A DNA stretch of 64,000 bases from assembly GCA_003209165.1 (NCBI GenBank), contig QCSL01000005.1:1-64000 (forward strand), in the 5' to 3' direction. The DNA comes from Synechococcus sp. AG-670-B23 (lineage in GTDB: Bacteria; Cyanobacteriota; Cyanobacteriia; PCC-6307; Cyanobiaceae). Shown here piece after piece: positions 1-64,000 of the stretch. Within the stretch, counting starts at the first letter, position 1. Each line of letters begins with the position of its first letter. The notes below the pieces were generated by a model that saw only the letters and a list, made by a program, of their open reading frames with translations, searched no databases and was not told the DNA's origin. A program made the translations under genes and the position numbers.

Positions 1-1
1 T

Positions 2-151
2 GCGATGAAAGGGGCTGTTGAAGGTTTGATGCTGTTGCTTTTCCGAGAAGAGATTGTTAGTGAGGCTTGGCAGGTGGAGCGGCTCGCGCTTGTGTTGCCC
101 TGCTTTGAGGGGTTTCTCAACACTCAAAGTGCGAACCCGGGCACGCCATGA
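2..151 (+). CDS. C-terminal end of an upstream protein (partial)
   Basis: An open frame runs in from the left edge and gives 49 residues before a TGA. The stop overlaps the ATG of the next gene in an ATGA arrangement, the same coupling used by the following three genes, so this is probably the upstream member of the same operon. The visible tail is partly hydrophobic and has no motif I recognise. Because the downstream genes are glycosyltransferases it may also be a polysaccharide gene, but that is only inference from position. Confidence 0.55.
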   Translation, partial: AMKGAVEGLMLLLFREEIVSEAWQVERLALVLPCFEGFLNTQSANPGTP

Positions 152-1302
152 CCCGAAGGGTCGTGCTTTACATCGATTCGCTGAAGACCGGTGGAGCTGA
201 GCGCGTCACCCTTTTGCTGGCCCACTGGCTGACTGAGGCGGGCTGGCGGGCCACGGTGCTCACCCACCACAGTGAGTCACGCGATTTCTATCCCGTTCCG
301 GCGGGCGTGCAACGGGCCATCGAACCGGCAGATCCGCTGTGGCTGCGCTGTTTCGGGCCGCTGGGTTTCCCGTTTCGCGTGCTGCGGCTGCATGGCTGGC
401 TGCGGTGTCATCAACCCGATCTGGTTCTCGGCATGACCACTCTGCCGGCGATCAAGCTGTTGCTGGCACTGCGGGGCATGGCCTGTCCATGCATCGTGTC
501 GGAACGGAACTTCCCCCCCTTGAAACGGACCGGTTGGCCCTGGCGCCTGTTGCGTCGGCTCACCTACCCATGGGCCCAGCTTCATCTTGTGCAAACCGAG
601 GCCACGGGCCGCTGGCTGGCCCAGCACTTACAGGCCCGTCCGCAGCTTTGTCTGCCTAACCCCGTGGCCTGGCCACTGTCGCGGTTTGCGCCCGACCCCG
701 ATCCGATCGCTTGGCTGGCCCGCCGGAAGGTCGGAGCTGACCAGCAGGTGCTCCTGGCCGTGGGAACCAAATCCCATCAAAAGGGCTTTGACCGCTTGGT
801 CGCCATGTTCGCTCTGTTGGCGCCGCGGCATCCCGCCCTGCATCTGGTGATCCTTGGCCTCGATGAGGGGCTGTATCACGGTGTGGACCAACAGGTTCAG
901 TTGCGCCGATTGCTGCCGCAGGCCTCCCATCGCTTGCACTTTCCTGGGCGGGTGGGCAATGTTCAGGACTGGTACGCACGGGCTGACCTGTTCCTGCTCC
1001 CCTCTCGCTACGAGGGTTTCCCCAACGTGCTGCTCGAAGCCATGGCCAGCGGCTGTTGTTGCGTCTCCTCTGACTGCCCTCAGGGCCCAGCCGAGTTGAT
1101 TCGCGATGGTGTCAATGGTCGTTTGTTGGCGAACGATGCCAACCCGGAGACCTGGGCTGAGCTGGTGACGGAGGTACTGGCGGATTCAGCCCAACGCGGG
1201 CGCATGGCTGATGCGGCTCTGGAGGTACGGCAACGCTTTTCCGAGGAACGCCTGCGCCGGCGTTTCATGCGCGGTGTGTCGCAGCTGGTGGGTGATGACT
1301 GA
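148..1302 (+). CDS. GT4-family glycosyltransferase
   Basis: This 384-residue protein has the two-Rossmann-domain layout of retaining GT-B glycosyltransferases. The N-terminal half starts with a beta strand and a GGAERV loop, typical of GT4 enzymes that act on surface polysaccharides. The C-terminal donor domain begins near residue 200 and holds the E-x7-E signature (Glu289 and Glu297, in the context EGFPNVLLE). Length is normal for the family. It likely transfers a sugar from a nucleotide donor to a lipid-linked or growing glycan at the cytoplasmic face of the membrane; donor and acceptor cannot be read. The ATG overlaps the preceding stop by 4 nt, and its own end overlaps the next gene by 8 nt, indicating translational coupling. 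Confidence 0.9.
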   Translation: MTRRVVLYIDSLKTGGAERVTLLLAHWLTEAGWRATVLTHHSESRDFYPVPAGVQRAIEPADPLWLRCFGPLGFPFRVLRLHGWLRCHQPDLVLGMTTLPAIKLLLALRGMACPCIVSERNFPPLKRTGWPWRLLRRLTYPWAQLHLVQTEATGRWLAQHLQARPQLCLPNPVAWPLSRFAPDPDPIAWLARRKVGADQQVLLAVGTKSHQKGFDRLVAMFALLAPRHPALHLVILGLDEGLYHGVDQQVQLRRLLPQASHRLHFPGRVGNVQDWYARADLFLLPSRYEGFPNVLLEAMASGCCCVSSDCPQGPAELIRDGVNGRLLANDANPETWAELVTEVLADSAQRGRMADAALEVRQRFSEERLRRRFMRGVSQLVGDD

Positions 1303-2554
1303 CGCAGTGTCGCCTGCAGACCGTGATGATCTTTGGCTGGTATTGCCACATCTGGGAGCGGGGGGAGCGCAAAAAGTTGCTTTGGTTGCCGCCCATCATT
1401 TCGCGGCACAGGGCTTGCGGGTGAAGCTGGTAACGCTGATCCCGGGGCATCCTGTGGCCCATGCCGTCCCCGATGGGATCCCTTGGATCGAACTGGGGGC
1501 ACCGACCCATCTGTTTTGGTGGGCCCGCGCTGGTCGCTTCAGCCTGGCGCAGCTCGACAAGCTGCTCCGCTGGTTGTTTCAGCTCCAGCTGTGCTGGTTC
1601 GCCGGCTGGTTTCGAGCCCGCGTCCGTCCAAACGGACGGGGCCTCGCCATGCATCTCTTTCATGTCGGAACAGAGGCTACGGCTGGCTTGCGTCTTCGCC
1701 AGCTGCGCCGGGAGTTCCGCCGTCAGCGGCCCAATCGGGTCCTGGCTCTGCTGACTCGCACCAATATCATTTGCTGTTGTGCTGCTTGGGACCTGCCGAT
1801 CCACCTTGTGGTCTCGGAACGGAATGACCCCTCGCTTCAGCTGCTGCCGGAGGTTTGGCAGCTCTTGCGGCCCTTGGCCTACCGCCGGGCCGATGTGGTG
1901 ACAGCCAACACAGCCGGAGTTCTTTCGGCTTTGGAACCCATGGGGCGCTGGGAGCGGTTGGCCCTTCTGCCCAACCCTTTGCCAGGTGCCCCCACGGCTG
2001 GGGCTTGCGGAGATCAGTCGCGGGCCTTTGGCTTCATCAGTGTTGCCAGGTTGGTGCCCCAGAAGGGACTGGATGTCTTGATCGCTGCCTTGCCGAGGCT
2101 GATCGGTTCCGCCGCGGAATGGCCTGTCACTTTGGTGGGTGATGGGCCCGAACGCGAGGCGTTGCAGCAACAGGCCATCGATCTGGGGGTCTCGAGCCGG
2201 CTGCGCTGCCTGGGCTTCCGCTCGGATCCGGACCAGTTCCTGGCTGAAGCTGCCGTGTTCGTGCTGCCCTCCCGTTTTGAAGGCATGCCCAATTCTCTCC
2301 TCGAGGCCATGGCTGCCGGTTTGGCGGTGATCGTGACCGACGCTTCCCCCGGCCCCCTGGAGGTGGTTGAGCCAGGGGTGAGTGGATTGGTGGTTCCAAG
2401 CGATGATCCGGTCGCTTTAGCGGCAGCGATGGAAGCGCTGGCCGCGGATCCAGAGCGTTGTCAGCGGATGGGTGCAGCGGCTAAGGCACGAATCGCTGCG
2501 TTGGATTGGCCCCAGTTGGAACCGCTCTGGCGGTCGATCCTGGCATTGTCATGA
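1295..2554 (+). CDS. GT4-family glycosyltransferase
   Basis: A 419-residue GT-B glycosyltransferase. I placed the start at the ATG at 1295, which overlaps the preceding gene by 8 nt; a longer frame opens at 1211 but its extra 28 residues are a shadow of the upstream gene. The N-terminal domain has a GAGGAQKV loop and an SERNDP motif, also shared with the preceding transferase (SERNFP), so the two are probably paralogues. The donor domain starts near residue 245 and carries E-x7-E (Glu329 and Glu337). An insertion around residues 85-125 is rich in Trp, Phe and Leu and may be a membrane-contact segment. Substrate unknown; context suggests surface-glycan assembly. Confidence 0.88.
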   Translation: MTDAVSPADRDDLWLVLPHLGAGGAQKVALVAAHHFAAQGLRVKLVTLIPGHPVAHAVPDGIPWIELGAPTHLFWWARAGRFSLAQLDKLLRWLFQLQLCWFAGWFRARVRPNGRGLAMHLFHVGTEATAGLRLRQLRREFRRQRPNRVLALLTRTNIICCCAAWDLPIHLVVSERNDPSLQLLPEVWQLLRPLAYRRADVVTANTAGVLSALEPMGRWERLALLPNPLPGAPTAGACGDQSRAFGFISVARLVPQKGLDVLIAALPRLIGSAAEWPVTLVGDGPEREALQQQAIDLGVSSRLRCLGFRSDPDQFLAEAAVFVLPSRFEGMPNSLLEAMAAGLAVIVTDASPGPLEVVEPGVSGLVVPSDDPVALAAAMEALAADPERCQRMGAAAKARIAALDWPQLEPLWRSILALS

Positions 2555-3675
2555 CCGCTCGCGTTCTGGTGTTGGCTCCAACCCGGCGCGCGCGGACGGA
2601 AACCTTCGTGCGCGCCAATCTGGCCCGCTTGCCGTTTGCGGTGGAGGCCTGTTTCGGGGATGAGATGCCCTGGCGCGAACCCCTCAAAGCGCTCTATGGC
2701 CTGGCGGTGTTGACCAGCAAGGTCTGCACCCGATTGGGCTGGCTTCGGCTGGCCACGTTGCCCACCTCAATTTCGGCCATGCTTTTAGTGAGACGCCATC
2801 GGCCGGATGTGGTGATGGTGGAGTTTGGCTTTCATGCCGTGCGGGTGATGGAGCTGGCCCGCACAGAAGTCCCCCTGGCTGTTCACTTTCGCGGCGCCGA
2901 TGCCTCTGCGGAGCGCTATGTGAAGCGTCTGGAGCAGCGCTATCGCCGTTTGTTTCAGCTCACGTCGGCTGTGGTCGTCAAGAACCACACGATGCGGAGC
3001 CGTTTAATCGCCCTTGGTGCCAAGCCGGCACAGCTCGTAATAAGTCCATCCGGTGCCGATGAGCAGCTCTTCCAGGGGGCCAATCCCGCGTCCATGCCTC
3101 CGCGGTTTCTTGCGGTGGGACGCTTTGTAGACAAAAAAGGTCCCCTTGACACCTTAGAAGCATTTGCTCTCTTGCGAGGTCTGTCGGACCAGGCCGATGC
3201 CTGCAGTCTGGTGATGGTGGGTGATGGGCCTCTGCTTCCGGTCGTGCAGGAACGGGCTCGCCAGCTTGGACTCGAGCAGCTTGTTCAGTTCCCCGGTGTA
3301 CTTTCACCCGTTGCGGTGGTGCAGGAGATGCGACGCGCGAGGGTGTTTGTGCAGCATTCCCGCACGGCGGAGGATGGTGATGAGGAGGGGTGCCCGGTCT
3401 CCGTGATGGAAGCTCAACTTTGCGGTCTTCCCGTTGTGGCCACCCGTCATGGAGGAATTCCTGACGTGGTTGTGGATCAGCAGACCGGGCGGCTGGTGGA
3501 GGAAGGTGATCGCCTTGCCATGGCGGAGGGCATGGCCTTGCTGGCAGATCGTCCGGATCTTGCCGGTGCTTGGGGGGCTGCAGGTCGGCGGCGGGCCCAG
3601 GCACGCTTTACCGTCGCGCACCACGTGGATCAGATCACAATTCTCCTCAACGATCTGGTGGACCACAGACGATGA
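2551..3675 (+). CDS. GT4-family glycosyltransferase
   Basis: A 374-residue GT-B glycosyltransferase starting at the ATG at 2551, which forms an ATGA overlap with the preceding stop. The donor domain opens near residue 190 with a VGRFVDKKGP strand-loop, typical of GT4 colanic-acid or exopolysaccharide transferases. The E-x7-E pair is Glu279 and Glu287, preceded by an acidic HSRTAEDGDEEG stretch. It is the third successive transferase in the operon, which suggests stepwise assembly of one oligosaccharide. It overlaps the following decayed sulfotransferase by 4 nt, so sulfation of the product was probably once part of this operon. Confidence 0.88.
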   Translation: MTARVLVLAPTRRARTETFVRANLARLPFAVEACFGDEMPWREPLKALYGLAVLTSKVCTRLGWLRLATLPTSISAMLLVRRHRPDVVMVEFGFHAVRVMELARTEVPLAVHFRGADASAERYVKRLEQRYRRLFQLTSAVVVKNHTMRSRLIALGAKPAQLVISPSGADEQLFQGANPASMPPRFLAVGRFVDKKGPLDTLEAFALLRGLSDQADACSLVMVGDGPLLPVVQERARQLGLEQLVQFPGVLSPVAVVQEMRRARVFVQHSRTAEDGDEEGCPVSVMEAQLCGLPVVATRHGGIPDVVVDQQTGRLVEEGDRLAMAEGMALLADRPDLAGAWGAAGRRRAQARFTVAHHVDQITILLNDLVDHRR

Positions 3676-4531
3676 GCAGCACGCGGTTGAAGTTGCTGCT
3701 GATCCGTGGTCTCAGCCACAGCGGCACAACAATGCTGGATCTTGCTCTCGGGGTGCATCCGCAGATCATCGGCCTGGGTGAAGCGATGCGAATTTTGGCT
3801 ACGCCAAAGCCGGGGACGAGCATCGCGGGCCCAGTCAACTGCGTGGTACCTGGCGCTTTGAAAGGCGCTGTACTTGTGTTGCGATCGCGGCGGAGTGCCC
3901 GCTGTTAAGCCCTCATCTCGAGTGGCTGCGCCTGAATGACCAAATGCCGATGCAGGAGAAAGTGCAGCCGCTGCTGACGGGTTCCCTCCATGCCGGTGAG
4001 GCGCTGTGGCATGTGGATCCTTATCAGGAAGATCTGGAGATGACGCGGCTGCCCGGGGCCATGTTTGACACCCGGATCATCCATTTTGTGCGCGATGTGC
4101 GCTCCTGGGTTCATTCCCGGGCCCAGGCCGGTCGCAAGGCAGGCCAGCGCTTGTCGGCACCGCGTTAGTTGGCGCGCTGGTGGCATGTCAACGCCACATT
4201 TGAAGGGGCTTTTCGCCACTCTCCTTGCCCGATGTTTCGTCTGGGGTACGAGGAATTTGCGCTTCAGCCCCAGCGCAGTTTGCAGTTGCTCTGGATATAG
4301 CTGTCCATCGATTTCCAGGAGGCGATGCTGGCTTCCGGTCTCGATAGCACCAGTCACAGCCTCGCGGGGAACCGAGTGCGTTTCGATGCGGATCGCAGTC
4401 GAACGATTGCCTACGACGGTGCCTGGCTAGCGGCGCCGGCACCCACGGCTGTGCATCTCGGCTTTCTCCTGCCTGGTGTTGCCCGGATGAACCGCCGACT
4501 GGTGTATTCGAACGACCATCTCTGCCGCTGA
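3672..4531 (+). pseudogene. Decayed sulfotransferase (paralogue of the gene at 8838)
   Basis: The frame opening at ATG 3672 (ATGA overlap with the upstream transferase) encodes a sulfotransferase P-loop, IRGLSHSGTTMLDLALG, then dies. Homology continues in another frame: a CTC motif and Cys-rich stretch around 3866-3900, the PAPS-binding RDVRSWVHS around 4094-4120, FRLGYEEFAL near 4234-4263, and a C-terminus ending in RLVYSN. Every block has a counterpart in the intact protein at 8838. The damage is a frameshift between about 3800 and 3842 and in-frame TAG codons at 4166 and near 4299. The intact ancestor would be about 285 residues. It is unlikely to make an active enzyme. Confidence 0.85.
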
Positions 4532-4536
4532 TGGCC

Positions 4537-5392
4537 TCAGGCTTCCCGCCAGGTCACGGTGGTGGACCAGTGCTGCTCAACCTTGTGATCGGGACACCGG
4601 TCCTGCAAAGCTGTCACCAAGGGAGCAGTTTCGGCTCAGACGGTGCAACAGCTCCAGCGGGACCGACGTGGTGGCTTGGCTGGTGTTCACCCTGTGACTT
4701 AAATCGGGGATCTGCTCCGGCATGCCGAGATACCGGCACAACTCAACTCCCAGTGTGTTGCTGCTCTGAACAGGGTTTTGTACAAGCCGATGAAGACCTT
4801 TGATTCAGCCAGTCCGCTCTGCAATGCATCCAGGGTTGCCGAATAATCGCTGCGAGGAGATTCACGCTTGAGCAGTTTGAGGCTGGCCTGATCCAGGTGC
4901 TCTATCTCATGCGCGGGCGTGAGCAAGCAACGCTTGCGAAGTTGCATGCGTTGCTGCGACAAAAATTGTTCCACTAAGTCGCGCATGATGAGCACCACCC
5001 GCGTTTGCACGCGTCGTTTCGCGAAGGCCTGCTGGATGCGCTGATAACTCTCCGCTTTCAACCCGGCATAGGAGGGGGTGATGTCTCCTGTGAGGCGGAT
5101 CCGGGCTGGCTTGAGCAGGGAGACGAAGTAGACGAAATAGCCTCGGGACGTGCGATGTACCGGGCCCGACGGCAGGTGCGCCACTTCAGTGGTGTAGGGC
5201 GCTTGGGTCGAAAGCTTGCAAAACGCTCCAGCTCGAGAGCATCGAAAACGTGGTACTCCTTCAGAAAACCGAAATTGGCGTCGCCTCGGCGTTGCAGTTG
5301 GTCGTGCAGCCAAGACGTTCCTGCTTTCTGGGCACCAACGCCAAGCAGAAAAGTTGCATCAGAGGCCAAGACATTCTGCAATAAAACATGCA

Positions 5393-5393
<1 letters not shown>
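4537..5393 (-). pseudogene. Decayed sulfotransferase downstream of kdsA
   Basis: On the minus strand an ATG at 5393 (TGATG overlap with the kdsA stop) begins a sulfotransferase-like frame with the 5'-phosphosulfate loop LGVGAQKAGTSWL. Homology moves to a second frame around 5220 (DITPSYAGL, then VVLIMRDLVEQFLSQ, the 3'-phosphate-binding segment) and shifts again near 4745, ending with a tail that plausibly stops at the TGA at 4537-4539. At least two frameshifts are therefore needed to recover a full ~285-residue protein. It belongs to a different sulfotransferase subgroup from the pseudogene on the opposite strand. The two dead genes converge with only 5 nt between them. Confidence 0.8.
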
Positions 5394-6244
<851 letters not shown>

Positions 6245-6451
6245 TTAAAGCACGTCCGATGATGGGCGAGCCTACCCGGCTTAAATCAATCGTCCCTTGG
6301 ATCCTTTTCGTCCAATTCTCGCGGCGGCGAGCTCTGGAACACTTGAGAGGATGTGCTCGAACCCCTTGGTGGTTTTTGGGAGATCACAGTGATACTACGC
6401 CAGTCATCAGGAGCTGCGTTGGAGGCATCTCAGCACCACTAATCTCCACCC

Positions 6452-8845
6452 ATGAGCTTTCTGGCTGGCCTTAACGACGCCCAACGACGGGCGGTGGACC
6501 ATCATGAGGGGCCACTTCTTGTTGTCGCAGGCGCCGGCAGTGGTAAGACGCGCGCCCTCACCCATCGGATTGCTCACCTGATCGGCGAGCACGGTGCCGA
6601 TCCCGTAGAAATACTGGCGGTGACCTTCACCAACAAAGCCGCCCGCGAGATGAAGGAGCGGCTTGAAGTTCTCCTGGCGCAGCGTCTGGCCCAGAGCCAG
6701 TACGGCCAGCCCTGGAGCACCCTGCCCCCAGTGGACCAGCGCCAGCTGCGCTCACGTATTTACAGGGAGGTGACCAAGGAGCTGTGGATCGGCACCTTCC
6801 ATGCCCTGTTTGCGCGGATGCTCCGCTACGACATCGACAAGTTTAAGGACGCGGAAGGACTCACCTGGACCAAGCAGTTTTCGATCTACGACGAGGCCGA
6901 TGCCCAGAGCCTGGTGAAGGAGATCGTGACCCAGGAACTGCAACTGGACCCTAAGCGGTTCGAGCCCAAGAAGACCCGCTGGGCCATCAGCAATGCCAAG
7001 AACCAGGGCTGGCTGCCGGACCAGCTTGAGACGAATGCCGAAGGTCAGCGGGGCAAGCTCACCGCCGATGTCTATCGGCGTTACCGCAAAGCGTTAGCGG
7101 CCAACAACGCTCTTGATTTCGACGATCTGCTTCTCCTGCCGGTTCAGTTGCTCCAGCAGAACGAACAGGTGCGCAGCTCCTGGCACCGCCGCTTTCGTCA
7201 TGTGCTGGTGGATGAATACCAGGACACCAACCGCACCCAGTACGACCTGATCAAGTTGTTAGTCACCGATGGCAAGGATCCTCAGGATGTTGAGGACTGG
7301 ACGGGCCGTTCGGTGTTTGTGGTCGGAGATGCCGACCAGAGCATCTACAGCTTCCGTGCGGCTGACTTCACGATCTTGATGGGGTTCCAGGACGACTTCG
7401 GTGATCAGGCCCCGGATGACATCACCCAGACGATGGTGAAGCTGGAGGAGAACTACCGATCCACCGCAACAATTCTCGAGGCGGCGAATGCCCTGATCGC
7501 TAATAACAGCGAACGGATCGACAAGGTTCTGCGTCCCACCCGTGGAGAGGGGGAGCTGATCACCCTCACCCGCTGTGACGACGAGATTGCCGAGGCGGAA
7601 GCCGTGGTGCATCGTGTGCGCACGATGGAAGCCGCCAACCCCGAGCTGAGCTGGGGCGACATGGCGGTGCTTTATCGCACCAATGCCCAGTCTCGCGCGA
7701 TCGAGGAATCGTTGGTGCGCTGGGGTATCCCTTACATCGTGGTAGGGGGGCTGCGCTTTTACGATCGGCGCGAAATCAAGGATCTGCTGGCCTATCTGCG
7801 GCTGCTGGTGAATCCTGCCGACACCGTCAGCCTGCTTCGGGTGATCAACGTGCCTAAACGCGGCATTGGCAAGACCACGATTCAGCGCCTCACCGATGCG
7901 GCCAACCAACTGGGAATTACGCTCTGGGACGTTGTGAGTGATCCAGAAGCGGTGCGCTCCCTTGCTGGCCGTTCGGCGAAGGGGCTTCTGCAGTTCTGTG
8001 ATCTGGTCAACGATTTGAAAGCCCGCAGCCGTGACGTGGCGCCATCAGAACTGATTCAGCAGGTGATGGAGAAAAGCGGCTATGTCAGCGAGTTGATTGC
8101 CGATGGCACCGATGAGGCTGAGGAGCGCCGCCGCAACCTCCAGGAACTGGTCAATGCCGCTCTGCAGTACCAGGAGGAAAACGACGAGGGCGATCTGGAG
8201 GGATTCCTGGCCACGGCAGCTTTGTCCAGCGATGCCGACAACAAAGACACGGCAGCCGATCGCGTCACCTTGATGACGCTGCACAGCAGCAAGGGTCTCG
8301 AATTCCCTGTGGTGTGCCTCGTGGGTCTCGAGCAGGGATTGTTCCCCAGCTATCGATCCCTGGATGACCCGGCCTCTTTGGAGGAGGAGCGTCGGCTTTG
8401 TTATGTGGGCATCACCAGAGCCAAGGAACGGCTGTTCCTGTCCCACGCCTGTGAACGTCGTCTCTGGGGCGGCATGCGCGAAGCAGCGGTGCCGTCGGTC
8501 TTTTTGTCCGAGCTGCCGGAAGCCCTGATTCAGGGCGACCTCCCACAGACCGGTGGGGCGGCGCTCAGGCGAGAACGGCGCCTTGACCGGCTTACCCGGG
8601 TTGACAGGGACAAGCCGTCATCGCCCCCCGCCAATGCTGTCCGTCGCCGTCAGGCTGGCCCTGCTCCCGGCCGCAGCTGGCAGGTCGGCGATCAGGTCAT
8701 CCACGACAGCTTTGGTGTTGGGGAGATCACCCATACCTTCGGCAGTGGCGAGAAGGTGTCAATCGCGGTCAAGTTCGCAGGGATGGGGCCGAAGATCTTT
8801 GATCCACGCATCGCGCCTATAGAACCTGTGACTGGTCATGGCTGA
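6452..8845 (+). CDS. pcrA: UvrD/PcrA-type superfamily 1 DNA helicase
   Basis: A 797-residue 3'-5' SF1A helicase for repair and replication-fork maintenance. Walker A lies at residues 26-33 (AGAGSGKT), followed by TFTNKAAREMKERL (motif Ia). The Walker B/motif II DEYQDTN is near residues 252-258, motif III GDADQSIYSFRAAD follows, motif V is TLMTLHSSKGLEFP and motif VI VGITRAKERLFL. The C-terminal extension, with RSWQVGDQVIHDSFGVGEI, is the small Tudor-like fold found at the end of PcrA/UvrD proteins. Length is slightly above the usual ~740 because of the spacer before that fold. UvrD and PcrA cannot be cleanly separated by eye. The last 8 nt overlap the next gene. Confidence 0.94.
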   Translation: MSFLAGLNDAQRRAVDHHEGPLLVVAGAGSGKTRALTHRIAHLIGEHGADPVEILAVTFTNKAAREMKERLEVLLAQRLAQSQYGQPWSTLPPVDQRQLRSRIYREVTKELWIGTFHALFARMLRYDIDKFKDAEGLTWTKQFSIYDEADAQSLVKEIVTQELQLDPKRFEPKKTRWAISNAKNQGWLPDQLETNAEGQRGKLTADVYRRYRKALAANNALDFDDLLLLPVQLLQQNEQVRSSWHRRFRHVLVDEYQDTNRTQYDLIKLLVTDGKDPQDVEDWTGRSVFVVGDADQSIYSFRAADFTILMGFQDDFGDQAPDDITQTMVKLEENYRSTATILEAANALIANNSERIDKVLRPTRGEGELITLTRCDDEIAEAEAVVHRVRTMEAANPELSWGDMAVLYRTNAQSRAIEESLVRWGIPYIVVGGLRFYDRREIKDLLAYLRLLVNPADTVSLLRVINVPKRGIGKTTIQRLTDAANQLGITLWDVVSDPEAVRSLAGRSAKGLLQFCDLVNDLKARSRDVAPSELIQQVMEKSGYVSELIADGTDEAEERRRNLQELVNAALQYQEENDEGDLEGFLATAALSSDADNKDTAADRVTLMTLHSSKGLEFPVVCLVGLEQGLFPSYRSLDDPASLEEERRLCYVGITRAKERLFLSHACERRLWGGMREAAVPSVFLSELPEALIQGDLPQTGGAALRRERRLDRLTRVDRDKPSSPPANAVRRRQAGPAPGRSWQVGDQVIHDSFGVGEITHTFGSGEKVSIAVKFAGMGPKIFDPRIAPIEPVTGHG

Positions 8846-9707
8846 ACCGGGTCTGCTGCTGATTCGAGGTCTGGGCCATTCCGGGAGCACCCTGCTTGAT
8901 CTGGTTTTAGGGGCTCATCCTTCTGTTGTTGGGCTTGGGGAGGCTTCTCGTGTTCTGCTCAGTTCGTCGGCGGATGAGTTTGCTGGTTATCAATTAAGTG
9001 ATTGGCGTTCCGAATACAACAAGCCTTGTACCTGCGGCTCAATGGTTGATGAATGTGAGTTGTGGTCTGGTTTCTTTTCGAATTGGCCGAATAGGAGAGA
9101 AGCATCTTTCGAAGATCAGTTTTCTAGGTTGATATCTCCACTATCCAATCAATCAATTAATTGGATAGTGGAGTCTTATCAATCAGATGAGAGTCTTCTG
9201 AAAATGCAGCGCTCTAGGAGGCCTGTTCGAGTCATTCATCTCACTCGTGATGTCAGGTCTTGGATTCATTCTGAGGCCCGTCGAGGCGTGTCGCGCTATG
9301 GGCGGGGTCGATCGGTGGGTTGGCGCGGTCTTCAGAGGTGGATACGTGTTAACTGGCGACTGGAAAAAAAATTACGGCATTTTTCTCAACACTCTTTTCG
9401 GTTGGGATACGAGGAGTTGGCCCTGGCCCCAGAAGCTTCTTTGAAGTTGCTTTGCGATTGGTTAAGACTTGACTTTTGTCGGGATATGTTGCAGCCCCAG
9501 AACTCTTCGAGGAGTCATGTGATCGCGGGTAACCGGATGCGATATCTGGCAGGAAGAAGAAGTCGTATTGAATATGATGGTGCATGGCTTTCATCGAATA
9601 GTTTCTCATTACGGGCTTCTTTGCTTGTGCCTGGAGTGGCGTCGCTCAATCAGCGTCTGGTTTACAGCAACAACGTGCTTGGAGAGGTTTGGCCGCTATC
9701 CAGGTAG
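8838..9707 (+). CDS. Sulfotransferase family protein
   Basis: A 289-residue PAPS-dependent sulfotransferase, intact counterpart of the decayed gene at 3672-4531. The phosphosulfate loop is GLGHSGSTLLDLVLG (residues ~11-25), a CTCGSMVDEC block sits near 71-80, and the 3'-phosphate site is LTRDVRSWIHS (~135-145). A substrate such as a surface-glycan hydroxyl is likely but unproven. The ATG at 8838 overlaps the helicase by 8 nt. Only the first ~100 nt resemble the GC-rich neighbours; the rest is clearly AT-rich, suggesting replacement or transfer. A perfect 14-bp-arm inverted repeat lies inside the frame at codons 100-112, where related enzymes have the VDSSK-like segment (here WIVESYQS). Confidence 0.85.
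   Translation: MAEPGLLLIRGLGHSGSTLLDLVLGAHPSVVGLGEASRVLLSSSADEFAGYQLSDWRSEYNKPCTCGSMVDECELWSGFFSNWPNRREASFEDQFSRLISPLSNQSINWIVESYQSDESLLKMQRSRRPVRVIHLTRDVRSWIHSEARRGVSRYGRGRSVGWRGLQRWIRVNWRLEKKLRHFSQHSFRLGYEELALAPEASLKLLCDWLRLDFCRDMLQPQNSSRSHVIAGNRMRYLAGRRSRIEYDGAWLSSNSFSLRASLLVPGVASLNQRLVYSNNVLGEVWPLSR
9136..9173. repeat. Perfect inverted repeat, 14-bp arms, 10-nt loop, inside a coding region
   Basis: The left arm CTCCACTATCCAAT (9136-9149) is matched exactly by its reverse complement at 9160-9173, with a 10-nt AT-rich loop between. The next outer bases (T and T) do not pair, so the stem is exactly 14 bp. It lies within the AT-rich part of the sulfotransferase frame without breaking it. There is no U-run, so it does not look like a terminator. 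Function unknown. Confidence 0.9.
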
Positions 9708-9766
9708 CTGGTCAGGCATAGGCCTTTGCCCTGCGCATTAACCTTGCGTCTAAATCTTCTGTTTCC

Positions 9767-10477
9767 GTGTCCACCGTTGCATCGCCGATCCCCGTTTTTA
9801 TCGGCTACGACCCGAGAGAGCGGGCAGCGACCAACGTTCTGATCGACAGCCTCTATCAGAACAGCAGTGTCCCTCTGGCGATTACACCGCTGGTGACGCC
9901 TCAGTTGGAGGCCCAGGGCTTGTTTAGGCGCGAACGGGATCCCAAGCAGAGCACAGCGTTTTCGTTCACCCGTTTTCTGGTTCCCCATCTGATGAGTTAC
10001 GAGGGCTGGGCCCTGTTCATGGATTGCGACATGCTCTGCCGGGCTGACATCAAAGAGCTCTGGGATCAGCGCGATGACGCCTATGGCGCCATGTGCGTGC
10101 AGCACGAGCATGTTCCTGGGGAGACCGTGAAATTTCTAGGTGAGGTGCAAAGCCCTTACCCCAAGAAGAACTGGAGTTCTCTGATGCTGCTCAATTGCAA
10201 CCGCTGCATCAAGCTCACGCCCGATTATGTGAACACAGCAACGGGCCTAGAGCTTCACCGCTTCCACTGGCTAGAGGGTGACCATGAGATCGGCGCCATC
10301 CAGGGGGGCTGGAATCATTTGGTGGATGTGCAAACTCCACCGGTGTCCGAGCAGGCCTCTCCGATGCTGCACTGGACCCTCGGAGGTCCCTGGTTCCGCG
10401 AACAGCGCACCATGGGTGGCCCATTGGCAGCTGAGTGGTTCAGTGCCCGCGACGATGCAATGAAACTCTGGGATTGA
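9767..10477 (+). CDS. GT8-like glycosyltransferase
   Basis: A 236-residue single-domain protein with a GT-A look: an N-terminal FIGYDPRE strand-loop, a hydrophobic strand, then the metal/nucleotide-binding DxD as FMDCDML (Asp86, Asp88). The C-terminal part has EIGAIQGGWNHLVD and HWTLGGPW motifs, as in GT8-type transferases that keep a late HxxGxxK-like segment. I chose the GTG at 9767. The stop overlaps the kdsB start by 1 nt (TGATG), so it is co-translated with the enzyme that activates KDO and may act on the KDO-containing product. Precise donor and acceptor are unknown. Confidence 0.75.
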   Translation: MSTVASPIPVFIGYDPRERAATNVLIDSLYQNSSVPLAITPLVTPQLEAQGLFRRERDPKQSTAFSFTRFLVPHLMSYEGWALFMDCDMLCRADIKELWDQRDDAYGAMCVQHEHVPGETVKFLGEVQSPYPKKNWSSLMLLNCNRCIKLTPDYVNTATGLELHRFHWLEGDHEIGAIQGGWNHLVDVQTPPVSEQASPMLHWTLGGPWFREQRTMGGPLAAEWFSARDDAMKLWD

Positions 10478-11256
10478 TGGCGATTCGTAGGTGTGTGGTG
10501 GCCGTTCCGGCTCGGCTTCAGTCGTCTCGACTGCCCAACAAGGTGCTGGCTGATATCGGCGGTAAGCCAATGATCCAGCGTGTGCTTGAACGCTGTCGTG
10601 AAGCTCGCAGCGTTGAAGCAGTGGTGCTGTGCACCGACAGCGCTGAGCTCCAGTCCCTGGCTGAAAGCTGGGGATTTTCGGTACTGATGACCGCAGAATC
10701 CTGCAACTCCGGTAGCGAGCGCATCGCATCGGTGGCTCACCCCCTGATGGCCTTGGGCTGGGGCGATGCGGATCCTGTGGCTGAAGAGACGGCCGTGATC
10801 AACGTTCAGGGCGATCAACCATTCATTGATCCAGCTGTGATCGATGCCATGACCGAGGAATTTCAGAGCCGGGATCTCGTGCCTGCAGTGGTCACTCCCG
10901 TTTATGGGTTGAAGCCGGAATCGGTCCACAATCCCAATGTGGTGAAAACCCTGCTGGCGCATGACGGCCGTGCGCTCTATTTTTCCCGGTCCGCCATTCC
11001 CCATGTGCGTGATGTGGCCGAGGCGGATTGGCATCAGCACACCACCTACTGGGGGCATGTGGGCATGTATGGCTTCCGGGGAGATGTGCTGGCCGCATGG
11101 GATGAGTTGCCGGCCTCACCGCTGGAGGATCTCGAACGCCTCGAGCAGCTGCGGCTGATCGAGGCTGGTCTGACCATCGCCACCTTCCCTGTGCAGGGCA
11201 CATCACTTTCGGTGGATACCGCCGAGCAGTTGGAACAGGCGCGGGCGATGGTGTGA
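10477..11256 (+). CDS. kdsB: CMP-KDO synthetase (3-deoxy-manno-octulosonate cytidylyltransferase)
   Basis: KdsB transfers CMP from CTP to KDO, giving the activated sugar for KDO transferases. The 259-residue protein begins at ATG 10477, 1 nt into the preceding stop; an upstream in-frame ATG at 10435 lies inside that gene. Visible family motifs: the nucleotide loop PARLQSSRLPNKVL (~residues 9-22), GGKPMIQRV, and the metal-binding VQGDQPFIDP (~109-118). The ending LSVDTAEQLEQAR is typical of the family. It forms a short operon with the GT8-like gene; katG follows after a hairpin. Confidence 0.93.
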   Translation: MAIRRCVVAVPARLQSSRLPNKVLADIGGKPMIQRVLERCREARSVEAVVLCTDSAELQSLAESWGFSVLMTAESCNSGSERIASVAHPLMALGWGDADPVAEETAVINVQGDQPFIDPAVIDAMTEEFQSRDLVPAVVTPVYGLKPESVHNPNVVKTLLAHDGRALYFSRSAIPHVRDVAEADWHQHTTYWGHVGMYGFRGDVLAAWDELPASPLEDLERLEQLRLIEAGLTIATFPVQGTSLSVDTAEQLEQARAMV

Positions 11257-11278
11257 TTTGCGGTCGAAACCGCAAATC
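11255..11278 (+). terminator. Perfect 10-bp hairpin at the kdsB stop
   Basis: GATTTGCGGT (11255-11264) pairs perfectly with ACCGCAAATC (11269-11278) around a CGAA tetraloop. The stem begins within the kdsB TGA codon. No strong T-run follows on the plus strand, so it may be a Rho-independent-like stop without a tail, an mRNA 3'-end stabiliser, or a site acting on the katG leader, which starts 53 nt downstream. Confidence 0.55.
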
Positions 11279-11330
11279 ATCAATAGCTTGAGGCTTCCGC
11301 TCACGCCCCCTCCATTGGGGTCGAAGTCTT

Positions 11331-13520
11331 GTGTCTGATCTGAAATGTCCTTTCAGTGGTCATACCGGAGCCGTCACCGCATCGGCCCATACAGGAAACC
11401 GCCAGTGGTGGCCCAATCAGATTGACCTTGGCCTCCTGCACCAGCACCACCCAGCCTCAAATCCTTTAGGGGATTCTTTCGACTACCCCGCTGCCTTTGC
11501 TGGCTTGGACCTGGAGGCCTTGAAGGCGGATCTGGCGATACTGATGACCGACTCCCAGGACTGGTGGCCAGCGGACTGGGGACACTACGGGGGTTTGTTC
11601 ATCCGTCTGGCTTGGCATAGCGCTGGCACCTATCGCAGCGCCGACGGTCGTGGTGGCGCCGGTCATGGCAACCAGCGCTTCGCGCCTCTCAACAGCTGGC
11701 CAGACAACACAAATCTCGATAAGGCACGGCGCTTGCTCTGGCCGCTGAAGCGGAAGTACGGCAATGCCATTTCGTGGGCTGACTTGATCATCCTCAGCGG
11801 CAATGTCGCGCTGGAATCCATGGGGTTTCGCACGTTCGGTTTCGCCGGTGGCCGCACCGACATCTGGCAGCCCGAAGAGGATGTGTTCTGGGGCAAGGAA
11901 ACCGAGTGGCTCGCCGATGAGCGCCACAGCAGTGAGGGCGCGCTTGATCAGCCCCTGGCGGCTGTTGAGATGGGGCTGATTTACGTCAACCCCGAGGGCC
12001 CCCACGGCCACCCGGATCCCATGGCCTCCGGTCCAGAAGTCAGGGATACCTTCGCGCGCATGGGGATGACGGTGGAGGAGACCGTTGCCCTTGTCGCTGG
12101 TGGCCATACCTTCGGCAAATGCCACGGTGCGGCGCCGGCATCTCACCTTGAGGCGGGACCGGAGGGGGCAGCACTGCATCACCAGGGCCTGGGCTGGCAC
12201 AACCGCTTCGAGAGCGGCAAGGGGGAACACACCATCACCAGTGGTATTGAAGGGGCCTGGAAACCCCATCCCACCCGGTGGGATCAGGGCTACTTCGAGA
12301 TGATGTTCAGTTACGAGTGGGAATTGAGCAAGAGTCCGGCGGGAGCCTGGCAGTGGGTTGCCAAAGATGTGAAGCCGGAGCACATGGTTCCGGATGCCCA
12401 TGTTCCCGGTCGCGAGTCGACGCCGATCATGACCACAGCGGATCTTTCACTGCGTCATGACCCGGTGATGGAGCCGGTGGCCCGTCGATTCCGTCAGGAC
12501 CAGGCCGCCTTCGCAGATGCCTTTGCCCGGGCCTGGTTCAAGCTCACCCACCGGGATCTGGGGCCCCGGGCTCTCTACCTGGGTGCAGATGTGCCGGAGG
12601 AGGTTCAGATCTGGCAGGACCCCGTTCCAAGCTTGGATCATCCCTTGATCGGTGCGTCCGAGATCCACGCCTTGAAAAAGCAGGTTCTGGCGTCTGGTTG
12701 CAGTGTTAGCGCCCTGGTGGCCACCGCATGGGGGTCTGCTTCAACGTTCCGTGGATCTGACCGCCGCGGTGGTGCCAATGGCGGCCGGATCCGCTTGCAA
12801 CCTCAAAACAACTGGGAGGTGAATGATCCCGAGCAATTGCGCAGTGTGCTCCATGCGCTGGAGACTGTTCAGCAGCAGTTCAATGCTGAAGCCACCGGTG
12901 GTCAACGGGTGTCCATGGCGGATCTGATCGTGTTGGCCGGATCAGCTGCTGTGGAGCAGGCGGTCGCTGCCGGTGGTCACAGCGTGACGGTCCCGTTCTT
13001 GCCCGGACGGACGGATGCATCCGCTGATGAGACCGATACCGCATCGTTCAACTTGCTCAAGCCGATCGCCGATGGTTTCAGGAACTGGCAGCGCAGTGGG
13101 CTTCCACTTCGTGCGGAAGAGTGCCTGGTGGACCGTGCCCAACAGCTCGGCCTTAGTGCACCGGAGATGACGGTGCTGCTGGCCGGCTTGCGGGTTCTGG
13201 GAGCCAACAGTGGCGGCAACAGCCAGGGGGTCTTGACCGATCGTGTCGGCGTGTTGAGCAACGATTTCTGCGTGAATTTGCTCGATATGTCGATCCGTTG
13301 GTCGCCGAACAGCGAGGCGATGGAGAGTTACATCGGTCGGGATGCCCAAGGCTCCGAGCGCTGGACCGCCAGCCGTGCCGATCTGGTGTTTGGCTCCAAT
13401 AGTCAGCTGCGAGCCATCGTGGAGGTTTACGCCCAGGACGATGGCGCTAGCCGTTTTGTCACTGACTTTGTTCAGGCCTGGGTGAAGGTTATGAACCTCG
13501 ATCGCTTCGATGTTCGTTGA
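11331..13520 (+). CDS. katG: Bifunctional catalase-peroxidase
   Basis: KatG is a cytoplasmic heme enzyme that degrades hydrogen peroxide by catalatic and peroxidatic routes. The 729-residue protein has the usual two peroxidase-like halves. In the active N-terminal half the distal site RLAWHSAG gives Arg92, Trp95 and His96, and the proximal heme ligand is His259 in VAGGHTFGK. Tyr218 and Met244 are spaced correctly from Trp95 to form the Met-Tyr-Trp crosslink required for catalase activity. Translation starts at GTG 11331. It sits alone between the kds genes, with hairpins near both ends, so it is probably a separate transcription unit. Confidence 0.97.
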
Positions 13521-13536
13521 GGGATCCCTTCCCTCA
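13518..13536 (+). terminator. Possible hairpin at the katG stop
   Basis: TGAGGGA (13518-13524) can pair with TCCCTCA (13530-13536) around a TCCCT loop, starting at the katG TGA. It occupies the 22-bp convergent gap before the kdsC stop. There is no clear U-run in either direction, so terminator activity is only suggested. Confidence 0.4.
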
Positions 13537-13542
13537 GTCATT

Positions 13543-14094
13543 TCAGTCGTTGCGGTCTTTCCAGCCGTCGCGGCTCAGTTGTCCCCAGCGTCCACGTCCC
13601 TGCAGGATGCGCTCCGCCAGCTCGCGTACGGCCCCATGGCCACCTTTCCGGCGGAGCACCGCATCGGCACCGCGTCGGACGGGCCGACAGGCATCGGCTG
13701 GTGCGAACAACACTCCGACGACTGGTAGAACGGCCAGATCGTTGAGGTCATCGCCCATAAACGCTGTTTGGCCGGAGCTCACCCCAAGTTGGTTTTGCAG
13801 GGAAGTGAGGGCGGCCGGTTTGTCCTTGATGCCCACAAGGCAATGCTTGATGCCAAGTTGCCGTGCCCGCACCTCCGTTGCCCCTCCCTGGCCACCACTG
13901 AGGAAGGCGATATGAAGTCCCGCCTGTTGAAGCAGGCGGATCCCAAGACCATCGCGCACATCGAAGCGCTTGATCAGCTGCCCCTCGGCATCGAACCAGA
14001 GGCCCCCATCGGTGAGCACACCATCCACGTCCAGCACGAGCAGCTCAATTGATCTCAGGCGGCGCCGTAGCAACCACCAGCGCAGTTTGTTCAC
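13543..14094 (-). CDS. kdsC: KDO-8-phosphate phosphatase
   Basis: KdsC removes the phosphate from KDO-8-P, the third KDO step. It is a 183-residue C0-type HAD phosphatase without a cap domain. The nucleophile motif is DVDGVLTDGG (around residues 19-28), followed by FDVRDGLGIRLL and the conserved SGGQGG-type motif II, Lys in the KDKPAAL region, and GDDLNDLAVL as motif IV. The start is GTG at 14094, overlapping the kdsD stop by 4 nt (GTGA), so the two are translationally coupled. Length matches the family. Confidence 0.93.
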   Translation of the reverse strand: MNKLRWWLLRRRLRSIELLVLDVDGVLTDGGLWFDAEGQLIKRFDVRDGLGIRLLQQAGLHIAFLSGGQGGATEVRARQLGIKHCLVGIKDKPAALTSLQNQLGVSSGQTAFMGDDLNDLAVLPVVGVLFAPADACRPVRRGADAVLRRKGGHGAVRELAERILQGRGRWGQLSRDGWKDRND

Positions 14095-15104
14095 GCGAGA
14101 CCGGCCTGAACCAGATCATGCAGGCGCAGCAAGCCCATTAGTTGGTGCTCCTGATTCACCACGGGCAGCACCGAGATGGGTTTCCTCCGGTTGTGTTCCA
14201 TCTGCGCCAAGGCTTTCACCACCAAAACATCGGCCTTCACCGTGATCGGATCGGCGGTCATCAGATCTTTTGCCGTCAATTGGCTCCAGGTTTCAGCGCC
14301 ATGATCCTGCAGGGCACGGCGCAGATCACCATCCGTGAGGATGCCGAGCAGGCTTCCCGGGCTGTCTGGGTTTTCGACCCAACCACTGCCAATGCCGTCG
14401 CGCGTCAGCCCGCCGATCACATCGGGCAAGGGGGTATGGGGCTGAAGAGGGTGCAGTTGGCTGGCGGGCACCATCAGGTCGGAGGCCGTGAGGGTGAGCT
14501 GCTTGCCCAGGGATCCAGCGGGGTGATTCAGAGCGAAATCCGCCGGTGAGATGCCCCGTCGTCCCATCCAGACTGCAGCTAGTGCGTCGCCAATGGCCAT
14601 TGCTACGGCGGTGCTGGCTGTGGGGGCCAGGTTCAGAGGACACACCTCACGGTCCACGCCGGCTTCCAAGACCACATCACTGCCGCGAGCCAAGGAAGAG
14701 TCAGCACGTCCGACGATGGCGATACGCCCGGTTCCGCGTCGGGTCAGGTGGGGCAGCACCTCCAGCAGTTCGGTGGTCTCTCCGCTATTTGAGAGCAGTA
14801 GACAGACGTCCTCGGCGGCCACCACACCCAGATCGCCATGGAGTGCGTCGGTGGGATTGAGGAACAGGGCCATGAGCCCGATCGAAGAGAACGTGGCTGC
14901 GATCTTGCGGGCCACGATGCCGCTCTTGCCAACACCGGTGATCACGAGTTTGGCCCTGCGGTCTGCACAGCGCTCCAGCAGAGCAAGCGCGGCTTCCACC
15001 TGGTCGCTGCTCAAGCGTGCGGCAGCATTGGCTATCGCTGAGGCTTCCTCCTCAAGGCAGCGGGTGAGTGCGGACAAGGACCTGATCCGTGATGATCGGC
15101 CCAT
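14091..15104 (-). CDS. kdsD: Arabinose-5-phosphate isomerase (KpsF/GutQ type)
   Basis: This enzyme interconverts ribulose-5-phosphate and arabinose-5-phosphate, providing the KdsA substrate. The 337-residue protein has a SIS domain (about residues 35-190) with VITGVGKSGIVARKIA and LLLSNSGETTELL phosphosugar loops, followed by two CBS repeats (about 215-335) that may sense nucleotides. That layout is diagnostic of KdsD/KpsF/GutQ. It is divergent from cca, with starts only 18 nt apart, so the minus promoter must lie within or before cca sequence. Confidence 0.93.
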   Translation of the reverse strand: MGRSSRIRSLSALTRCLEEEASAIANAAARLSSDQVEAALALLERCADRRAKLVITGVGKSGIVARKIAATFSSIGLMALFLNPTDALHGDLGVVAAEDVCLLLSNSGETTELLEVLPHLTRRGTGRIAIVGRADSSLARGSDVVLEAGVDREVCPLNLAPTASTAVAMAIGDALAAVWMGRRGISPADFALNHPAGSLGKQLTLTASDLMVPASQLHPLQPHTPLPDVIGGLTRDGIGSGWVENPDSPGSLLGILTDGDLRRALQDHGAETWSQLTAKDLMTADPITVKADVLVVKALAQMEHNRRKPISVLPVVNQEHQLMGLLRLHDLVQAGLA

Positions 15105-15122
15105 TCTCCTGCACGCCCCGCA

Positions 15123-16334
15123 ATGGATCTACCAGGTGTGCCGTCTTCCGTTCTGGAGGCGTTGCAGAGTGCTGCGCGATCACTTGATATTCCTCATCTG
15201 GCTCTGGTTGGCGGCGTTGTGCGTGATCAGCTGCTGCATCAGCGCAGCGGTCGCTCTTGGTTGGGTGTTCCTGACCTGGACTGGGTAGTCGAGGGTGATG
15301 CCGCTGCCCTTGTGGCGGAACTGGGCCGCCAGGTTGGCTCTGAACGTATTAGCGGTGTCCAAGAGCATGGGGCCTTCGGCACGGTGGCCCTTCAGCTGGA
15401 TGGGATTCCTCTAGATCTGGCCACGGCGCGACAGGAGCACTACCCTGCGCCAGCCGAGAATCCCGTGGTGCGAGCCGGCACCCTTCAGGCTGACCTCGCT
15501 CGCCGGGATTTCACGATTAATGCCATGGCCCTCGATCTGGTGGCCCGTGAGCTGATCGATCTACACCATGGCCAGGCGGATCTACAACATGGCCAGATCC
15601 GCTTTCTGCACGCGGGCAGCGTTCAGGACGACCCCACCCGGGTAATCCGCGCTGCCCGTTACGCCGCTCGGCTGGGTTTCCAGCTTGCGGAGGAGAGCCT
15701 TGAGCAGATTCGCAGCACCATGCAGCAGTGGCCATGGGTCTGGCAGCAGGGAGATGACGCGACGGCGGCTCCGCCGGCCCTTGCGACACGACTTCGGATG
15801 GAGTTGGAGCGACTGCTGGAGCGGGAACCATGGCCGCAGGCGCTGGACTTGTTGGAGCAGTGGCAGGCACTTCCGCTGTTGGACGCGCAGCTTCAGCAGG
15901 ATCTAAAGCGCACGCAGCGGCTGCGTTGTGCCCGACGTCTGTGTCTTCCGTTAATGCCGGCGTTTCTTTTGGGAGCAGCCGATCCGGTCGCGGTCGCGGA
16001 ACGGTTGCAGATTCCCGGGAAGCAACAGCAATGGCTACAACAATGCGGGGCCCTTCGCGACTGGCTGATGGACAACCCCCCGTCTTTGCAGGCCAGCCCA
16101 TCGATCTGGTCGACGGCCCTTGAGCAAAAGGGTTGGCAGCCAGAGGCGGTGGCCCTGGCGGTCACCCTTCGGCCGCAGCAATGGAGACCGCTGCTGCGCT
16201 GGTGGGGCCGTTGGCGCAGGATTCAGGCGCCGCAGACAGCGCGTGACCTGATCGCCGCGGGCTGGCATCCGGGGCCGGCCATCGGGGAGGAGTTGCGCAG
16301 GCAGCGCAGCGCAGCGCAGGACCTCAGCCGATGA
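15123..16334 (+). CDS. cca: tRNA CCA-adding / poly(A) polymerase family nucleotidyltransferase
   Basis: A class II nucleotidyltransferase that adds or repairs CCA ends on tRNA. The 403-residue protein has the head domain with LVGGVVRDQLL near residues 27-37 and the two catalytic carboxylates in DLDWVVEGDA (near 53-62). RRDFTINAMALDL and DDPTRVIRAARYAARLGF motifs mark the neck. Cyanobacteria often divide labour between CC-adding and A-adding enzymes, so the exact specificity cannot be settled by eye. The stop overlaps the next start in ATGA. The C-terminal quarter is Gln- and Trp-rich and weakly conserved, as usual. Confidence 0.9.
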   Translation: MDLPGVPSSVLEALQSAARSLDIPHLALVGGVVRDQLLHQRSGRSWLGVPDLDWVVEGDAAALVAELGRQVGSERISGVQEHGAFGTVALQLDGIPLDLATARQEHYPAPAENPVVRAGTLQADLARRDFTINAMALDLVARELIDLHHGQADLQHGQIRFLHAGSVQDDPTRVIRAARYAARLGFQLAEESLEQIRSTMQQWPWVWQQGDDATAAPPALATRLRMELERLLEREPWPQALDLLEQWQALPLLDAQLQQDLKRTQRLRCARRLCLPLMPAFLLGAADPVAVAERLQIPGKQQQWLQQCGALRDWLMDNPPSLQASPSIWSTALEQKGWQPEAVALAVTLRPQQWRPLLRWWGRWRRIQAPQTARDLIAAGWHPGPAIGEELRRQRSAAQDLSR

Positions 16335-17756
16335 AACGCAGCTGGATTGTGTTGGTGGTGGCCCTTTGTCTGGCCTTTGCTTCGCGGGCACTGTTGTTGA
16401 TCGATGCCACGGGGCTTTGGAGCGATGAGCTTTACAGCGTCGGCAAAAGTTTTCAGCCCAGCTTCAGCAGCCTGCTGGCGATGCTGCGGGAGGACACGCA
16501 TCCCCCGGCCTACTACGCCCTGCTCTGGTTCTGGGGGCATCTGGTCGGCCAAAGCTCGGTCAGCCTGCGCTTGCTGTCTTGGCTGGCGTATCTGGCCGGT
16601 GGCCTGGTGATGGTCCGTCAGGCGATGGCCCTTGGCCAGGTGGGCACCAGGGCCAGGGTGGCGGCGGTTGCAGGGCTCTTGGCCTTTTGCAGTCCGTATC
16701 CGATCCGTTTTGCGATCGAGGGCAAGAGCTATGCCGTGCTTGTGCTTTTGGTGGCTCTGGCCTGGTGGTGGCGCCGTTCGGCCCATCCCATCGCTTACGG
16801 GGCGGTGGCCGGGTTGGCCGGGCTGACCCACTTCTATGGTTTGTTTCTGGTGCTGGCGGCCGCGGCTTGGGATGGCGGGCAACGCTGCTGGACATCTGCT
16901 GCCGCCGCCTTGATCGGTGCCCTCCCGGCCTTGGCCTGGACGGCTTATGCCGCGGATTATCTATTCAGCTCCCGGGCCGCCAGTTGGATCGGTGTGCCGG
17001 ATTACGCCTTGTTTGAGGAAACTTTGGCCCGCGGCCTTGGTCTTTGGCCGCTGCCCAAATTGGGTCTGATCCTGCTGTTGCTGGTGGCGCTGCGGCGTTG
17101 GGGAGGGCTGCTTCGGATGCCTTGGCCGGCTTGGAATCTGCTCGATCAAAGCGGTCTGATCCCCTCCCTGTTGATGGTTCTTGGGGTTGTTGCAGTGTCG
17201 TTTGGCAAGCCGATGGCCTTCAGCCGCTATTTCGTGCTGCTGCTGCCGGCTGTGGTTCCCGTTTTGGCGGTGCAGATCGGTGCTATGGAGCTCAATTGTT
17301 TTGGCCGCGGCTGTGGTCTGGTGGTGCTGGGGCTGTTGTTGGCCAGTTGGTGGGGGCCAGGGTTCAGCGAGCTCGATGCCGGCATTGGTGGCGTGCGGGA
17401 GCAAGATCAGTTCCGTCTGATCAGCCAGCGCACCAGTGGGCTTGAGGAGCGCTACAGCCCTCGCCCACGACTGTTCAACCTCAGCGACCGCATGGAGGCG
17501 GCGATGGGTCGGATCCCCTTGCCTTCATCGCCTTGGGGGGGGGGCGGGGGATCTGAAGCGACGATTGCAGGCGCTTGATCAGCCCCAGCAGCTCTGGCTG
17601 GCCAGCAGTGGGCCGCCGCCGGCCATAGAGCGCAAGCTCAAACCCCTGCAAACACGCTTAGAGCAGGCCGGTTTCCGCTGTGAACAGCAAGCCAACGACC
17701 TCACCCATGCGCGGCTGCTGCGTTGCCGATCTGAATCCAGGGGCCGCTCTGAGTGA
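16331..17756 (+). pseudogene. GT39/ArnT-like membrane glycosyltransferase, frame broken at a G10 tract
   Basis: The frame from ATG 16331 encodes 415 residues of an integral-membrane GT-C enzyme that uses lipid-linked sugars. GLWSDELYS (~residues 30-38) supplies the catalytic acidic residues of the first outer loop, and REDTHPPAYYALLWFW matches the D-x-HPP motif of the GT39/ArnT group; some nine hydrophobic segments follow. At 17535-17544 ten Gs shift the reading frame, and the literal frame ends at TGA 17576-17578. With nine Gs the protein would read on through KRRLQAL to the TGA at 17754-17756 and total 474 residues. That tail looks like genuine coding sequence. Sequencing error, phase variation or true decay are all possible. 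The 415-residue form may still fold. Confidence 0.7.
17535..17544 (+). repeat. Poly-G tract of 10 (slippage-prone)
   Basis: Ten consecutive Gs are followed by C and five more Gs (17546-17550). One base fewer restores an uninterrupted 474-codon frame for the membrane glycosyltransferase, so tract length decides which C-terminus is made. It is the longest homopolymer I noticed inside a coding region of the window. Confidence 0.9.
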
Positions 17757-19728
17757 GCTGTGCTGCGGCTTCGCTGCTGCAGGCCAGCATCAGGGGGCCA
17801 CAGGTCTGCGGGTCCACCAGTAACTCCAGTAGAGCCTCGGAGGGTTGTTCTTTCAGCTGAACTGGACCCTCCAGCCACTGCCAGGCTGTCCGGTTGGAGG
17901 GGGCCAGGCTGCTGAAGACGCCGCGATCGAACAGGTCAAGCGCGCCGGTGTAGGCAGGGATGGCAGGTCCGTCCAGTTCGACCGTGAGTCCTGGGCTGTC
18001 ATGGAGCATCTCGCCCAGATGCCCGAGTAAGCCGAAACCGGTGATGTCGGTGCAGGCGTGAATGCCTTCCCGGATCGGCTCGATCTGCTCAAGCAGCGTG
18101 TGCTGGCTGCAGGTCATGGTTCGCAGCGCAGCATCAAGATCAGCAGCTTTGCTGGCGCCACTCATGGCTCCTGCAAACAGCACCCCGGTGCCAAGGGGGC
18201 GACTGATCAGCAGGGCATCACCGGGTCGCAGGCCTGATTTCAGCCAGGGCGATTGGTCGCTTCTGCCGTTCACCGTTAGGGTAATCTGTATCCCGAGACT
18301 TGCCGGTACCGGTGAGGCGCTCCGGGATTCCATCGTGTGTCCGCCGATCAGCTCGGCGCTCTGTTCGTCCAGCACCAAGCGGATGCCGGCCAGGGTCTGC
18401 ACCAGCAGCTCCTGCTGCTCGTTGGCCGAGACCATCGGCAGCGTGATCGTTGCCATGGCGCTGGAAACGGCAGCCCCGCAGGCCCAGAGATCCGAGCAGG
18501 CATGGAGGGCCGTCAGGCGGCCGTTGAGCCAGGGGTCACTCACCAGGGCCGGAAAGCCATCCATGCTTTGCAGCAGCTCTTCGCTCCCAGGGAGATGGGC
18601 GGCGTCTTCAGGTTGTCCCCCCAGTCCCACCCGCTCTAGAGCTGCGGCCAGGGGTTGGGCCGGCAACTTGGCTGCGCAACCCCGGCAGGCCATCGGAGCT
18701 GGATCGGCCATCGCAGCCGGCCGCTGAAACCCAGCCATGAAGGCGCGATCGATGCGTTGCTTCAGGCGCCATAGCAGGGGGGATGGGCCCAGCAGCCAGC
18801 TGCCCCAACGCGCCCAAGCAGCATCCTGATGGGTCCCAATCAGTTGCAGAGCCTCACGCTGGGGATGCCAAGGCCGCAGTGGTTGGCCTTGGCAAGCCGC
18901 TTCTAAGTTCTTGGCTAAGGGGCGCCCAGCTCGTACTGCCCACACCCCAGATGCCGGCCGGGGTTCTTCGCTGATCACGGCACAGTCTCCGCTGGCGAAC
19001 AGGGACGGATGCCCTTCCACCCTCAGGCAGCGATCGGTGCGGATTCGGCCATCGGAATTCAGCGGTAGACCGGTCGTCGCCAGCCAAGCGGGACCCTGGC
19101 TTCCAGTGCAGAGCATGCTGGGTCCGCGGTGGTCGCTGCCGTCGTCGATCAAGGTGATGCGGGCCTGTTGCAGCACCTGTTTGAGGGCTGGATCCAGCTG
19201 TCCGCTGCGCTGTTGCAGTTGCAGCGCTCGCCGCGGCCAGCGGCGGCGTAGCGCCAGAACAACTTCCAGGCCGGCAGCTCCCGCTCCGATCATCCGCAGT
19301 GGCTGGGGATCGTTTGGGTCTTCGTTCTCGAGAAAGGCGAGCGAGGCCTCCAATGGCTTGATGGGAATTCCAGTGGCACTCGGTCTGCTGACAGCCCCCA
19401 CGTCCAGGCTAAGGCAATCGAAGTGGAGTTCAGGCCGATCGCGCAGCCTCAGACATTTGTCCTGAGGGTTTAATCCGATGATTTCCGCTTCCACGAAGGC
19501 CACCCCGGCCTGGTCACAGAGCTGGCGCAGGTCGATGGCGAGCTCGTCGCGCTGATAGAGGCCGGCGATAAACCCCGGCGCCATGCCGGAATACAGGGCT
19601 GTACTGCCGCGGTTCACCAGCACGATGCTCTGCTTTGGCCGCTGCTCTGAATTCATGGCCCAGCGTTTCAGCACGAGCGCATGGCTGTGCCCTCCGCCGG
19701 CCAAGACCAGCAGGCCACCTCTGCTCAT
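17701..19728 (-). CDS. selD: Pyridine nucleotide-disulfide oxidoreductase fused to selenide water dikinase
   Basis: A 675-residue fusion. Residues 1 to ~330 form an FAD/NAD-dependent oxidoreductase related to NDH-2-like proteins (LVLAGGGHSHALVL at the N-terminus for FAD; a second dinucleotide motif near GAGAAGLEVVLAL). Residues ~340-675 form SelD, which makes selenophosphate from selenide and ATP. The SelD catalytic loop is CRGCAAK: the essential Cys (~351) and Lys (~354) are kept and the second Cys of bacterial GCGCK is Ala. Such fusions are known in cyanobacteria. Its start overlaps the galE stop (ATGA). Its 3' end overlaps the restored frame of the convergent membrane transferase by 56 nt. 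Confidence 0.9.
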   Translation of the reverse strand: MSRGGLLVLAGGGHSHALVLKRWAMNSEQRPKQSIVLVNRGSTALYSGMAPGFIAGLYQRDELAIDLRQLCDQAGVAFVEAEIIGLNPQDKCLRLRDRPELHFDCLSLDVGAVSRPSATGIPIKPLEASLAFLENEDPNDPQPLRMIGAGAAGLEVVLALRRRWPRRALQLQQRSGQLDPALKQVLQQARITLIDDGSDHRGPSMLCTGSQGPAWLATTGLPLNSDGRIRTDRCLRVEGHPSLFASGDCAVISEEPRPASGVWAVRAGRPLAKNLEAACQGQPLRPWHPQREALQLIGTHQDAAWARWGSWLLGPSPLLWRLKQRIDRAFMAGFQRPAAMADPAPMACRGCAAKLPAQPLAAALERVGLGGQPEDAAHLPGSEELLQSMDGFPALVSDPWLNGRLTALHACSDLWACGAAVSSAMATITLPMVSANEQQELLVQTLAGIRLVLDEQSAELIGGHTMESRSASPVPASLGIQITLTVNGRSDQSPWLKSGLRPGDALLISRPLGTGVLFAGAMSGASKAADLDAALRTMTCSQHTLLEQIEPIREGIHACTDITGFGLLGHLGEMLHDSPGLTVELDGPAIPAYTGALDLFDRGVFSSLAPSNRTAWQWLEGPVQLKEQPSEALLELLVDPQTCGPLMLACSSEAAAQLTQSGPWIQIGNAAAAHG

Positions 19729-20759
19729 GTGGAGCCTCGGTATCCGGATGGATTGGCCTGCTGCCAGGTCCAGCCATCACGGCACATCTCTTCCAGGCTT
19801 CGGCGGGCGCGCCAGCCCAGCACGGTTTGTGCGGTCTCTGGGCAGGCCTCCAGGCGGGGCACATCGCCGGGTCGACGATCCACGATCTCGTAGGGGATGG
19901 CCAATCCTGTGACCTGTTCGAAGCCATGCACCACGTCCAGAACGCTGAGTCCACGGCCTGTCCCGATGTTCAGCGTCAAGGGATCAGACGCTTGCTGCGC
20001 GAACAAATGGTCAAGCGCCGTGCCATGGGCTTCGGCCAGATCCATCACGTGCAGGTAATCACGGATGCCGGTGCCATCCGGTGTGGGGTAGTCCTGGCCG
20101 AAGATGCGCAAGCGCTCTCGACGCCCTGCTGCCACCTGGGTGATGAAGGGGAACAGGTTGTTGGGAATTCCCAGCGGGTCTTCACCGATTCGTCCGCTGG
20201 GGTGTGCACCGACGGGATTGAAGTAGCGCAGGCAGGCCAACTGCCAGGATCCCGAGTGGCAGAGGGCCGCAAGCATCTGTTCCACCGCCACTTTGGTTTG
20301 GGCATAGGGGTGCACCGGTGCCGTTGGCATGTCTTCATGTAGCGGGAACGTTTCGGGTTCTCCGTAGGCTGTAGAGGTACTGCTGAATACCAGGGTTCGG
20401 CAGCCGTGACGCTCCATGGCTGCCGCCAGAACGCGGCTGCCATTCACATTCACATCCCAGTAAAGGAGTGGGTTGGCGACCGATTCCCCAACGGCTTTCA
20501 GTCCGGCGAAATGAATCACGCCATCCACGGTTCCGCCTGCACTGAAGGCCTGATCCACAGCGCTGGGGTCGCGCACGTCTCCCTCCACCAGAGTCAGCTT
20601 GTCTGAACCCGACAGTTCCTGCACCCGCTTCAGAGCTTCGGGACTGCTGTTGTCGAAATTGTCCAGCACCACAAGCTCATGACCCTGCTCCAGCAGCACA
20701 AGGCAGGTGTGACTCCCAATGAAGCCGGCACCGCCGGTAATGAGGACTCGCCGGCCCAT
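19725..20759 (-). CDS. galE: UDP-glucose 4-epimerase
   Basis: A short-chain dehydrogenase/epimerase that interconverts UDP-glucose and UDP-galactose. The 344-residue protein starts at ATG 20759; an in-frame extension to 20945 is ruled out because it runs under the divergent PPIase gene. The NAD-binding GGAGFIGSH is at residues ~8-16, FSSTSTAYGEP carries the catalytic Ser/Thr, and YAQTKVAVEQM holds the YxxxK pair. The ending WQQANPSGY is typical of GalE. It is the first gene of a galE-selD pair. A 17-bp palindrome sits 21 nt upstream of its start. Confidence 0.93.
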   Translation of the reverse strand: MGRRVLITGGAGFIGSHTCLVLLEQGHELVVLDNFDNSSPEALKRVQELSGSDKLTLVEGDVRDPSAVDQAFSAGGTVDGVIHFAGLKAVGESVANPLLYWDVNVNGSRVLAAAMERHGCRTLVFSSTSTAYGEPETFPLHEDMPTAPVHPYAQTKVAVEQMLAALCHSGSWQLACLRYFNPVGAHPSGRIGEDPLGIPNNLFPFITQVAAGRRERLRIFGQDYPTPDGTGIRDYLHVMDLAEAHGTALDHLFAQQASDPLTLNIGTGRGLSVLDVVHGFEQVTGLAIPYEIVDRRPGDVPRLEACPETAQTVLGWRARRSLEEMCRDGWTWQQANPSGYRGST

Positions 20760-20779
20760 GTTTTCAACCGTTTTGATCT

Positions 20780-20796
20780 GCTGATTCTGAATCAGC
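20780..20796. promoter_or_regulatory. Perfect odd palindrome in the galE / secretion-operon divergent promoter region
   Basis: GCTGATTC (20780-20787), a central T, and GAATCAGC (20789-20796) form an uninterrupted 17-bp dyad in the 100-bp gap between galE and the PPIase-ABC-HlyD operon. It has the size of a dimeric repressor or activator half-site pair. A dyad with 8-bp arms can occur about once by chance in 64 kb for a given loop size, so position is the main argument. Confidence 0.35.
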
Positions 20797-20859
20797 TTGA
20801 TTGCAGAAGGCTGACGCCCTAAGCGATTCAACTTAGTTTTCGCCCATTGCACTGGGCTT

Positions 20860-21645
20860 GTGGATCGCGGAACCGTGGTTCCAGAGTTGCAGCGAGCGAT
20901 CGATGCAGAGGGTCGGGCCCTACTCCAGCGCTTCAACCTGCTCAAGCCGTTGGTGGAGCGGATGGTGACTAGCGAGGCGATCGCTCAGGTTGCGGTCTCC
21001 GAAGAGCAGCTGGAGCAGGCACGGCTCGTTTTACTCCAGCTGCGTGGCTTTGATGGCATTGATCAGTGGGCGGAGCTGCTTGAGCAGCTGGCGCGCAGTG
21101 AGCAGCAGGTGCTGGAGGGTCTTCGCCACGGCATCCGTCGACGCAGCTTGATGCGTGAGCGTTTCGCGGCCAAGGCTGAAGCCCGCTTTCTGGAACGCAA
21201 GAACGAACTGGATCAGGTGGTGTACAGCCTGCTTCGCCTCGAGAACAGCTTTCTAGCGCGAGAGCTCTACCTGCAGATCGAATCCGGTGAATCCAACTTC
21301 GCCGATTTGGCCAAGCGCTACGCCGAGGGACCGGAACGCAACACCAACGGAATCGTTGGCCCCGTCTCTCTCACCCAGGCACATCCGACCTTGGTCGAGA
21401 AATTACGAGTCGCTCAACCAGGCGTACTGCTGGAACCTTTCCGCATCTCGGACTGGTGGCTGGTGGTGCGGTTGGAACGTTATGAGCCGGCGACGTTCAC
21501 CGATGAGGTCTCCGACCAAATGTGCCGGGAAATGTTCGACGCCTGGATCGATGAGGAAACCGCTACCAACATGAGCGAGCTGGAGTCCGAGACAACAGAA
21601 CAGGCACCCACAAGCGGTTTCAGTGATTTCAGCATCTCCCGATGA
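20860..21645 (+). CDS. Parvulin-type peptidyl-prolyl isomerase (PpiC-like), secretion-linked
   Basis: A 261-residue protein with a helical N-terminal ~130 residues (heptad-like Glu/Leu/Gln pattern) and a parvulin/rotamase fold at about 130-230. It shows LQIESGESNFADLAKRYAEG, then NTNGIVGPVSL and a WWLVVRLERYEPA end, all characteristic of PpiC/SurA domains. No signal peptide is visible, so it probably acts in the cytoplasm. It starts at GTG 20860 and overlaps the ABC exporter in ATGA, so it likely keeps or helps fold the export substrate of the type I system. The substrate is not encoded here. Confidence 0.8.
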   Translation: MDRGTVVPELQRAIDAEGRALLQRFNLLKPLVERMVTSEAIAQVAVSEEQLEQARLVLLQLRGFDGIDQWAELLEQLARSEQQVLEGLRHGIRRRSLMRERFAAKAEARFLERKNELDQVVYSLLRLENSFLARELYLQIESGESNFADLAKRYAEGPERNTNGIVGPVSLTQAHPTLVEKLRVAQPGVLLEPFRISDWWLVVRLERYEPATFTDEVSDQMCREMFDAWIDEETATNMSELESETTEQAPTSGFSDFSISR

Positions 21646-24569
21646 CCCAGTCATCGTCTTTCCCGTTGCTGGAGCATCCGGCGTTCCGCGGCTTGTCCGA
21701 TGCCTCGGCTTCCACCTTGGAGCGCGAATGCAATGTGCTCCGGTTCGAGCTTGGGGGCCAGTTGTGTGATCCCAAAGACATCCCTGCCCGGATTCTGTTC
21801 ATCCTCCAAGGCCAGGCGAGGCTTGTCGGCCGTCACAACGGACGTCTCACCACGGTGGGCAAGTTCGGCCCAGGAAATGTTATCGGAGCTGCCAGTCTCC
21901 TTAGCGGTGCTCCCTGCGAGAACGTGATCGCCGCCGAGGAGTTGATTGCCTGTGCCATTTCGGATGAACTGTGCCGCGATCTTTATTCCCTAGAGAACTC
22001 ATTCCGTCACTGGTGTGACCAACAGCTTTGGCCCCAGGAGCTGCTCAAGTTGCTGGAGGCTTTGGAGCAGAACACTCCTGAAGCAAAAAGCTCCGCCCTT
22101 GAAAAGCTTGAGGATGCTCTGGAAACCGCGGAGCGTTGTTCCCCTGATCCAGCTGCGGTGGATGCGGCCCTGGCTGCCGGCAAGTGCCTCTATGTCACAA
22201 GTGCCTGGGGCGACCTGACCGTTGGTCAGCCGGTTCGCTCATCCGTAGATCTTCCGGCTTGCGAGCCGTTTTCGCTGCGGTTGGTGTCTCTGCCCGCCTC
22301 CGGTTTGTTTGATGAAGCCGGTGTGGCCCAGGAAGACAGCGGTTCGCTTGTCTCCTCTGCGTTCATTCAGGACGCAGAGGTGCTGCCTCCCGTCAGCAGC
22401 TTCAGTCCCGAGCGAAATGTTGTTGCCAGCCTGCGCTTGATCCAGGGAAATGGTCCTCTCAAGGAAACCCTGGCCTGCTTCCAGATGCTGGCGCAGTTGA
22501 TGAAGCTGCCTTTCCGCCGTGATGCGATCGAGAAAGTCCTGCAGGACAACCTCCGCCGAGGTCTCACACCCAATCTCCAGCTCTGTGGTCAGCTGGCAGC
22601 AAGTCTTGGCCTCCACGTGATGGCGTCATGGGTGCCGGCTCGTGCCGGCACCAGGCTGCAGGTGCCGTCAATGCTTTCTTGGAAGGGGGGATTCGCGCTG
22701 GTAATCGCTAGCAGTGAGCGTGGGCTGAAGTTGGCTTCGCCCAAGCAGGGCGTGGTGACTTTGGCGCCGGATGATTTGGCTGAGCAGTTTCCCGAAGGGA
22801 TCGAAGTGTTGTTGATGGAACGGTCCAACAGCAGCCCTGATCAGAAGTTCGGTCCCAGTTGGTTCTGGCCTGCTCTGAAGCGCTACCGCGGCGTGTTGAT
22901 TCAGGTGCTGGCTGCAAGTTTTGTGGTTCAGCTGTTCACTCTTGCCAACCCCTTACTGATCCAGGTGATCATCGACAAGGTGATCAGCCAGCGCAGCCTC
23001 GACACCCTGCAGGTGCTTGGAATTGCCCTTGTGGTTGTCACGATCCTGGAAGGGGTACTCGGCAGCCTCAAGACCTTCCTGTTTGCTGAAACCACCAACC
23101 GGATCGATCAGCGCCTCGGGGCTGAGGTGATCGACCACCTGTTGCGTCTCCCCCTCGGCTATTTCGACCGTCGCCAGGTGGGCGAACTGGGAACCCGGGT
23201 GGCCGAACTGGAGAAGATCCGCAACTTCCTGACGGGTCAGGCCCTCAACACGATCTTGGATGCTGCCTTTTCCGTGATCTACATCGCGGTAATGCTGATT
23301 TACAGCTGGCTGCTCACCTTGATTGCCCTTTCCGTTCTTCCGATCCAGATCGGTTTGACAGTACTGGGGGCTCCCCTTTTCCGCCGTCAGTTTCGTGCTG
23401 CTGCCGAAGAAAACGCCAAGACCCAGAGCCATCTAGTGGAGGTGCTCACCGGCATCCAGACAGTGAAGGCTCAGAACGTGGAGATGGTCAGCCGCTTGCG
23501 CTGGCAGGGGTTCTACTCCCAATACATCTCCCGCACGTTTGAGAAAACGATCACCGGCACGGCCCTGAATCAGACCAGTCAGGTGTTGCAGAAGATCTCT
23601 CAGCTCATGGTGCTCTGGATCGGTGCCACCATGGTCCTGGATGGTGATCTGAGCCTCGGTCAGCTGATCGCTTTCAGGATCATCTCCGGTTATGTCACCC
23701 AGCCCCTGCTGCGTCTCTCCACGATCTGGCAGAACATTCAGGAATTGCGCGTCAGCTTTGAACGGCTTGCGGACGTAATCGATACGACAGAGGAATCCGA
23801 TGAAATCGATAAGTCGAAGGTAATGCTGCCGCCGCTCGAGGGAGGTGTGCGGTTTGAAAATCTCTCGTTCAGCTTCCGTCTCGGCCAGCCTCAGGTACTG
23901 AAGGAGGTGAATCTCGAGGTTCCCGCCGGCACCTTTGTCGGCATCGTCGGCCAAAGCGGTAGTGGCAAGAGCACGTTGATGAAACTTCTGTCACGGCTCT
24001 ATGAGCCCGGGGAAGGCAGGATCTTGATCGATGGCTACGACATCGGAAAGGTCGAGCTCTATTCCCTCCGCCGTCAGATCGGCATCGTTCCTCAGGATCC
24101 CCTGCTCTTCAGCGGAACCGTGAGCGACAACATCGCCCTCACCAACCCTGATGCCTCCAGTGAGGAGATCGTGCGGGCTGCACGTCTCGCCAACGCCCAT
24201 GACTTCATCATGGATCTTCCCAGTGGCTACAGCACCCCTGTGGGTGAACGGGGCGCTGCCCTCAGCGGAGGGCAGCGACAGCGGGTTGCCATCGCCCGCA
24301 CCCTGCTGAGCAACCCCAAGCTGCTGATGATGGACGAGGCCACCAGCGCTCTCGACTACGAAACCGAAGGAAAGGTCTGCGACAACCTTCTGGGCAACCT
24401 CAACGACCGCACCGTCTTCTTCATCACCCACCGTCTGACGACGATCCGTCAGGCAGACATGATCGTGATGCTTCACGAGGGAGCAGTTGTTGAAGTCGGC
24501 ACGCACGATGAGCTCATGGCCCAGCGCGGTCGCTACTACGCCCTTTACCGCCAGCAGGAGAGTTCCTGA
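21642..24569 (+). CDS. Type I secretion ABC exporter with N-terminal cyclic-nucleotide-binding-like domain
   Basis: A 975-residue HlyB-class exporter. Residues ~15-115 resemble a CRP/cNMP-binding beta barrel (LLEHPAFRGLS opening and a GNVIGAASLL turn). Residues ~255-390 look like a C39 peptidase-like domain; I do not see a clear catalytic Cys at the usual place, so it may be a substrate-docking form. The membrane domain spans ~405-690. The nucleotide-binding domain has Walker A GQSGSGKS (~769-776), signature LSGGQRQR (~873) and Walker B LLMMDEA (~893). It couples to the PPIase by ATGA and to HlyD by TGATG. Together with an outer-membrane TolC encoded elsewhere it would export a large protein across both membranes. 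Confidence 0.92.
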   Translation: MTQSSSFPLLEHPAFRGLSDASASTLERECNVLRFELGGQLCDPKDIPARILFILQGQARLVGRHNGRLTTVGKFGPGNVIGAASLLSGAPCENVIAAEELIACAISDELCRDLYSLENSFRHWCDQQLWPQELLKLLEALEQNTPEAKSSALEKLEDALETAERCSPDPAAVDAALAAGKCLYVTSAWGDLTVGQPVRSSVDLPACEPFSLRLVSLPASGLFDEAGVAQEDSGSLVSSAFIQDAEVLPPVSSFSPERNVVASLRLIQGNGPLKETLACFQMLAQLMKLPFRRDAIEKVLQDNLRRGLTPNLQLCGQLAASLGLHVMASWVPARAGTRLQVPSMLSWKGGFALVIASSERGLKLASPKQGVVTLAPDDLAEQFPEGIEVLLMERSNSSPDQKFGPSWFWPALKRYRGVLIQVLAASFVVQLFTLANPLLIQVIIDKVISQRSLDTLQVLGIALVVVTILEGVLGSLKTFLFAETTNRIDQRLGAEVIDHLLRLPLGYFDRRQVGELGTRVAELEKIRNFLTGQALNTILDAAFSVIYIAVMLIYSWLLTLIALSVLPIQIGLTVLGAPLFRRQFRAAAEENAKTQSHLVEVLTGIQTVKAQNVEMVSRLRWQGFYSQYISRTFEKTITGTALNQTSQVLQKISQLMVLWIGATMVLDGDLSLGQLIAFRIISGYVTQPLLRLSTIWQNIQELRVSFERLADVIDTTEESDEIDKSKVMLPPLEGGVRFENLSFSFRLGQPQVLKEVNLEVPAGTFVGIVGQSGSGKSTLMKLLSRLYEPGEGRILIDGYDIGKVELYSLRRQIGIVPQDPLLFSGTVSDNIALTNPDASSEEIVRAARLANAHDFIMDLPSGYSTPVGERGAALSGGQRQRVAIARTLLSNPKLLMMDEATSALDYETEGKVCDNLLGNLNDRTVFFITHRLTTIRQADMIVMLHEGAVVEVGTHDELMAQRGRYYALYRQQESS

Positions 24570-25822
24570 TGAAGATCAATCCTCAAAAGGTGAAGACGCT
24601 CCTTAAGCAGAGCTCCAGCAATCTGGTCGCCACATCACGCGACTTCCTGCGCCGCTTCGATCCTGGCGTCATGCAAGACGAAACCGATCTCAGCATCTAC
24701 GACGAGTCGATCCTCCAACAGGGTCGTTTTTGGATGCGCACTGTCACCTGGGCCCTGATATGCAGCAGCATGTTCGGGGTGGCCTGGCTGGCCCTCGCGC
24801 GCACCGAAGAAATTGTGGTTGCTCCTGGTCAGCTGGAGCCGATCGGCTCCGTTCAGGACATTCAGATGCCCGTAGGTGGTGTGGCCGATCAGATTCTCGT
24901 GAAGGAAGGTGATCTGGTGAAGGCTGGCCAGGTGCTGATGCAGTTGGACACCGAATCCAGCGAGGAACACCGCAACAGTCTGGAAAAGACAATCAAGCTC
25001 AAGCGGGAGCAATTGGTTCTGAAGGAGGAGGAAAAACGCAACACCATGCAAATGAACCATGAAGAGGTGCTGATGCTGGAGAACAATCTCGCTCTTCAAG
25101 CTGAAATTCTCGGGCGCTACGAGCAGTTGGAGGCCGCTGGTGCTTTTTCCGAAGTGCAGTACCTCAATCAGCAAAACGTTGTTGCTGAAACTCGCGGAAA
25201 ACTGATGCAGAGCAAGGCGGGGCGGCTGCGTCAGATCGCTTTGCTTGATCAACAGACGGCCCAGTTGAAGGCGGAGCTTGCCGATCTCAATGGGCGCCTG
25301 GTTGAGAGCAGGGTCACCCTTCGCTACCAGCAACTCAAGTCGCCTGTTGATGGTGTGGTCTTTGATCTCAAGCCCACTTCCCGTGGCTTCACCGCCCAAT
25401 CCACCCAGACTGTGATGAAGGTGGTGCCGATGGGTTCGCTCGAAGCCAAAGTGGAGGTGCCCAGCAACAAGATCGGTTTCGTGCAGGTGCCACAGGGTTG
25501 CCCTGAGGATCGCGATCCCTGCATGTCTGCCGATATCAGCATTGACTCTTTCCCCTCCAGTGATTTCGGCGTTCTCAAAGGCAAAGTGACCCGCATCGGT
25601 TCTGACTCCCTGGAGCCTGACCCCCGGGAGCAGCGTCAGGAGCTCAGTTTCCCGGTCACAATTCAGCTGGATGATCAGCAGCTGAAGCTCAAGACTGGGA
25701 CGTCTTTGCCCCTACAGGTGGGCATGAGCCTGAAGGCGAACATCAAGTTGCGCAAGGTGACTTACCTGCAGCTGCTGCTGGGAGAATTCCAGGACAAGGC
25801 GGAATCGCTTCAGCGTCTCTGA
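24569..25822 (+). CDS. HlyD-family membrane fusion protein of the type I secretion system
   Basis: A 417-residue periplasmic adaptor. After a cytoplasmic tail of ~53 residues there is one membrane segment (about 54-76). A lipoyl-like half follows (PVGGVADQILVKEGDLVKAGQVLMQLD), then a long coiled-coil hairpin (~125-250), the second lipoyl half (RYQQLKSPVDGVVFDL) and a beta-barrel region. The ending KANIKLRKVTYLQLLLGEF is typical of family members paired with HlyB. The start overlaps the exporter stop by 1 nt. It bridges the exporter and a TolC-like channel. A pair of Cys near residues 311 and 317 (GCPEDRDPC) could form a disulfide in the periplasm. Confidence 0.93.
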   Translation: MKINPQKVKTLLKQSSSNLVATSRDFLRRFDPGVMQDETDLSIYDESILQQGRFWMRTVTWALICSSMFGVAWLALARTEEIVVAPGQLEPIGSVQDIQMPVGGVADQILVKEGDLVKAGQVLMQLDTESSEEHRNSLEKTIKLKREQLVLKEEEKRNTMQMNHEEVLMLENNLALQAEILGRYEQLEAAGAFSEVQYLNQQNVVAETRGKLMQSKAGRLRQIALLDQQTAQLKAELADLNGRLVESRVTLRYQQLKSPVDGVVFDLKPTSRGFTAQSTQTVMKVVPMGSLEAKVEVPSNKIGFVQVPQGCPEDRDPCMSADISIDSFPSSDFGVLKGKVTRIGSDSLEPDPREQRQELSFPVTIQLDDQQLKLKTGTSLPLQVGMSLKANIKLRKVTYLQLLLGEFQDKAESLQRL

Positions 25823-25826
25823 ATTC

Positions 25827-27077
25827 GTGCGGATCCTATTCGTTCATCAAAACTTTCCAGGGCAGTACCTCCACATCATTCAGCGTCTGGCCCAGCAGGG
25901 GCAGCACCAAATGGTGGCCCTGGGCATCAATCCTCTGGATCAGCGCCGTGGCATGCCAGAGAATATTAACCATTTCCGTTACCGCCTTGATCGCGGCAAC
26001 ACCAAGGGCGTTCACCCCCTGGTGACGGAAACGGAGTCCAAAATCATTCGTGCGGAGGGCTGTGCCCGTGCTTCTGAGCAGCTCAAGGCGAAGGGTTTTA
26101 CTCCTGATTTGATCTGTGCCCATCCCGGCTGGGGCGAACCCCTATTCCTGAAGGCGATCTGGCCCGAGACGCCTCTGCTTTGCTACCAGGAATTCTTCTA
26201 CAACGAGTCCGGTTTCGACTCCAACTTCGATCCTGAATTCCAGGACGATCGCGGTTGGCAGGATCAGGCGAAGCTCACCATGAAGAACGCCTGCTTGCAT
26301 CTGACCCTTGAGCAGGCGGACTGGAATGTCTCCCCAACCCATTTCCAGGCCAGCAGCTTTCCCGAGTACTTTCGACGCAAGATCAGCGTCATCCATGACG
26401 GTGTTGATCTCCAGCAGGCCCGGCCCAATCCATCATCGGCGCCGCTCAAGCTCCCTGACGGAACCGTGCTTGAGAAGGGGCAACCGATCGTCACCTTTGT
26501 GAACCGCTGCTTGGAGCCCTACCGGGGCTGCCACACTTTCATTCGGGCGATTCCTGAACTGCAGCGGCAACACCCTGAAGCGCGGTTGGTGATCGTCGGT
26601 AAGACGAAGGGGGTGAGCTACGGCGCTGCATGTCCTAATGGCGAATGGGGGGACCGTTTTCTGGCGGAGATTGAGGGTCAGTACGACCCGAGCCGGGTGC
26701 ATTTCACGGGGGCATTGCCTTACGGACAATTCATTCCTCTGCTGCAGCTCTCCGCCTGTCACGTTTATCTCACTTATCCCTTTGTGATGAGCTGGAGCTT
26801 GCTTGAGGCGATGGGTTGCGGTTGTGCGGTGGTGGGCTCCGACACGGCTCCGGTGCGGGAGGTCATTCGCGATGGTCACAATGGTGTGTTGGTGGATTTC
26901 TTTTCTCCAACTGATTTGGCCGCGGCGGTGGTGGAGCTGCTCAACGATCCACAGCGCGCTGCGGGGTTTGGCGCAGCGGCACGCCAGACCGTTGAACGCA
27001 GTTATGCCCTGGATGCTTGCGTCACTCGACAACTGGCCTTAATGGACCTGGTGGCCACTCGCAGCATCACGGCCTGA
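25827..27077 (+). CDS. GT4-family glycosyltransferase linked to the secretion operon
   Basis: A 416-residue GT-B enzyme starting at GTG 25827, 4 nt after hlyD. The N-terminus [12 protein letters not shown] and [11 protein letters not shown] belong to a GT4 subgroup often seen next to exported repeat proteins. The donor domain starts near 215 ([19 protein letters not shown]) and ends with [26 protein letters not shown]; the catalytic position that is Glu in E-x7-E reads as FVMSWSLLE, so the first Glu is replaced while the second is kept. Position suggests it glycosylates the exported protein or a surface glycan that anchors it. That is inference. Confidence 0.85.
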
Positions 27078-27118
27078 GGTCACCCGGCAGACTGAGCCGC
27101 TGTACCCGCATCCCGCAC

Positions 27119-28411
27119 GTGAGTCAGCTCCAGAGCCTCAGGGGCATGGTGGATCTGCTGCCGGGCGCGCTTCAGCGCTGGCAGGTGGTGGAGGGAATGG
27201 CGCGGGAGCATTTCCAGCGGTCTGGGTTCGGTGAGATTCGGACGCCGCTTTTGGAGACGACCGATCTGTTCTGCCGTGGCATCGGTGAAGCCACCGATGT
27301 TGTTGGTAAGGAGATGTACAGCTTTCAGGACCGGGGCGATCGTTCCTGCACCTTGCGGCCGGAAGGCACGGCATCCGTGGTGCGTGCCGCCCTGCAGCAT
27401 GGCTTGCTCAGTCAGGGCGCTCAGAAGCTCTGGTATGCGGGGCCGATGTTTCGCTACGAGCGCCCCCAGGCCGGCAGGCAGCGGCAGTTCCATCAGATCG
27501 GGGTGGAGTGGCTCGGAGCGGAGCGGTCCCGCAGCGATGTTGAGGTGATTACACTGGCTTGGGATCTACTGGCCAGCCTTGGAGTGGGTGGCTTGCAGTT
27601 GGAGCTCAACAGCCTGGGCTCAGCGGAGGACCGCCAGGCTTACCGCGCTGCTCTGGTTGCTTGGCTTCAGCAGCGCTCTGAGGCCCTTGATCCCGATTCC
27701 CAGACAAGGCTGAGCACCAATCCGCTGAGGATCCTGGATTCCAAAAACAAAGACACCCAGGCATTGCTGAAAGACGCACCCACCCTGGCGGATGCTCTCT
27801 CTGATGCCAGCCGCGAGCGTTTCGAAGAGGTGCAGCGCGGGCTGACCGCTTTGGGGATCCCCTTTCGGCTCAATCCAAGGTTGGTGCGTGGCTTGGATTA
27901 CTACAGCCACACGGCATTCGAGATCACCAGTGATCAACTTGGGGCCCAGGCCACCGTCTGCGGTGGTGGTCGTTACGACGGCTTGATCAGCCAGTTGGGC
28001 GGCGCCCAGACCCCCGCCATCGGATGGGCCCTCGGCATGGAACGGTTGTTGCTGGTGTTGGAAGCCGCGGCGCAGGCTGATCCTCACGGTGTTGCTGCCC
28101 GGCTGACGGCGACTGCAACCCCTGATGTCTTTCTCGTGAACCGTGGTGCCAAGGCCGAGCGTGTCGCGCTGGGCTTGGCACGGGACCTGCGGGCTCGTGG
28201 ACTTCGGGTGGAGTTGGATGCATCGGGATCTGCCTTCGGTAAGCAGTTCAAGCGGGCTGATCGCAGCGGCGCTCCGTGGGCATTGGTGCTCGGTGAGGAG
28301 GAGGCTGAGCGGGGTGAGGTGCGCCTGAAGCCGTTGAAGCAGCAGGCTGAGGACTCCACCATTGCACTTGCGCCAGTTGCCGCGATCGTGAAGAAGCTGC
28401 TCACCCCCTGA
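27119..28411 (+). CDS. hisS: Histidyl-tRNA synthetase
   Basis: A class II aminoacyl-tRNA synthetase charging tRNA-His. I set the start at GTG 27119, giving 430 residues and the usual [10 protein letters not shown] opening; the longer frame from 27017 lies within the preceding transferase gene. Motif 2 appears as [17 protein letters not shown] (~106-122), the histidine-specific loop as [15 protein letters not shown] (~257-271), and motif 3 as [11 protein letters not shown]. The C-terminal ~90 residues form the anticodon-binding domain. It is a housekeeping gene lying between secretion and UDP-sugar genes, 2 nt before the next start. Confidence 0.96.
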
Positions 28412-28413
28412 GG

Positions 28414-29364
28414 ATGCAGATCCACCTCGTCACTGGCGGTGCCGGCTTCCTTGGCTCCCACCTGATCGACCGTCTGATGGAGGCCGGTGATGAGGTGATC
28501 TGCCTGGACAACTACTTCACCGGAAGTAAGTCCAACATCTCGCGCTGGATTGGCCATCCCCGTTTCGAACTCATCCGTCATGACGTCACCGAGCCGCTCA
28601 AGCTAGAGGTGGATCGGATCTGGCATCTGGCTTGTCCTGCCTCGCCGATTCACTATCAGTTCAATCCGGTGAAGACAGCCAAAACCAGCTTTCTTGGCAC
28701 CTACAACATGCTTGGCCTGGCGCGGCGGGTGGGAGCGCGCTTGCTGCTCGCCAGTACAAGCGAGGTCTACGGCGATCCTGAGGTCCATCCCCAGCCGGAG
28801 AGTTACTGGGGTTCTGTCAATCCGATCGGTGTGCGCAGTTGCTACGACGAGGGCAAGCGCATCGCTGAAACCCTCTGTTTCGACTACCAGCGCATGAATG
28901 AAGTGGAGGTGCGGGTGGCGCGGATCTTCAACACCTATGGCCCGCGCATGCTCCCTGATGACGGCCGGGTGGTGAGCAACTTCATCGTGCAGGCCCTGCG
29001 GGGCGAACAGCTAACGCTGTATGGCGATGGCAGTCAGACCCGCTCCTTTTGTTATGTGAGCGATCTGGTTGAGGGGTTGATCCGCCTGATGAACGGCGAA
29101 CACACCGGCCCGATCAACCTTGGCAATCCCGATGAATTCACGATCCGAGAGTTGGCGGAGCTGGTGCGGATCCAGATCAATCCATCCCTGCGGTTGGTGG
29201 AGAAACCCTTGCCGCAGGATGACCCGCAACAGCGGCAGCCGGCGATTGACCTCGCCCGTCAGCAGCTGGATTGGCAGCCGACTGTGCCACTGGAGCAGGG
29301 TCTGGCTCCCACCATCGACTCCTTCCGTAATCTCCTGGAACTTGCCGAAAGCCGCGGAACGTGA
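28414..29364 (+). CDS. uxs: UDP-glucuronate decarboxylase (UDP-xylose synthase)
   Basis: Converts UDP-glucuronate to UDP-xylose with an NAD-bound intermediate. The 316-residue SDR-type protein has [14 protein letters not shown] (residues ~8-21), the catalytic [17 protein letters not shown] and YDEGKRIAE (YxxxK), the Arg-rich [13 protein letters not shown], and [15 protein letters not shown]. These blocks closely resemble eukaryotic UXS as I recall it. Its stop overlaps the ugd start (GTGA), so precursor synthesis and decarboxylation are produced together. Product: pentose donor for surface polysaccharide. Confidence 0.93.
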
Positions 29365-30764
29365 CCATTCAACGGATCTGCTGCATCGGAGCGGGGTATG
29401 TAGGTGGCCCGACCATGGCGGTGATCGCTGATCGCTGCCCGCGGGTTCAAGTGCAGGTGGTGGACATCAACCAAGCGCGCATCGATGCCTGGAATGATGC
29501 CGACCTCAGCAAATTGCCGGTTTATGAACCGGGGCTGGACCTCGTTGTGGAACGGGCGCGGGGGCGCAACCTGTATTTCTCCACTGATGTGGCGGCGTCG
29601 ATCGCCGCAGCAGACATGGTGTTCATTTCGGTGAACACCCCCACCAAGACCAAGGGCCTCGGAGCGGGACAGGCCAGTGACCTCCGCTGGGTGGAAGCCT
29701 GTGCCCGCGAGGTTGCTCAGGCGGCCACCGGTCACACCATCGTCGTGGAGAAGAGCACCCTGCCCGTGCGCACGGCTGCTGCGATCAAAACCATCCTGGA
29801 AGCGGCTATTGATGGAGAGGATCAGCGCACCTTTTCGGTGCTCTCCAATCCGGAATTTTTGGCGGAAGGCACGGCCATTCGTGATCTCGAGTCTCCGGAC
29901 AGGGTGTTGATCGGTGGTGATGATCCAGCATCGATTGATGCTCTCGCTGCGATCTACGCCCACTGGATTCCCCAGCAGCAGATTCTGCGCACCAACCTCT
30001 GGAGCAGCGAGCTATCCAAGCTCACCGCCAATGCTTTTCTGGCGCAGCGGATCAGCTCGATCAACTCGATTGCCGCGTTCTGCGAGGCCAGCGGAGCCGA
30101 TGTGCGCGAGGTTGCCCGGGCGATTGGCACCGACAGTCGGATTGGTCCGAAATTCCTCAATGCTGGCCCGGGGTTCGGTGGCAGTTGTTTTCAGAAAGAC
30201 ATCCTGAATTTGGTGTATCTCTGCCGCCATTTCGGCCTCCCGCAGGTTGCGGATTACTGGGAGAGTGTGGTGGTCCTGAACACCTGGCAACAGCACCGCA
30301 TTGCCAGGTTGGTGGTGGAAAAACTGTTTGGCACGGTGACTGGAAAGCGGCTGGCGATTCTTGGATTTGCCTTCAAGGCCGACACCAACGACACCCGCGA
30401 GGCTCCGGCGATTCGCATCTGCCGTGACCTTGTGGAGGAAGGTGCTCAGCTGGCAATTCATGACCCCAAAGTGGCTGCTCACCAGATCGCCCGGGACCTT
30501 CAACAGGAGGCAGTACTCCAGCCGGATGCCCTTAGTGGAACCGGCAGTTGGGCTGAAGCCGGCAGCGTTGAAGACGCCGTAATTGGGGCCGATGCGGTGC
30601 TAGTGCTAACCGAGTGGCAGGACTACCGCAACCTGAACTGGATGTCTCTCGCTGGTCGGATGCGTAAGCCGGCCTGGGTTTTTGATGCCAGGGCGATTAC
30701 CGATCACGAGCAGGTGAGAGCGGCAGGCCTCACCCTTTGGTGCGTGGGGGATGGAGAGGGTTGA
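29361..30764 (+). CDS. ugd: UDP-glucose 6-dehydrogenase, long (animal-like) form
   Basis: Oxidises UDP-glucose twice to UDP-glucuronate, the substrate of the two flanking enzymes. At 467 residues it is longer than many bacterial forms. [20 protein letters not shown] binds [12 protein letters not shown] and [12 protein letters not shown] follow, and [10 protein letters not shown] places the catalytic thiol at Cys276, the same number as in human [23 protein letters not shown] also matches the animal-type family from memory. Start GTG 29361. Its last base begins the epimerase start codon (TGATG). Confidence 0.95.
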
Positions 30765-31783
30765 TGTCGCGGACGGTTCTGGTCACCGGTGCCGCCGGTT
30801 TCATCGGTGCAGCTCTATCGATGCGACTGCTTCAGTGCGGTGATCGGGTTGTCGGCCTCGACAATCTGAACGACTACTACGACCCCAGCCTCAAACAGGC
30901 GAGGTTGCGTCAGATCGAAGCCATGGCCCCCGTAGGAGCCTGGCGCTTTGAGCGCATTTCTTTGGAAGATGGCGATGCCCTCATGGCTCTCTTCGCGGAA
31001 GAGAAGCCAGCCGTTGTGGTCAATCTGGCGGCTCAGGCCGGTGTCCGTTACTCCCTGGAAAACCCTGCGGCTTACATCCAAAGCAACTTGGTGGGCTTCG
31101 GCCATCTGCTGGAAGGCTGCCGTCACTACGGCACCGAGAATCTCTTGTATGCATCAAGTAGCTCGGTCTACGGCGGCAATCGCAATCTGCCATTCCATGA
31201 ACGTCAGCCTGTCAACCATCCGGTGAGTCTCTACGCCGCCAGCAAGAAGGCCAATGAGTTGATGGCTCATACCTATAGCCATCTCTATGGGTTGCCAGCC
31301 ACCGGGCTGCGTTTTTTCACCGTTTATGGACCTTGGGGCCGACCTGATATGGCTCCGATGCTTTTTGCTCGGGCGATCCTTGCTGGTGAAGCGATCAAGG
31401 TGTTCAACCACGGCAAGATGCAGCGTGATTTCACTTACATCGACGACATTGTCGAGGGTTTGGTGCGCTGCTGTGACAAGCCTGCCACTCCTAACCCGGA
31501 GTTTGATCCGCTTCAGCCTGATCCTGCTACGGCGGCAGCACCGCATCGGTTGTTCAACATCGGTAACAGTCAGCCCACGGAACTGTTGCGCTTTATCGAA
31601 GTGATGGAGCAGGCACTTGGTCGCGAAGCTATCAAGGATTTTCAGCCGATGCAGCCTGGTGATGTAGTGGCGACTGCAGCTGATACGTCTGCAATTGAAA
31701 ATTGGGTTAATTTCAAGCCATCTACAACTGTTGAAGATGGAGTAGAACGTTTTACAAAATGGTACTTTAGATATTTTAATTGA
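30764..31783 (+). CDS. UDP-glucuronate 4-epimerase
   Basis: A 339-residue SDR epimerase of the LpsL/Cap1J type, making UDP-galacturonate from UDP-glucuronate. TGAAGFIGAALSMRLL (~7-22) binds NAD, GLDNLNDYYDPSLK is the hallmark loop, YASSSSVYGGN and YAASKKANELM hold the catalytic residues, and FTVYGPWGRPDMAP is diagnostic. I chose ATG 30764 in the TGATG overlap. GC content drops abruptly over the last ~35 codons (from about 31680), marking the left edge of an AT-rich island, so the C-terminus may have been exchanged by recombination. Confidence 0.92.
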   Translation: MSRTVLVTGAAGFIGAALSMRLLQCGDRVVGLDNLNDYYDPSLKQARLRQIEAMAPVGAWRFERISLEDGDALMALFAEEKPAVVVNLAAQAGVRYSLENPAAYIQSNLVGFGHLLEGCRHYGTENLLYASSSSVYGGNRNLPFHERQPVNHPVSLYAASKKANELMAHTYSHLYGLPATGLRFFTVYGPWGRPDMAPMLFARAILAGEAIKVFNHGKMQRDFTYIDDIVEGLVRCCDKPATPNPEFDPLQPDPATAAAPHRLFNIGNSQPTELLRFIEVMEQALGREAIKDFQPMQPGDVVATAADTSAIENWVNFKPSTTVEDGVERFTKWYFRYFN

Positions 31784-32426
31784 ACTCCTTGGATGAGTTT
31801 TCTTTGATTCTTGCGAATTTGTCGATTGTGAGTCTGAGTGCTGAGTAAACCTATCTCAGCGTATATGAGTCAATATCCGAAGCATTTTGCATTTGCGATT
31901 AATTCGTGAGCTTTTTCTTCTTTCTCCGGGGTTGGGTTGATGCTAGTTAGCACCGTGCAAGACTAAGCTGATACTAGATGAATTGAATAGTTGCAGCAAT
32001 GCTTGGCATTAAAAGAGGTGTTTAAAAAAACTAAAAAATCTTTTGGTTTGACTTGATGGGACTTTCTTTGCACTTTTTCGAGATAGATCTTTGATATTCA
32101 AATTGAATCCAAGTTCTTTGGCAGTATCGGCAACCTCTTGTGGCGTTGCTCCTGATAGGTTGAAGCGTAAAAAGTGGTCGTGGCGACGCCGAAATCGGAA
32201 CTCTTTGTATTCTTTGCTTCGTTTGGTTTGATCAGGCATTTTGCTCTCAAAAATGTGTACTTGATTCGTCGAATTACCTCATTATACAAAAACGTTTGCA
32301 ATAGTGTCAATCCTTCAGCTCCCTTTCTTCAACCGCACTTGGTGTATTCAGCAGTGATTCAATGAGGGGTCCATTGCGTGCCAGTCCAATCGTGCCCTAG
32401 AATTAGATGAAATACTTATCTGATAG
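31784..32426. other. AT-rich intergenic spacer with one candidate small gene
   Basis: This 643-bp stretch after the epimerase is markedly AT-rich. It contains a candidate minus-strand small gene at 32009-32239. A weak hairpin (GCTGAG at 31840-31845 with CTCAGC at 31855-31860) could end the upstream operon but lacks a U-run. I see no tRNA, no insertion-sequence ends and no long repeat. Confidence 0.5.
32009..32239 (-). CDS. Candidate small basic protein, unknown function
   Basis: A 76-residue minus-strand frame opens with ATG 32239, preceded 5-9 nt upstream by GAGAG, a plausible ribosome-binding site. The product is very basic (RFRRRHDHF, then KRFFSFFKHLF at the end) and has a central helix pattern (TPQEVADTAKELGFNL) that reads like a real small domain. 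I recognise no family. It is transcribed against the flanking genes and lies at the left edge of the AT-rich island. It could equally be a chance frame in AT-rich DNA. Confidence 0.4.
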   Translation of the reverse strand: MPDQTKRSKEYKEFRFRRRHDHFLRFNLSGATPQEVADTAKELGFNLNIKDLSRKSAKKVPSSQTKRFFSFFKHLF

Positions 32427-34184
32427 ATGCTGGCTGAGATTCTTAAAACTTACCCGCTTCATAACATTGGTATTAATATTATACTAACTCATTTGAGTTT
32501 TTCTGTAGAGAAGCTTGCGTTTACCGGAACAGTTTCATCTAAATTTCAGCTTTTACCACCAGGTCTTTCTCTAGTGCTGAGAAGTGGTGCAAATACATGG
32601 TCTTTTCGATCTGTCTCTAATGAAGACCGTCTGGTTTTTGAGGGTGATATTCCAACGAAAGACTTAAGTCGTGATGTATCGCTTACGATTTTGTTTAATA
32701 ATATTCAATGTCTGTGGATGGAGATGAGGCTAGATTTGAAGCCTCTTGATGATGTTGCTCAATGGTCGAGTTACTTTTCGGGCTGTAAGAAGCTACTGCC
32801 CGATTTAAATCTTGGACGTCTGGCAAAGAGAATATCAGCTTCTGCCGAAGTTGTTTACGCGGTAAAACCTTCTGGTCGATACGATTCATTCTGTGAATAT
32901 GTGAAACGTCCAGATTTTGTTGTTGGTATGGCACGGCTACGTAGGTATGGCCGTTTTCCAGCCATCATCGCGGAAGAAGATGGTTTTGTGCTGGCGAGCA
33001 GGCTTGTTTCAGCTTGGAATATCCTGATGATTCAAGATGCTGGACAGCGACTGTTTGTATTTCAAGGGGTAACTAGTTGTGATGCTGTTTTTATTCCCGG
33101 TTTAAATACATTGATAATTGTTTGTCACATATCACAAAAACAGATTTTGAGTTGTTTGCGTCAGTTGAGTCATACCCCTGAGTTTTTCCAACACGATAAG
33201 CCCGGTTCCTTTCTTGGCTATCTCGTTGGACACTCACGTCCTTATCATTGCAATTACGACTCACTTCTTGCTTTGCAGCATATTCGGGAGGAAGGTGAAC
33301 TCCTTTCCGACGATCCTCTGTTCTCCAAGAGTGACGAAGCTTTTGTCGACTTGGGTTCTGGATTAGGACTTGCTCAAGAGCATCAAATCCAATGTAAGAG
33401 TGAGTTAAATCAAATGACCGAAGCCCAAAATGGATATCTCTTGAAAGTGGGATTTTGGTTTTGGTGTAATCAAAAGCCCGTAATACGTTCGTTTGAGCTA
33501 GCAAGTATTGTCGATAGCTCTCTACGCGACTGTGCAACTTTTAATTCGTGTCTTGCATCTTCAGGGGCTTTAGAATTTATGGAAGAGTGTCAACCGCTTT
33601 TGTGGGTAGGTATTACGGGTCAAAAACGTTGTTGGTTAGAACAGGTCGAAGGTACTGCAGATATTTTAAATACTCTCTATCAATATTATCCAAAATTAGG
33701 AGTTGTTTTTGATGGATGGACACCACCACTAACAAGTTCTGATTATCATCGGATGGAAGCACGTAAGGATAACGAAGTTATTCAGGCAATTATCAAAAAA
33801 CTTTCATTTCGTAAAAATGGACGTTTTGGGATTCTTGCTGGTCTGCCTTTACTCGAAAAAATTCGTGTTGGAATGTCAGTTGATCTATTTATGGCTAACT
33901 ACACTACGGGCTCTATTAATGTTGCAAGAATATGTCGAAAGCCGGGTGTTGGCCACATGAGCCGCAGAATGGCAGAACACAAGTCACAACATATTCACTA
34001 TCGTACTAGAGAAATTGACCCACAACTGGTGAAAGATCAGGGTGATTTACAGACTCTTGCGGGCTACATCGATTACAGTTTGCCATGGCAAGCTATTTAC
34101 AATCAATTAGTAGAGATTTTGGCCGAGTTAAATGTTGAACCATCGAGGCCAGTAGATGCCTTGCCTATGCCAATTGATATTTGA
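32427..34184 (+). CDS. Unrecognised 585-residue protein of the polysaccharide island
   Basis: A long, clearly coding frame in AT-rich DNA. I do not recognise a family. Alternating hydrophobic strands and loops suggest a soluble alpha/beta protein; there is no signal peptide and no strong membrane helix. Segments such as PKLGVVFDGWTPPL (~residues 420-435), FGILAGLPLLEKIRVGMSVDLFMANYTTGS and ICRKPGVGHMSRRMAEH resemble the nucleotide-binding half of GT-B glycosyltransferases, but the match is loose. An acidic DDPLFSKSDEAFVDLG lies near 292-307. It is flanked by non-coding spacers, so it may be a single-gene unit. A role in glycan synthesis is inference from its neighbours. Confidence 0.8.
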   Translation: MLAEILKTYPLHNIGINIILTHLSFSVEKLAFTGTVSSKFQLLPPGLSLVLRSGANTWSFRSVSNEDRLVFEGDIPTKDLSRDVSLTILFNNIQCLWMEMRLDLKPLDDVAQWSSYFSGCKKLLPDLNLGRLAKRISASAEVVYAVKPSGRYDSFCEYVKRPDFVVGMARLRRYGRFPAIIAEEDGFVLASRLVSAWNILMIQDAGQRLFVFQGVTSCDAVFIPGLNTLIIVCHISQKQILSCLRQLSHTPEFFQHDKPGSFLGYLVGHSRPYHCNYDSLLALQHIREEGELLSDDPLFSKSDEAFVDLGSGLGLAQEHQIQCKSELNQMTEAQNGYLLKVGFWFWCNQKPVIRSFELASIVDSSLRDCATFNSCLASSGALEFMEECQPLLWVGITGQKRCWLEQVEGTADILNTLYQYYPKLGVVFDGWTPPLTSSDYHRMEARKDNEVIQAIIKKLSFRKNGRFGILAGLPLLEKIRVGMSVDLFMANYTTGSINVARICRKPGVGHMSRRMAEHKSQHIHYRTREIDPQLVKDQGDLQTLAGYIDYSLPWQAIYNQLVEILAELNVEPSRPVDALPMPIDI

Positions 34185-34611
34185 AGTTTGTATCCAAATC
34201 CCTGGTTGTTCTATAGCAATGGCGTCAAATTATCTTGATCAATCTTCTTTGGACTTGGATTCTATTTATACTAAATGCTTGATTAGATCTTGAATTATTC
34301 AGGCCTTCAAGGTTAGGGATATTCACAAATTAGCTTTTTAATTTCTCTTTTTTCAACTTCCTGAATTGATTTTCTATCCCGTTCTGCTCGGTTAATGGTT
34401 CGAAAACCGGGTTTGGTATAATGATTTATCGCTTTGCATTCTATGGTTTGGCTTTCTATCTCTAAGCGAATTGGATTTTGTATAAAGCCAGGCCAGAGGG
34501 CCACTTTTGATGTCTGGCCACTCTCGGTCATAGGTTGCCTTGAGAATTGCAATTTATTCGTATTAAAATCTTAGTTCCTCGAAACGCATTTATTCATTAG
34601 AGACATCATTC
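34185..34611. other. AT-rich spacer, no supported gene
   Basis: A 427-bp gap. A 79-codon minus-strand frame (34313-34552) exists but has no recognisable motif, and I do not call it. GGCCAGA (34491-34497) and TCTGGCC (34513-34519) form a 7-bp stem with a 15-nt loop, of unknown meaning. The start of the next gene is at 34612. Confidence 0.5.
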
Positions 34612-37600
34612 ATGAACAACTCACTTTGCAAACAGTTCTCAGAATTTCTATCTTCCGAAAATTTTGATGCAGCTAACCAAATAATCAAACAAGCTAGGTC
34701 TTTAAAATATCCTCATGTGCTAATCAATTTTTGGGAAAATTCACTTGCCTATTTAGAATCTGGGGCACGTCACCCTTTGGATTCCACGACAGAGCCCAAT
34801 CAAGATACTAATAACTTGTGCGTGCAGTTGAATAAAGATTTAAAAGAAGAGTTCCAGCTTAATCTCGCCAACTATTGCTCACTAAATAACATAGATAAAA
34901 ATCAAGTGGGTAAAGTAACCAAACAAATATTTGAAAGTTATGACCAAGAAAATGAAACAATAATGCTCCCAGACCTTACATCTAACGAGCCAGATTGTAA
35001 TTTATTGCATTTTTCAATTCGGCAGTATTCAATAGATAATCCTGATGTTTCTGGAGCAGTCAAACGTGGGATCTTTCCATCCGTAATTGATCACTTCTTA
35101 AGGCATGGTTATTTTGAAATTCTCAAAGGTTTGCGTTATTCCCCGCTTTGCTTTTCTCATGAAAGGATAAAGTATAATGGAAAGCTTCTATATATAGTAG
35201 ATGATTACAATAAATTGCTCCTAGAACAGCGTTCCAGATTGAATTCTCTTCAACTGGGTAGGTTCGCTGGAGACATATTTAGTGTTAAGCATAATAGTGT
35301 TTTTACAAGTTCTGGATCATGCCTGGACATTGAGATATATCTATTCCAAAATATTTCAGAGCATCATAATCTCTGCATTCTTCTACCAAATAAAATTCTT
35401 TCTGATGCAGCAATTAAATGGATCCTGGATATTAAACTAAAAGATAAGACTGCTATTTTTGGCTTTTCTAAGAGTAATGGCAGTTTTTGTTCTGTAACGG
35501 AATTCTCAAATGTAAATATGCTTGCATCTGATATTACTAACGGTTGCATAGTTGTCAACTCAATCGACGCATTATCTGTTGCGACTAATGTCAAGGATTA
35601 TGAGAGTGCATATGGATATTATCATGCCTTGGTTCTTCAACTGCATCAAATTGGCGTTGATTTTTGCTTAAAAAAAGAAATTTTGAGCCAAAATATAAAT
35701 AATGGAACTATTAATATTGGCCATAGTGATAATGCTTGTTGGTCGCCTTTCTTTTGGACAATATCAAGTAGTAATAGCAACAAATCACTTCTAACTACAA
35801 TTCGAAGAGACTTAGTAAGGACATGGTCCAACCAATTGTCTCTTTGTGATTCGGACGATGATTTAAGTAATGATGGAAGCACCCTTAGAATTGATCCTGA
35901 GAAGTCAATTGTTCAATTCAAGCCTTGTTCGGAATATAAGATAGCTATTATTGTCCCATTTAGAGATCAAATACATTTGCTCGCTAACTGTGTTGACTCT
36001 TTAATGCTAAGGAAAGAGGAGATTGGGTTTGTAATTTACGCAATCAATAATGACTCTTGCGAACCAGAGACCTTTGATACTTTAGATCTTTTAAAAGACA
36101 AGTATCAAGATCGCTTTGTTTGCATAAATTCACCTGGAGAATTTAATTACGCTAAAATCAATAATGAAGCAGTTGATCAAGTAGCAGAGGACTATATCTT
36201 ATTTCTAAATAATGATATTCTGGTTGAATCAAATTTTGCGATCACTACACTACTAAAAACTCATTTATTTTATGATGCGATAGTAACCGGATCAAAACTA
36301 TTATATCCAAGTGGAAAAATTCAACACAATGGTATAGCTACTACACAAGAAAAGCATATTGCCGTGAATTGCCCGTTTAGGGGCCAGCAAACAAAATTGA
36401 ACCACGAACTATTGTCGGAAGCTGATATTCATCCTTGGGATCGCACTCATGAATGCTCTGCAGTAACAGCGGCCTGTATGCTTATGCAAAAGGATGATTT
36501 TCTGGGAGTTGGTGGCTTTAATGAAGAGTTTAAGGTTGCTTATAACGATGTTGATTTATGTTTTAGAGCGAAAGACAAATACGATACCAAACCTATTGTT
36601 TGTTCTACAGATTTAAAGATATTTCACTTAGAATCTGAATCCAGAGGCTTAGATGCTGATGAATATAAGACGGCTCGTCTTTATCATGAAAGAGTGAAAT
36701 TAGTCAATTCCCACGAGAAATTATTTTCTCAGCCCGATAAATTTACAGGTATTAGTTCTTCTTACGAAGAGGTCCATAAAGTTATTAAAACAAATTTTGA
36801 CCGGAAGTATATTGACGCTTCTTCACCTGCTACGCCCAAATCAGATATTAATCTTGAAGAGCTTGCGTTTCATCAGTCGCATAATCGTATTACTAAAAAG
36901 TATGCCTGTGTGTTTGTTCAATATGACAAGGACTCCCTGATCCCTGCAGATTGTGTTCACCATCTATTGAAATTGAGTGAATATTGTGACATTTTCTTTG
37001 TTTCTAGTTCTGAATCTTTAGCGACATCACCTAAAGAGATTGCAAAAATAAAACCTTACTGTAAGCAGATTTTAATTCGTAAAAATAGTGGTTACGACTT
37101 TGGCTGTTGGTCGCACGCAATAAGGAAAAACTACTCTCAACTTTGTGATTATGAAGGTGTCTTGCTTGCCAATGACAGTAATTGGGGCCCCTTGCATGAC
37201 TTTTCAGATACCTTCTCAAAGATAAATAATTTTCTCGCCGATGTTGATTTTTTAGGATTAACTTCTTCAACCACTCCATCATGGCATTTGCAAAGCTTCT
37301 TTGTTATGTATTCGAGGAGGGTATTTACTCAACCATATTTTAGGCAGCATTGGTTCAATATTGGAATATATCAATCTAAATTTGATATAATAATCAATTA
37401 TGAGGTTGCCTGGTGTACTCGTCTGAGAAGATTAGGTTTCTGCGGCATGTCTTTGTATGGAGAATCTACAGCAAGTAATCCAACTCATGAGGACTGGAAA
37501 GAATTGTTGAAAAGCAATTACCCGTATCTCAAAAAAGAATTGATAAGGGATAATCCATTGAAAATAGACTTAATTGAATTACCTAACGTCCTTTCATTGT

Positions 37601-37719
37601 ATGAAGAAAATTGGAAATCATGGTTGTTGGACTACTTGCAGCGTTACGGATATCAGAAATCCTTTGTATCTGAATCCCTTCGATCTAAAGTGCCAACTTC
37701 TGAAACTACAGTTGATTAA
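34612..37719 (+). CDS. Large glycosyltransferase: unknown N-terminus, GT2 domain, RgpF-like C-terminus
   Basis: A 1035-residue cytoplasmic multidomain protein. Residues 1-~440 are unrecognised; the first 55 look like a helical hairpin. A GT2 GT-A domain starts at ~442 (YKIAIIVPFRDQIH), has the metal-binding LFLNNDILVE near 528-537 and the acceptor-side GGFNEEFKVAYNDVDLC. Residues ~762-985 resemble rhamnan-synthesis protein F: KYACVFVQYDKD, RKNSGYDFGCWSHA (~822-835), LLANDSNWGPLHD and HLQSFFVMYSR. Such chains build O-antigen-like or rhamnose-rich polymers by adding several sugars with one protein. AT-rich and likely acquired. Confidence 0.85.
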   Translation: MNNSLCKQFSEFLSSENFDAANQIIKQARSLKYPHVLINFWENSLAYLESGARHPLDSTTEPNQDTNNLCVQLNKDLKEEFQLNLANYCSLNNIDKNQVGKVTKQIFESYDQENETIMLPDLTSNEPDCNLLHFSIRQYSIDNPDVSGAVKRGIFPSVIDHFLRHGYFEILKGLRYSPLCFSHERIKYNGKLLYIVDDYNKLLLEQRSRLNSLQLGRFAGDIFSVKHNSVFTSSGSCLDIEIYLFQNISEHHNLCILLPNKILSDAAIKWILDIKLKDKTAIFGFSKSNGSFCSVTEFSNVNMLASDITNGCIVVNSIDALSVATNVKDYESAYGYYHALVLQLHQIGVDFCLKKEILSQNINNGTINIGHSDNACWSPFFWTISSSNSNKSLLTTIRRDLVRTWSNQLSLCDSDDDLSNDGSTLRIDPEKSIVQFKPCSEYKIAIIVPFRDQIHLLANCVDSLMLRKEEIGFVIYAINNDSCEPETFDTLDLLKDKYQDRFVCINSPGEFNYAKINNEAVDQVAEDYILFLNNDILVESNFAITTLLKTHLFYDAIVTGSKLLYPSGKIQHNGIATTQEKHIAVNCPFRGQQTKLNHELLSEADIHPWDRTHECSAVTAACMLMQKDDFLGVGGFNEEFKVAYNDVDLCFRAKDKYDTKPIVCSTDLKIFHLESESRGLDADEYKTARLYHERVKLVNSHEKLFSQPDKFTGISSSYEEVHKVIKTNFDRKYIDASSPATPKSDINLEELAFHQSHNRITKKYACVFVQYDKDSLIPADCVHHLLKLSEYCDIFFVSSSESLATSPKEIAKIKPYCKQILIRKNSGYDFGCWSHAIRKNYSQLCDYEGVLLANDSNWGPLHDFSDTFSKINNFLADVDFLGLTSSTTPSWHLQSFFVMYSRRVFTQPYFRQHWFNIGIYQSKFDIIINYEVAWCTRLRRLGFCGMSLYGESTASNPTHEDWKELLKSNYPYLKKELIRDNPLKIDLIELPNVLSLYEENWKSWLLDYLQRYGYQKSFVSESLRSKVPTSETTVD

Positions 37720-38678
37720 TAGTGATACTCCCTCTTTGCATCAGAGATTATCTCATCCTGTGAATAGGAATAGCCCCCTTTGATGTCTACGTTTAATGGC
37801 GCTATTGGCTTATGACGTGCTTTTCAAAATACTTCTTTACGGTTTCTGAATCAAGGTCGTTAGTTGATCTGTTGCTGGTCTATCTCTATCCCGATACTGA
37901 CTTCCGATCTGTTATGTAAGTTCCGTCTAAGATAATATCTTCTTCCTAAGATATTTCTTTTTTGTCAGTTCCCCGTGAGTCCCACAAAATTGCTTTAGAC
38001 GAGTAACCTTGCGCGATCAACTTCACCAAGTTGCAGTGATTTGTTACATATTTTGGACTGTCATGTGTTGTGCTCATAGTGGAGGAGTAAGAGGACTATT
38101 GTCACGTTTTGATGAGCCTCGGTTTAATTCATTTTTTTGGGAGTGCATTGATTCGGTATTAAGCTGGTGATTGCTCCAAAGGGCAGGATGTAATTCCCCC
38201 AACCCCCTCACGATCTTTGCTGTAGTATTTAACTGTCCTGCAGTGTTCTTTGGTTGGCTAACCATGTTTATAGCCACCAAACATAATTCATGTGTCGGCC
38301 ACCAGTTGAGCATAATTTGCACAGGTATAGCTTCATCTGAGGCATTAATCCTGACAACTCTTTATTGGTGATGTTTTACTTGACCTGCGTGACCTTCCAA
38401 TGTCATTTATCTTCCTACTTTCAGTGAGCAGGTTCTCGAAATTCAAGGAGTATGCCTCTGTTACAATTATTGCTTGATCGAAGGATTTTTCTGACGCAAA
38501 GGTTTGTTGAATGTTGCGATCATTTGTCAGTCTGATATTCCACTAAATGGCATTACGTAACAACTTCTGCATTAAGGTGATCAATACTCTGTGTTGATTT
38601 GCCTGCCAACTTACTTTCATTGAGGCTGCCCTCTCTTGTTTCCTTTGATAATTATTCTGCTCGGCTTGTTGTGATATC
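37720..38678. other. 959-bp AT-rich stretch without a supported gene
   Basis: No frame here shows convincing coding character. Overlapping 66- and 82-codon frames at 38171-38371 (+) and 38074-38322 (-) lack motifs and shadow each other. There are short AT-rich dyads (for example AAGATA and TATCTT around a single A near 37929) but no terminal repeats, tRNA or phage ends. It may be a remnant of deleted genes or a long 5' region of the gene at 38679. Confidence 0.5.
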
Positions 38679-39983
38679 ATGACTAAATCAACACTAGTAG
38701 TAGTGGCCGGCAATTCGAGTCTAGAGCTTTCCGATCAGCTAGTTCAAAGCATTAGTGGCTCAAATACTCCAAAAAATATTCCTTCAGAATTAGTCCGAGA
38801 CTTGCTTCTTGATAGGCACATTTACCGGGGTAAGCAGGAAGATTTGGCTTCTATGTCAGATGAGGAATTATTGATACATTGGCTTGCGTACGGTCACCGC
38901 GAATCTGTCCGGAAATTTAGTCCTAATGTTTATTGCCTTGGTAAGTCTGTAAATGCTAAAGAAGGAAGTGTTGTATATCTGTCATCAGCTCCCGAGCTCT
39001 GTAATGGAACTTATTTGTATAGAACCAAGTATGCTTCAATGCGTGACTCGCGAGAGAGCTATTTTTACACTACTCAGTCGCCAATTAATGAGCTTATCTA
39101 CGCAATTTTTATGGCGAAGGAAATTGTATTTTCACGTCCAGATAATGACGATTCTTTGGCCAGTTATCTTATTGTTTTGGCGAAAGTCTTGGGTGTAAAA
39201 ATTACTTTGGACTTCGATGATCTTGTTCTCCCAGGATCTTTTCGAGATTGTGGCCTTGGGCGGTCAACATTTTCTTCAGAGATTAATAGGACTGGTGAAA
39301 TGTCCCTTTGTTTGCAGTCCTCATTCATATCTTATGCAGATCAAATATGCTGTTCAACTGAACAAATCCAGAATAAATTTCAGTATTTGTCCTTGCCATC
39401 AATAGTGCAATATAATAAGTTGCCTAAATCTTATGCAAGTGATTATGAATGTGTTAAGCAGAGGATTTATGGAATCAATGATCGTAAGATCAATATCTTG
39501 TATATGTCAGGCACGGCTACTCACGCTAAAGATTTTGAAATCTGTAATGGACCGCTTGTGAAACTTGCTCAAAATCACGCAGACAAATTTAATCTTGTAC
39601 TTCTTGGTGAAGTTCAATTAGCCATTGGCTCAATGATCGAGTATTTAGGAGCTTCTGTTAATTATGTTGGGCGGCTTAGCTACGAAGACATGCATCACTT
39701 TATTGCTCAACAAGATGTTTGCCTTGTCCCCCTTGAAAATACATCATTCAATCATTCTAAGTCCAATATAAAATTTTTAGAGTCCGGAATTCATGGCGTT
39801 CCTGTAATCGCTAGCCCTGTGGATCAGTTTAAGCGTGCAATTTCTCATACTATTAATGGCTGGCTTTGTGATGATCCTAGTGAATGGTATAATCAGCTTG
39901 TTTCGTTAGTGGAATCCAAGGACCAACTTGTTTCAGTGTCTCTTATGGCATATCGGACATCAGTTGAAAGCTATACCTTCTGA
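38679..39983 (+). CDS. Probable GT-B glycosyltransferase (island)
   Basis: A 434-residue protein with AT-rich codon use. Residues ~1-85 are unusual: a helical segment with LADRHIY-like and DEELLIHWLAYGHRES patterns. From ~95 there is a GT4-like layout: an N-domain with VFSRPDNDDSLASYLIVLAK and LDFDDLVLPG, and a C-domain opening at ~265 with INILYMSGTATHAKDFEI and ending with NIKFLESGIHGVPVIASPV (~362-380), which matches the nucleotide-binding end of GT4 enzymes. The usual E-x7-E is not clearly present, so family assignment is tentative. It lies 2 nt before the following gene. Confidence 0.7.
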   Translation: MTKSTLVVVAGNSSLELSDQLVQSISGSNTPKNIPSELVRDLLLDRHIYRGKQEDLASMSDEELLIHWLAYGHRESVRKFSPNVYCLGKSVNAKEGSVVYLSSAPELCNGTYLYRTKYASMRDSRESYFYTTQSPINELIYAIFMAKEIVFSRPDNDDSLASYLIVLAKVLGVKITLDFDDLVLPGSFRDCGLGRSTFSSEINRTGEMSLCLQSSFISYADQICCSTEQIQNKFQYLSLPSIVQYNKLPKSYASDYECVKQRIYGINDRKINILYMSGTATHAKDFEICNGPLVKLAQNHADKFNLVLLGEVQLAIGSMIEYLGASVNYVGRLSYEDMHHFIAQQDVCLVPLENTSFNHSKSNIKFLESGIHGVPVIASPVDQFKRAISHTINGWLCDDPSEWYNQLVSLVESKDQLVSVSLMAYRTSVESYTF

Positions 39984-39985
39984 TA

Positions 39986-41062
39986 ATGCATGATTTTTTA
40001 ATTTCAGGACAAGTTGATTTTAATAAGCCTCAATCATCTGAGGGCCTGAAAATTTGTTATTTAACTCAAAATCCATCACAATTCAACTTGGCATGCTTGT
40101 CATGCATTGGATCGCGAAATAATTATATTATTTTTAATCCAGACCAAGACCTAGAACTTCATGTTCTTGCTAGGACATTCGATTTTGATGTGACAAATAC
40201 TCGATTCTGTTTTGATTTAAATACTCTGAAAGATATTGTTAGTGCTTTTGACGTTGTAATCACAGCATTTGGTTATTTATCTCCGGCATTAACCAATGAG
40301 CTCAACGCAGTCATTGATCTTTCTGCAACTTATCGGATTCCAATAATTGATATTCCTCATGACTTATTTCAATTTGGTCATAATCTGTGGGATGACTCCA
40401 GAATTATCCACTTAGATTCTCCTAATTATGGATCAGGTGGTTGGGTAGATAGTTTTTGTGTATCTCAAATTAATTGGTTTAGAGATCACCAGAATGGGCC
40501 TGGCTATCCTAAGTTTAGATCAATTCCTAAAAATAATGAACTTTGTGTTCCTGATTTTACTCTTTTGACCACTAACACAGATTGGTATTTATACGATAGT
40601 CTCTCGCAACTATCTCTTTTGCAATTTATTACTAATTACGCTTTTAAAAATCCTGCCGAATTAATAGTTTGGATGCCTAATGAGAAGGAATTGGATCATA
40701 GCCCCGCGATTAAAAATTATATAGATCACCTGCTCCCACCAAATTTGTTTGTTTACGGGAGCCAACATCACCTCAAGTTTTATGGTCTTGAATCTACTGA
40801 CGATCTAATAGCATGCTGTCAAAAAGGCATTACAACTGTCAGCACCTATTTGCTTGATTTTGAAATTCATAACAAGGATGTTATTGTTTTGTTCAACGAA
40901 TCTACAAAGCACTTGGTTCAAAGTTTTACGAATGTTTCAGCAATTGCTCTGCCTTCTCAATTACACACTCCGATAAGCTTTACCAAGCCTGTGACCGGTT
41001 ATTTATTCCCTTACGACGTCAGTATCTTTGATCAAATGATTTTGGCTTCTGTTCCTAGATAG
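39986..41062 (+). CDS. Unrecognised 358-residue protein, possibly a TagF/CDP-glycerol-transferase-like GT-B fold
   Basis: This gene begins 2 nt after its neighbour's stop, so the two are probably co-translated. The protein alternates strands and helices: ICYLTQNPSQFNLACLSC near the start, VVITAFGYLSPALTN, and ATYRIPIIDIPHDLFQ. Near the end, DDLIACCQKGITTVSTYLLDFEIHNKDVIVLF has the pattern found in CDP-glycerol and polysaccharide-polymer transferases (a helix with Thr/Ser followed by a strand). Sequence identity appears low and the call rests on pattern only. It is clearly coding and AT-rich. Confidence 0.6.
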   Translation: MHDFLISGQVDFNKPQSSEGLKICYLTQNPSQFNLACLSCIGSRNNYIIFNPDQDLELHVLARTFDFDVTNTRFCFDLNTLKDIVSAFDVVITAFGYLSPALTNELNAVIDLSATYRIPIIDIPHDLFQFGHNLWDDSRIIHLDSPNYGSGGWVDSFCVSQINWFRDHQNGPGYPKFRSIPKNNELCVPDFTLLTTNTDWYLYDSLSQLSLLQFITNYAFKNPAELIVWMPNEKELDHSPAIKNYIDHLLPPNLFVYGSQHHLKFYGLESTDDLIACCQKGITTVSTYLLDFEIHNKDVIVLFNESTKHLVQSFTNVSAIALPSQLHTPISFTKPVTGYLFPYDVSIFDQMILASVPR

Positions 41063-41166
41063 TCAACCCTTATTATTAATCAGTTTTTGTTTAATCTATC
41101 ATTCTTATGGTTCCATTAAGATAGTGCTTAATTTAAATCTTTATATTGCGAATCTTTTGATGGTCT

Positions 41167-42234
41167 TTACTCTTGAATGGTTTTATTTATCCAATAATTC
41201 ATTTCTTTTTCACTGCCTTTGATCTTGTCTAGGTAAAGGTTAATATCTGGCAAGAATAATGACCCTACCATTTTGCACATTTCATCCGAGTACATGTTTT
41301 TGATATTTGGCTTTTTGCCGCCCTTTAATAGACTGCCGATCTCTGATGCTTTCGAGGTGTAATTTATATAGGCAGTTTCTTGGTGTTTATGGGTCGTGTT
41401 GCCTGATCCCATGCCCCTTGTATCTATTACTTCAAGGCCTGTAGTATTCAGAATTTTAGATACAGCCTTTTCGTAGTCCTCCAGGCAAAAGTAGTCATCA
41501 TATTGATTATAGACCAAAAAGTCTGTCTGTCTCTTTACATGGATGTCAGCATTGATTAATTCAGCATTATTCCATAATATTCTCACAAAGTCTTGAAAGC
41601 TAGTTGATTTATTTGTATTAAATACATTTTGTGCATTTGAGTAGCTTTTGTCGCTTTCATTGGGATCATTATGGCATATTTTGTCGAGATAGAATGAAGC
41701 AAGTCGCTTATATGGATTTCTTAGGACAACAAAAGCGTAATTTGCATTTAGAAGTTCTTTATTGCTTGCTTGAAAGGAGTCGTTATTGTTGTGTATCCAA
41801 TCGATATCTTCGGGTGTTGAGATGGCGCCGTTGGCAAAAGGAATGCTGTATCGCATATTTGTGCATCCTACTTTGGGAATCCAAGTGCAAACTGAGTTGC
41901 TTCTGAGGTGGATAAGAGTATGACGTTTTGCGAATAAATGTTCTTCATTCTTTTCTATTGATTCGTCGTTGCCGATTGTTTTCGAAAATGATAGGGACCT
42001 TTTTGATTCCTGTTTGTCAATATATGTTTTCGCATATAGGGCCTTGAGCTGCCTCATGGCATTCGCAAGCGCAAGTTGATTGTGTTCGCCTTTCTGGTTA
42101 TTTTCGCCTTTTCTTTTTTCAAGTTCTTGTCTTTGTTCATCGATCTCTTTCTGTTGACGTTGTATTAAATCTGCAATGTCTTTAATTAGGGTTTTGTTTT
42201 TTGTTTCTCGGTCAGAGTTGCTCTTCTGTGTCAT
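41167..42234 (-). CDS. Carbohydrate sulfotransferase (sulfotransferase family 2) with coiled-coil N-terminus
   Basis: A 355-residue protein. The first ~70 residues are a charged coiled coil (IQRQQKEIDEQRQELEKRKG). The rest matches the HNK-1/chondroitin-type sulfotransferase fold: CTWIPKVGCTNMRYS (~116-130) is the 5'-phosphosulfate site and FVVLRNPYKRLASFYLDK (~167-184) the 3'-phosphate site. It should transfer sulfate from PAPS to a glycan hydroxyl. No signal or membrane segment is visible, unlike animal Golgi relatives. It is the only island gene on the minus strand and is divergent from a second coiled-coil gene 84 nt away. Confidence 0.85.
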   Translation of the reverse strand: MTQKSNSDRETKNKTLIKDIADLIQRQQKEIDEQRQELEKRKGENNQKGEHNQLALANAMRQLKALYAKTYIDKQESKRSLSFSKTIGNDESIEKNEEHLFAKRHTLIHLRSNSVCTWIPKVGCTNMRYSIPFANGAISTPEDIDWIHNNNDSFQASNKELLNANYAFVVLRNPYKRLASFYLDKICHNDPNESDKSYSNAQNVFNTNKSTSFQDFVRILWNNAELINADIHVKRQTDFLVYNQYDDYFCLEDYEKAVSKILNTTGLEVIDTRGMGSGNTTHKHQETAYINYTSKASEIGSLLKGGKKPNIKNMYSDEMCKMVGSLFLPDINLYLDKIKGSEKEMNYWINKTIQE

Positions 42235-42318
42235 TTTCTCGTCGAATTAGTTTGCGTCGAAGAGTATTGTCCCCTTCTTGTGCTAACTTGATGTGTAATA
42301 TATGTTGGGACTTTAGCA

Positions 42319-42777
42319 TTGGACCTGCATAAGCATCAAGATGCATCCGTTGCTTCGTTGATAGGTCGTTTGAAAGAAGCCCTTTCTGAGGGGCATCCCT
42401 CTCTAGAAGGCGACTTGGTTGAAGCTCGCACAGAGCTTGAGCGGGTTGTGCGCCATTCGCATCAGGTACAAGAGGGGTTGGAGCAACTCTTTCAGGCTGA
42501 CCAAGTCAAGCGACGTCAGATTGAGGAGATGAGTCAGCAGCTTTCTGAGTTGCAGAGAGAGCAAAATGAAGCTGGTCCGCAGCGTGTTGAGGCATTGGAG
42601 CAAGAACTTGTCTCTGTTAAAAAGTATTTGTCAGAGAAATCTGCTGAGCTTGAGACGGTGTTATGCGAATTAGAGCGCTATTTTGTTCAAAGTCGTCAGC
42701 AACTGATCATGATCAATAAGTATGAAAAGTTGCAGGAGAAGACCGCAGCGATTTTACAATCCAATATTTTTGGCTGA
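42319..42777 (+). CDS. Coiled-coil protein of unknown function
   Basis: A 152-residue protein that appears to start at TTG 42319, because the upstream ATG in frame is cut off by a TAG. Nearly all of residues 20-145 show heptads rich in Gln, Glu and Leu (QLSELQREQNE, EQELVSVKKYLSEK). There is no membrane or signal segment. Composition is intermediate between the island and the core. Its position next to a sulfotransferase with its own coiled coil suggests, without proof, that they might interact. A hairpin terminator follows at 42823. Confidence 0.65.
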   Translation: MDLHKHQDASVASLIGRLKEALSEGHPSLEGDLVEARTELERVVRHSHQVQEGLEQLFQADQVKRRQIEEMSQQLSELQREQNEAGPQRVEALEQELVSVKKYLSEKSAELETVLCELERYFVQSRQQLIMINKYEKLQEKTAAILQSNIFG

Positions 42778-42814
42778 GGAACTATATTTTCCCATAGTTT
42801 GTGGTAAAAATCGC

Positions 42815-42847
42815 AAAAAAAAACCGGCTTCAAGCCGGTGATTTTTT
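42815..42847. terminator. Bidirectional intrinsic terminator
   Basis: ACCGGC(T) and (A)GCCGGT pair across 42823-42839 with a 3-5 nt loop. A run of nine As lies on one side (42815-42823) and a run of six Ts on the other (42842-42847). It therefore forms a GC stem with a U tract in both directions, ending the psbEFLJ transcript (minus) and the coiled-coil gene transcript (plus). It also marks the border between island and core genes. Confidence 0.85.
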
Positions 42848-42862
42848 GTTTTTCTACACTGA

Positions 42863-43063
42863 TCAAGCAGAGCCCACACCTGTGTAAGAGCCGTAGAAAA
42901 ACAGGCCTACAACGAACAGAACTGCCATTCCACCTGCAGTGGCAACAAGCCATAGTGGTAGAACTCCTTCAGTCCATCGCGACTTCCAAGCAACTGCTGG
43001 ACGTCCGTCAGGCAAACGATCGGGAATACGACCGTCGGGAAATTGGGATTTTTTTCCGCTCAT
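42863..43063 (-). CDS. psbJ: Photosystem II protein J
   Basis: A 66-residue thylakoid protein with one membrane helix near the C-terminus ([20 protein letters not shown]). The ending [11 protein letters not shown] is diagnostic of PsbJ. The N-terminal ~30 residues are longer and more polar than in many PsbJ proteins, as is usual in marine Synechococcus. It is the last gene of psbEFLJ and is followed by the terminator. PsbJ sits next to cytochrome b559 and affects electron flow at the QB side. Confidence 0.95.
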
Positions 43064-43073
43064 CGAAATACCC

Positions 43074-43193
43074 TCAGTTGAAGAAGTAGCTGGACATGAG
43101 CACGCCGGTCACAAAGACAAAAAGCAGACCTAAATAAAGGCTGGTGCGGTTGAGCTCAACCGGGAGGTTGTTGGGATTGGGATTGCGTTCCAT
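43074..43193 (-). CDS. psbL: Photosystem II protein L
   Basis: The ATG at 43193 gives a 39-residue protein that begins [20 protein letters not shown] and has one membrane helix ([18 protein letters not shown]). Both length and sequence are those of PsbL, required for PSII dimer stability and QA function. An upstream in-frame extension is discarded because it covers psbF. It lies 8 nt after psbF and 10 nt before psbJ. Confidence 0.97.
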
Positions 43194-43201
43194 GGATCGA
43201 G

Positions 43202-43342
43202 TCAGCGTCGGATGAATTGCATCGCGGCGAGAGCGCCAAGAAAGAACACCGTCGGGATTCCGAGGGTGTGCAATGCCAGCCACCTCACCGTGAAAATCGG
43301 ATAGTTACGAGGTGTGGTGGCGACTGGAGGAGCTTGTGTCAT
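43202..43342 (-). CDS. psbF: Cytochrome b559 beta subunit
   Basis: This 46-residue frame starts at ATG 43342. The sequence includes [19 protein letters not shown] with the heme-ligand His in RWLALH (residue 25) and ends MQFIRR, as expected for PsbF. A single membrane helix follows the His. It pairs with PsbE to hold the b559 heme in the PSII core. The gene lies 3 nt after psbE. Confidence 0.97.
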
Positions 43343-43345
43343 GAC

Positions 43346-43594
43346 TTATTTCAGGCGGATGTCGAGATCGGATTTGCCTTCGTAGCGCTGACTCACCACA
43401 GGGGCTTTGCTTTCAGAGGCTTGGAAGTAAGCATCGGGCCGTGGGGTCCCGAAGGCGTCGTAGGCCAGGCCGGTGGACACAAACAGGAATCCTGCCAGGA
43501 AGATGGAAGGGAGTGTTACGGCGTGGATCACCCAGTAACGGATGCTCGTGATGATTTCGAAGAACGGACGTTCTCCTGTTGAGCCGGCGGCCAT
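43346..43594 (-). CDS. psbE: Cytochrome b559 alpha subunit
   Basis: An 82-residue thylakoid protein: [20 protein letters not shown] gives the heme-ligand His (in YWVIHAV, residue ~24), then a membrane helix ([20 protein letters not shown]) and a lumenal tail ending in SDLDIRLK. This is the first gene of psbEFLJ. It lies 71 nt downstream of ycf48, which is in the same orientation, consistent with the conserved rubA-ycf48-psbEFLJ cluster of cyanobacteria. Confidence 0.98.
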
Positions 43595-43665
43595 GGCTTT
43601 GGGCGTATCAAGATAGTGATCTTAGGAGGTGACTCTGGTGTGCCGAGGCTTAGGCAGGGCCTCAG

Positions 43666-44667
43666 TTACACAGCGTTGCCCACCCACCTCAGCAGGTTGC
43701 CCCGCTCTCCCAGCACAAAAGCGTGCTCCCCATCGAAAACCATGCGGGTGAAGTTGCTCGGTTGACGGTCGCCGACGGGGTCGTTCTCCCAGCTGTAGCC
43801 ACCGTCCCGGCTCACCAGAAGGGTGCCGTTTCCGCCCCCGGCCCAAATGGCGCCATTGTCGTCCCAGGCCAGATCCATGTAGCCGTAGCCATTGGTGATC
43901 GGGATGATGGCTTTGCTCCAGCTGTCGAAATTTCCAGGCTCCTCGTTGAGACGGATCTGTGCACCGCGAGCGACCATCCAGAGATTGCCATCGGGTTGGA
44001 AGCCGATGCTTTGTAGCCGCTGGCTGCTCACCCGCTGGTGGACTCGCCAGACGGAATCTCCCGGTTGCCATGTGGCATAAAAGTTGCCGAGGCCACTCAC
44101 GCTTACGTAACTGCCATTAGCGCTTCGTCGCAGATCGCGGACGGCGCCCGCGGCATCGGTCACCTTGGCTTCCCAGCTGCTGCCGTTGTTATGGGTCTCA
44201 TAGACCGCACCGACGTTTGTGGCGAGCTCTGCGGAATGACTGCCTAATGCAGTGATCAGATAGGGCTCGCCTGGCAATTTTGTGTCAAGAAATAGTCGAG
44301 TCCAGTTTTGGCCGCCGTCTTCGCTGTGCATGAGCAACCCAGGCTGTCCGGCGATCCAACCTTCATCGCCATTGAAGTCGATGCTGATCAGCCGGAAGTT
44401 TTCTTCGTCGGGCAGGTCAAGGCTGCGTTCATTCCAGTGAGCCCCGCCATCGTTTGTTTCCCGGATCATCCGGTTGCTGCCCACCAGATAGCCGTGGCGT
44501 GTGTCGGTGAAGGCCACATCCAGCGGATTCGCCTGGGTGTCGAGATCCATGGCCTGCCATGGGCTTGTGGTGGCCGTCGGTACGTGCGTGGTGACGCAGC
44601 CGCTGAGGGTGATTCCCAGCACCAGCACCAGCAGAAGCTGGGTTGCTGAGTTCAAAAGTCGTTTCAT
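43666..44667 (-). CDS. ycf48: Photosystem II assembly factor Ycf48 (HCF136)
   Basis: A 333-residue lumenal beta-propeller that binds precursor D1 during PSII assembly and repair. The N-terminus is a lipoprotein signal with the lipobox LSGC (Cys24). Repeats with the pattern NDGGAHWNERSL, EDGGQNWTRLFL, NNGSSWEAKV and RDGGYSWENDPVG are the BNR/Asp-box motifs at the propeller blade turns. The length matches the family. It lies 9 nt after rubA, so the two are likely co-transcribed with psbEFLJ. Confidence 0.96.
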   Translation of the reverse strand: MKRLLNSATQLLLVLVLGITLSGCVTTHVPTATTSPWQAMDLDTQANPLDVAFTDTRHGYLVGSNRMIRETNDGGAHWNERSLDLPDEENFRLISIDFNGDEGWIAGQPGLLMHSEDGGQNWTRLFLDTKLPGEPYLITALGSHSAELATNVGAVYETHNNGSSWEAKVTDAAGAVRDLRRSANGSYVSVSGLGNFYATWQPGDSVWRVHQRVSSQRLQSIGFQPDGNLWMVARGAQIRLNEEPGNFDSWSKAIIPITNGYGYMDLAWDDNGAIWAGGGNGTLLVSRDGGYSWENDPVGDRQPSNFTRMVFDGEHAFVLGERGNLLRWVGNAV

Positions 44668-44676
44668 GGGTTGGTC

Positions 44677-45075
44677 TCAGCGCAGGGAATAAAGGGACAG
44701 GAAAAAGGCGAAGCCGAGAGCAAGGCTGCCGAAGATCAGAACATTCTTCTGCCCTGGCGTCATCCGGTTCACCCCAAGGCCGAAATCAAGGTTCTCGTCG
44801 AAGCCGCTGGCTTTGGCGCGCGGGCCGATGTCTCGGAAAGCGGCCACCTTGCTTCTGCATACAGGACAGCGGAATGCCAGCGCGTCGAGATCCTCGAAGG
44901 CGGTGCCGGGTTCAATCTCGAACTTCTTGACACCTTCATCCGGGTCGTAGACGTAGCCGCAACTGCGACATTCGAAACGGTGGGTCCGTGGGTCGCTCTC
45001 CGGAGCAGTTTCAACCGCTGGCTCCACCGCTTCGGTGGCTACGACCGGCTGGACGGACTGTTGTTCGTCGCTCAC
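44677..45075 (-). CDS. rubA: Membrane-anchored rubredoxin (RubA)
   Basis: A 132-residue protein with a rubredoxin domain: RFECRSCGYVYDPDEG and FRCPVCRSKV supply the four iron-ligand cysteines. The acidic, Glu/Val-rich N-terminal ~35 residues are probably disordered. The C-terminus has one membrane helix (NVLIFGSLALGFAFFLSLY) that fixes it to thylakoids. This protein is required for PSII and PSI reaction-centre assembly in oxygenic phototrophs. It is divergent from ndhC over an 83-bp gap holding both promoters. Confidence 0.95.
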   Translation of the reverse strand: MSDEQQSVQPVVATEAVEPAVETAPESDPRTHRFECRSCGYVYDPDEGVKKFEIEPGTAFEDLDALAFRCPVCRSKVAAFRDIGPRAKASGFDENLDFGLGVNRMTPGQKNVLIFGSLALGFAFFLSLYSLR

Positions 45076-45158
45076 CGCTGTGTTGCTGGGCGAATTGACT
45101 CTATCGACGACAACTCCAGGCGGTGAATGCCAGACTGAACCGGACTACGGGGACCTCC

Positions 45159-45521
45159 ATGTTTGCCCTGCACGGCTACGACGCCTTCCTGGGGTTTCTG
45201 CTGATCGCGGCCGCAGTACCAGCTTTGGCGCTGATCACCAATAAGTTGGTGGCGCCAAAAAGTCGCGCCGGTGAGCGTCAGCTCACCTACGAATCCGGCA
45301 TGGAACCCATTGGCGGGGCCTGGATTCAGTTCAACATCCGCTATTACATGTTCGCGTTGGTCTTCGTCATTTTTGACGTCGAGACCGTGTTCCTTTATCC
45401 CTGGGCTGTGGCGTTTAACCGCCTTGGATTATTGGCCTTCATTGAAGCCCTCATTTTTATTTCGATTTTATTGGTCGCCTTGGCCTTTGCCTGGCGCAAA
45501 GGCGCCCTTGAGTGGAGCTAG
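45159..45521 (+). CDS. ndhC: NAD(P)H-quinone oxidoreductase subunit 3 (NdhC)
   Basis: A 120-residue membrane subunit of NDH-1, which runs respiration and cyclic electron flow. I chose ATG 45159, which follows a GGGGACC ribosome site; a longer in-frame start at 45123 exceeds the family length. Three membrane helices are visible, and the loop [20 protein letters not shown] is characteristic of NdhC/Nuo[17 protein letters not shown] is the conserved second helix. It is the first gene of ndhCKJ. Confidence 0.96.
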
Positions 45522-45523
45522 TC

Positions 45524-46264
45524 ATGTCAGAGAACACATCCCCTTCCATCTCCGCTGTTCGCGACCTGCGCGAAGCCAGCTGTGGTCCTATTGGTGCCCC
45601 GACGGTAACCAATGATCTCAGCGAAAACGTCATCCTCACCAGCCTGGATGACCTGCACAACTGGGCCCGTCTCAGTAGTCTCTGGCCCCTCCTTTACGGC
45701 ACGGCGTGCTGCTTCATCGAGTTCGCGGCATTGCTTGGCTCCCGTTTCGACTTTGACCGCTTTGGTCTGGTGCCCCGCAGTTCCCCGCGTCAGGCCGACC
45801 TTTTAATTGTGGCCGGCACGGTCACCATGAAGATGGCTCCGGCTTTGGTGCGGCTCTATGAGCAGATGCCAGAGCCGAAGTACGTGATTGCAATGGGTGC
45901 CTGCACCATCACCGGTGGCATGTTCAGCGCTGATTCCACCACCGCAGTGCGCGGTGTTGACAAGCTGATCCCGGTTGATCTCTATCTGCCGGGCTGCCCG
46001 CCTCGCCCTGAAGCCATCTTTGACGCCGTGATCAAGTTGCGAAAGAAAGTGGGTGACGAGTCTCTCGCTGAGCGCAGTAAACATCAGCAGACCCACCGCT
46101 ACATGACGGTGCCCCATCAGATGAAGCGGGTGAAGCCTCAGGTGACTGGAGCCTACTTGCGCGCTGAAACCCAGAAAGCTGCCCTGGCTGAAGCTCCAGC
46201 CGGGCAGACTTTGACCACTGATGCCGCCGTGCTCACCACCGCAGCTGAACTCGTCGAGTCATGA
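45524..46264 (+). CDS. ndhK: NAD(P)H-quinone oxidoreductase subunit K (NdhK)
   Basis: A 246-residue hydrophilic NDH-1 subunit bearing the N2-type 4Fe-4S cluster. Ligands appear in [10 protein letters not shown] (two adjacent Cys), GACTITGGM and [12 protein letters not shown] start at ATG 45524, 2 nt after the ndhC stop. A variable C-terminal ~45 residues is Ala- and Thr-rich. It overlaps ndhJ by 4 nt (ATGA). Confidence 0.96.
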
Positions 46265-46827
46265 GCGAAACCCCTTCCAAGAAACCTGCCGCCTCCGATG
46301 AAGCTGGTGCGGTTCTTGCTACCGAACCTGGTCCGGTGAGCCAATGGCTTAATAAACAAAGCTTCGATCACGACATCCTGGAACCCGATCATCTCGGCGT
46401 CGAGCAGATAGGTATTGAATCTGACGTGCTTCCGATGATTGTCGCGGCTCTCAAGAGCAACGGTTTTGATTACCTGCAGTGCCAAGGGGGCTACGACGAA
46501 GGCCCTGGTGAGCAGTTGGTTTGCTTCTATCACTTATTGGCGATGGCAGAACAGGTGGAGGCCATGGCGTCAGACCCTTCAGCCAAGCTGCGGGAAGTTC
46601 GGATCAAAGTCTTCCTCAGCCGCGAGGGCACCCCTTCGCTGCCTTCGATCTATGGCCTGTTCCGCGGTGCTGATTGGCAGGAACGTGAAACCTTCGACAT
46701 GTACGGCATCCAATTTGAAGGCCACCCGCATCCCAAGCGGTTGCTGATGCCTGAGGATTGGAAAGGTTGGCCGTTGCGTAAGGACTACGTCCAGCCCGAC
46801 TTCTACGAAATGCAGGACGCCTACTGA
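46261..46827 (+). CDS. ndhJ: NAD(P)H-quinone oxidoreductase subunit J (NdhJ)
   Basis: A 188-residue NDH-1 connecting-arm subunit (NuoC family). The signature is visible: [20 protein letters not shown] (~138-157), then [18 protein letters not shown] near the end. The first ~35 residues are a low-complexity Ala/Pro/Glu extension. It closes the ndhCKJ operon and converges on the YvcK-like gene with only 7 nt between stops. Confidence 0.96.
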
Positions 46828-46834
46828 AGGCCTT

Positions 46835-48229
46835 TCACGAGGCGTTCTGGGAGCGGTGACTGCGGTAAAACCTCATCACCGCTAGAGCAAGACTGCGAGA
46901 ATCGTGGCGCAGCGTTGCTGTTGGTCGGACCCCCTGCAGCGGTGCCTGGGTGATGTCGTAGCCATCGGAGCGAAGCCCTTCAGCATCGCAGCGAACTGGA
47001 TCCGAGCCGCAGCTTTGGTAGTACCGAACCAGATTTGAACTAGGTAGCTCGTCCTGGGCCAGGACGGCATTGAAGAGTCTGGGTTCAATGCCAAGGCTGG
47101 CAAGTTGCGCTTCGATCGCTCGGATGTGACCGCGTACATCCAGCCCATCGGTCTCTCCGGGCTGAGTCATCAAGTTGCAGATGTAGAGCCGTGGTGCGCG
47201 GCTGCGTTTTATTGCACTCACCAGCTCCGGCACCAGAAGATTTGGGAGCAGAGATGTGTAAAGGCTGCCGGGCCCGAGCACGATCAGGTCGGCGTTGGCG
47301 ATCGCCTCGAGCGCCCGAGGCAGGGCCGGAGGGCGTTCAGGAATGCAGCCCAGGCGAACGATGGGGCTGGGGGCATGGCCAATGTTGCTCTCACCTTCGA
47401 TGCGTTGGCCGTTTTCAAGCTCGGCCCAGAGCCGCACATCCACATTGGTGGCTGGTACCACCTGACCTTGCACCGCCAGGACACGACTGGAGGCGGTGAT
47501 GGCTGTTTCTAGATTGCCCGTAATGGCTGTCAGGGCCGAAAGAAACAGATTGCCGAAGCTGTGACCCTCTAGGCCGCTACCGGCCGAAAAGCGGTATTGG
47601 AACAGTCGAGTGAGCAGCGGTTCTTCGGTGGAGAGGGCGGCCAGACAGTTGCGGATGTCGCCCGGAGGCAGCACCCCAAGTTCCCGCCGCAGGACCCCGC
47701 TGCTGCCGCCGTCGTCAGCGACGGTGACGATGGCGGTGATGTGGCTGCTGTAACGCTTCAGCCCGCTCAGAAGGGTCGATAAGCCTGTTCCGCCGCCGAT
47801 GGCCACGATGTTGGGACCTCGTCTCAAGCGGCTTTTGGCCCGTAGGGCATCCACCAGCACGGTGTCTTTGTCGGGGGCGAGAGCCTGTTGAATTGAACCG
47901 AAGCTGCGGCTCTGTCCCCAAAGCAACAGTCCGCTGCCGATCAGGACCACCAGGGGCCCGGTGATCTCCCGGGGCAACACGGTGGTAAGGGTGCTCAGCA
48001 GCCAGCTGAGTGTTTCCAGAATCCAGTAGATCGGTTTCAGATCGGCCCAGACGGCTGCCCCCAACAGCGCCATCAACAGGCCCAGGCCGGAGGTGAGTAG
48101 CCAGCGTTTGACCACCAGGCCGGGTTGCAGCCAGCGCATGGCCCGTTGGGATCGGGTCATCAGGTCCCGTCGCCGCCGATCGTGCGTCATCCGGGCTTGT
48201 CGTCTTCTTGTCGGGGGCTTTCGCGCCAA
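46835..48229 (-). CDS. YvcK/CofD-like protein (UPF0052), membrane-anchored
   Basis: A 464-residue protein. The first ~30 residues are Arg-rich and are followed by two hydrophobic segments (~43-62 and ~78-110), a cyanobacterial extension absent from Bacillus YvcK. The core begins near 140 with VAIGGGTGLSTLLSGL, TVADDGGSSGVLRRELG and PPGDIRNCLAAL, which bind UDP-GlcNAc-type sugars or related ligands. LVRYYQSCGSDPVRCDAEG lies near 402-420. YvcK regulates cell-wall and carbon metabolism in Bacillus; the cyanobacterial role is not established. The gene is divergent from the ABC ATPase. Confidence 0.88.
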   Translation of the reverse strand: MARKPPTRRRQARMTHDRRRRDLMTRSQRAMRWLQPGLVVKRWLLTSGLGLLMALLGAAVWADLKPIYWILETLSWLLSTLTTVLPREITGPLVVLIGSGLLLWGQSRSFGSIQQALAPDKDTVLVDALRAKSRLRRGPNIVAIGGGTGLSTLLSGLKRYSSHITAIVTVADDGGSSGVLRRELGVLPPGDIRNCLAALSTEEPLLTRLFQYRFSAGSGLEGHSFGNLFLSALTAITGNLETAITASSRVLAVQGQVVPATNVDVRLWAELENGQRIEGESNIGHAPSPIVRLGCIPERPPALPRALEAIANADLIVLGPGSLYTSLLPNLLVPELVSAIKRSRAPRLYICNLMTQPGETDGLDVRGHIRAIEAQLASLGIEPRLFNAVLAQDELPSSNLVRYYQSCGSDPVRCDAEGLRSDGYDITQAPLQGVRPTATLRHDSRSLALAVMRFYRSHRSQNAS

Positions 48230-48312
48230 GGAACGGCTTGGTCCGCAAGTTCACCGAACTGTACGGAGCTTGTGGAAAGGCGGCAGGATGTCTGTGTTGT
48301 TGAGCCCAGATC

Positions 48313-49098
48313 GTGCCGCAGCTTCAATCCGTTGTGGAGATGCGGGACCTCACGATGCAGTGGGGACCTTGGCCGGTTCTCGATCGGGTCAACCTGACCC
48401 TGAGTGCTGGGGAGCGGTTGGCCGTGGTGGGCCCATCGGGGGCTGGCAAGTCAACGGTGTTGCGCCTGTTGGCAGGTTTGCAGTTGCCCACCAGCGGAGA
48501 GCTCCGCTTGTTCGACCAACCACAGTCCTACCTGCGACTGGACCAGACCGATCCGCCTGACGTGAGGTTGGTGTTCCAGAACCCTGCTCTGCTGGCATCG
48601 CTCACCGTTGAGGAGAACGTCGGATTCCTGTTGCGCGAACGGGCGCAGCTGTCTCGGCGGGAGATTCGTGATCGTGTGAATGCCTGCCTGGACGCCGTCG
48701 GGCTTTACGACGTGGGCCATCTCTATGCCGGGGAATTGAGTGGTGGAATGCAGAAGCGGGTGAGCTTTGCCCGTGCCCTGATCGATGATCCCCAACGGAG
48801 TGATCAATCTATGCCTTTGTTGCTGTATGACGAGCCCACCGCTGGGCTCGACCCCGTGGCCTGCACGCGGATTGAGGATCTGATTGTCAAGACCACCACC
48901 GTGGCGCAGGGATGTTCGGTGGTGGTGAGTCATGTGCGCAGCACGATTGAACGGTCTGCGGAACGTGTGGTGATGCTCTACGACGGCCAGTTCCAGTGGG
49001 AAGGTCCCGTCGACGCATTCCGCACCACAGACAACCCCTATGTCGTTCAGTTCAGGACGGGTAGCCTGCGCGGACCGATGCAACCGGCGGAGCACTGA
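48313..49098 (+). CDS. ABC transporter ATPase, MlaF-like
   Basis: A 261-residue ATPase. Walker A is VGPSGAGKSTVL (~38-49), the Q-loop is LVFQNPALLASLTVEENV, the signature is LSGGMQKRVSFARAL and Walker B is LLLYDEPTAGLDPVA. The Met in the signature and the downstream MCE protein place it in the MlaF/TGD3 lipid-transport group. Translation starts at GTG 48313. It likely powers lipid movement between inner and outer or thylakoid membranes. The MlaE permease is not in this window. Confidence 0.88.
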   Translation: MPQLQSVVEMRDLTMQWGPWPVLDRVNLTLSAGERLAVVGPSGAGKSTVLRLLAGLQLPTSGELRLFDQPQSYLRLDQTDPPDVRLVFQNPALLASLTVEENVGFLLRERAQLSRREIRDRVNACLDAVGLYDVGHLYAGELSGGMQKRVSFARALIDDPQRSDQSMPLLLYDEPTAGLDPVACTRIEDLIVKTTTVAQGCSVVVSHVRSTIERSAERVVMLYDGQFQWEGPVDAFRTTDNPYVVQFRTGSLRGPMQPAEH

Positions 49099-49103
49099 CC
49101 ACT

Positions 49104-49964
49104 ATGCGACGCAGCATTCGTGATGCCATCGTCGGATTCACAGTCATCGGCGGCATCGTCGGATTTGCTTCCACGGCTCTGTGGCTCCGAGGGGTCCGTC
49201 TGGGGGCCAGCCACTGGACCCTGACCGCCCGTTTCAATGACGCCGCGGGTCTGGCAGAGCGCTCACCCGTGACATACCGAGGCATCCTGGTGGGTTCGGT
49301 GAGCTCCATTGCTGTCACGTCCGAGGCGGTGGTGGCTGAGCTCGAAATCAACAATGGTGATCTGCGCCTGCCTCTGCCTGTTTCGGCCACTGTGGGGGCT
49401 GGTTCATTGCTGGGGGGCGACGCCACGGTGGCACTGGTCAGCCGCGGCACCCCACTTCCCCAGGACGCACCCTTGCCTCGAGGTGCCGATTGCCAGCCAA
49501 CACGACAGCTCTGCAACGGTGGAACTGTTGTGGGACGAGAGGCCCCCAGCCTCTCCACCGTGACCGCAACCATGCAGGAGCTGCTGGCACAGGTTCAGGA
49601 CGAACGGGTGATCCCCAATGTGGCTGCCTCACTCGAGCAGATTGAGGCCACTACCAAGGAATTCGAGGCGCTGACTATGCAGTTGCAGGATGAGTTGGCA
49701 AAGGCCGCACCCGTGATGCGCAATCTGGAGGCGGCGACGGCTCACATGAACAACATCGTGTCATCGCTCGACAACCCCCAGACAGTGAGTGAGCTCAAGC
49801 AGACGGCCGCCAATGCCGCAAAGCTCACCGCCAAGATTGATGCTGTAGGTGGCGATGTGGCTCAACTCACGGGGGATACTGCGTTCATGGAGGGCGTGCG
49901 CAATGTCACCATCGGTTTGGGCGAGTTGTTTGCTGAGATCTATCCGGCCCAGATCGGCCAATAG
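49104..49964 (+). CDS. MCE-domain lipid-transport protein (MlaD-like)
   Basis: A 286-residue protein, 5 nt after the MlaF-like ATPase. One N-terminal membrane helix (~residues 10-29) is followed by the MCE domain: VRLGASHWTLTARFNDAAGL, SPVTYRGILVGSV and VSATVGAGSLLGGDATVALV (~35-115). Residues ~160-280 are a long helical, coiled-coil-like region, as in plant TGD2 and cyanobacterial homologues. It would form a periplasmic ring that binds lipids. Two Cys (in GADCQPTRQLC) near 129-136 could form a disulfide. Confidence 0.88.
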   Translation: MRRSIRDAIVGFTVIGGIVGFASTALWLRGVRLGASHWTLTARFNDAAGLAERSPVTYRGILVGSVSSIAVTSEAVVAELEINNGDLRLPLPVSATVGAGSLLGGDATVALVSRGTPLPQDAPLPRGADCQPTRQLCNGGTVVGREAPSLSTVTATMQELLAQVQDERVIPNVAASLEQIEATTKEFEALTMQLQDELAKAAPVMRNLEAATAHMNNIVSSLDNPQTVSELKQTAANAAKLTAKIDAVGGDVAQLTGDTAFMEGVRNVTIGLGELFAEIYPAQIGQ

Positions 49965-50012
49965 GCGCGACATTTAGCCTCCAAATACACGATTTCGTTT
50001 CGATCGTCCTTT

Positions 50013-52118
50013 TTAGATGCTGCTGATGGCGTCCATCGCAACCGCTGCTATCGCCTGATCGCTGGCTTTGGGCAGTTGCACGTATTTGCCGCCTGCGGCT
50101 TCGGCGAGGTCTTTGCCCATACCGCTGCCGATGAACTTGCGCTCGGTGTCGATCACCAGCAGCTTGATCCCGAGCATCCGGTAGCGGCCGGCTACATCCA
50201 GCACCTCCTGTTTGAGATCGGGTTTCTCTTCGCCTACCAGTTCCGGTCGGCCCAGGGAGGTGCTCAGGGGGACATTGCCGCGACCGTCTGTGATGGCGAC
50301 TACCACCACCTGGCCGAGATCCCCCGTTGCAAGCGCATTTGCGCCGACGCGTGCGGCTTGGGTGAGGCCATGGGCAAGGGGTGAACCACCCCCGCAGGGC
50401 ATCGATTCTAGCCGGCGGCGGGCTGCTGTGATCGAGCGTGTGGGGGGGAGCAGCACATCGGCCTGATCGCCGCGGAAGGGGATCAGAGCCACTTCGTCAC
50501 GGTTTTCGTAGGCCTCGGTGAGCAGTCGGATCACGGCACCTTTGGCGCTCTGCATTCGATTCAGGGCCATCGAGCCGCTGGCATCCACGAGGAACACCAC
50601 CAGGGCACCGGCCTTGCGCTGCAGCAACTTGGCCCGCAGATCGCCTTCCTCCACGATCACAGAGCGGCCCGGTTCCCTCTCTCGGCGGATCTTCTGGTAG
50701 GGCGCCGCCGCCCGCAAGGTGGCGTCCACGGCGATCCGGCGCACCGGACCTCGGGGCAGAATTGGTTTCACATAGCGGCCACGGCTGTCGCTCAGCACCA
50801 CCGAACGGCTGCCGCTGTTGCCGCTCTTGGCCTTGGCGGCGTTGAAGAGCAGCAGATCAGGGTCCACCTCGATCGCTTCGGGGTCGAGCATGAACTCTTC
50901 GGGCACTGCAGGTGGAGCTTGATCCTCCTCGCCGTCACTCTCGTCATCGTCGCTGTTGTCTTCAGGAGTGTCGTTCTGTTCGTCGTCGGATCCTTCCGGG
51001 GGTGGGGGTGGATTTTCCTGTTGCTCATCTCCCTGGTCCTGGGGCGGTGGTGGCGGCTCCTGGTCTTGCGGCGGAGGTGGTTCCATTTGTTGGTCCGGTG
51101 GCGGCATCTGGGAAGCGCGCGGCGCGATCACCAAAGCAACGGCCACTTGAAGGTCGTCGGCCTCTACCTGATCCCGGCCGCTAAGGGCGGCATGGGCCTT
51201 GGCCACCCGAACTGCGTAGAGCTCAGACCGATGGCCTTCTACTCTGCCGCGGATAGCTTCAGTCACTAAGTATTCGATCTGCTCGCCGCTGATCTGCACA
51301 TCCGGAAGCCACTGGCGGGCAAGCAGCAGCTGAGTGGCCAGGGCATCCGTTTCTTCGCCCCACTTTTCTGCAAAGCTGCGGCTGCATTGGCCATGACTGA
51401 TCACCGCATTGGTGATTTCCACTCGCTGCTCGGTGCTCACCAGCTGATTGGCTGAGAGCACGATGGCGAAACGATCCAGCAGGTGATCGCGGACGTTGCC
51501 CTCTTCTGGGTTGTAGGTGGCAATCAGCAGAGGCCGGCAGGGGTGGCTGAGGCTGAGGCCCTCTCGTTCCACGCGGTTCTCCCCGCTGCCAACGGCCGCC
51601 AGCATCAAGTTGACGATGCCGTCATCCAGAAGATTGAGCTCGTCGACGTAGAGAACTCCACGGTGGGCATCTGCAAGCAGGCCGGGCTGAAAGACTGCGT
51701 TGCCGCTGGAGAGCGAGGCGGCGACATCAACGGCACCCACCAGCCGGTCCTCAGTAATTCCCAGGGGAATCTGAACGAAGGGGGCGGGAATGACAATGGA
51801 CGGTGCTTCACCATTGATGCTTTCCCTGGTGGCGTCGTCCCATTCGTCCGGGTTGTGTGGATCGAGATTTCGCCCCACTCCAACTTCTGAGTCAAGAACG
51901 TCGATCGGGGGCAGCAGGGCATGAAGGCCCCGAGCCAAAACTGATTTGCCGGTGCCTCGCCCACCAGCAATGACCACGCCCCCCAAGCCCGGGTCGACCG
52001 CCGCCAGCAACAGAGCAACCTTGATGATCCCATGACCGGTTATGGCTGCCAACGGAAAGGCGCGGGTCGCCTGGTCGTCTTTGATTGCTACACCACTTGC
52101 AACCATGGAGGCGTTCAA
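50013..52118 (-). CDS. chlD: Magnesium chelatase subunit D
   Basis: ChlD, with ChlI and ChlH, inserts Mg2+ into protoporphyrin IX, the first step toward chlorophyll. The 701-residue protein has an AAA+-like N-terminal half ([13 protein letters not shown] near residues 53-65), a Pro/Gln-rich then Asp/Glu-rich linker (~345-420) and a C-terminal von Willebrand A domain with the metal site [11 protein letters not shown] (~513-523). Length fits the family. It overlaps the start region of the preceding minus-strand gene's stop by 4 nt (ATGA), so it is co-translated with that unrelated-looking protein. Confidence 0.97.
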
Positions 52119-53497
52119 CCTGCTTTGGGGGCAGTCTTGCGGATCGCGCCAGGCTTTTGATCCATTGAGGTGGCATTCAAGCGGCCTTGTTTATGCAACT
52201 GAGCCTCGAGGCACTCGGTAACCAGTGTGTTGAAGACCAACTTGAGTTGCTGTTGCTCAAGCTCGGGATCTGAAAAGTCGGTATTTGATGGCTCGAGTTG
52301 TTCAAGGATCGCTTTTAATCCATTGTTAAATCTTGGAGGTAACTTGAGCTCGAGATGTTCTCGAATGAAGAACGAAATCGCTTCCGAGGGTGATGACGAG
52401 GAGTTGGTAAGCAGCGCCATCTTGGTGAGGGTTTTTGCTATCGACTCATAAGCCTTGGTGGCAGTATCTTTGTTTTCTGAGTCAGTTAACTTTTTCCAGG
52501 ATTGGATGGCTTCATGCTCTCGTTCGAGTGCGGCGAGTGATTCTCCCCTTAATTGCAGGGAAGCGCCATCGCCCGGGTAGTAATCAAGAATTGAATTCGC
52601 AAGCCATAGAGATATTTCTGGACTTTCGTCGAGGCAGCTGGTGGCCTCATTGAAAATTAAAGATTTGATTTCCGTTTCCGTGTAAGCGCTTATGTCTTCA
52701 GACATGCGTTGAGTATCGATCGAACTAGCAGATGTGACTATTCTTGTCTGCACAATGAGGAAAAATGTCTTTCGAGAATTGTAATAATCTGCTTCGCTAT
52801 TGAGTTTATCTTTGTACTCTTTAATTCGATCTTTGATTTCCGGGTTTTTGATTCCCTGATTGAGGTCTTCTAATAGTTCAAGGGCCGTTAAGTGTTGCCC
52901 CATCATGCCTAGGGATAGAGCTTTATCAAGAACGAGTAGGGGCGATTCCAGTCCTGCCCTTAGGCTTTGTTCAGTAAGATCGAAGGAGAGCTTTGGAAGG
53001 TCGGCGGAGCGTGCCAAAGCAGCTTCCTCACAAATTAAAGGGGTGACATCAACTTCGGTAGACCAATCTTTAAGCTTTGGTAGGTTGTTGAGCGTTTGTC
53101 GGTACTTTTTGGCTCTAGCGTGAAGGTTATTGATCAGGTGCTTTGTTGATTTAATTCTTTCGAGCTCAATTCTTTGTGTAGTTTCCAGATGTTGTTGGGC
53201 TGCAGCTGCAAGTTTTGGCTTGTTTTTAAGCTCGCTTAGGCGACGCCAGATCGTATTGGCTTCCTCGTAGCGTTTGACTTGTGAAAGCAGACAAGCCTTC
53301 TTGAATAGAATTTGATTGGTCGCATTTCCATTGTCAATGTTTGCATCAATAACCTTGAGGGCTCTTTTGAACTTTTTTTCTGATATTAGTTGGCTAACTT
53401 CCTCAAGAGCAAGGCGCTCAGATTCTTTTTTGCGATTTGAATTTGTTTTATTGCCATTGAGGAAAGGGTTGTGTTTGCGAATTTGTTCGAAAAACAT
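52115..53497 (-). CDS. Helical repeat (TPR-like) protein of unknown function upstream of chlD
   Basis: A 460-residue, mostly helical protein with no signal or membrane segment. Several helical pairs look like TPR units (for example [22 protein letters not shown] and [19 protein letters not shown]). Residues ~95-130 form a charged coiled coil. The sequence is Ser-, Lys- and Asn-rich and AT-rich in codon use, in sharp contrast with chlD, whose start it overlaps by 4 nt. I do not recognise a family. Coupling to chlD suggests but does not show a link with chlorophyll synthesis. Confidence 0.75.
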
Positions 53498-53587
53498 CCT
53501 TTTTGTCCTCGTAAACCCTTCAAATCTCAGCGATCATTGCATGGGCAGCTTCTTAGTGTCGATGCCTGTGTCTTCACGACGTTTGCA

Positions 53588-54124
53588 ATGGCACCGTTCC
53601 CCTTGGAAACAACGCTTGCCATTGGGCTCGGGGCCAATCTGAGCAGTCTCCATGGGCCTCCGGAATCCACCCTGCGTTGGATCTTGCCCTGCCTGATTGA
53701 TCTGCTTGTGGAGTGGGGCGATGCCGATGCTCGGGATGTCCGTTGTTCTTCGTTTCTGAAGACTCAGCCGCTCGGAGGACCGCCAGGCCAAGATGAGTAC
53801 TGCAATGCTGTTCTTCTGATCCCGCGCGTGCAGCGGCCGATGTCTGAAGTGGCGGCACTCGAGCTGCTGGAGCACATGCAGCGTTTGGAACAGAGCTGCG
53901 GCCGCGATCGTCAGCGAGAGCAGCGCTGGGGACCGCGCACGTTGGATCTCGACATTTTGTTTTGGGGAGATTTGCGGATGGAGCACCCTCGGTTGCTGCT
54001 GCCCCATCCCCGATTGCACCTCAGGACGTTTGTCCTGGAGCCTTTGCTAGAGGCAATGCAAGGGTCGGCTCCACCACGATCACCTGATCAGCCAGGGCCA
54101 GAAGCTCTGGGTCGTGGCTGCTGA
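53588..54124 (+). CDS. folK: 6-hydroxymethyl-dihydropterin pyrophosphokinase
   Basis: HPPK catalyses the pyrophosphorylation step of folate synthesis. I start at ATG 53588, giving 178 residues; the frame from 53471 is a shadow of the upstream gene. GLGANLSSLHGPP (~11-23) and RWGPRTLDLDILFWGD (~116-131) are the family signatures, and LPHPRLHLRTFVLEPLL is the usual C-terminal block. The last ~20 residues (Pro/Gly-rich) run 104 nt into the convergent ABC transporter gene and may be a read-on tail. Confidence 0.93.
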   Translation: MAPFPLETTLAIGLGANLSSLHGPPESTLRWILPCLIDLLVEWGDADARDVRCSSFLKTQPLGGPPGQDEYCNAVLLIPRVQRPMSEVAALELLEHMQRLEQSCGRDRQREQRWGPRTLDLDILFWGDLRMEHPRLLLPHPRLHLRTFVLEPLLEAMQGSAPPRSPDQPGPEALGRGC

Positions 54125-55814
54125 TAAGCATCAGCCGCTGTTGCGCCCGCTCCTGAATCACGGAGCGGACCTGCTCGGCGCCGGTTGCATCGAGAAAGGC
54201 GGTGGGTTCATCGAGTACCTCCAGCGGTTGGTCCCGCAACCAGGCACGTAGCAGACCCATTCTATGAATTTCTCCTCCAGAGAAGGGATTCTGCGCGAGT
54301 GCCAGCGGTGCATCCAGACCGCCTGGGCGTTCCAGCAGGTGGGTCAGCCCCAGTCGCTGCAGCCAGACTTCGATGATCTGCTGCGGTCGCCCGGCTCCTA
54401 AGAGCAGGTTGTCGCGCAGGCTCGCCTCAAACAGCACAGCGTTCTGGGGGGCGTAAGCGATCAGCTGGTGCATCTGCCGAGCGCCGGCTAGTCCGCTGAG
54501 CAGCCATGCCTCCCCATGGCTGCTCAGCTCCCAATGGCTGTCTTCTTCGAGGAGCAAACCGCAGATACGATCGAGCAGGGTTGTCTTTCCGCTGCCGGAC
54601 GGTCCGGTTATGGCGACCAGTCTCTTGGCGCGCAGCGAGAGGGCCTCCAGGCTTCGTGATCCATCATCACGACGACTCCAACGCAACTCACTCCATCGTT
54701 GACGGGTGAGCCTGGTAAGCAAGTCCTTATTGATGGTTAGATCACTGGTTTCGTCCTGGCGGGGGATCAGTTGCCCGCGCCGTTGCCGCAGCGCTTCATA
54801 GCCAGGCAGGTTGCCAAGGCAGAGCCGGCGTGCCTGCACCACTGTGCTCAAGGATGAACTGGCCCGATAGGCCAGCACCAGGGTGGTGGTAAGGACTTCG
54901 GCGGTCAGGGTTTCACTCTGCAGCAGCATCCAAAGACCGGCGACGGCCACTACCAGGGTGTCTCGCCAGGCGTTGAAACTGGCCCGGCGGCGTACCCGTT
55001 CGCGTAGCAGCCAGCGACCTTCAGCGGTTTCCTTGGCGAAGCGCTTCAGCAGCCAGGCCTCAGCAGTCGCCGCACGCAGGGCTTTGAGGCCATGGAGACC
55101 ATCGCCAACGGTGCGTTGCAGGGCTGCATTGAGGCGGCTCTGGATCCGGCCAAGCCCCCAACTGCCCGAGCGCTGCAGCAAGGCCGCTGCAGTGGTGGCC
55201 AACAGGGCCAGCAAGAGCGGCCAGGCCTTGGCTTGGCCGACCAGCACCACGCTGGTGAGGTAAATCGCCATGGCCAGCAGTGACTGTCCCATGCGCACCG
55301 CCTGATCCAGGCTCAGCGCCGTGCGGTTGATGTCGGCCATCAAGAGGGCGAGCAGCTCGCCGCGCCCCAGCCTGTCGAGTTGGGCCGACGAGGCTTTGAA
55401 CACCTGATGCAGCAGCTGTTGCCGCAGCCGATCGGTGAAGCCGGAGCGCAGTCGCTCCCGGTTGATGTCGACCTGGGCCTGAATCAGACCACGTAGCAGG
55501 ATTGAGCCCACCAGCAGCCCGAGGCTGGCGGCAATGGGAATTCCGCCGATCAAGGGGCCGGCGTCCGCTCTGGAACCTGACCCCAGCAGCAGGGTGACTG
55601 CAAGGCCTAGCCCGGCGATGTCAAGCAGGCTGTTGAGAGTGCTCAACCCGCTTAGCAGGGCTAGATGAAGGCATCCCGCTTCTAGAGCCAATGCCTTGAG
55701 CAACTGGACCTGGCGCCGACGAGGCAGTGGGTGCTGGCCTGTTTCGTTCAAGGCAGATGACACAGTGGCTTGGTTTAACAGCCATGCTGGGCCCCAGCAA
55801 TGACCGTGAGCCAT
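54021..55814 (-). CDS. ABC transporter, fused membrane and ATPase domains
   Basis: A half-size exporter of about 597 residues from the ATG at 55814, or 580 from a GTG at 55763; the upstream-most in-frame ATG at 55931 would overlap the divergent NUDIX gene heavily. A six-helix domain (about 45-330 from 55814) is followed by the ATPase: Walker A GPSGSGKTTLL, an atypical signature FSGGEIHRM and Walker B LEVLDEPTAF. It resembles CydC/D or lantibiotic exporter types; substrate unknown. Its 3' end overlaps folK by 104 nt on the other strand. Confidence 0.8.
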   Translation of the reverse strand: MAHGHCWGPAWLLNQATVSSALNETGQHPLPRRRQVQLLKALALEAGCLHLALLSGLSTLNSLLDIAGLGLAVTLLLGSGSRADAGPLIGGIPIAASLGLLVGSILLRGLIQAQVDINRERLRSGFTDRLRQQLLHQVFKASSAQLDRLGRGELLALLMADINRTALSLDQAVRMGQSLLAMAIYLTSVVLVGQAKAWPLLLALLATTAAALLQRSGSWGLGRIQSRLNAALQRTVGDGLHGLKALRAATAEAWLLKRFAKETAEGRWLLRERVRRRASFNAWRDTLVVAVAGLWMLLQSETLTAEVLTTTLVLAYRASSSLSTVVQARRLCLGNLPGYEALRQRRGQLIPRQDETSDLTINKDLLTRLTRQRWSELRWSRRDDGSRSLEALSLRAKRLVAITGPSGSGKTTLLDRICGLLLEEDSHWELSSHGEAWLLSGLAGARQMHQLIAYAPQNAVLFEASLRDNLLLGAGRPQQIIEVWLQRLGLTHLLERPGGLDAPLALAQNPFSGGEIHRMGLLRAWLRDQPLEVLDEPTAFLDATGAEQVRSVIQERAQQRLMLISSHDPELLALADQVIVVEPTLALPLAKAPGQTS

Positions 55815-56373
55815 GGCGCCTTTGCCGTCGCCGGAACCGTTCGAGCTGCTTGACACCGTTGAGGCGGTGGACGTGGGCAAGCTCCGTTTTGAGCGCAACC
55901 GGATCAAGTTGCCCATGGGGGTTGAGGCCACCTTCGGGATGATTCGTCATCCTGGAGCTTCTCTCGCGGTGCCGATTTCGGATAATGGCCAGGTGGTGCT
56001 GCTGCGCCAGTACCGCTTCGCAGTGCAGGCCCGTCTGCTCGAGTTCCCCGCCGGCACCTTGGAAGAAGGGGAAGAACCCCTTGAGTCGATGAAGCGCGAG
56101 CTAGGGGAAGAAGCTGGTTACTGCGCAGCGAAGTGGGATGTGCTGGGGCCGATGCTCCCTTGCCCGGGCTACTCCGACGAGGTCATCCATTGCTTCCTGG
56201 CTCGGGAGCTCACACCCCTGGAGAACCCGCCAGCCGGCGACGACGACGAAGACCTTGAGGTGGTGCTGATGAGCCCATTGCAGCTGGACGCAGCGCTGGC
56301 ATCGGGCGATGAATGGCTCGATGGCAAAAGCGTCACTGCCTGGTTTCGTGCCAAGCAGCTACTCGGCCTCTGA
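55813..56373 (+). CDS. NUDIX hydrolase (ADP-ribose pyrophosphatase-like)
   Basis: A 186-residue hydrolase with a complete NUDIX box: G, five residues, E, seven residues, REL-x-EEAG (in GTLEEGEEPLESMKRELGEE, ~residues 76-95). VVLLRQYRFAVQARLLEFPAG before the box is typical of ADP-sugar pyrophosphatases. It probably cleaves ADP-ribose or a nucleotide sugar. The stop overlaps the phr start by 1 nt (TGATG), so the two are co-translated. Confidence 0.9.
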   Translation: MAPLPSPEPFELLDTVEAVDVGKLRFERNRIKLPMGVEATFGMIRHPGASLAVPISDNGQVVLLRQYRFAVQARLLEFPAGTLEEGEEPLESMKRELGEEAGYCAAKWDVLGPMLPCPGYSDEVIHCFLARELTPLENPPAGDDDEDLEVVLMSPLQLDAALASGDEWLDGKSVTAWFRAKQLLGL

Positions 56374-57806
56374 TGACATCCTCTCGCGTTCTCTTTTGGC
56401 ACCGCCGCGATCTGCGCCTGGCGGACAACTTGGGGATAGCAGCTGCTAGGGAGATAAGTCCAGCGGTGACGGGGGTGTATGTGCTCGATCCGCAGGTGAT
56501 TAACCCCCCTGAGCATTTGGTGCCAATGGCGCCGGCTCGGCTTTGGTTCCTGATCGAGAGCTTGGTTGAACTGCAGCAGCGCTGGCGGGATGCCGGGAGT
56601 CGTTTGCTGATCATCGAGGGCGACCCTCTGGTTGCGCTGCCGCAGCTGGCCCAGCAGATCGGTGCTGAAGCTGTGGTCTGGAACCGCGATGTGGAGCCCT
56701 ATTCCCGAGAGCGTGACCGACAGGTGGCCAAAAAGCTGCAGGCGGATGGCCGCAAGTTGTTGGTGGATTGGGATCAGCTGTTGATCGCTCCGGAGCTGCT
56801 CAAGACCGGCAGTGGAGATCCTTACCGCGTTTACGGACCTTTCCTGCGCAATTGGCGTGGTCAGGTGCTGGCCAAGCCGCCTAGCACAGTTGCCGCTCCC
56901 CCCGGTCTGGTGGATCTGGACCCCGCTCAAGTTCCGGCGGGAGATCCCTTGGTTGCACTGCGGGAAACTCATGGTTTCAAGGGCACCGAGATTTGCCCCT
57001 GTCGTCCCGGCGAGGCGGCAGCCTTGGAACAGCTCATCCGCTTCTGCGATGGAGCCCTTTTTGGCTATGAACCGGATCGCAATTTCCCCGGCACCGCTGG
57101 CACCTCATATCTGAGTGCGGCCCTGAGTGTGGGCACCCTTGGACCCCGCCAGGCCTGGTGTTCGGCCCAGGCGGCCCGGGAGCAGGCCCGAAGCTTGGAG
57201 CAATTGCATGCCATCGCTGTGTGGGAACAGGAGCTGGGCTGGCGCGAGTTCTACCAGCAGGCCATGTTCCATTTTCCGGAACTGGCCGACGGTCCCTTCC
57301 GCGAGCAGTGGCGCCGTTTCCCTTGGGATAACAACGAGGACTGGTTCGACTTCTGGAAGGAGGGCCAGACCGGCATGCCGATCATCGATGCTGCCATGCG
57401 TCAGCTCAGCCAGAGCGGCTGGATGCACAACCGTTGCCGCATGATAGTGGCCTCTTATCTGGTTAAAGACCTGATATGCGACTGGCGCTGGGGCGAGCGT
57501 GCCTTCATGGAGCTGGAGGTGGACGGAGATTTGGCCGCCAACAACGGCGGCTGGCAATGGAGTGCCAGCAGCGGCATGGATCCCAAACCCCTGCGGATCT
57601 TCAACCCTGCGACCCAGGCCTCGAAGTTTGATTCAGCTGGCGACTACATCCGCCAGTGGGTGCCGGAGCTGCGTCATGTGAACACCAAGGATCTGCTCAG
57701 CGGTGAGATCGGAGCTCTTGAACGGCGTGACTATCCGGAACCGCTGGTCGATCACAAGAAGCAGCAGGCCAAGTTCAAGGCCCTTTACGCCACAATCCGA
57801 TCCTGA
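56373..57806 (+). CDS. phr: Class I deoxyribodipyrimidine photolyase
   Basis: Light-driven repair of cyclobutane pyrimidine dimers. The 477-residue protein starts at ATG 56373 and opens RVLFWHRRDLRLADN, the antenna-domain start. The FAD domain is clear: MPIIDAAMRQLSQSGWMHNR and MIVASYLVKDLICDWRWG (~345-380), then NNGGWQWSASSGMDPKPLRI (~389-408). The sequence fits cyanobacterial photolyases with a deazaflavin antenna. Its 3' end overlaps the convergent DegT gene by 22 nt. Confidence 0.96.
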   Translation: MTSSRVLFWHRRDLRLADNLGIAAAREISPAVTGVYVLDPQVINPPEHLVPMAPARLWFLIESLVELQQRWRDAGSRLLIIEGDPLVALPQLAQQIGAEAVVWNRDVEPYSRERDRQVAKKLQADGRKLLVDWDQLLIAPELLKTGSGDPYRVYGPFLRNWRGQVLAKPPSTVAAPPGLVDLDPAQVPAGDPLVALRETHGFKGTEICPCRPGEAAALEQLIRFCDGALFGYEPDRNFPGTAGTSYLSAALSVGTLGPRQAWCSAQAAREQARSLEQLHAIAVWEQELGWREFYQQAMFHFPELADGPFREQWRRFPWDNNEDWFDFWKEGQTGMPIIDAAMRQLSQSGWMHNRCRMIVASYLVKDLICDWRWGERAFMELEVDGDLAANNGGWQWSASSGMDPKPLRIFNPATQASKFDSAGDYIRQWVPELRHVNTKDLLSGEIGALERRDYPEPLVDHKKQQAKFKALYATIRS

Positions 57807-59026
57807 TCGCGCTGGTTGACTCGGCGGAACTGGGCCGCACCATTGGAGACGAGCACCTGACGCACCGTGTCGATCACCGCCTGTTGCTGGTCGTGCTTTA
57901 ACTCGGGGAAGATCGGCAAGCTCAGCACCTGGCTGCAGAGCTGTTCAGTCACCGGTAGGGAACCCTGCTTCAAGCCGAGATGGGCGTAAGCCGGCTGCCG
58001 GTGGATCGGAATTGGGTAGTAGATGATCGTGCTCACCCCACGCTCCTGCAGGGTCTGCTTAATCCAGTCGCGGCAGCAGCTCTCCGGGATCCCGTGGCGA
58101 GCACTGGTGGTGGAGGGATTACAGCTGGCGTTGCAAAGCGGTTGGCCGGTGGGGCAACTTCTAATGCGTACGACGAACTGGTTCCAGCTGTGGCCATTTT
58201 CGGCCGTCGGCAGGCTGAGGCCATTGAGGTCGCACAGGGCATCCCGGTAACGCTCGGCAATAGCGGTTCGTTTGCTGATCCACTCCTCCAGCTTTGGTAG
58301 CTTCACGTTGAGCACTGCGGCCTGCATCGCATCAAGCCGGCTGTTGTACCCAAGGCTGGTGTGAAGGTAGCGCTCGGGCATGCCATGCACGGCAAGCTCT
58401 CGCATGACCTGGGCCAGTTCGGCATTGCTGGTGGTGACGGCACCACCGTCTCCCGCTGCTCCAAGGTTCTTGGTGGGGAAAAAGCTGAAGCAGCCCGCTT
58501 CACCGAAACTGCCGACGGACTTGCCATTCCAATGGGCTCCCGTTGCCTGGGCGCAGTCTTCGATCACCTTGAGCTGATGGCGCTCGGCAATAACCATCAG
58601 CCGCGTCATGTTCACCGCCCGCCCGAACAGGTGGACCGGCATCAGGGCCTTTGTGGCGGGGGTGATCGCGGCTTCGATTTGATTGAAATCGATGAGGTAG
58701 GTGCTGGGGTCGACATCCACGAACACCGGGGTGGCACCCACAGCGCTGATGGCCTCAGCGGTGGCGAAAAAACTGAACGAACAGGTGATCACCTCATCGC
58801 CGGCACCGATACCCAGGCCACGCAGGGCGAGAATCAGCGCATCGGTGCCGCTATTGCAGCCCACGGCGTGCTCGCACCCGACGTTGGTGGCAAAGGCCTC
58901 TTCGAATTGTTTGATCTGCGGTCCACCGATGTACTGACCGCTGCGCAGAACCTCGAGTACGGCCTCTTGGAGATCCACACCGAGATCATCGATCTGCTGG
59001 CTGAGGCTGAAGGGAGGTACCTGCAT
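57785..59026 (-). CDS. DegT/DnrJ/EryC1 sugar aminotransferase
   Basis: A 413-residue PLP enzyme that aminates keto nucleotide sugars. CNSGTDALILALRGLGI (~57-73) binds the PLP phosphate, VIEDCAQATGAHW (~154-166) is the conserved core, and Lys186 in SFFPTKNLGAAGDGG forms the Schiff base. Residues ~290-321 contain an extra Cys-rich stretch (five Cys, including adjacent 317-318) not usual for the family. The end IIYYPIPIHRQPAY is typical. It is adjacent to DNA-repair and redox genes, so its sugar pathway cannot be read from context. Confidence 0.88.
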   Translation of the reverse strand: MQVPPFSLSQQIDDLGVDLQEAVLEVLRSGQYIGGPQIKQFEEAFATNVGCEHAVGCNSGTDALILALRGLGIGAGDEVITCSFSFFATAEAISAVGATPVFVDVDPSTYLIDFNQIEAAITPATKALMPVHLFGRAVNMTRLMVIAERHQLKVIEDCAQATGAHWNGKSVGSFGEAGCFSFFPTKNLGAAGDGGAVTTSNAELAQVMRELAVHGMPERYLHTSLGYNSRLDAMQAAVLNVKLPKLEEWISKRTAIAERYRDALCDLNGLSLPTAENGHSWNQFVVRIRSCPTGQPLCNASCNPSTTSARHGIPESCCRDWIKQTLQERGVSTIIYYPIPIHRQPAYAHLGLKQGSLPVTEQLCSQVLSLPIFPELKHDQQQAVIDTVRQVLVSNGAAQFRRVNQRDQDRIVA

Positions 59027-59045
59027 AAAGCAAAGCTTAAGTTGC

Positions 59046-59630
59046 CTAGCCGAACCACTCCGGTTCTTGTCCGGGGTTCCACTTCACATTGCAGCCCACC
59101 GAAGCGGTCTGTTCTGGGTTGACGGGGGATCCCTTCAGCACGGCATCGAGGGCGGCCCGCAGGTCACGACCGTCGAGGGGCTGATCGTTGCCGGGTCTGC
59201 TGCCATCTAACTGGCCGCGGTAGCGCAGAGTCTGAAGCCCTTCGCCATTGGGTGAAAACAGATAAAACTCTGGAGTGCAGGCGGCCCTAAGGGCTTGTGC
59301 CAGGGTTTGCTGCCTATCCAGCAGGTAGGGAAAGCTCCAGCCGTGGCGACGGGCCTGATCCGCCAGTTGTTCCAGACCGTCCTGGGGGTGGGTGATCAGG
59401 CTGTTGCTGCTCACACCGACCAAGTGCACACCATCGCTGAAATCGTGATCCAGCCGGGTGAGCTCTGGCTCCACGTGTTTCACGAACGGGCAATGGGCAC
59501 ACAGCACCATCAACAGCACTGGACGGTCGACCAGCGATTGGCTGTTCAGGCGGCCTCCCGTGACCTGGGGCAGATCAAAACGCGGCATGTACGTACCAAG
59601 CGCCAGCATCGTGGACGGTGTCAGGGCCAT
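59046..59630 (-). CDS. Thioredoxin-fold peroxiredoxin-like protein
   Basis: A 194-residue protein starting at ATG 59630, 19 nt from the aminotransferase start region; the frame extending to 59843 would run under the lipoprotein gene. It has the AhpC/TSA layout with LLMVLCAHCPFVKHVEPEL (~41-59), where CAHC is a thioredoxin-like CxxC. VSSNSLITHPQDG follows and PEFYLFSPNGEGLQTLRYRG is a typical strand pair. The C-terminal SVGCNVKWNPG motif is shared by a group of thioredoxin-family proteins of unknown substrate. No signal peptide is visible. Confidence 0.85.
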   Translation of the reverse strand: MALTPSTMLALGTYMPRFDLPQVTGGRLNSQSLVDRPVLLMVLCAHCPFVKHVEPELTRLDHDFSDGVHLVGVSSNSLITHPQDGLEQLADQARRHGWSFPYLLDRQQTLAQALRAACTPEFYLFSPNGEGLQTLRYRGQLDGSRPGNDQPLDGRDLRAALDAVLKGSPVNPEQTASVGCNVKWNPGQEPEWFG

Positions 59631-59687
59631 GACGCGCAGGCAGATAGGGCAAATCTCATCCAGGATGGCCACCTCCGGTGGTGATGG

Positions 59688-60191
59688 ATGCCGCGTCAGC
59701 GTCTGCTTTGGGGAGTTGCGCTGTTGTTGGTAGCTTGCGGTGCCCCGAAGGAACCGCCCAGCTGGAGGTTGTTCCCCCTGCAGCGCTTCACTCCCCATGA
59801 CGGGGTGGCTGTGGTCAACCAGCCCGATGGCTATGGGCTCCATATCTTTATCGAAACTGACACCAGCTTTCCGGGGGTGTGTAGTCCCCGTTGGCTTCCA
59901 GACCCAGCCCGCCTGTTCAATGGCAATGGATCCACACCGTTCAGTTCCGGGCTGGCCACCCGTCGGGAGTTTTTCGAAGCGGTGGCTCGGCGTGATGTGC
60001 GTGCTCTGTTGGAGAAGGAACTCAAGGCCCTCTGCCAGGCCCGTGCACCGGAAGACCGCTGGCAGTGGACCGAGCCGCCGCTGAAAGAAGACCAGGTCAT
60101 TCCCGTGAAGTTGCCCGCTCTCGAGGAAGAGGACCTGCTCACTAATCCTGTGGAGGAACTGAAGCGGGACCGGCAGCTGCTAAGGGATTAG
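59688..60191 (+). CDS. Small lipoprotein of unknown function
   Basis: A 167-residue protein with a lipoprotein signal: basic start, hydrophobic core and the lipobox LVACG (Cys17). The mature part is acidic near the C-terminus (KLPALEEEDLLTNPVEELKR). I recognise no domain. It ends in a 4-nt convergent overlap with the photolyase-like N-half gene. Its start faces the divergent thioredoxin-fold gene over a 57-bp gap. Confidence 0.75.
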   Translation: MPRQRLLWGVALLLVACGAPKEPPSWRLFPLQRFTPHDGVAVVNQPDGYGLHIFIETDTSFPGVCSPRWLPDPARLFNGNGSTPFSSGLATRREFFEAVARRDVRALLEKELKALCQARAPEDRWQWTEPPLKEDQVIPVKLPALEEEDLLTNPVEELKRDRQLLRD

Positions 60192-60628
60192 CAGGCTGGC
60201 GAGTAGCCCTTCCACACCACCGCTTCGGCTTCACGCCAGTAGCGGCTGAACCGCCCCAGCCGAGGTGGCCTTGGCAGCTCCACGAATGCCTCTGGATCCA
60301 GGAGGCCCAGAGGCAGTTCTGCATCGATGGCCTCGCCAATGCGCTTCAGGCGGGGATCCACCGCGCTGCTGCTCACAACGCCATCGGCCTGATGGCGACG
60401 GGCAAAAGCAAGCACCTCAGCGGCCACATCTCCCTTGCGCAGGGTGAGGGGAAGGTTGAGGGCATTTTCGTAGAGGAAGCCAAGGCGTTTGCGGCTGATT
60501 TTTGCGTCTTGGATCCATCGGGTGTCAAACACGAACACCGCTGGGGCCTCGGGCCAAGCTTGCAGTGCCGGGTTGTTGGCACCGAGAGCTTCCTCGTGAA
60601 TCCAGAGGATGGGGCGTTGAAAGGTCAT
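60188..60628 (-). CDS. Photolyase-type N-terminal (alpha/beta antenna) domain as a separate protein
   Basis: A 146-residue protein that starts PILWIHEEALGANNPAL and shows AVFVFDTRWIQDAKISRKRL, then LALRKGD-like LTLRKGDVAAEVLAFARRHQ, the beta-alpha pattern of the photolyase antenna domain. It stops where the FAD domain would begin. The FAD-domain gene lies immediately upstream on the same strand, separated by 21 nt. The two halves are thus in reverse order relative to an ordinary photolyase. It may form a complex with that half. Confidence 0.7.
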   Translation of the reverse strand: MTFQRPILWIHEEALGANNPALQAWPEAPAVFVFDTRWIQDAKISRKRLGFLYENALNLPLTLRKGDVAAEVLAFARRHQADGVVSSSAVDPRLKRIGEAIDAELPLGLLDPEAFVELPRPPRLGRFSRYWREAEAVVWKGYSPAC

Positions 60629-60649
60629 GGGGGAATGGGAATCTCCTGC

Positions 60650-61561
60650 TTATCGCTTGGGACGGGCCAGGGCGGCACTGGCGCCCCCGCTGCTCCGGCT
60701 TTGGCGGTTGCGTTGCTGGTTTCGGCTCTTGCCGCTGTCCGGAATGGTTGGTATCGGGGTGAACAGCTGGTTCTCCAGTTGCTCATAGCTGCCCTCGAAC
60801 GGGCAGCTTTTGGCACAGGGGCAGCCGTCGCAGTAACTCCCGTCGCTGTAGCGCTCTAGGTTGCCGCGGTTGAAGAAGTACGGCTTGTGGCTGAAAGTGC
60901 TGGCCACCCACTGCCAGCTCAGGTGGTTGCTGGCCGGATCGCCATCCAGCAGGTGCTGCATGAACCAGTCGGCACCGGCTTTCCAGTGCACCCGCCGCCA
61001 ATGCACGAGCCAGGCGGCCATCCACATGCGGGCGTGGTTGTGCAGCCAGCCGGTGGTTATGAGTTGATCGCGGAAGCCATCCATGCAGGCCAGTCCTGTG
61101 GTCCCATCGCGCACATCGGTCGGTAGCTCACGGGAATAGGCACCAGCGTCATGGCCCGTCTTGAACGGTTCCTGATCGTTGTTGATGCCGTCACCCAGAT
61201 CGAGCCACATCCGTTGCCAGAAGTCGCGCCAACCGAGCTCGTTGATCAACTTTCCGCCTTCATCGCGGTTGCGAATCCGTGCAAAGACCGAATCGCGAAC
61301 CTCCGCCAGGGTCAGCACGCCGTGGCGGATGTAGGGCGACAGCCCGGTGACCGCGCCCTTGAGGTTGTTGCGGCTTTTGGCGTAGCGCCTTGCATCAATG
61401 CGTCGCAACTTCTCATCAGCCGCTTCTCGACCACCGCGGATTGGGCTGAGCTCCCCTTCAGCCTCCGGGAACTCCTGTGCCAACAGGGTGTTTAAGGCAT
61501 CGCGGGACGCGAATTGACGTGGCAGGTCGCCGTTGATGGAAGGTGGTGCAGCGCTGGGCAA
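60650..61561 (-). CDS. Photolyase/cryptochrome FAD-binding domain protein with a four-Cys motif
   Basis: A 303-residue protein matching only the FAD-binding half of the photolyase/cryptochrome family: RRYAKSRNNLKGAVTGLSPY (~59-78), LGWRDFWQRMW (~109-119), TTGWLHNHARMWMAAWLVHW (~169-188) and NHLSWQWVASTFSHKPYFF (~212-230). Cys244, 247, 249 and 253 form CX2CXCX3C near the end of the domain and could bind a metal or Fe-S cluster. The tail is Arg/Ser-rich. The antenna-type half is a separate gene downstream. Whether it repairs DNA or senses light is unknown. Confidence 0.78.
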   Translation of the reverse strand: MPSAAPPSINGDLPRQFASRDALNTLLAQEFPEAEGELSPIRGGREAADEKLRRIDARRYAKSRNNLKGAVTGLSPYIRHGVLTLAEVRDSVFARIRNRDEGGKLINELGWRDFWQRMWLDLGDGINNDQEPFKTGHDAGAYSRELPTDVRDGTTGLACMDGFRDQLITTGWLHNHARMWMAAWLVHWRRVHWKAGADWFMQHLLDGDPASNHLSWQWVASTFSHKPYFFNRGNLERYSDGSYCDGCPCAKSCPFEGSYEQLENQLFTPIPTIPDSGKSRNQQRNRQSRSSGGASAALARPKR

Positions 61562-61644
61562 CGGCCTTTATCAGCAAAGGAGCGGTGATCTTGGCGGGGG
61601 ATGGGGGAGAATCGCGCGAATTCAACCCGTTCCGGTCTGTCCAG

Positions 61645-62427
61645 ATGCTGCTTGATCTCACCGGCAAGAAGATTCTCGTCACCGGCATCGCCAACAACCG
61701 TTCGATCGCTTGGGGCATTGCCCAGCAGCTGAAAGCGGCCGGTGCCGAACTCGGCATCACCTACCTGCCGGATGAGAAGGGCCGCTTTGAGGCCAAGGTG
61801 CGCGAACTCACTGCTCCCCTGGAGCCCAGCCTGTTCCTGCCTCTGAATGTGCAGGACGCCGATCAGATGGCTGAGGTTTTTAGCGAGATCAAGGAGAAGT
61901 GGGGTGTTCTTGATGGTCTGGTGCACTGCCTGGCCTTCGCCGGCAAGGAAGAGCTGATTGGTGACTACAGCGCCACCACTGCTGAAGGCTTTGCCCGTTC
62001 CCTCGACATCAGTGCTTATTCCTTGGCCCCCCTCTGTGCCCATGCCAAACCACTGTTCAGTGAGAAAGCCGGCGTTATCACCCTCTCTTACCTCGGCGCT
62101 GAGCGGGCTATTCCCAACTACAACGTAATGGGTGTTGCGAAGGCGGCTCTGGAGGCTTCCGTTCGCTATCTGGCTGCAGAGCTGGGTCCGGAGAAGCAGG
62201 TGCGCGTCAACGCCATCAGTGCGGGCCCAATCCGCACTCTGGCCAGCTCCGCCATCGGCGGCATCCTTGAGATGATTCACAACGTTGAGGAGAAGGCTCC
62301 TCTGCGCCGCACCGTCACCCAGATGGAGGTGGGCGGTACCGCTGCATTCCTGCTCAGCGATCTGGCCAGCGGTATCTCTGGACAGACCATTTACGTGGAT
62401 GCTGGCTACTGCGTCACTGGGATGTGA
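61645..62427 (+). CDS. fabI: Enoyl-[acyl-carrier-protein] reductase (NADH)
   Basis: The final reductive step in each fatty-acid elongation round. I start at ATG 61645 (260 residues); the frame from 61543 is too long and overlaps the divergent gene. LVTGIANNRSIAWGIAQQL binds NAD (~11-29), and Tyr in the SYLGAERAIPNYNVMGVAKA block with the following Lys gives the YxxxMxxxK catalytic set (~148-168). The ending GQTIYVDAGYCVTGM is diagnostic of FabI. Confidence 0.96.
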   Translation: MLLDLTGKKILVTGIANNRSIAWGIAQQLKAAGAELGITYLPDEKGRFEAKVRELTAPLEPSLFLPLNVQDADQMAEVFSEIKEKWGVLDGLVHCLAFAGKEELIGDYSATTAEGFARSLDISAYSLAPLCAHAKPLFSEKAGVITLSYLGAERAIPNYNVMGVAKAALEASVRYLAAELGPEKQVRVNAISAGPIRTLASSAIGGILEMIHNVEEKAPLRRTVTQMEVGGTAAFLLSDLASGISGQTIYVDAGYCVTGM

Positions 62428-62502
62428 TCCAGACCCACGGCCCTAAGGACATTCTGACGCTGGCTTGGTGGTTGATCAGCCATGAGCGGCGTGCTCTTGT
62501 GA

Positions 62503-63330
62503 TTGCCACCTGTTTTACTGGGTCAGACTTCCCTTAAACGCCAGCATCTCTTCCGTGTTGCTCCCGGAAGTCCTCAGCAGGTTCAGGACTTTTTTGGCAG
62601 TTTTTTTCAGGGATTTCGTTTCAGCCAGGCTTACAGCAGATGGTGGGAAGCCCGCATCCTTTGGGGCATTGTGGTGAATGAGAGCCGCAACTGGCTTCAC
62701 ACCCTGATCAAAGTGCTCCCGCGTCAAGCCTCAATTGGAATGCGTCACCGTCTGCTCGAGGTGTGGGTGCTGTTGGTCTGATGCGTGAATGCAAGCCTCC
62801 GTGCTTGCGATGGACAGCATGTGCGGCTGCAAAGCGCTGTACAGGAACTGGCTTCGTCTCTGAGCATGTCTGAGCCATCGGTGCAGCAAGTCAAACAAGC
62901 ACTGGCTCAACGGCAGCGGAATCTTGTGGAGCAAGATCTGGTCGACACCTATCAGCGGTCTGATCTCAATCACGTTCAGCAGCAGCTGACCCGGGCCATC
63001 GGTGGTATCAAAAGAATTCGAAGTAAGCCCCTGCCCGTCTCATCCACTATTTGCATTCCATCTCTGAGCTGGGTGTATGGCTATTTGGTGTTTCTCAAGC
63101 TCGATTCCGTCGGACTGTGACTGTTCAGTGCGGCCGTTGTGGGCTGGTTGGCCTTTCTGTTCTTGCTAATTGCTGAGAGAATCAGTTTCTTTTTGGAACA
63201 TCCATTCCGAGATTCCAGGTTCGCTCTCCGTCTTGATCAAATCTGCCGCCTGGTGACAGCCAATTTGCTTGAAGCAGTGCACCCATTGGCTCGCTTGGAT
63301 CGACTCCCCTCTGCTTTTGTCGTTACTTGA
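62503..63330 (+). pseudogene. Bestrophin-like (UPF0187) pseudogene
   Basis: Three segments in one reading frame match the bestrophin-like membrane family: GFRFSQAYSRWWEARILWGI and VNESRNWLHTLIKV (62600-62730), TRAIGGIKRIRSKPLPV (62990-63040), and LAFLFLLIAERISFFLEHPF with LDQICRLVTANLLEAVHPL (63139-63295). The frame is broken by TGA codons at 62779 and 63118, and the N-terminal membrane part is missing or scrambled. It fills most of the ~980-bp gap between fabI and hisB. I see no sign of a selenocysteine context for the TGA codons, so I read this as a dead gene. Confidence 0.75.
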
Positions 63331-63405
63331 AACACAAATGGCCTGGCAGGCGACCTGTGCTTCGCGATGATCAAAGCTGTGAATGACGTCATCGGAGTCT
63401 TCGAC

Positions 63406-64000
63406 ATGCGCTGTGGAACCGTTCATCGGGTGACCGGCGAAACCGATGTGAAGGTGCGCCTGGATCTGGACGGCTCCGGCCAGTGCCTGGCCAGCACAGG
63501 TGTGCCGTTTCTCAATCACATGCTTCATCAGATCAGCAGCCATGGCTTGATTGACCTGGAGATCAACGCGGTAGGAGATACCCACATCGATGATCACCAC
63601 ACCAATGAGGATGTGGGCATTGCCGTGGGGCAGGCTCTGTCCCAAGCCCTGGGCGACCGCCGCGGCATCCACCGTTTCGGTCATTTCGTGGCACCGCTGG
63701 ATGAGGCCCTGGTGCAGGTGGCCCTGGATTGCTCCGGTCGCCCCCATCTCAGCTACAGCCTTGAGATTCCTAGCCAGAAGATCGGTAATTACGACACCGA
63801 GCTGGTGAAGGAGTTCTTCGTGGCTGTGGTGAACAACAGCGGCCTCACCCTTCATATTCGTCAGCTGGATGGCGTCAATTCCCACCACATCGTGGAGGCC
63901 TGCTTCAAGGCTTTTGCCAGGGCTCTGCGCATGGCCACTGAGGTGGATCCACGCCGCGCCGGTGCCATTCCCAGCAGCAAAGGGGTGCTGGAGCAGGCCG
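63406..64000 (+). CDS. hisB: Imidazoleglycerol-phosphate dehydratase (partial, runs off the right edge)
   Basis: Catalyses the sixth step of histidine synthesis. I start at ATG 63406, giving the typical opening [19 protein letters not shown]; an earlier in-frame ATG at 63367 would add 13 residues unlike the family. The metal-binding motifs are [32 protein letters not shown] and [19 protein letters not shown]. About 198 residues are visible, so only a few C-terminal residues are missing. Confidence 0.95.

Follow-up and report, generated by a model that had tools for sequence, protein, structure and literature searches.

The phr4/phr5 pair and its described relatives

The gene pair analysed here is already known: it was named phr4/phr5 in marine Synechococcus by Haney et al. 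(2022, mBio, PMC9426592). Disruption of phr4 was found to lower UV-C survival 20–30 fold but not UV-B survival, and a repair-deficient E. coli carrying phr4/phr5 was protected against UV-C, light making no significant difference compared with the dark (PMC9426592). The same authors proposed (6-4) repair from the cysteines, together with a possible +1 frameshift, and reported as a common trait a junction of seven G-C pairs that gives a frameshift and is constant between strains (PMC9426592).

Several other groups of photolyases resemble the pair in part. SPLs (Xu et al. 2021; SePhrC of S. elongatus) are described as being without the alpha/beta domain (cited in PMC9649867 and PMC9178010), and PMC9649867 describes them as CPD-repair enzymes. 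Phr4 shares with them a length of about 300 aa, the absence of an N-terminal antenna domain, a class I-like active site and four conserved cysteines; in contrast to that description, this genome and almost every SPL genome examined have an antenna-type half, which lies downstream, C-terminally or elsewhere in the genome. NewPHL proteins, which are described as single-strand CPD photolyases with inverted topology and whose Prochlorococcus relative is called phr7 in PMC9426592, also have the FAD domain first and the second domain C-terminal, but they form a single chain without Fe-S cysteines, whereas the present pair is split and carries the predicted Fe-S cysteines. FeS-BCPs, or prokaryotic (6-4) photolyases (A. 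tumefaciens PhrB, S. elongatus SePhrB), resemble Phr4 in their Fe-S cysteine positions and the fold of the FAD half, but differ in a DPRP-type N-terminal domain, ordinary domain order, a separate clade and a lesion-site His pair in place of N175/M179. Class I CPD photolyases have an N-terminal antenna domain and a C-terminal FAD domain in one chain, unlike the pair, which is reversed, split and in a separate clade.

The pair lies in a stretch of 64,000 nucleotides from Synechococcus sp. AG-670-B23 (contig QCSL01000005.1; hereafter, the window). As in the marine Synechococcus and Cyanobium loci of Haney et al., where the fused form is called phr6, the two ORFs are adjacent, in the same reversed order and several genes from phr3, and the four-cysteine spacing is the same. 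Junction spacing and frame vary between strains, and the (6-4) repair and frameshift proposed for those loci are not favoured here. The sequence-only reading had recognised a split photolyase in reversed gene order with 21 nt between its halves, and this was confirmed: two minus-strand ORFs encode the FAD half and then the antenna half at the coordinates below. An earlier published description of the pair, which that reading had named as grounds against it, exists in Haney et al. The features are as follows.

60650..61561, minus strand: phr4, catalytic half that binds FAD, 303 aa; starts with TTG, where relatives have GTG
60188..60628, minus strand: phr5, antenna-type alpha/beta half, 146 aa
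60629..60649, minus strand: phr4-phr5 junction, 21 nt, with AGGAG at 60643-60647
61085..61087, minus strand: Cys159 codon, predicted Fe-S ligand 1, in the column of the first conserved FeS-BCP Cys
60803..60832, minus strand: Cys244, Cys247 and Cys253 codons, predicted Fe-S ligands 2–4; Cys249, inside this stretch, is not conserved
60872..61246, minus strand: phr4 FAD and lesion site, approximately residues 106–230, with E108, W111, N175, M179, N212, W216 and W218 kept
56313..57806, plus strand: class I CPD photolyase, full length, corresponding to phr3 of Haney et al.; not part of the pair

The last of these is the full class I photolyase that had been noted near the pair, and the distinction drawn between the two holds, the pair being split, reversed and placed in a separate clade of the tree. 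Phr4 matches PF03441 (5.6e-23), the match to FAD_binding_7 being partial (about 127 of 203 profile positions). Since the pair is present genus-wide and far beyond, phr4 and phr5 are not chance ORFs. The draft genome carrying the window (2.27 Mb, 87.7% complete) also encodes a 492-aa photolyase-type protein and a 519-aa DPRP-type protein; the 56313-57806 gene and these two proteins fit phr3, phr1 and phr2, respectively, of PMC9426592. A viral origin was considered and rejected: no relative was found in viral contigs at the sensitivity used, and the phage records matched showed just weak, ordinary photolyase-like similarity (about 26–32% identity).

Two neighbouring ORFs may be mentioned. A 167-aa lipoprotein-like ORF on the plus strand (59688-60191), with no Pfam match, shares 4 nt with the 3' end of phr5. 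An ORF at 55813-56373 was judged NUDIX-like by eye; it runs into the beginning of the class I photolyase ORF, which has the same orientation, and the arrangement over 55813-57806 is like the nudix-photolyase operon reported for Prochlorococcus MED4 (PMC9649867).

Predicted folds, lesion site and cysteines

Phr5 matches PF00875 weakly (21.7 bits, below the cut-off), and a PDB sequence search with it returned no match at E 0.1. Comparison with ordinary N-terminal antenna domains using hhalign gave a probability of 96.7 and an E-value of 4e-10, with gaps in Phr5, which is shorter than those domains; against the C-terminal Z-domain of NewPHL the probability was 11. The fold predicted by AF2 has a pLDDT of 93.5, and nearly all of the top 50 PDB matches returned by Foldseek for this model were photolyases or cryptochromes, matched via the antenna domain. 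Profile and model clearly point to a Rossmann-like antenna fold for Phr5, homologous to photolyase N-terminal domains. Its conserved residues are W9, H11, R48, Y53, E54, R126 and F127.

For two-domain structure prediction, a naturally fused relative from Synechococcus sp. HJ21-Hayes (L151) was used as a stand-in for the window pair, and both domains were predicted with confidence (pLDDT 89.7, pTM 0.89). The FAD half of this model matches photolyases, with prokaryotic (6-4) photolyases among the best structural matches. No match to the DPRP domain was found in Phr4 or Phr5.

At the lesion and flavin sites, alignment shows that Phr4 keeps E108, W111, N175, M179, N212, W216 and W218, which we take, from standard class I photolyase knowledge, to be the equivalents of E. 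coli E274, W277, N341, M345, N378, W382 and W384. The residues checked at both sites are of the repair type. Elsewhere in the alignment the lesion site of FeS-BCPs has a Q and a His pair (YAHHIQR), and that of the (6-4)-like L234 reads LHHLSRH. Judged by this alignment, the lesion-site residue set of Phr4 is CPD-type. In the catalytic-domain tree, Phr4, the other SPLs and NewPHL-like proteins, the latter labelled from annotation and domain layout, form one clade (UFboot 94); the other ordinary-order photolyases and the cryptochromes stand apart (95), and FeS-BCPs are likewise separate.

The suggestion that the pair serves light sensing found no support in these data. A cryptochrome-like blue-light sensor that is no repair enzyme would agree with the light-independent protection of E. 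coli after UV (PMC9426592), but all repair-type residues are kept, the published phr4 mutant is 20–30 times more sensitive to UV-C (PMC9426592), and members of the SPL/NewPHL clade are described as CPD-repair enzymes; we hold this reading to be very doubtful. As for the other suggestion of the sequence-only reading, repair of another lesion, Haney et al. favour (6-4) products, but the residues seen here point to CPDs.

The FAD half had further been read as carrying a CX2CXCX3C string that could hold a metal or Fe-S cluster. The string is indeed present, but it was rejected as a metal motif because C249 is not conserved, and the conserved C159 lies outside it. An alignment of 12 Phr4 sequences shows no variation at C159, C244, C247 and C253 and has C249 solely in the window's Phr4; at that position almost all close relatives have P or S, and no aligned relative has Cys. 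The same four cysteines are nearly invariant in a wider alignment of 30 sequences. C159 aligns with the first conserved Cys of cysteine-bearing FeS-BCPs, and YC-x2-C also matches FeS-BCP. The spacing of the four (+85, +3, +6) equals that of RS9916 Phr4 (C169, C254, C257, C263), and in Chloroflexota relatives the CX2C...C part is present in 25 of 25 and the upstream Cys, in the pattern searched, in 24 of 25. Taken together, the four conserved cysteines, the FeS-BCP columns, the RS9916 spacing and the Chloroflexota patterns make it likely that Phr4 binds a 4Fe-4S cluster through C159, C244, C247 and C253. The possible Fe-S site of the sequence-only reading is hence retained with altered ligands, C159 and C244-X2-C247-X5-C253. 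One SPL studied by Xu et al. in 2021 reportedly contains FAD and an Fe-S cluster and repairs CPDs in vitro.

These residues bear directly on the proposal of Haney et al. 2022 that Phr4/Phr5 is a (6-4) photolyase. The match of the four conserved cysteines to FeS-BCP columns is consistent with it, as are the sensitivity of the phr4 mutant to UV-C but not UV-B (PMC9426592) and the place of prokaryotic (6-4) photolyases among the structural matches of the FAD half. Against this, E108, N175 and M179 form a CPD-type lesion site where FeS-BCPs have Q and the His pair, the tree puts Phr4 with SPL/NewPHL and not with FeS-BCP, and SPLs are CPD enzymes according to PMC9649867. A (6-4) specificity deduced from the cysteines alone is disfavoured by the lesion-site residues, and we regard the proposal as improbable.

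Junctions and co-occurrence of the two genes

In the window, phr5 is in frame with phr4 across the 21-nt gap, and the AGGAG stands 14 nt before the phr5 ATG, approximately 7 nt further than in close relatives. The pair is therefore without the junction trait reported by Haney et al., and homology, order and context still place it in the phr4/phr5 family. Across 42 genomes, phr5 is in frame 0, 1 or 2 relative to phr4 in 12, 4 and 26 cases, respectively, with gaps ranging from -7 to +22 nt. At many of these junctions stop and start codons overlap by 1 nt or 4 nt, or AGGAG precedes phr5, and such sequences fit two products made by coupled translation rather than one made by programmed frameshifting. 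A +1 frameshift was rejected as a general mechanism, since all three frames occur among relatives. The alternative put forward by Haney et al. (2022), in which programmed +1 frameshifting would join the two ORFs into a single protein, draws some support from the existence of single-gene fused homologues; with such varied frames and gaps, with overlaps and AGGAG sites suited to two coupled products, and with the genes far apart in many filamentous cyanobacteria, it appears scarcely credible.

The co-occurrence of the halves was followed in 386 cyanobacterial genomes drawn evenly, with Phr4 in 82 and Phr5 in 83. Both were found in 81 genomes, Phr4 without Phr5 in 1, Phr5 without Phr4 in 2 and neither in 302. 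Fisher's test gives 4e-80, which is not a true probability because the genomes are related and the counts are not phylogenetically independent. The genes lie within 60 nt of one another in 34 of the 81 pairs and within 3 kb in a further 25, two of these being fused; 12 pairs are separated by 25 kb to 4.9 Mb on a single contig and 10 are split between contigs, and genes lying far apart are found in many filamentous cyanobacteria. The halves thus travel together across cyanobacteria even where their genes are megabases apart, and this is the new point of the analysis.

Three genomes break this pattern: in G082 the FAD protein is divergent and has a C-terminal extension of its own, in G380 the Phr5 sits at a contig end, and in G422 the Phr5 is truncated. 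The G082 protein (L117:1316-2671) is SPL-like and without Fe-S cysteines; its extension, which may represent a remote fused antenna, ends in RSFSQFWEVARDQLVW, similar to the end of Phr5. Another genome has a second phr4-phr5 pair (L131; G326 contig 1, near 293 kb) that is partial and looks like a decaying duplicate.

The association extends to the named SPLs and beyond cyanobacteria. Each of the 18 named SPL genomes searched (18/18) gave exactly one Phr5-like match, and 17 of the 18 had no antenna match in the fetched flanks; the match in the Chloroflexota genome G525 covers the last 60% of the profile, in a gene away from the SPL locus. Natural fusions with the same domain order occur in Deinococcus (on plasmids), picocyanobacteria, Planctomycetes, Acidobacteria and Eremiobacterota. 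Among 400 evenly drawn Chloroflexota genomes an Fe-S SPL was found in 25, of which 2 are fused, 19 have an antenna gene within about 1.5 kb and G525, the 22nd with an antenna, has it elsewhere; at 3 Chloroflexota SPL loci no antenna gene was found within the 1.5-kb flanks. The counts rest on the cyanobacterial sample of 386 genomes and on that from Chloroflexota, as a contig sample ranked by a fused query is biased to two-domain loci.

In one further genome (G045) a phr5-like gene begins 3 nt after the SPL gene (L085), and the antenna domain of its class I photolyase is nearly identical to that of the solved Anacystis nidulans enzyme. From these observations, SePhrC, the SPL of S. elongatus, probably has an antenna partner. 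More generally, we lean slightly towards the view that Fe-S SPLs as a class depend on an antenna/cap subunit, supplied as a C-terminal domain, by the gene that follows, or in trans by one at an unlinked locus.

Proposed mechanism and antenna pigment

We consider it probable that phr4/phr5 encodes a two-subunit Fe-S SPL photolyase with a separate antenna/cap subunit, most likely acting in CPD repair. From the observed conservation, co-occurrence, junctions, residues and predicted folds, we infer that Phr4 and Phr5 would form a heterodimer. Phr4 would carry FAD, the probable 4Fe-4S cluster (C159, C244, C247, C253) and the lesion pocket, and Phr5, translated separately, would dock on it in the manner of the C-terminal domain of naturally fused relatives. 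The substrate would be a UV lesion, with a cyclobutane pyrimidine dimer the likeliest, which Phr4 would flip into the pocket and split using electrons transferred from FADH- under light. The flavin side of Phr4 would be capped by Phr5, which may also hold an antenna pigment feeding energy to the flavin, probably not 8-HDF in this genus.

A simple CPD photolyase is expected to be light dependent and important after UV-B. The equal protection of E. coli in light and dark and the lack of UV-B sensitivity of the phr4 mutant accordingly argue against such a simple enzyme. Binding of damage by a photolyase, aiding excision repair, would explain light-independent protection in E. coli.

The identity of any pigment is constrained by the genomes. 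A search of 34 genomes of the genus, including 19 that are near complete, found no CofH, and CofG had no match among those members of the genus that were listed in the family sample; CofH is present in picocyanobacterial relatives with the fused gene and in other cyanobacteria. With no FO synthase in the genus, 8-HDF is unlikely as an antenna pigment unless it is taken up. The absence of CofH from the 34 genomes also makes it probable that the class I photolyase (Phr3) uses something other than 8-HDF. The best score of that photolyase was against the 8-HDF-type model, below that model's cut-off.

A variant of the two-subunit reading makes Phr5 a structural cap or DNA-binding partner without any antenna pigment. 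It would accord with the CofH and CofG results, by which 8-HDF is not home-made, and with the short Phr5 and its gaps in the hhalign alignment. The residues conserved in its antenna fold, W9, H11, R48, Y53, E54, R126 and F127, speak against it, and folate, lumazine or flavin pigments are possible; we judge the variant somewhat unlikely.

What the analysis adds to the published description of phr4/phr5 is the co-occurrence irrespective of linkage, a corrected set of cluster ligands, the CPD-type site, the evidence from the junctions and the absence of FO synthase. The results question the (6-4) specificity and the frameshifting suggested for the pair, as well as the 8-HDF antenna that has been assumed for photolyases in marine Synechococcus. 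The linkage-independent co-occurrence offers a direct way to ask if the antenna of a photolyase can be an obligate subunit in its own right. It is also relevant to the claim that all photolyases and cryptochromes descend from antenna-less SPLs. If the dependence on an antenna/cap subunit is true of the class, the Fe-S SPLs would be a type of photolyase with an obligate separate antenna subunit rather than an antenna-less one, and the view of SPLs as simple one-domain ancestors of the photolyase family would be undercut.
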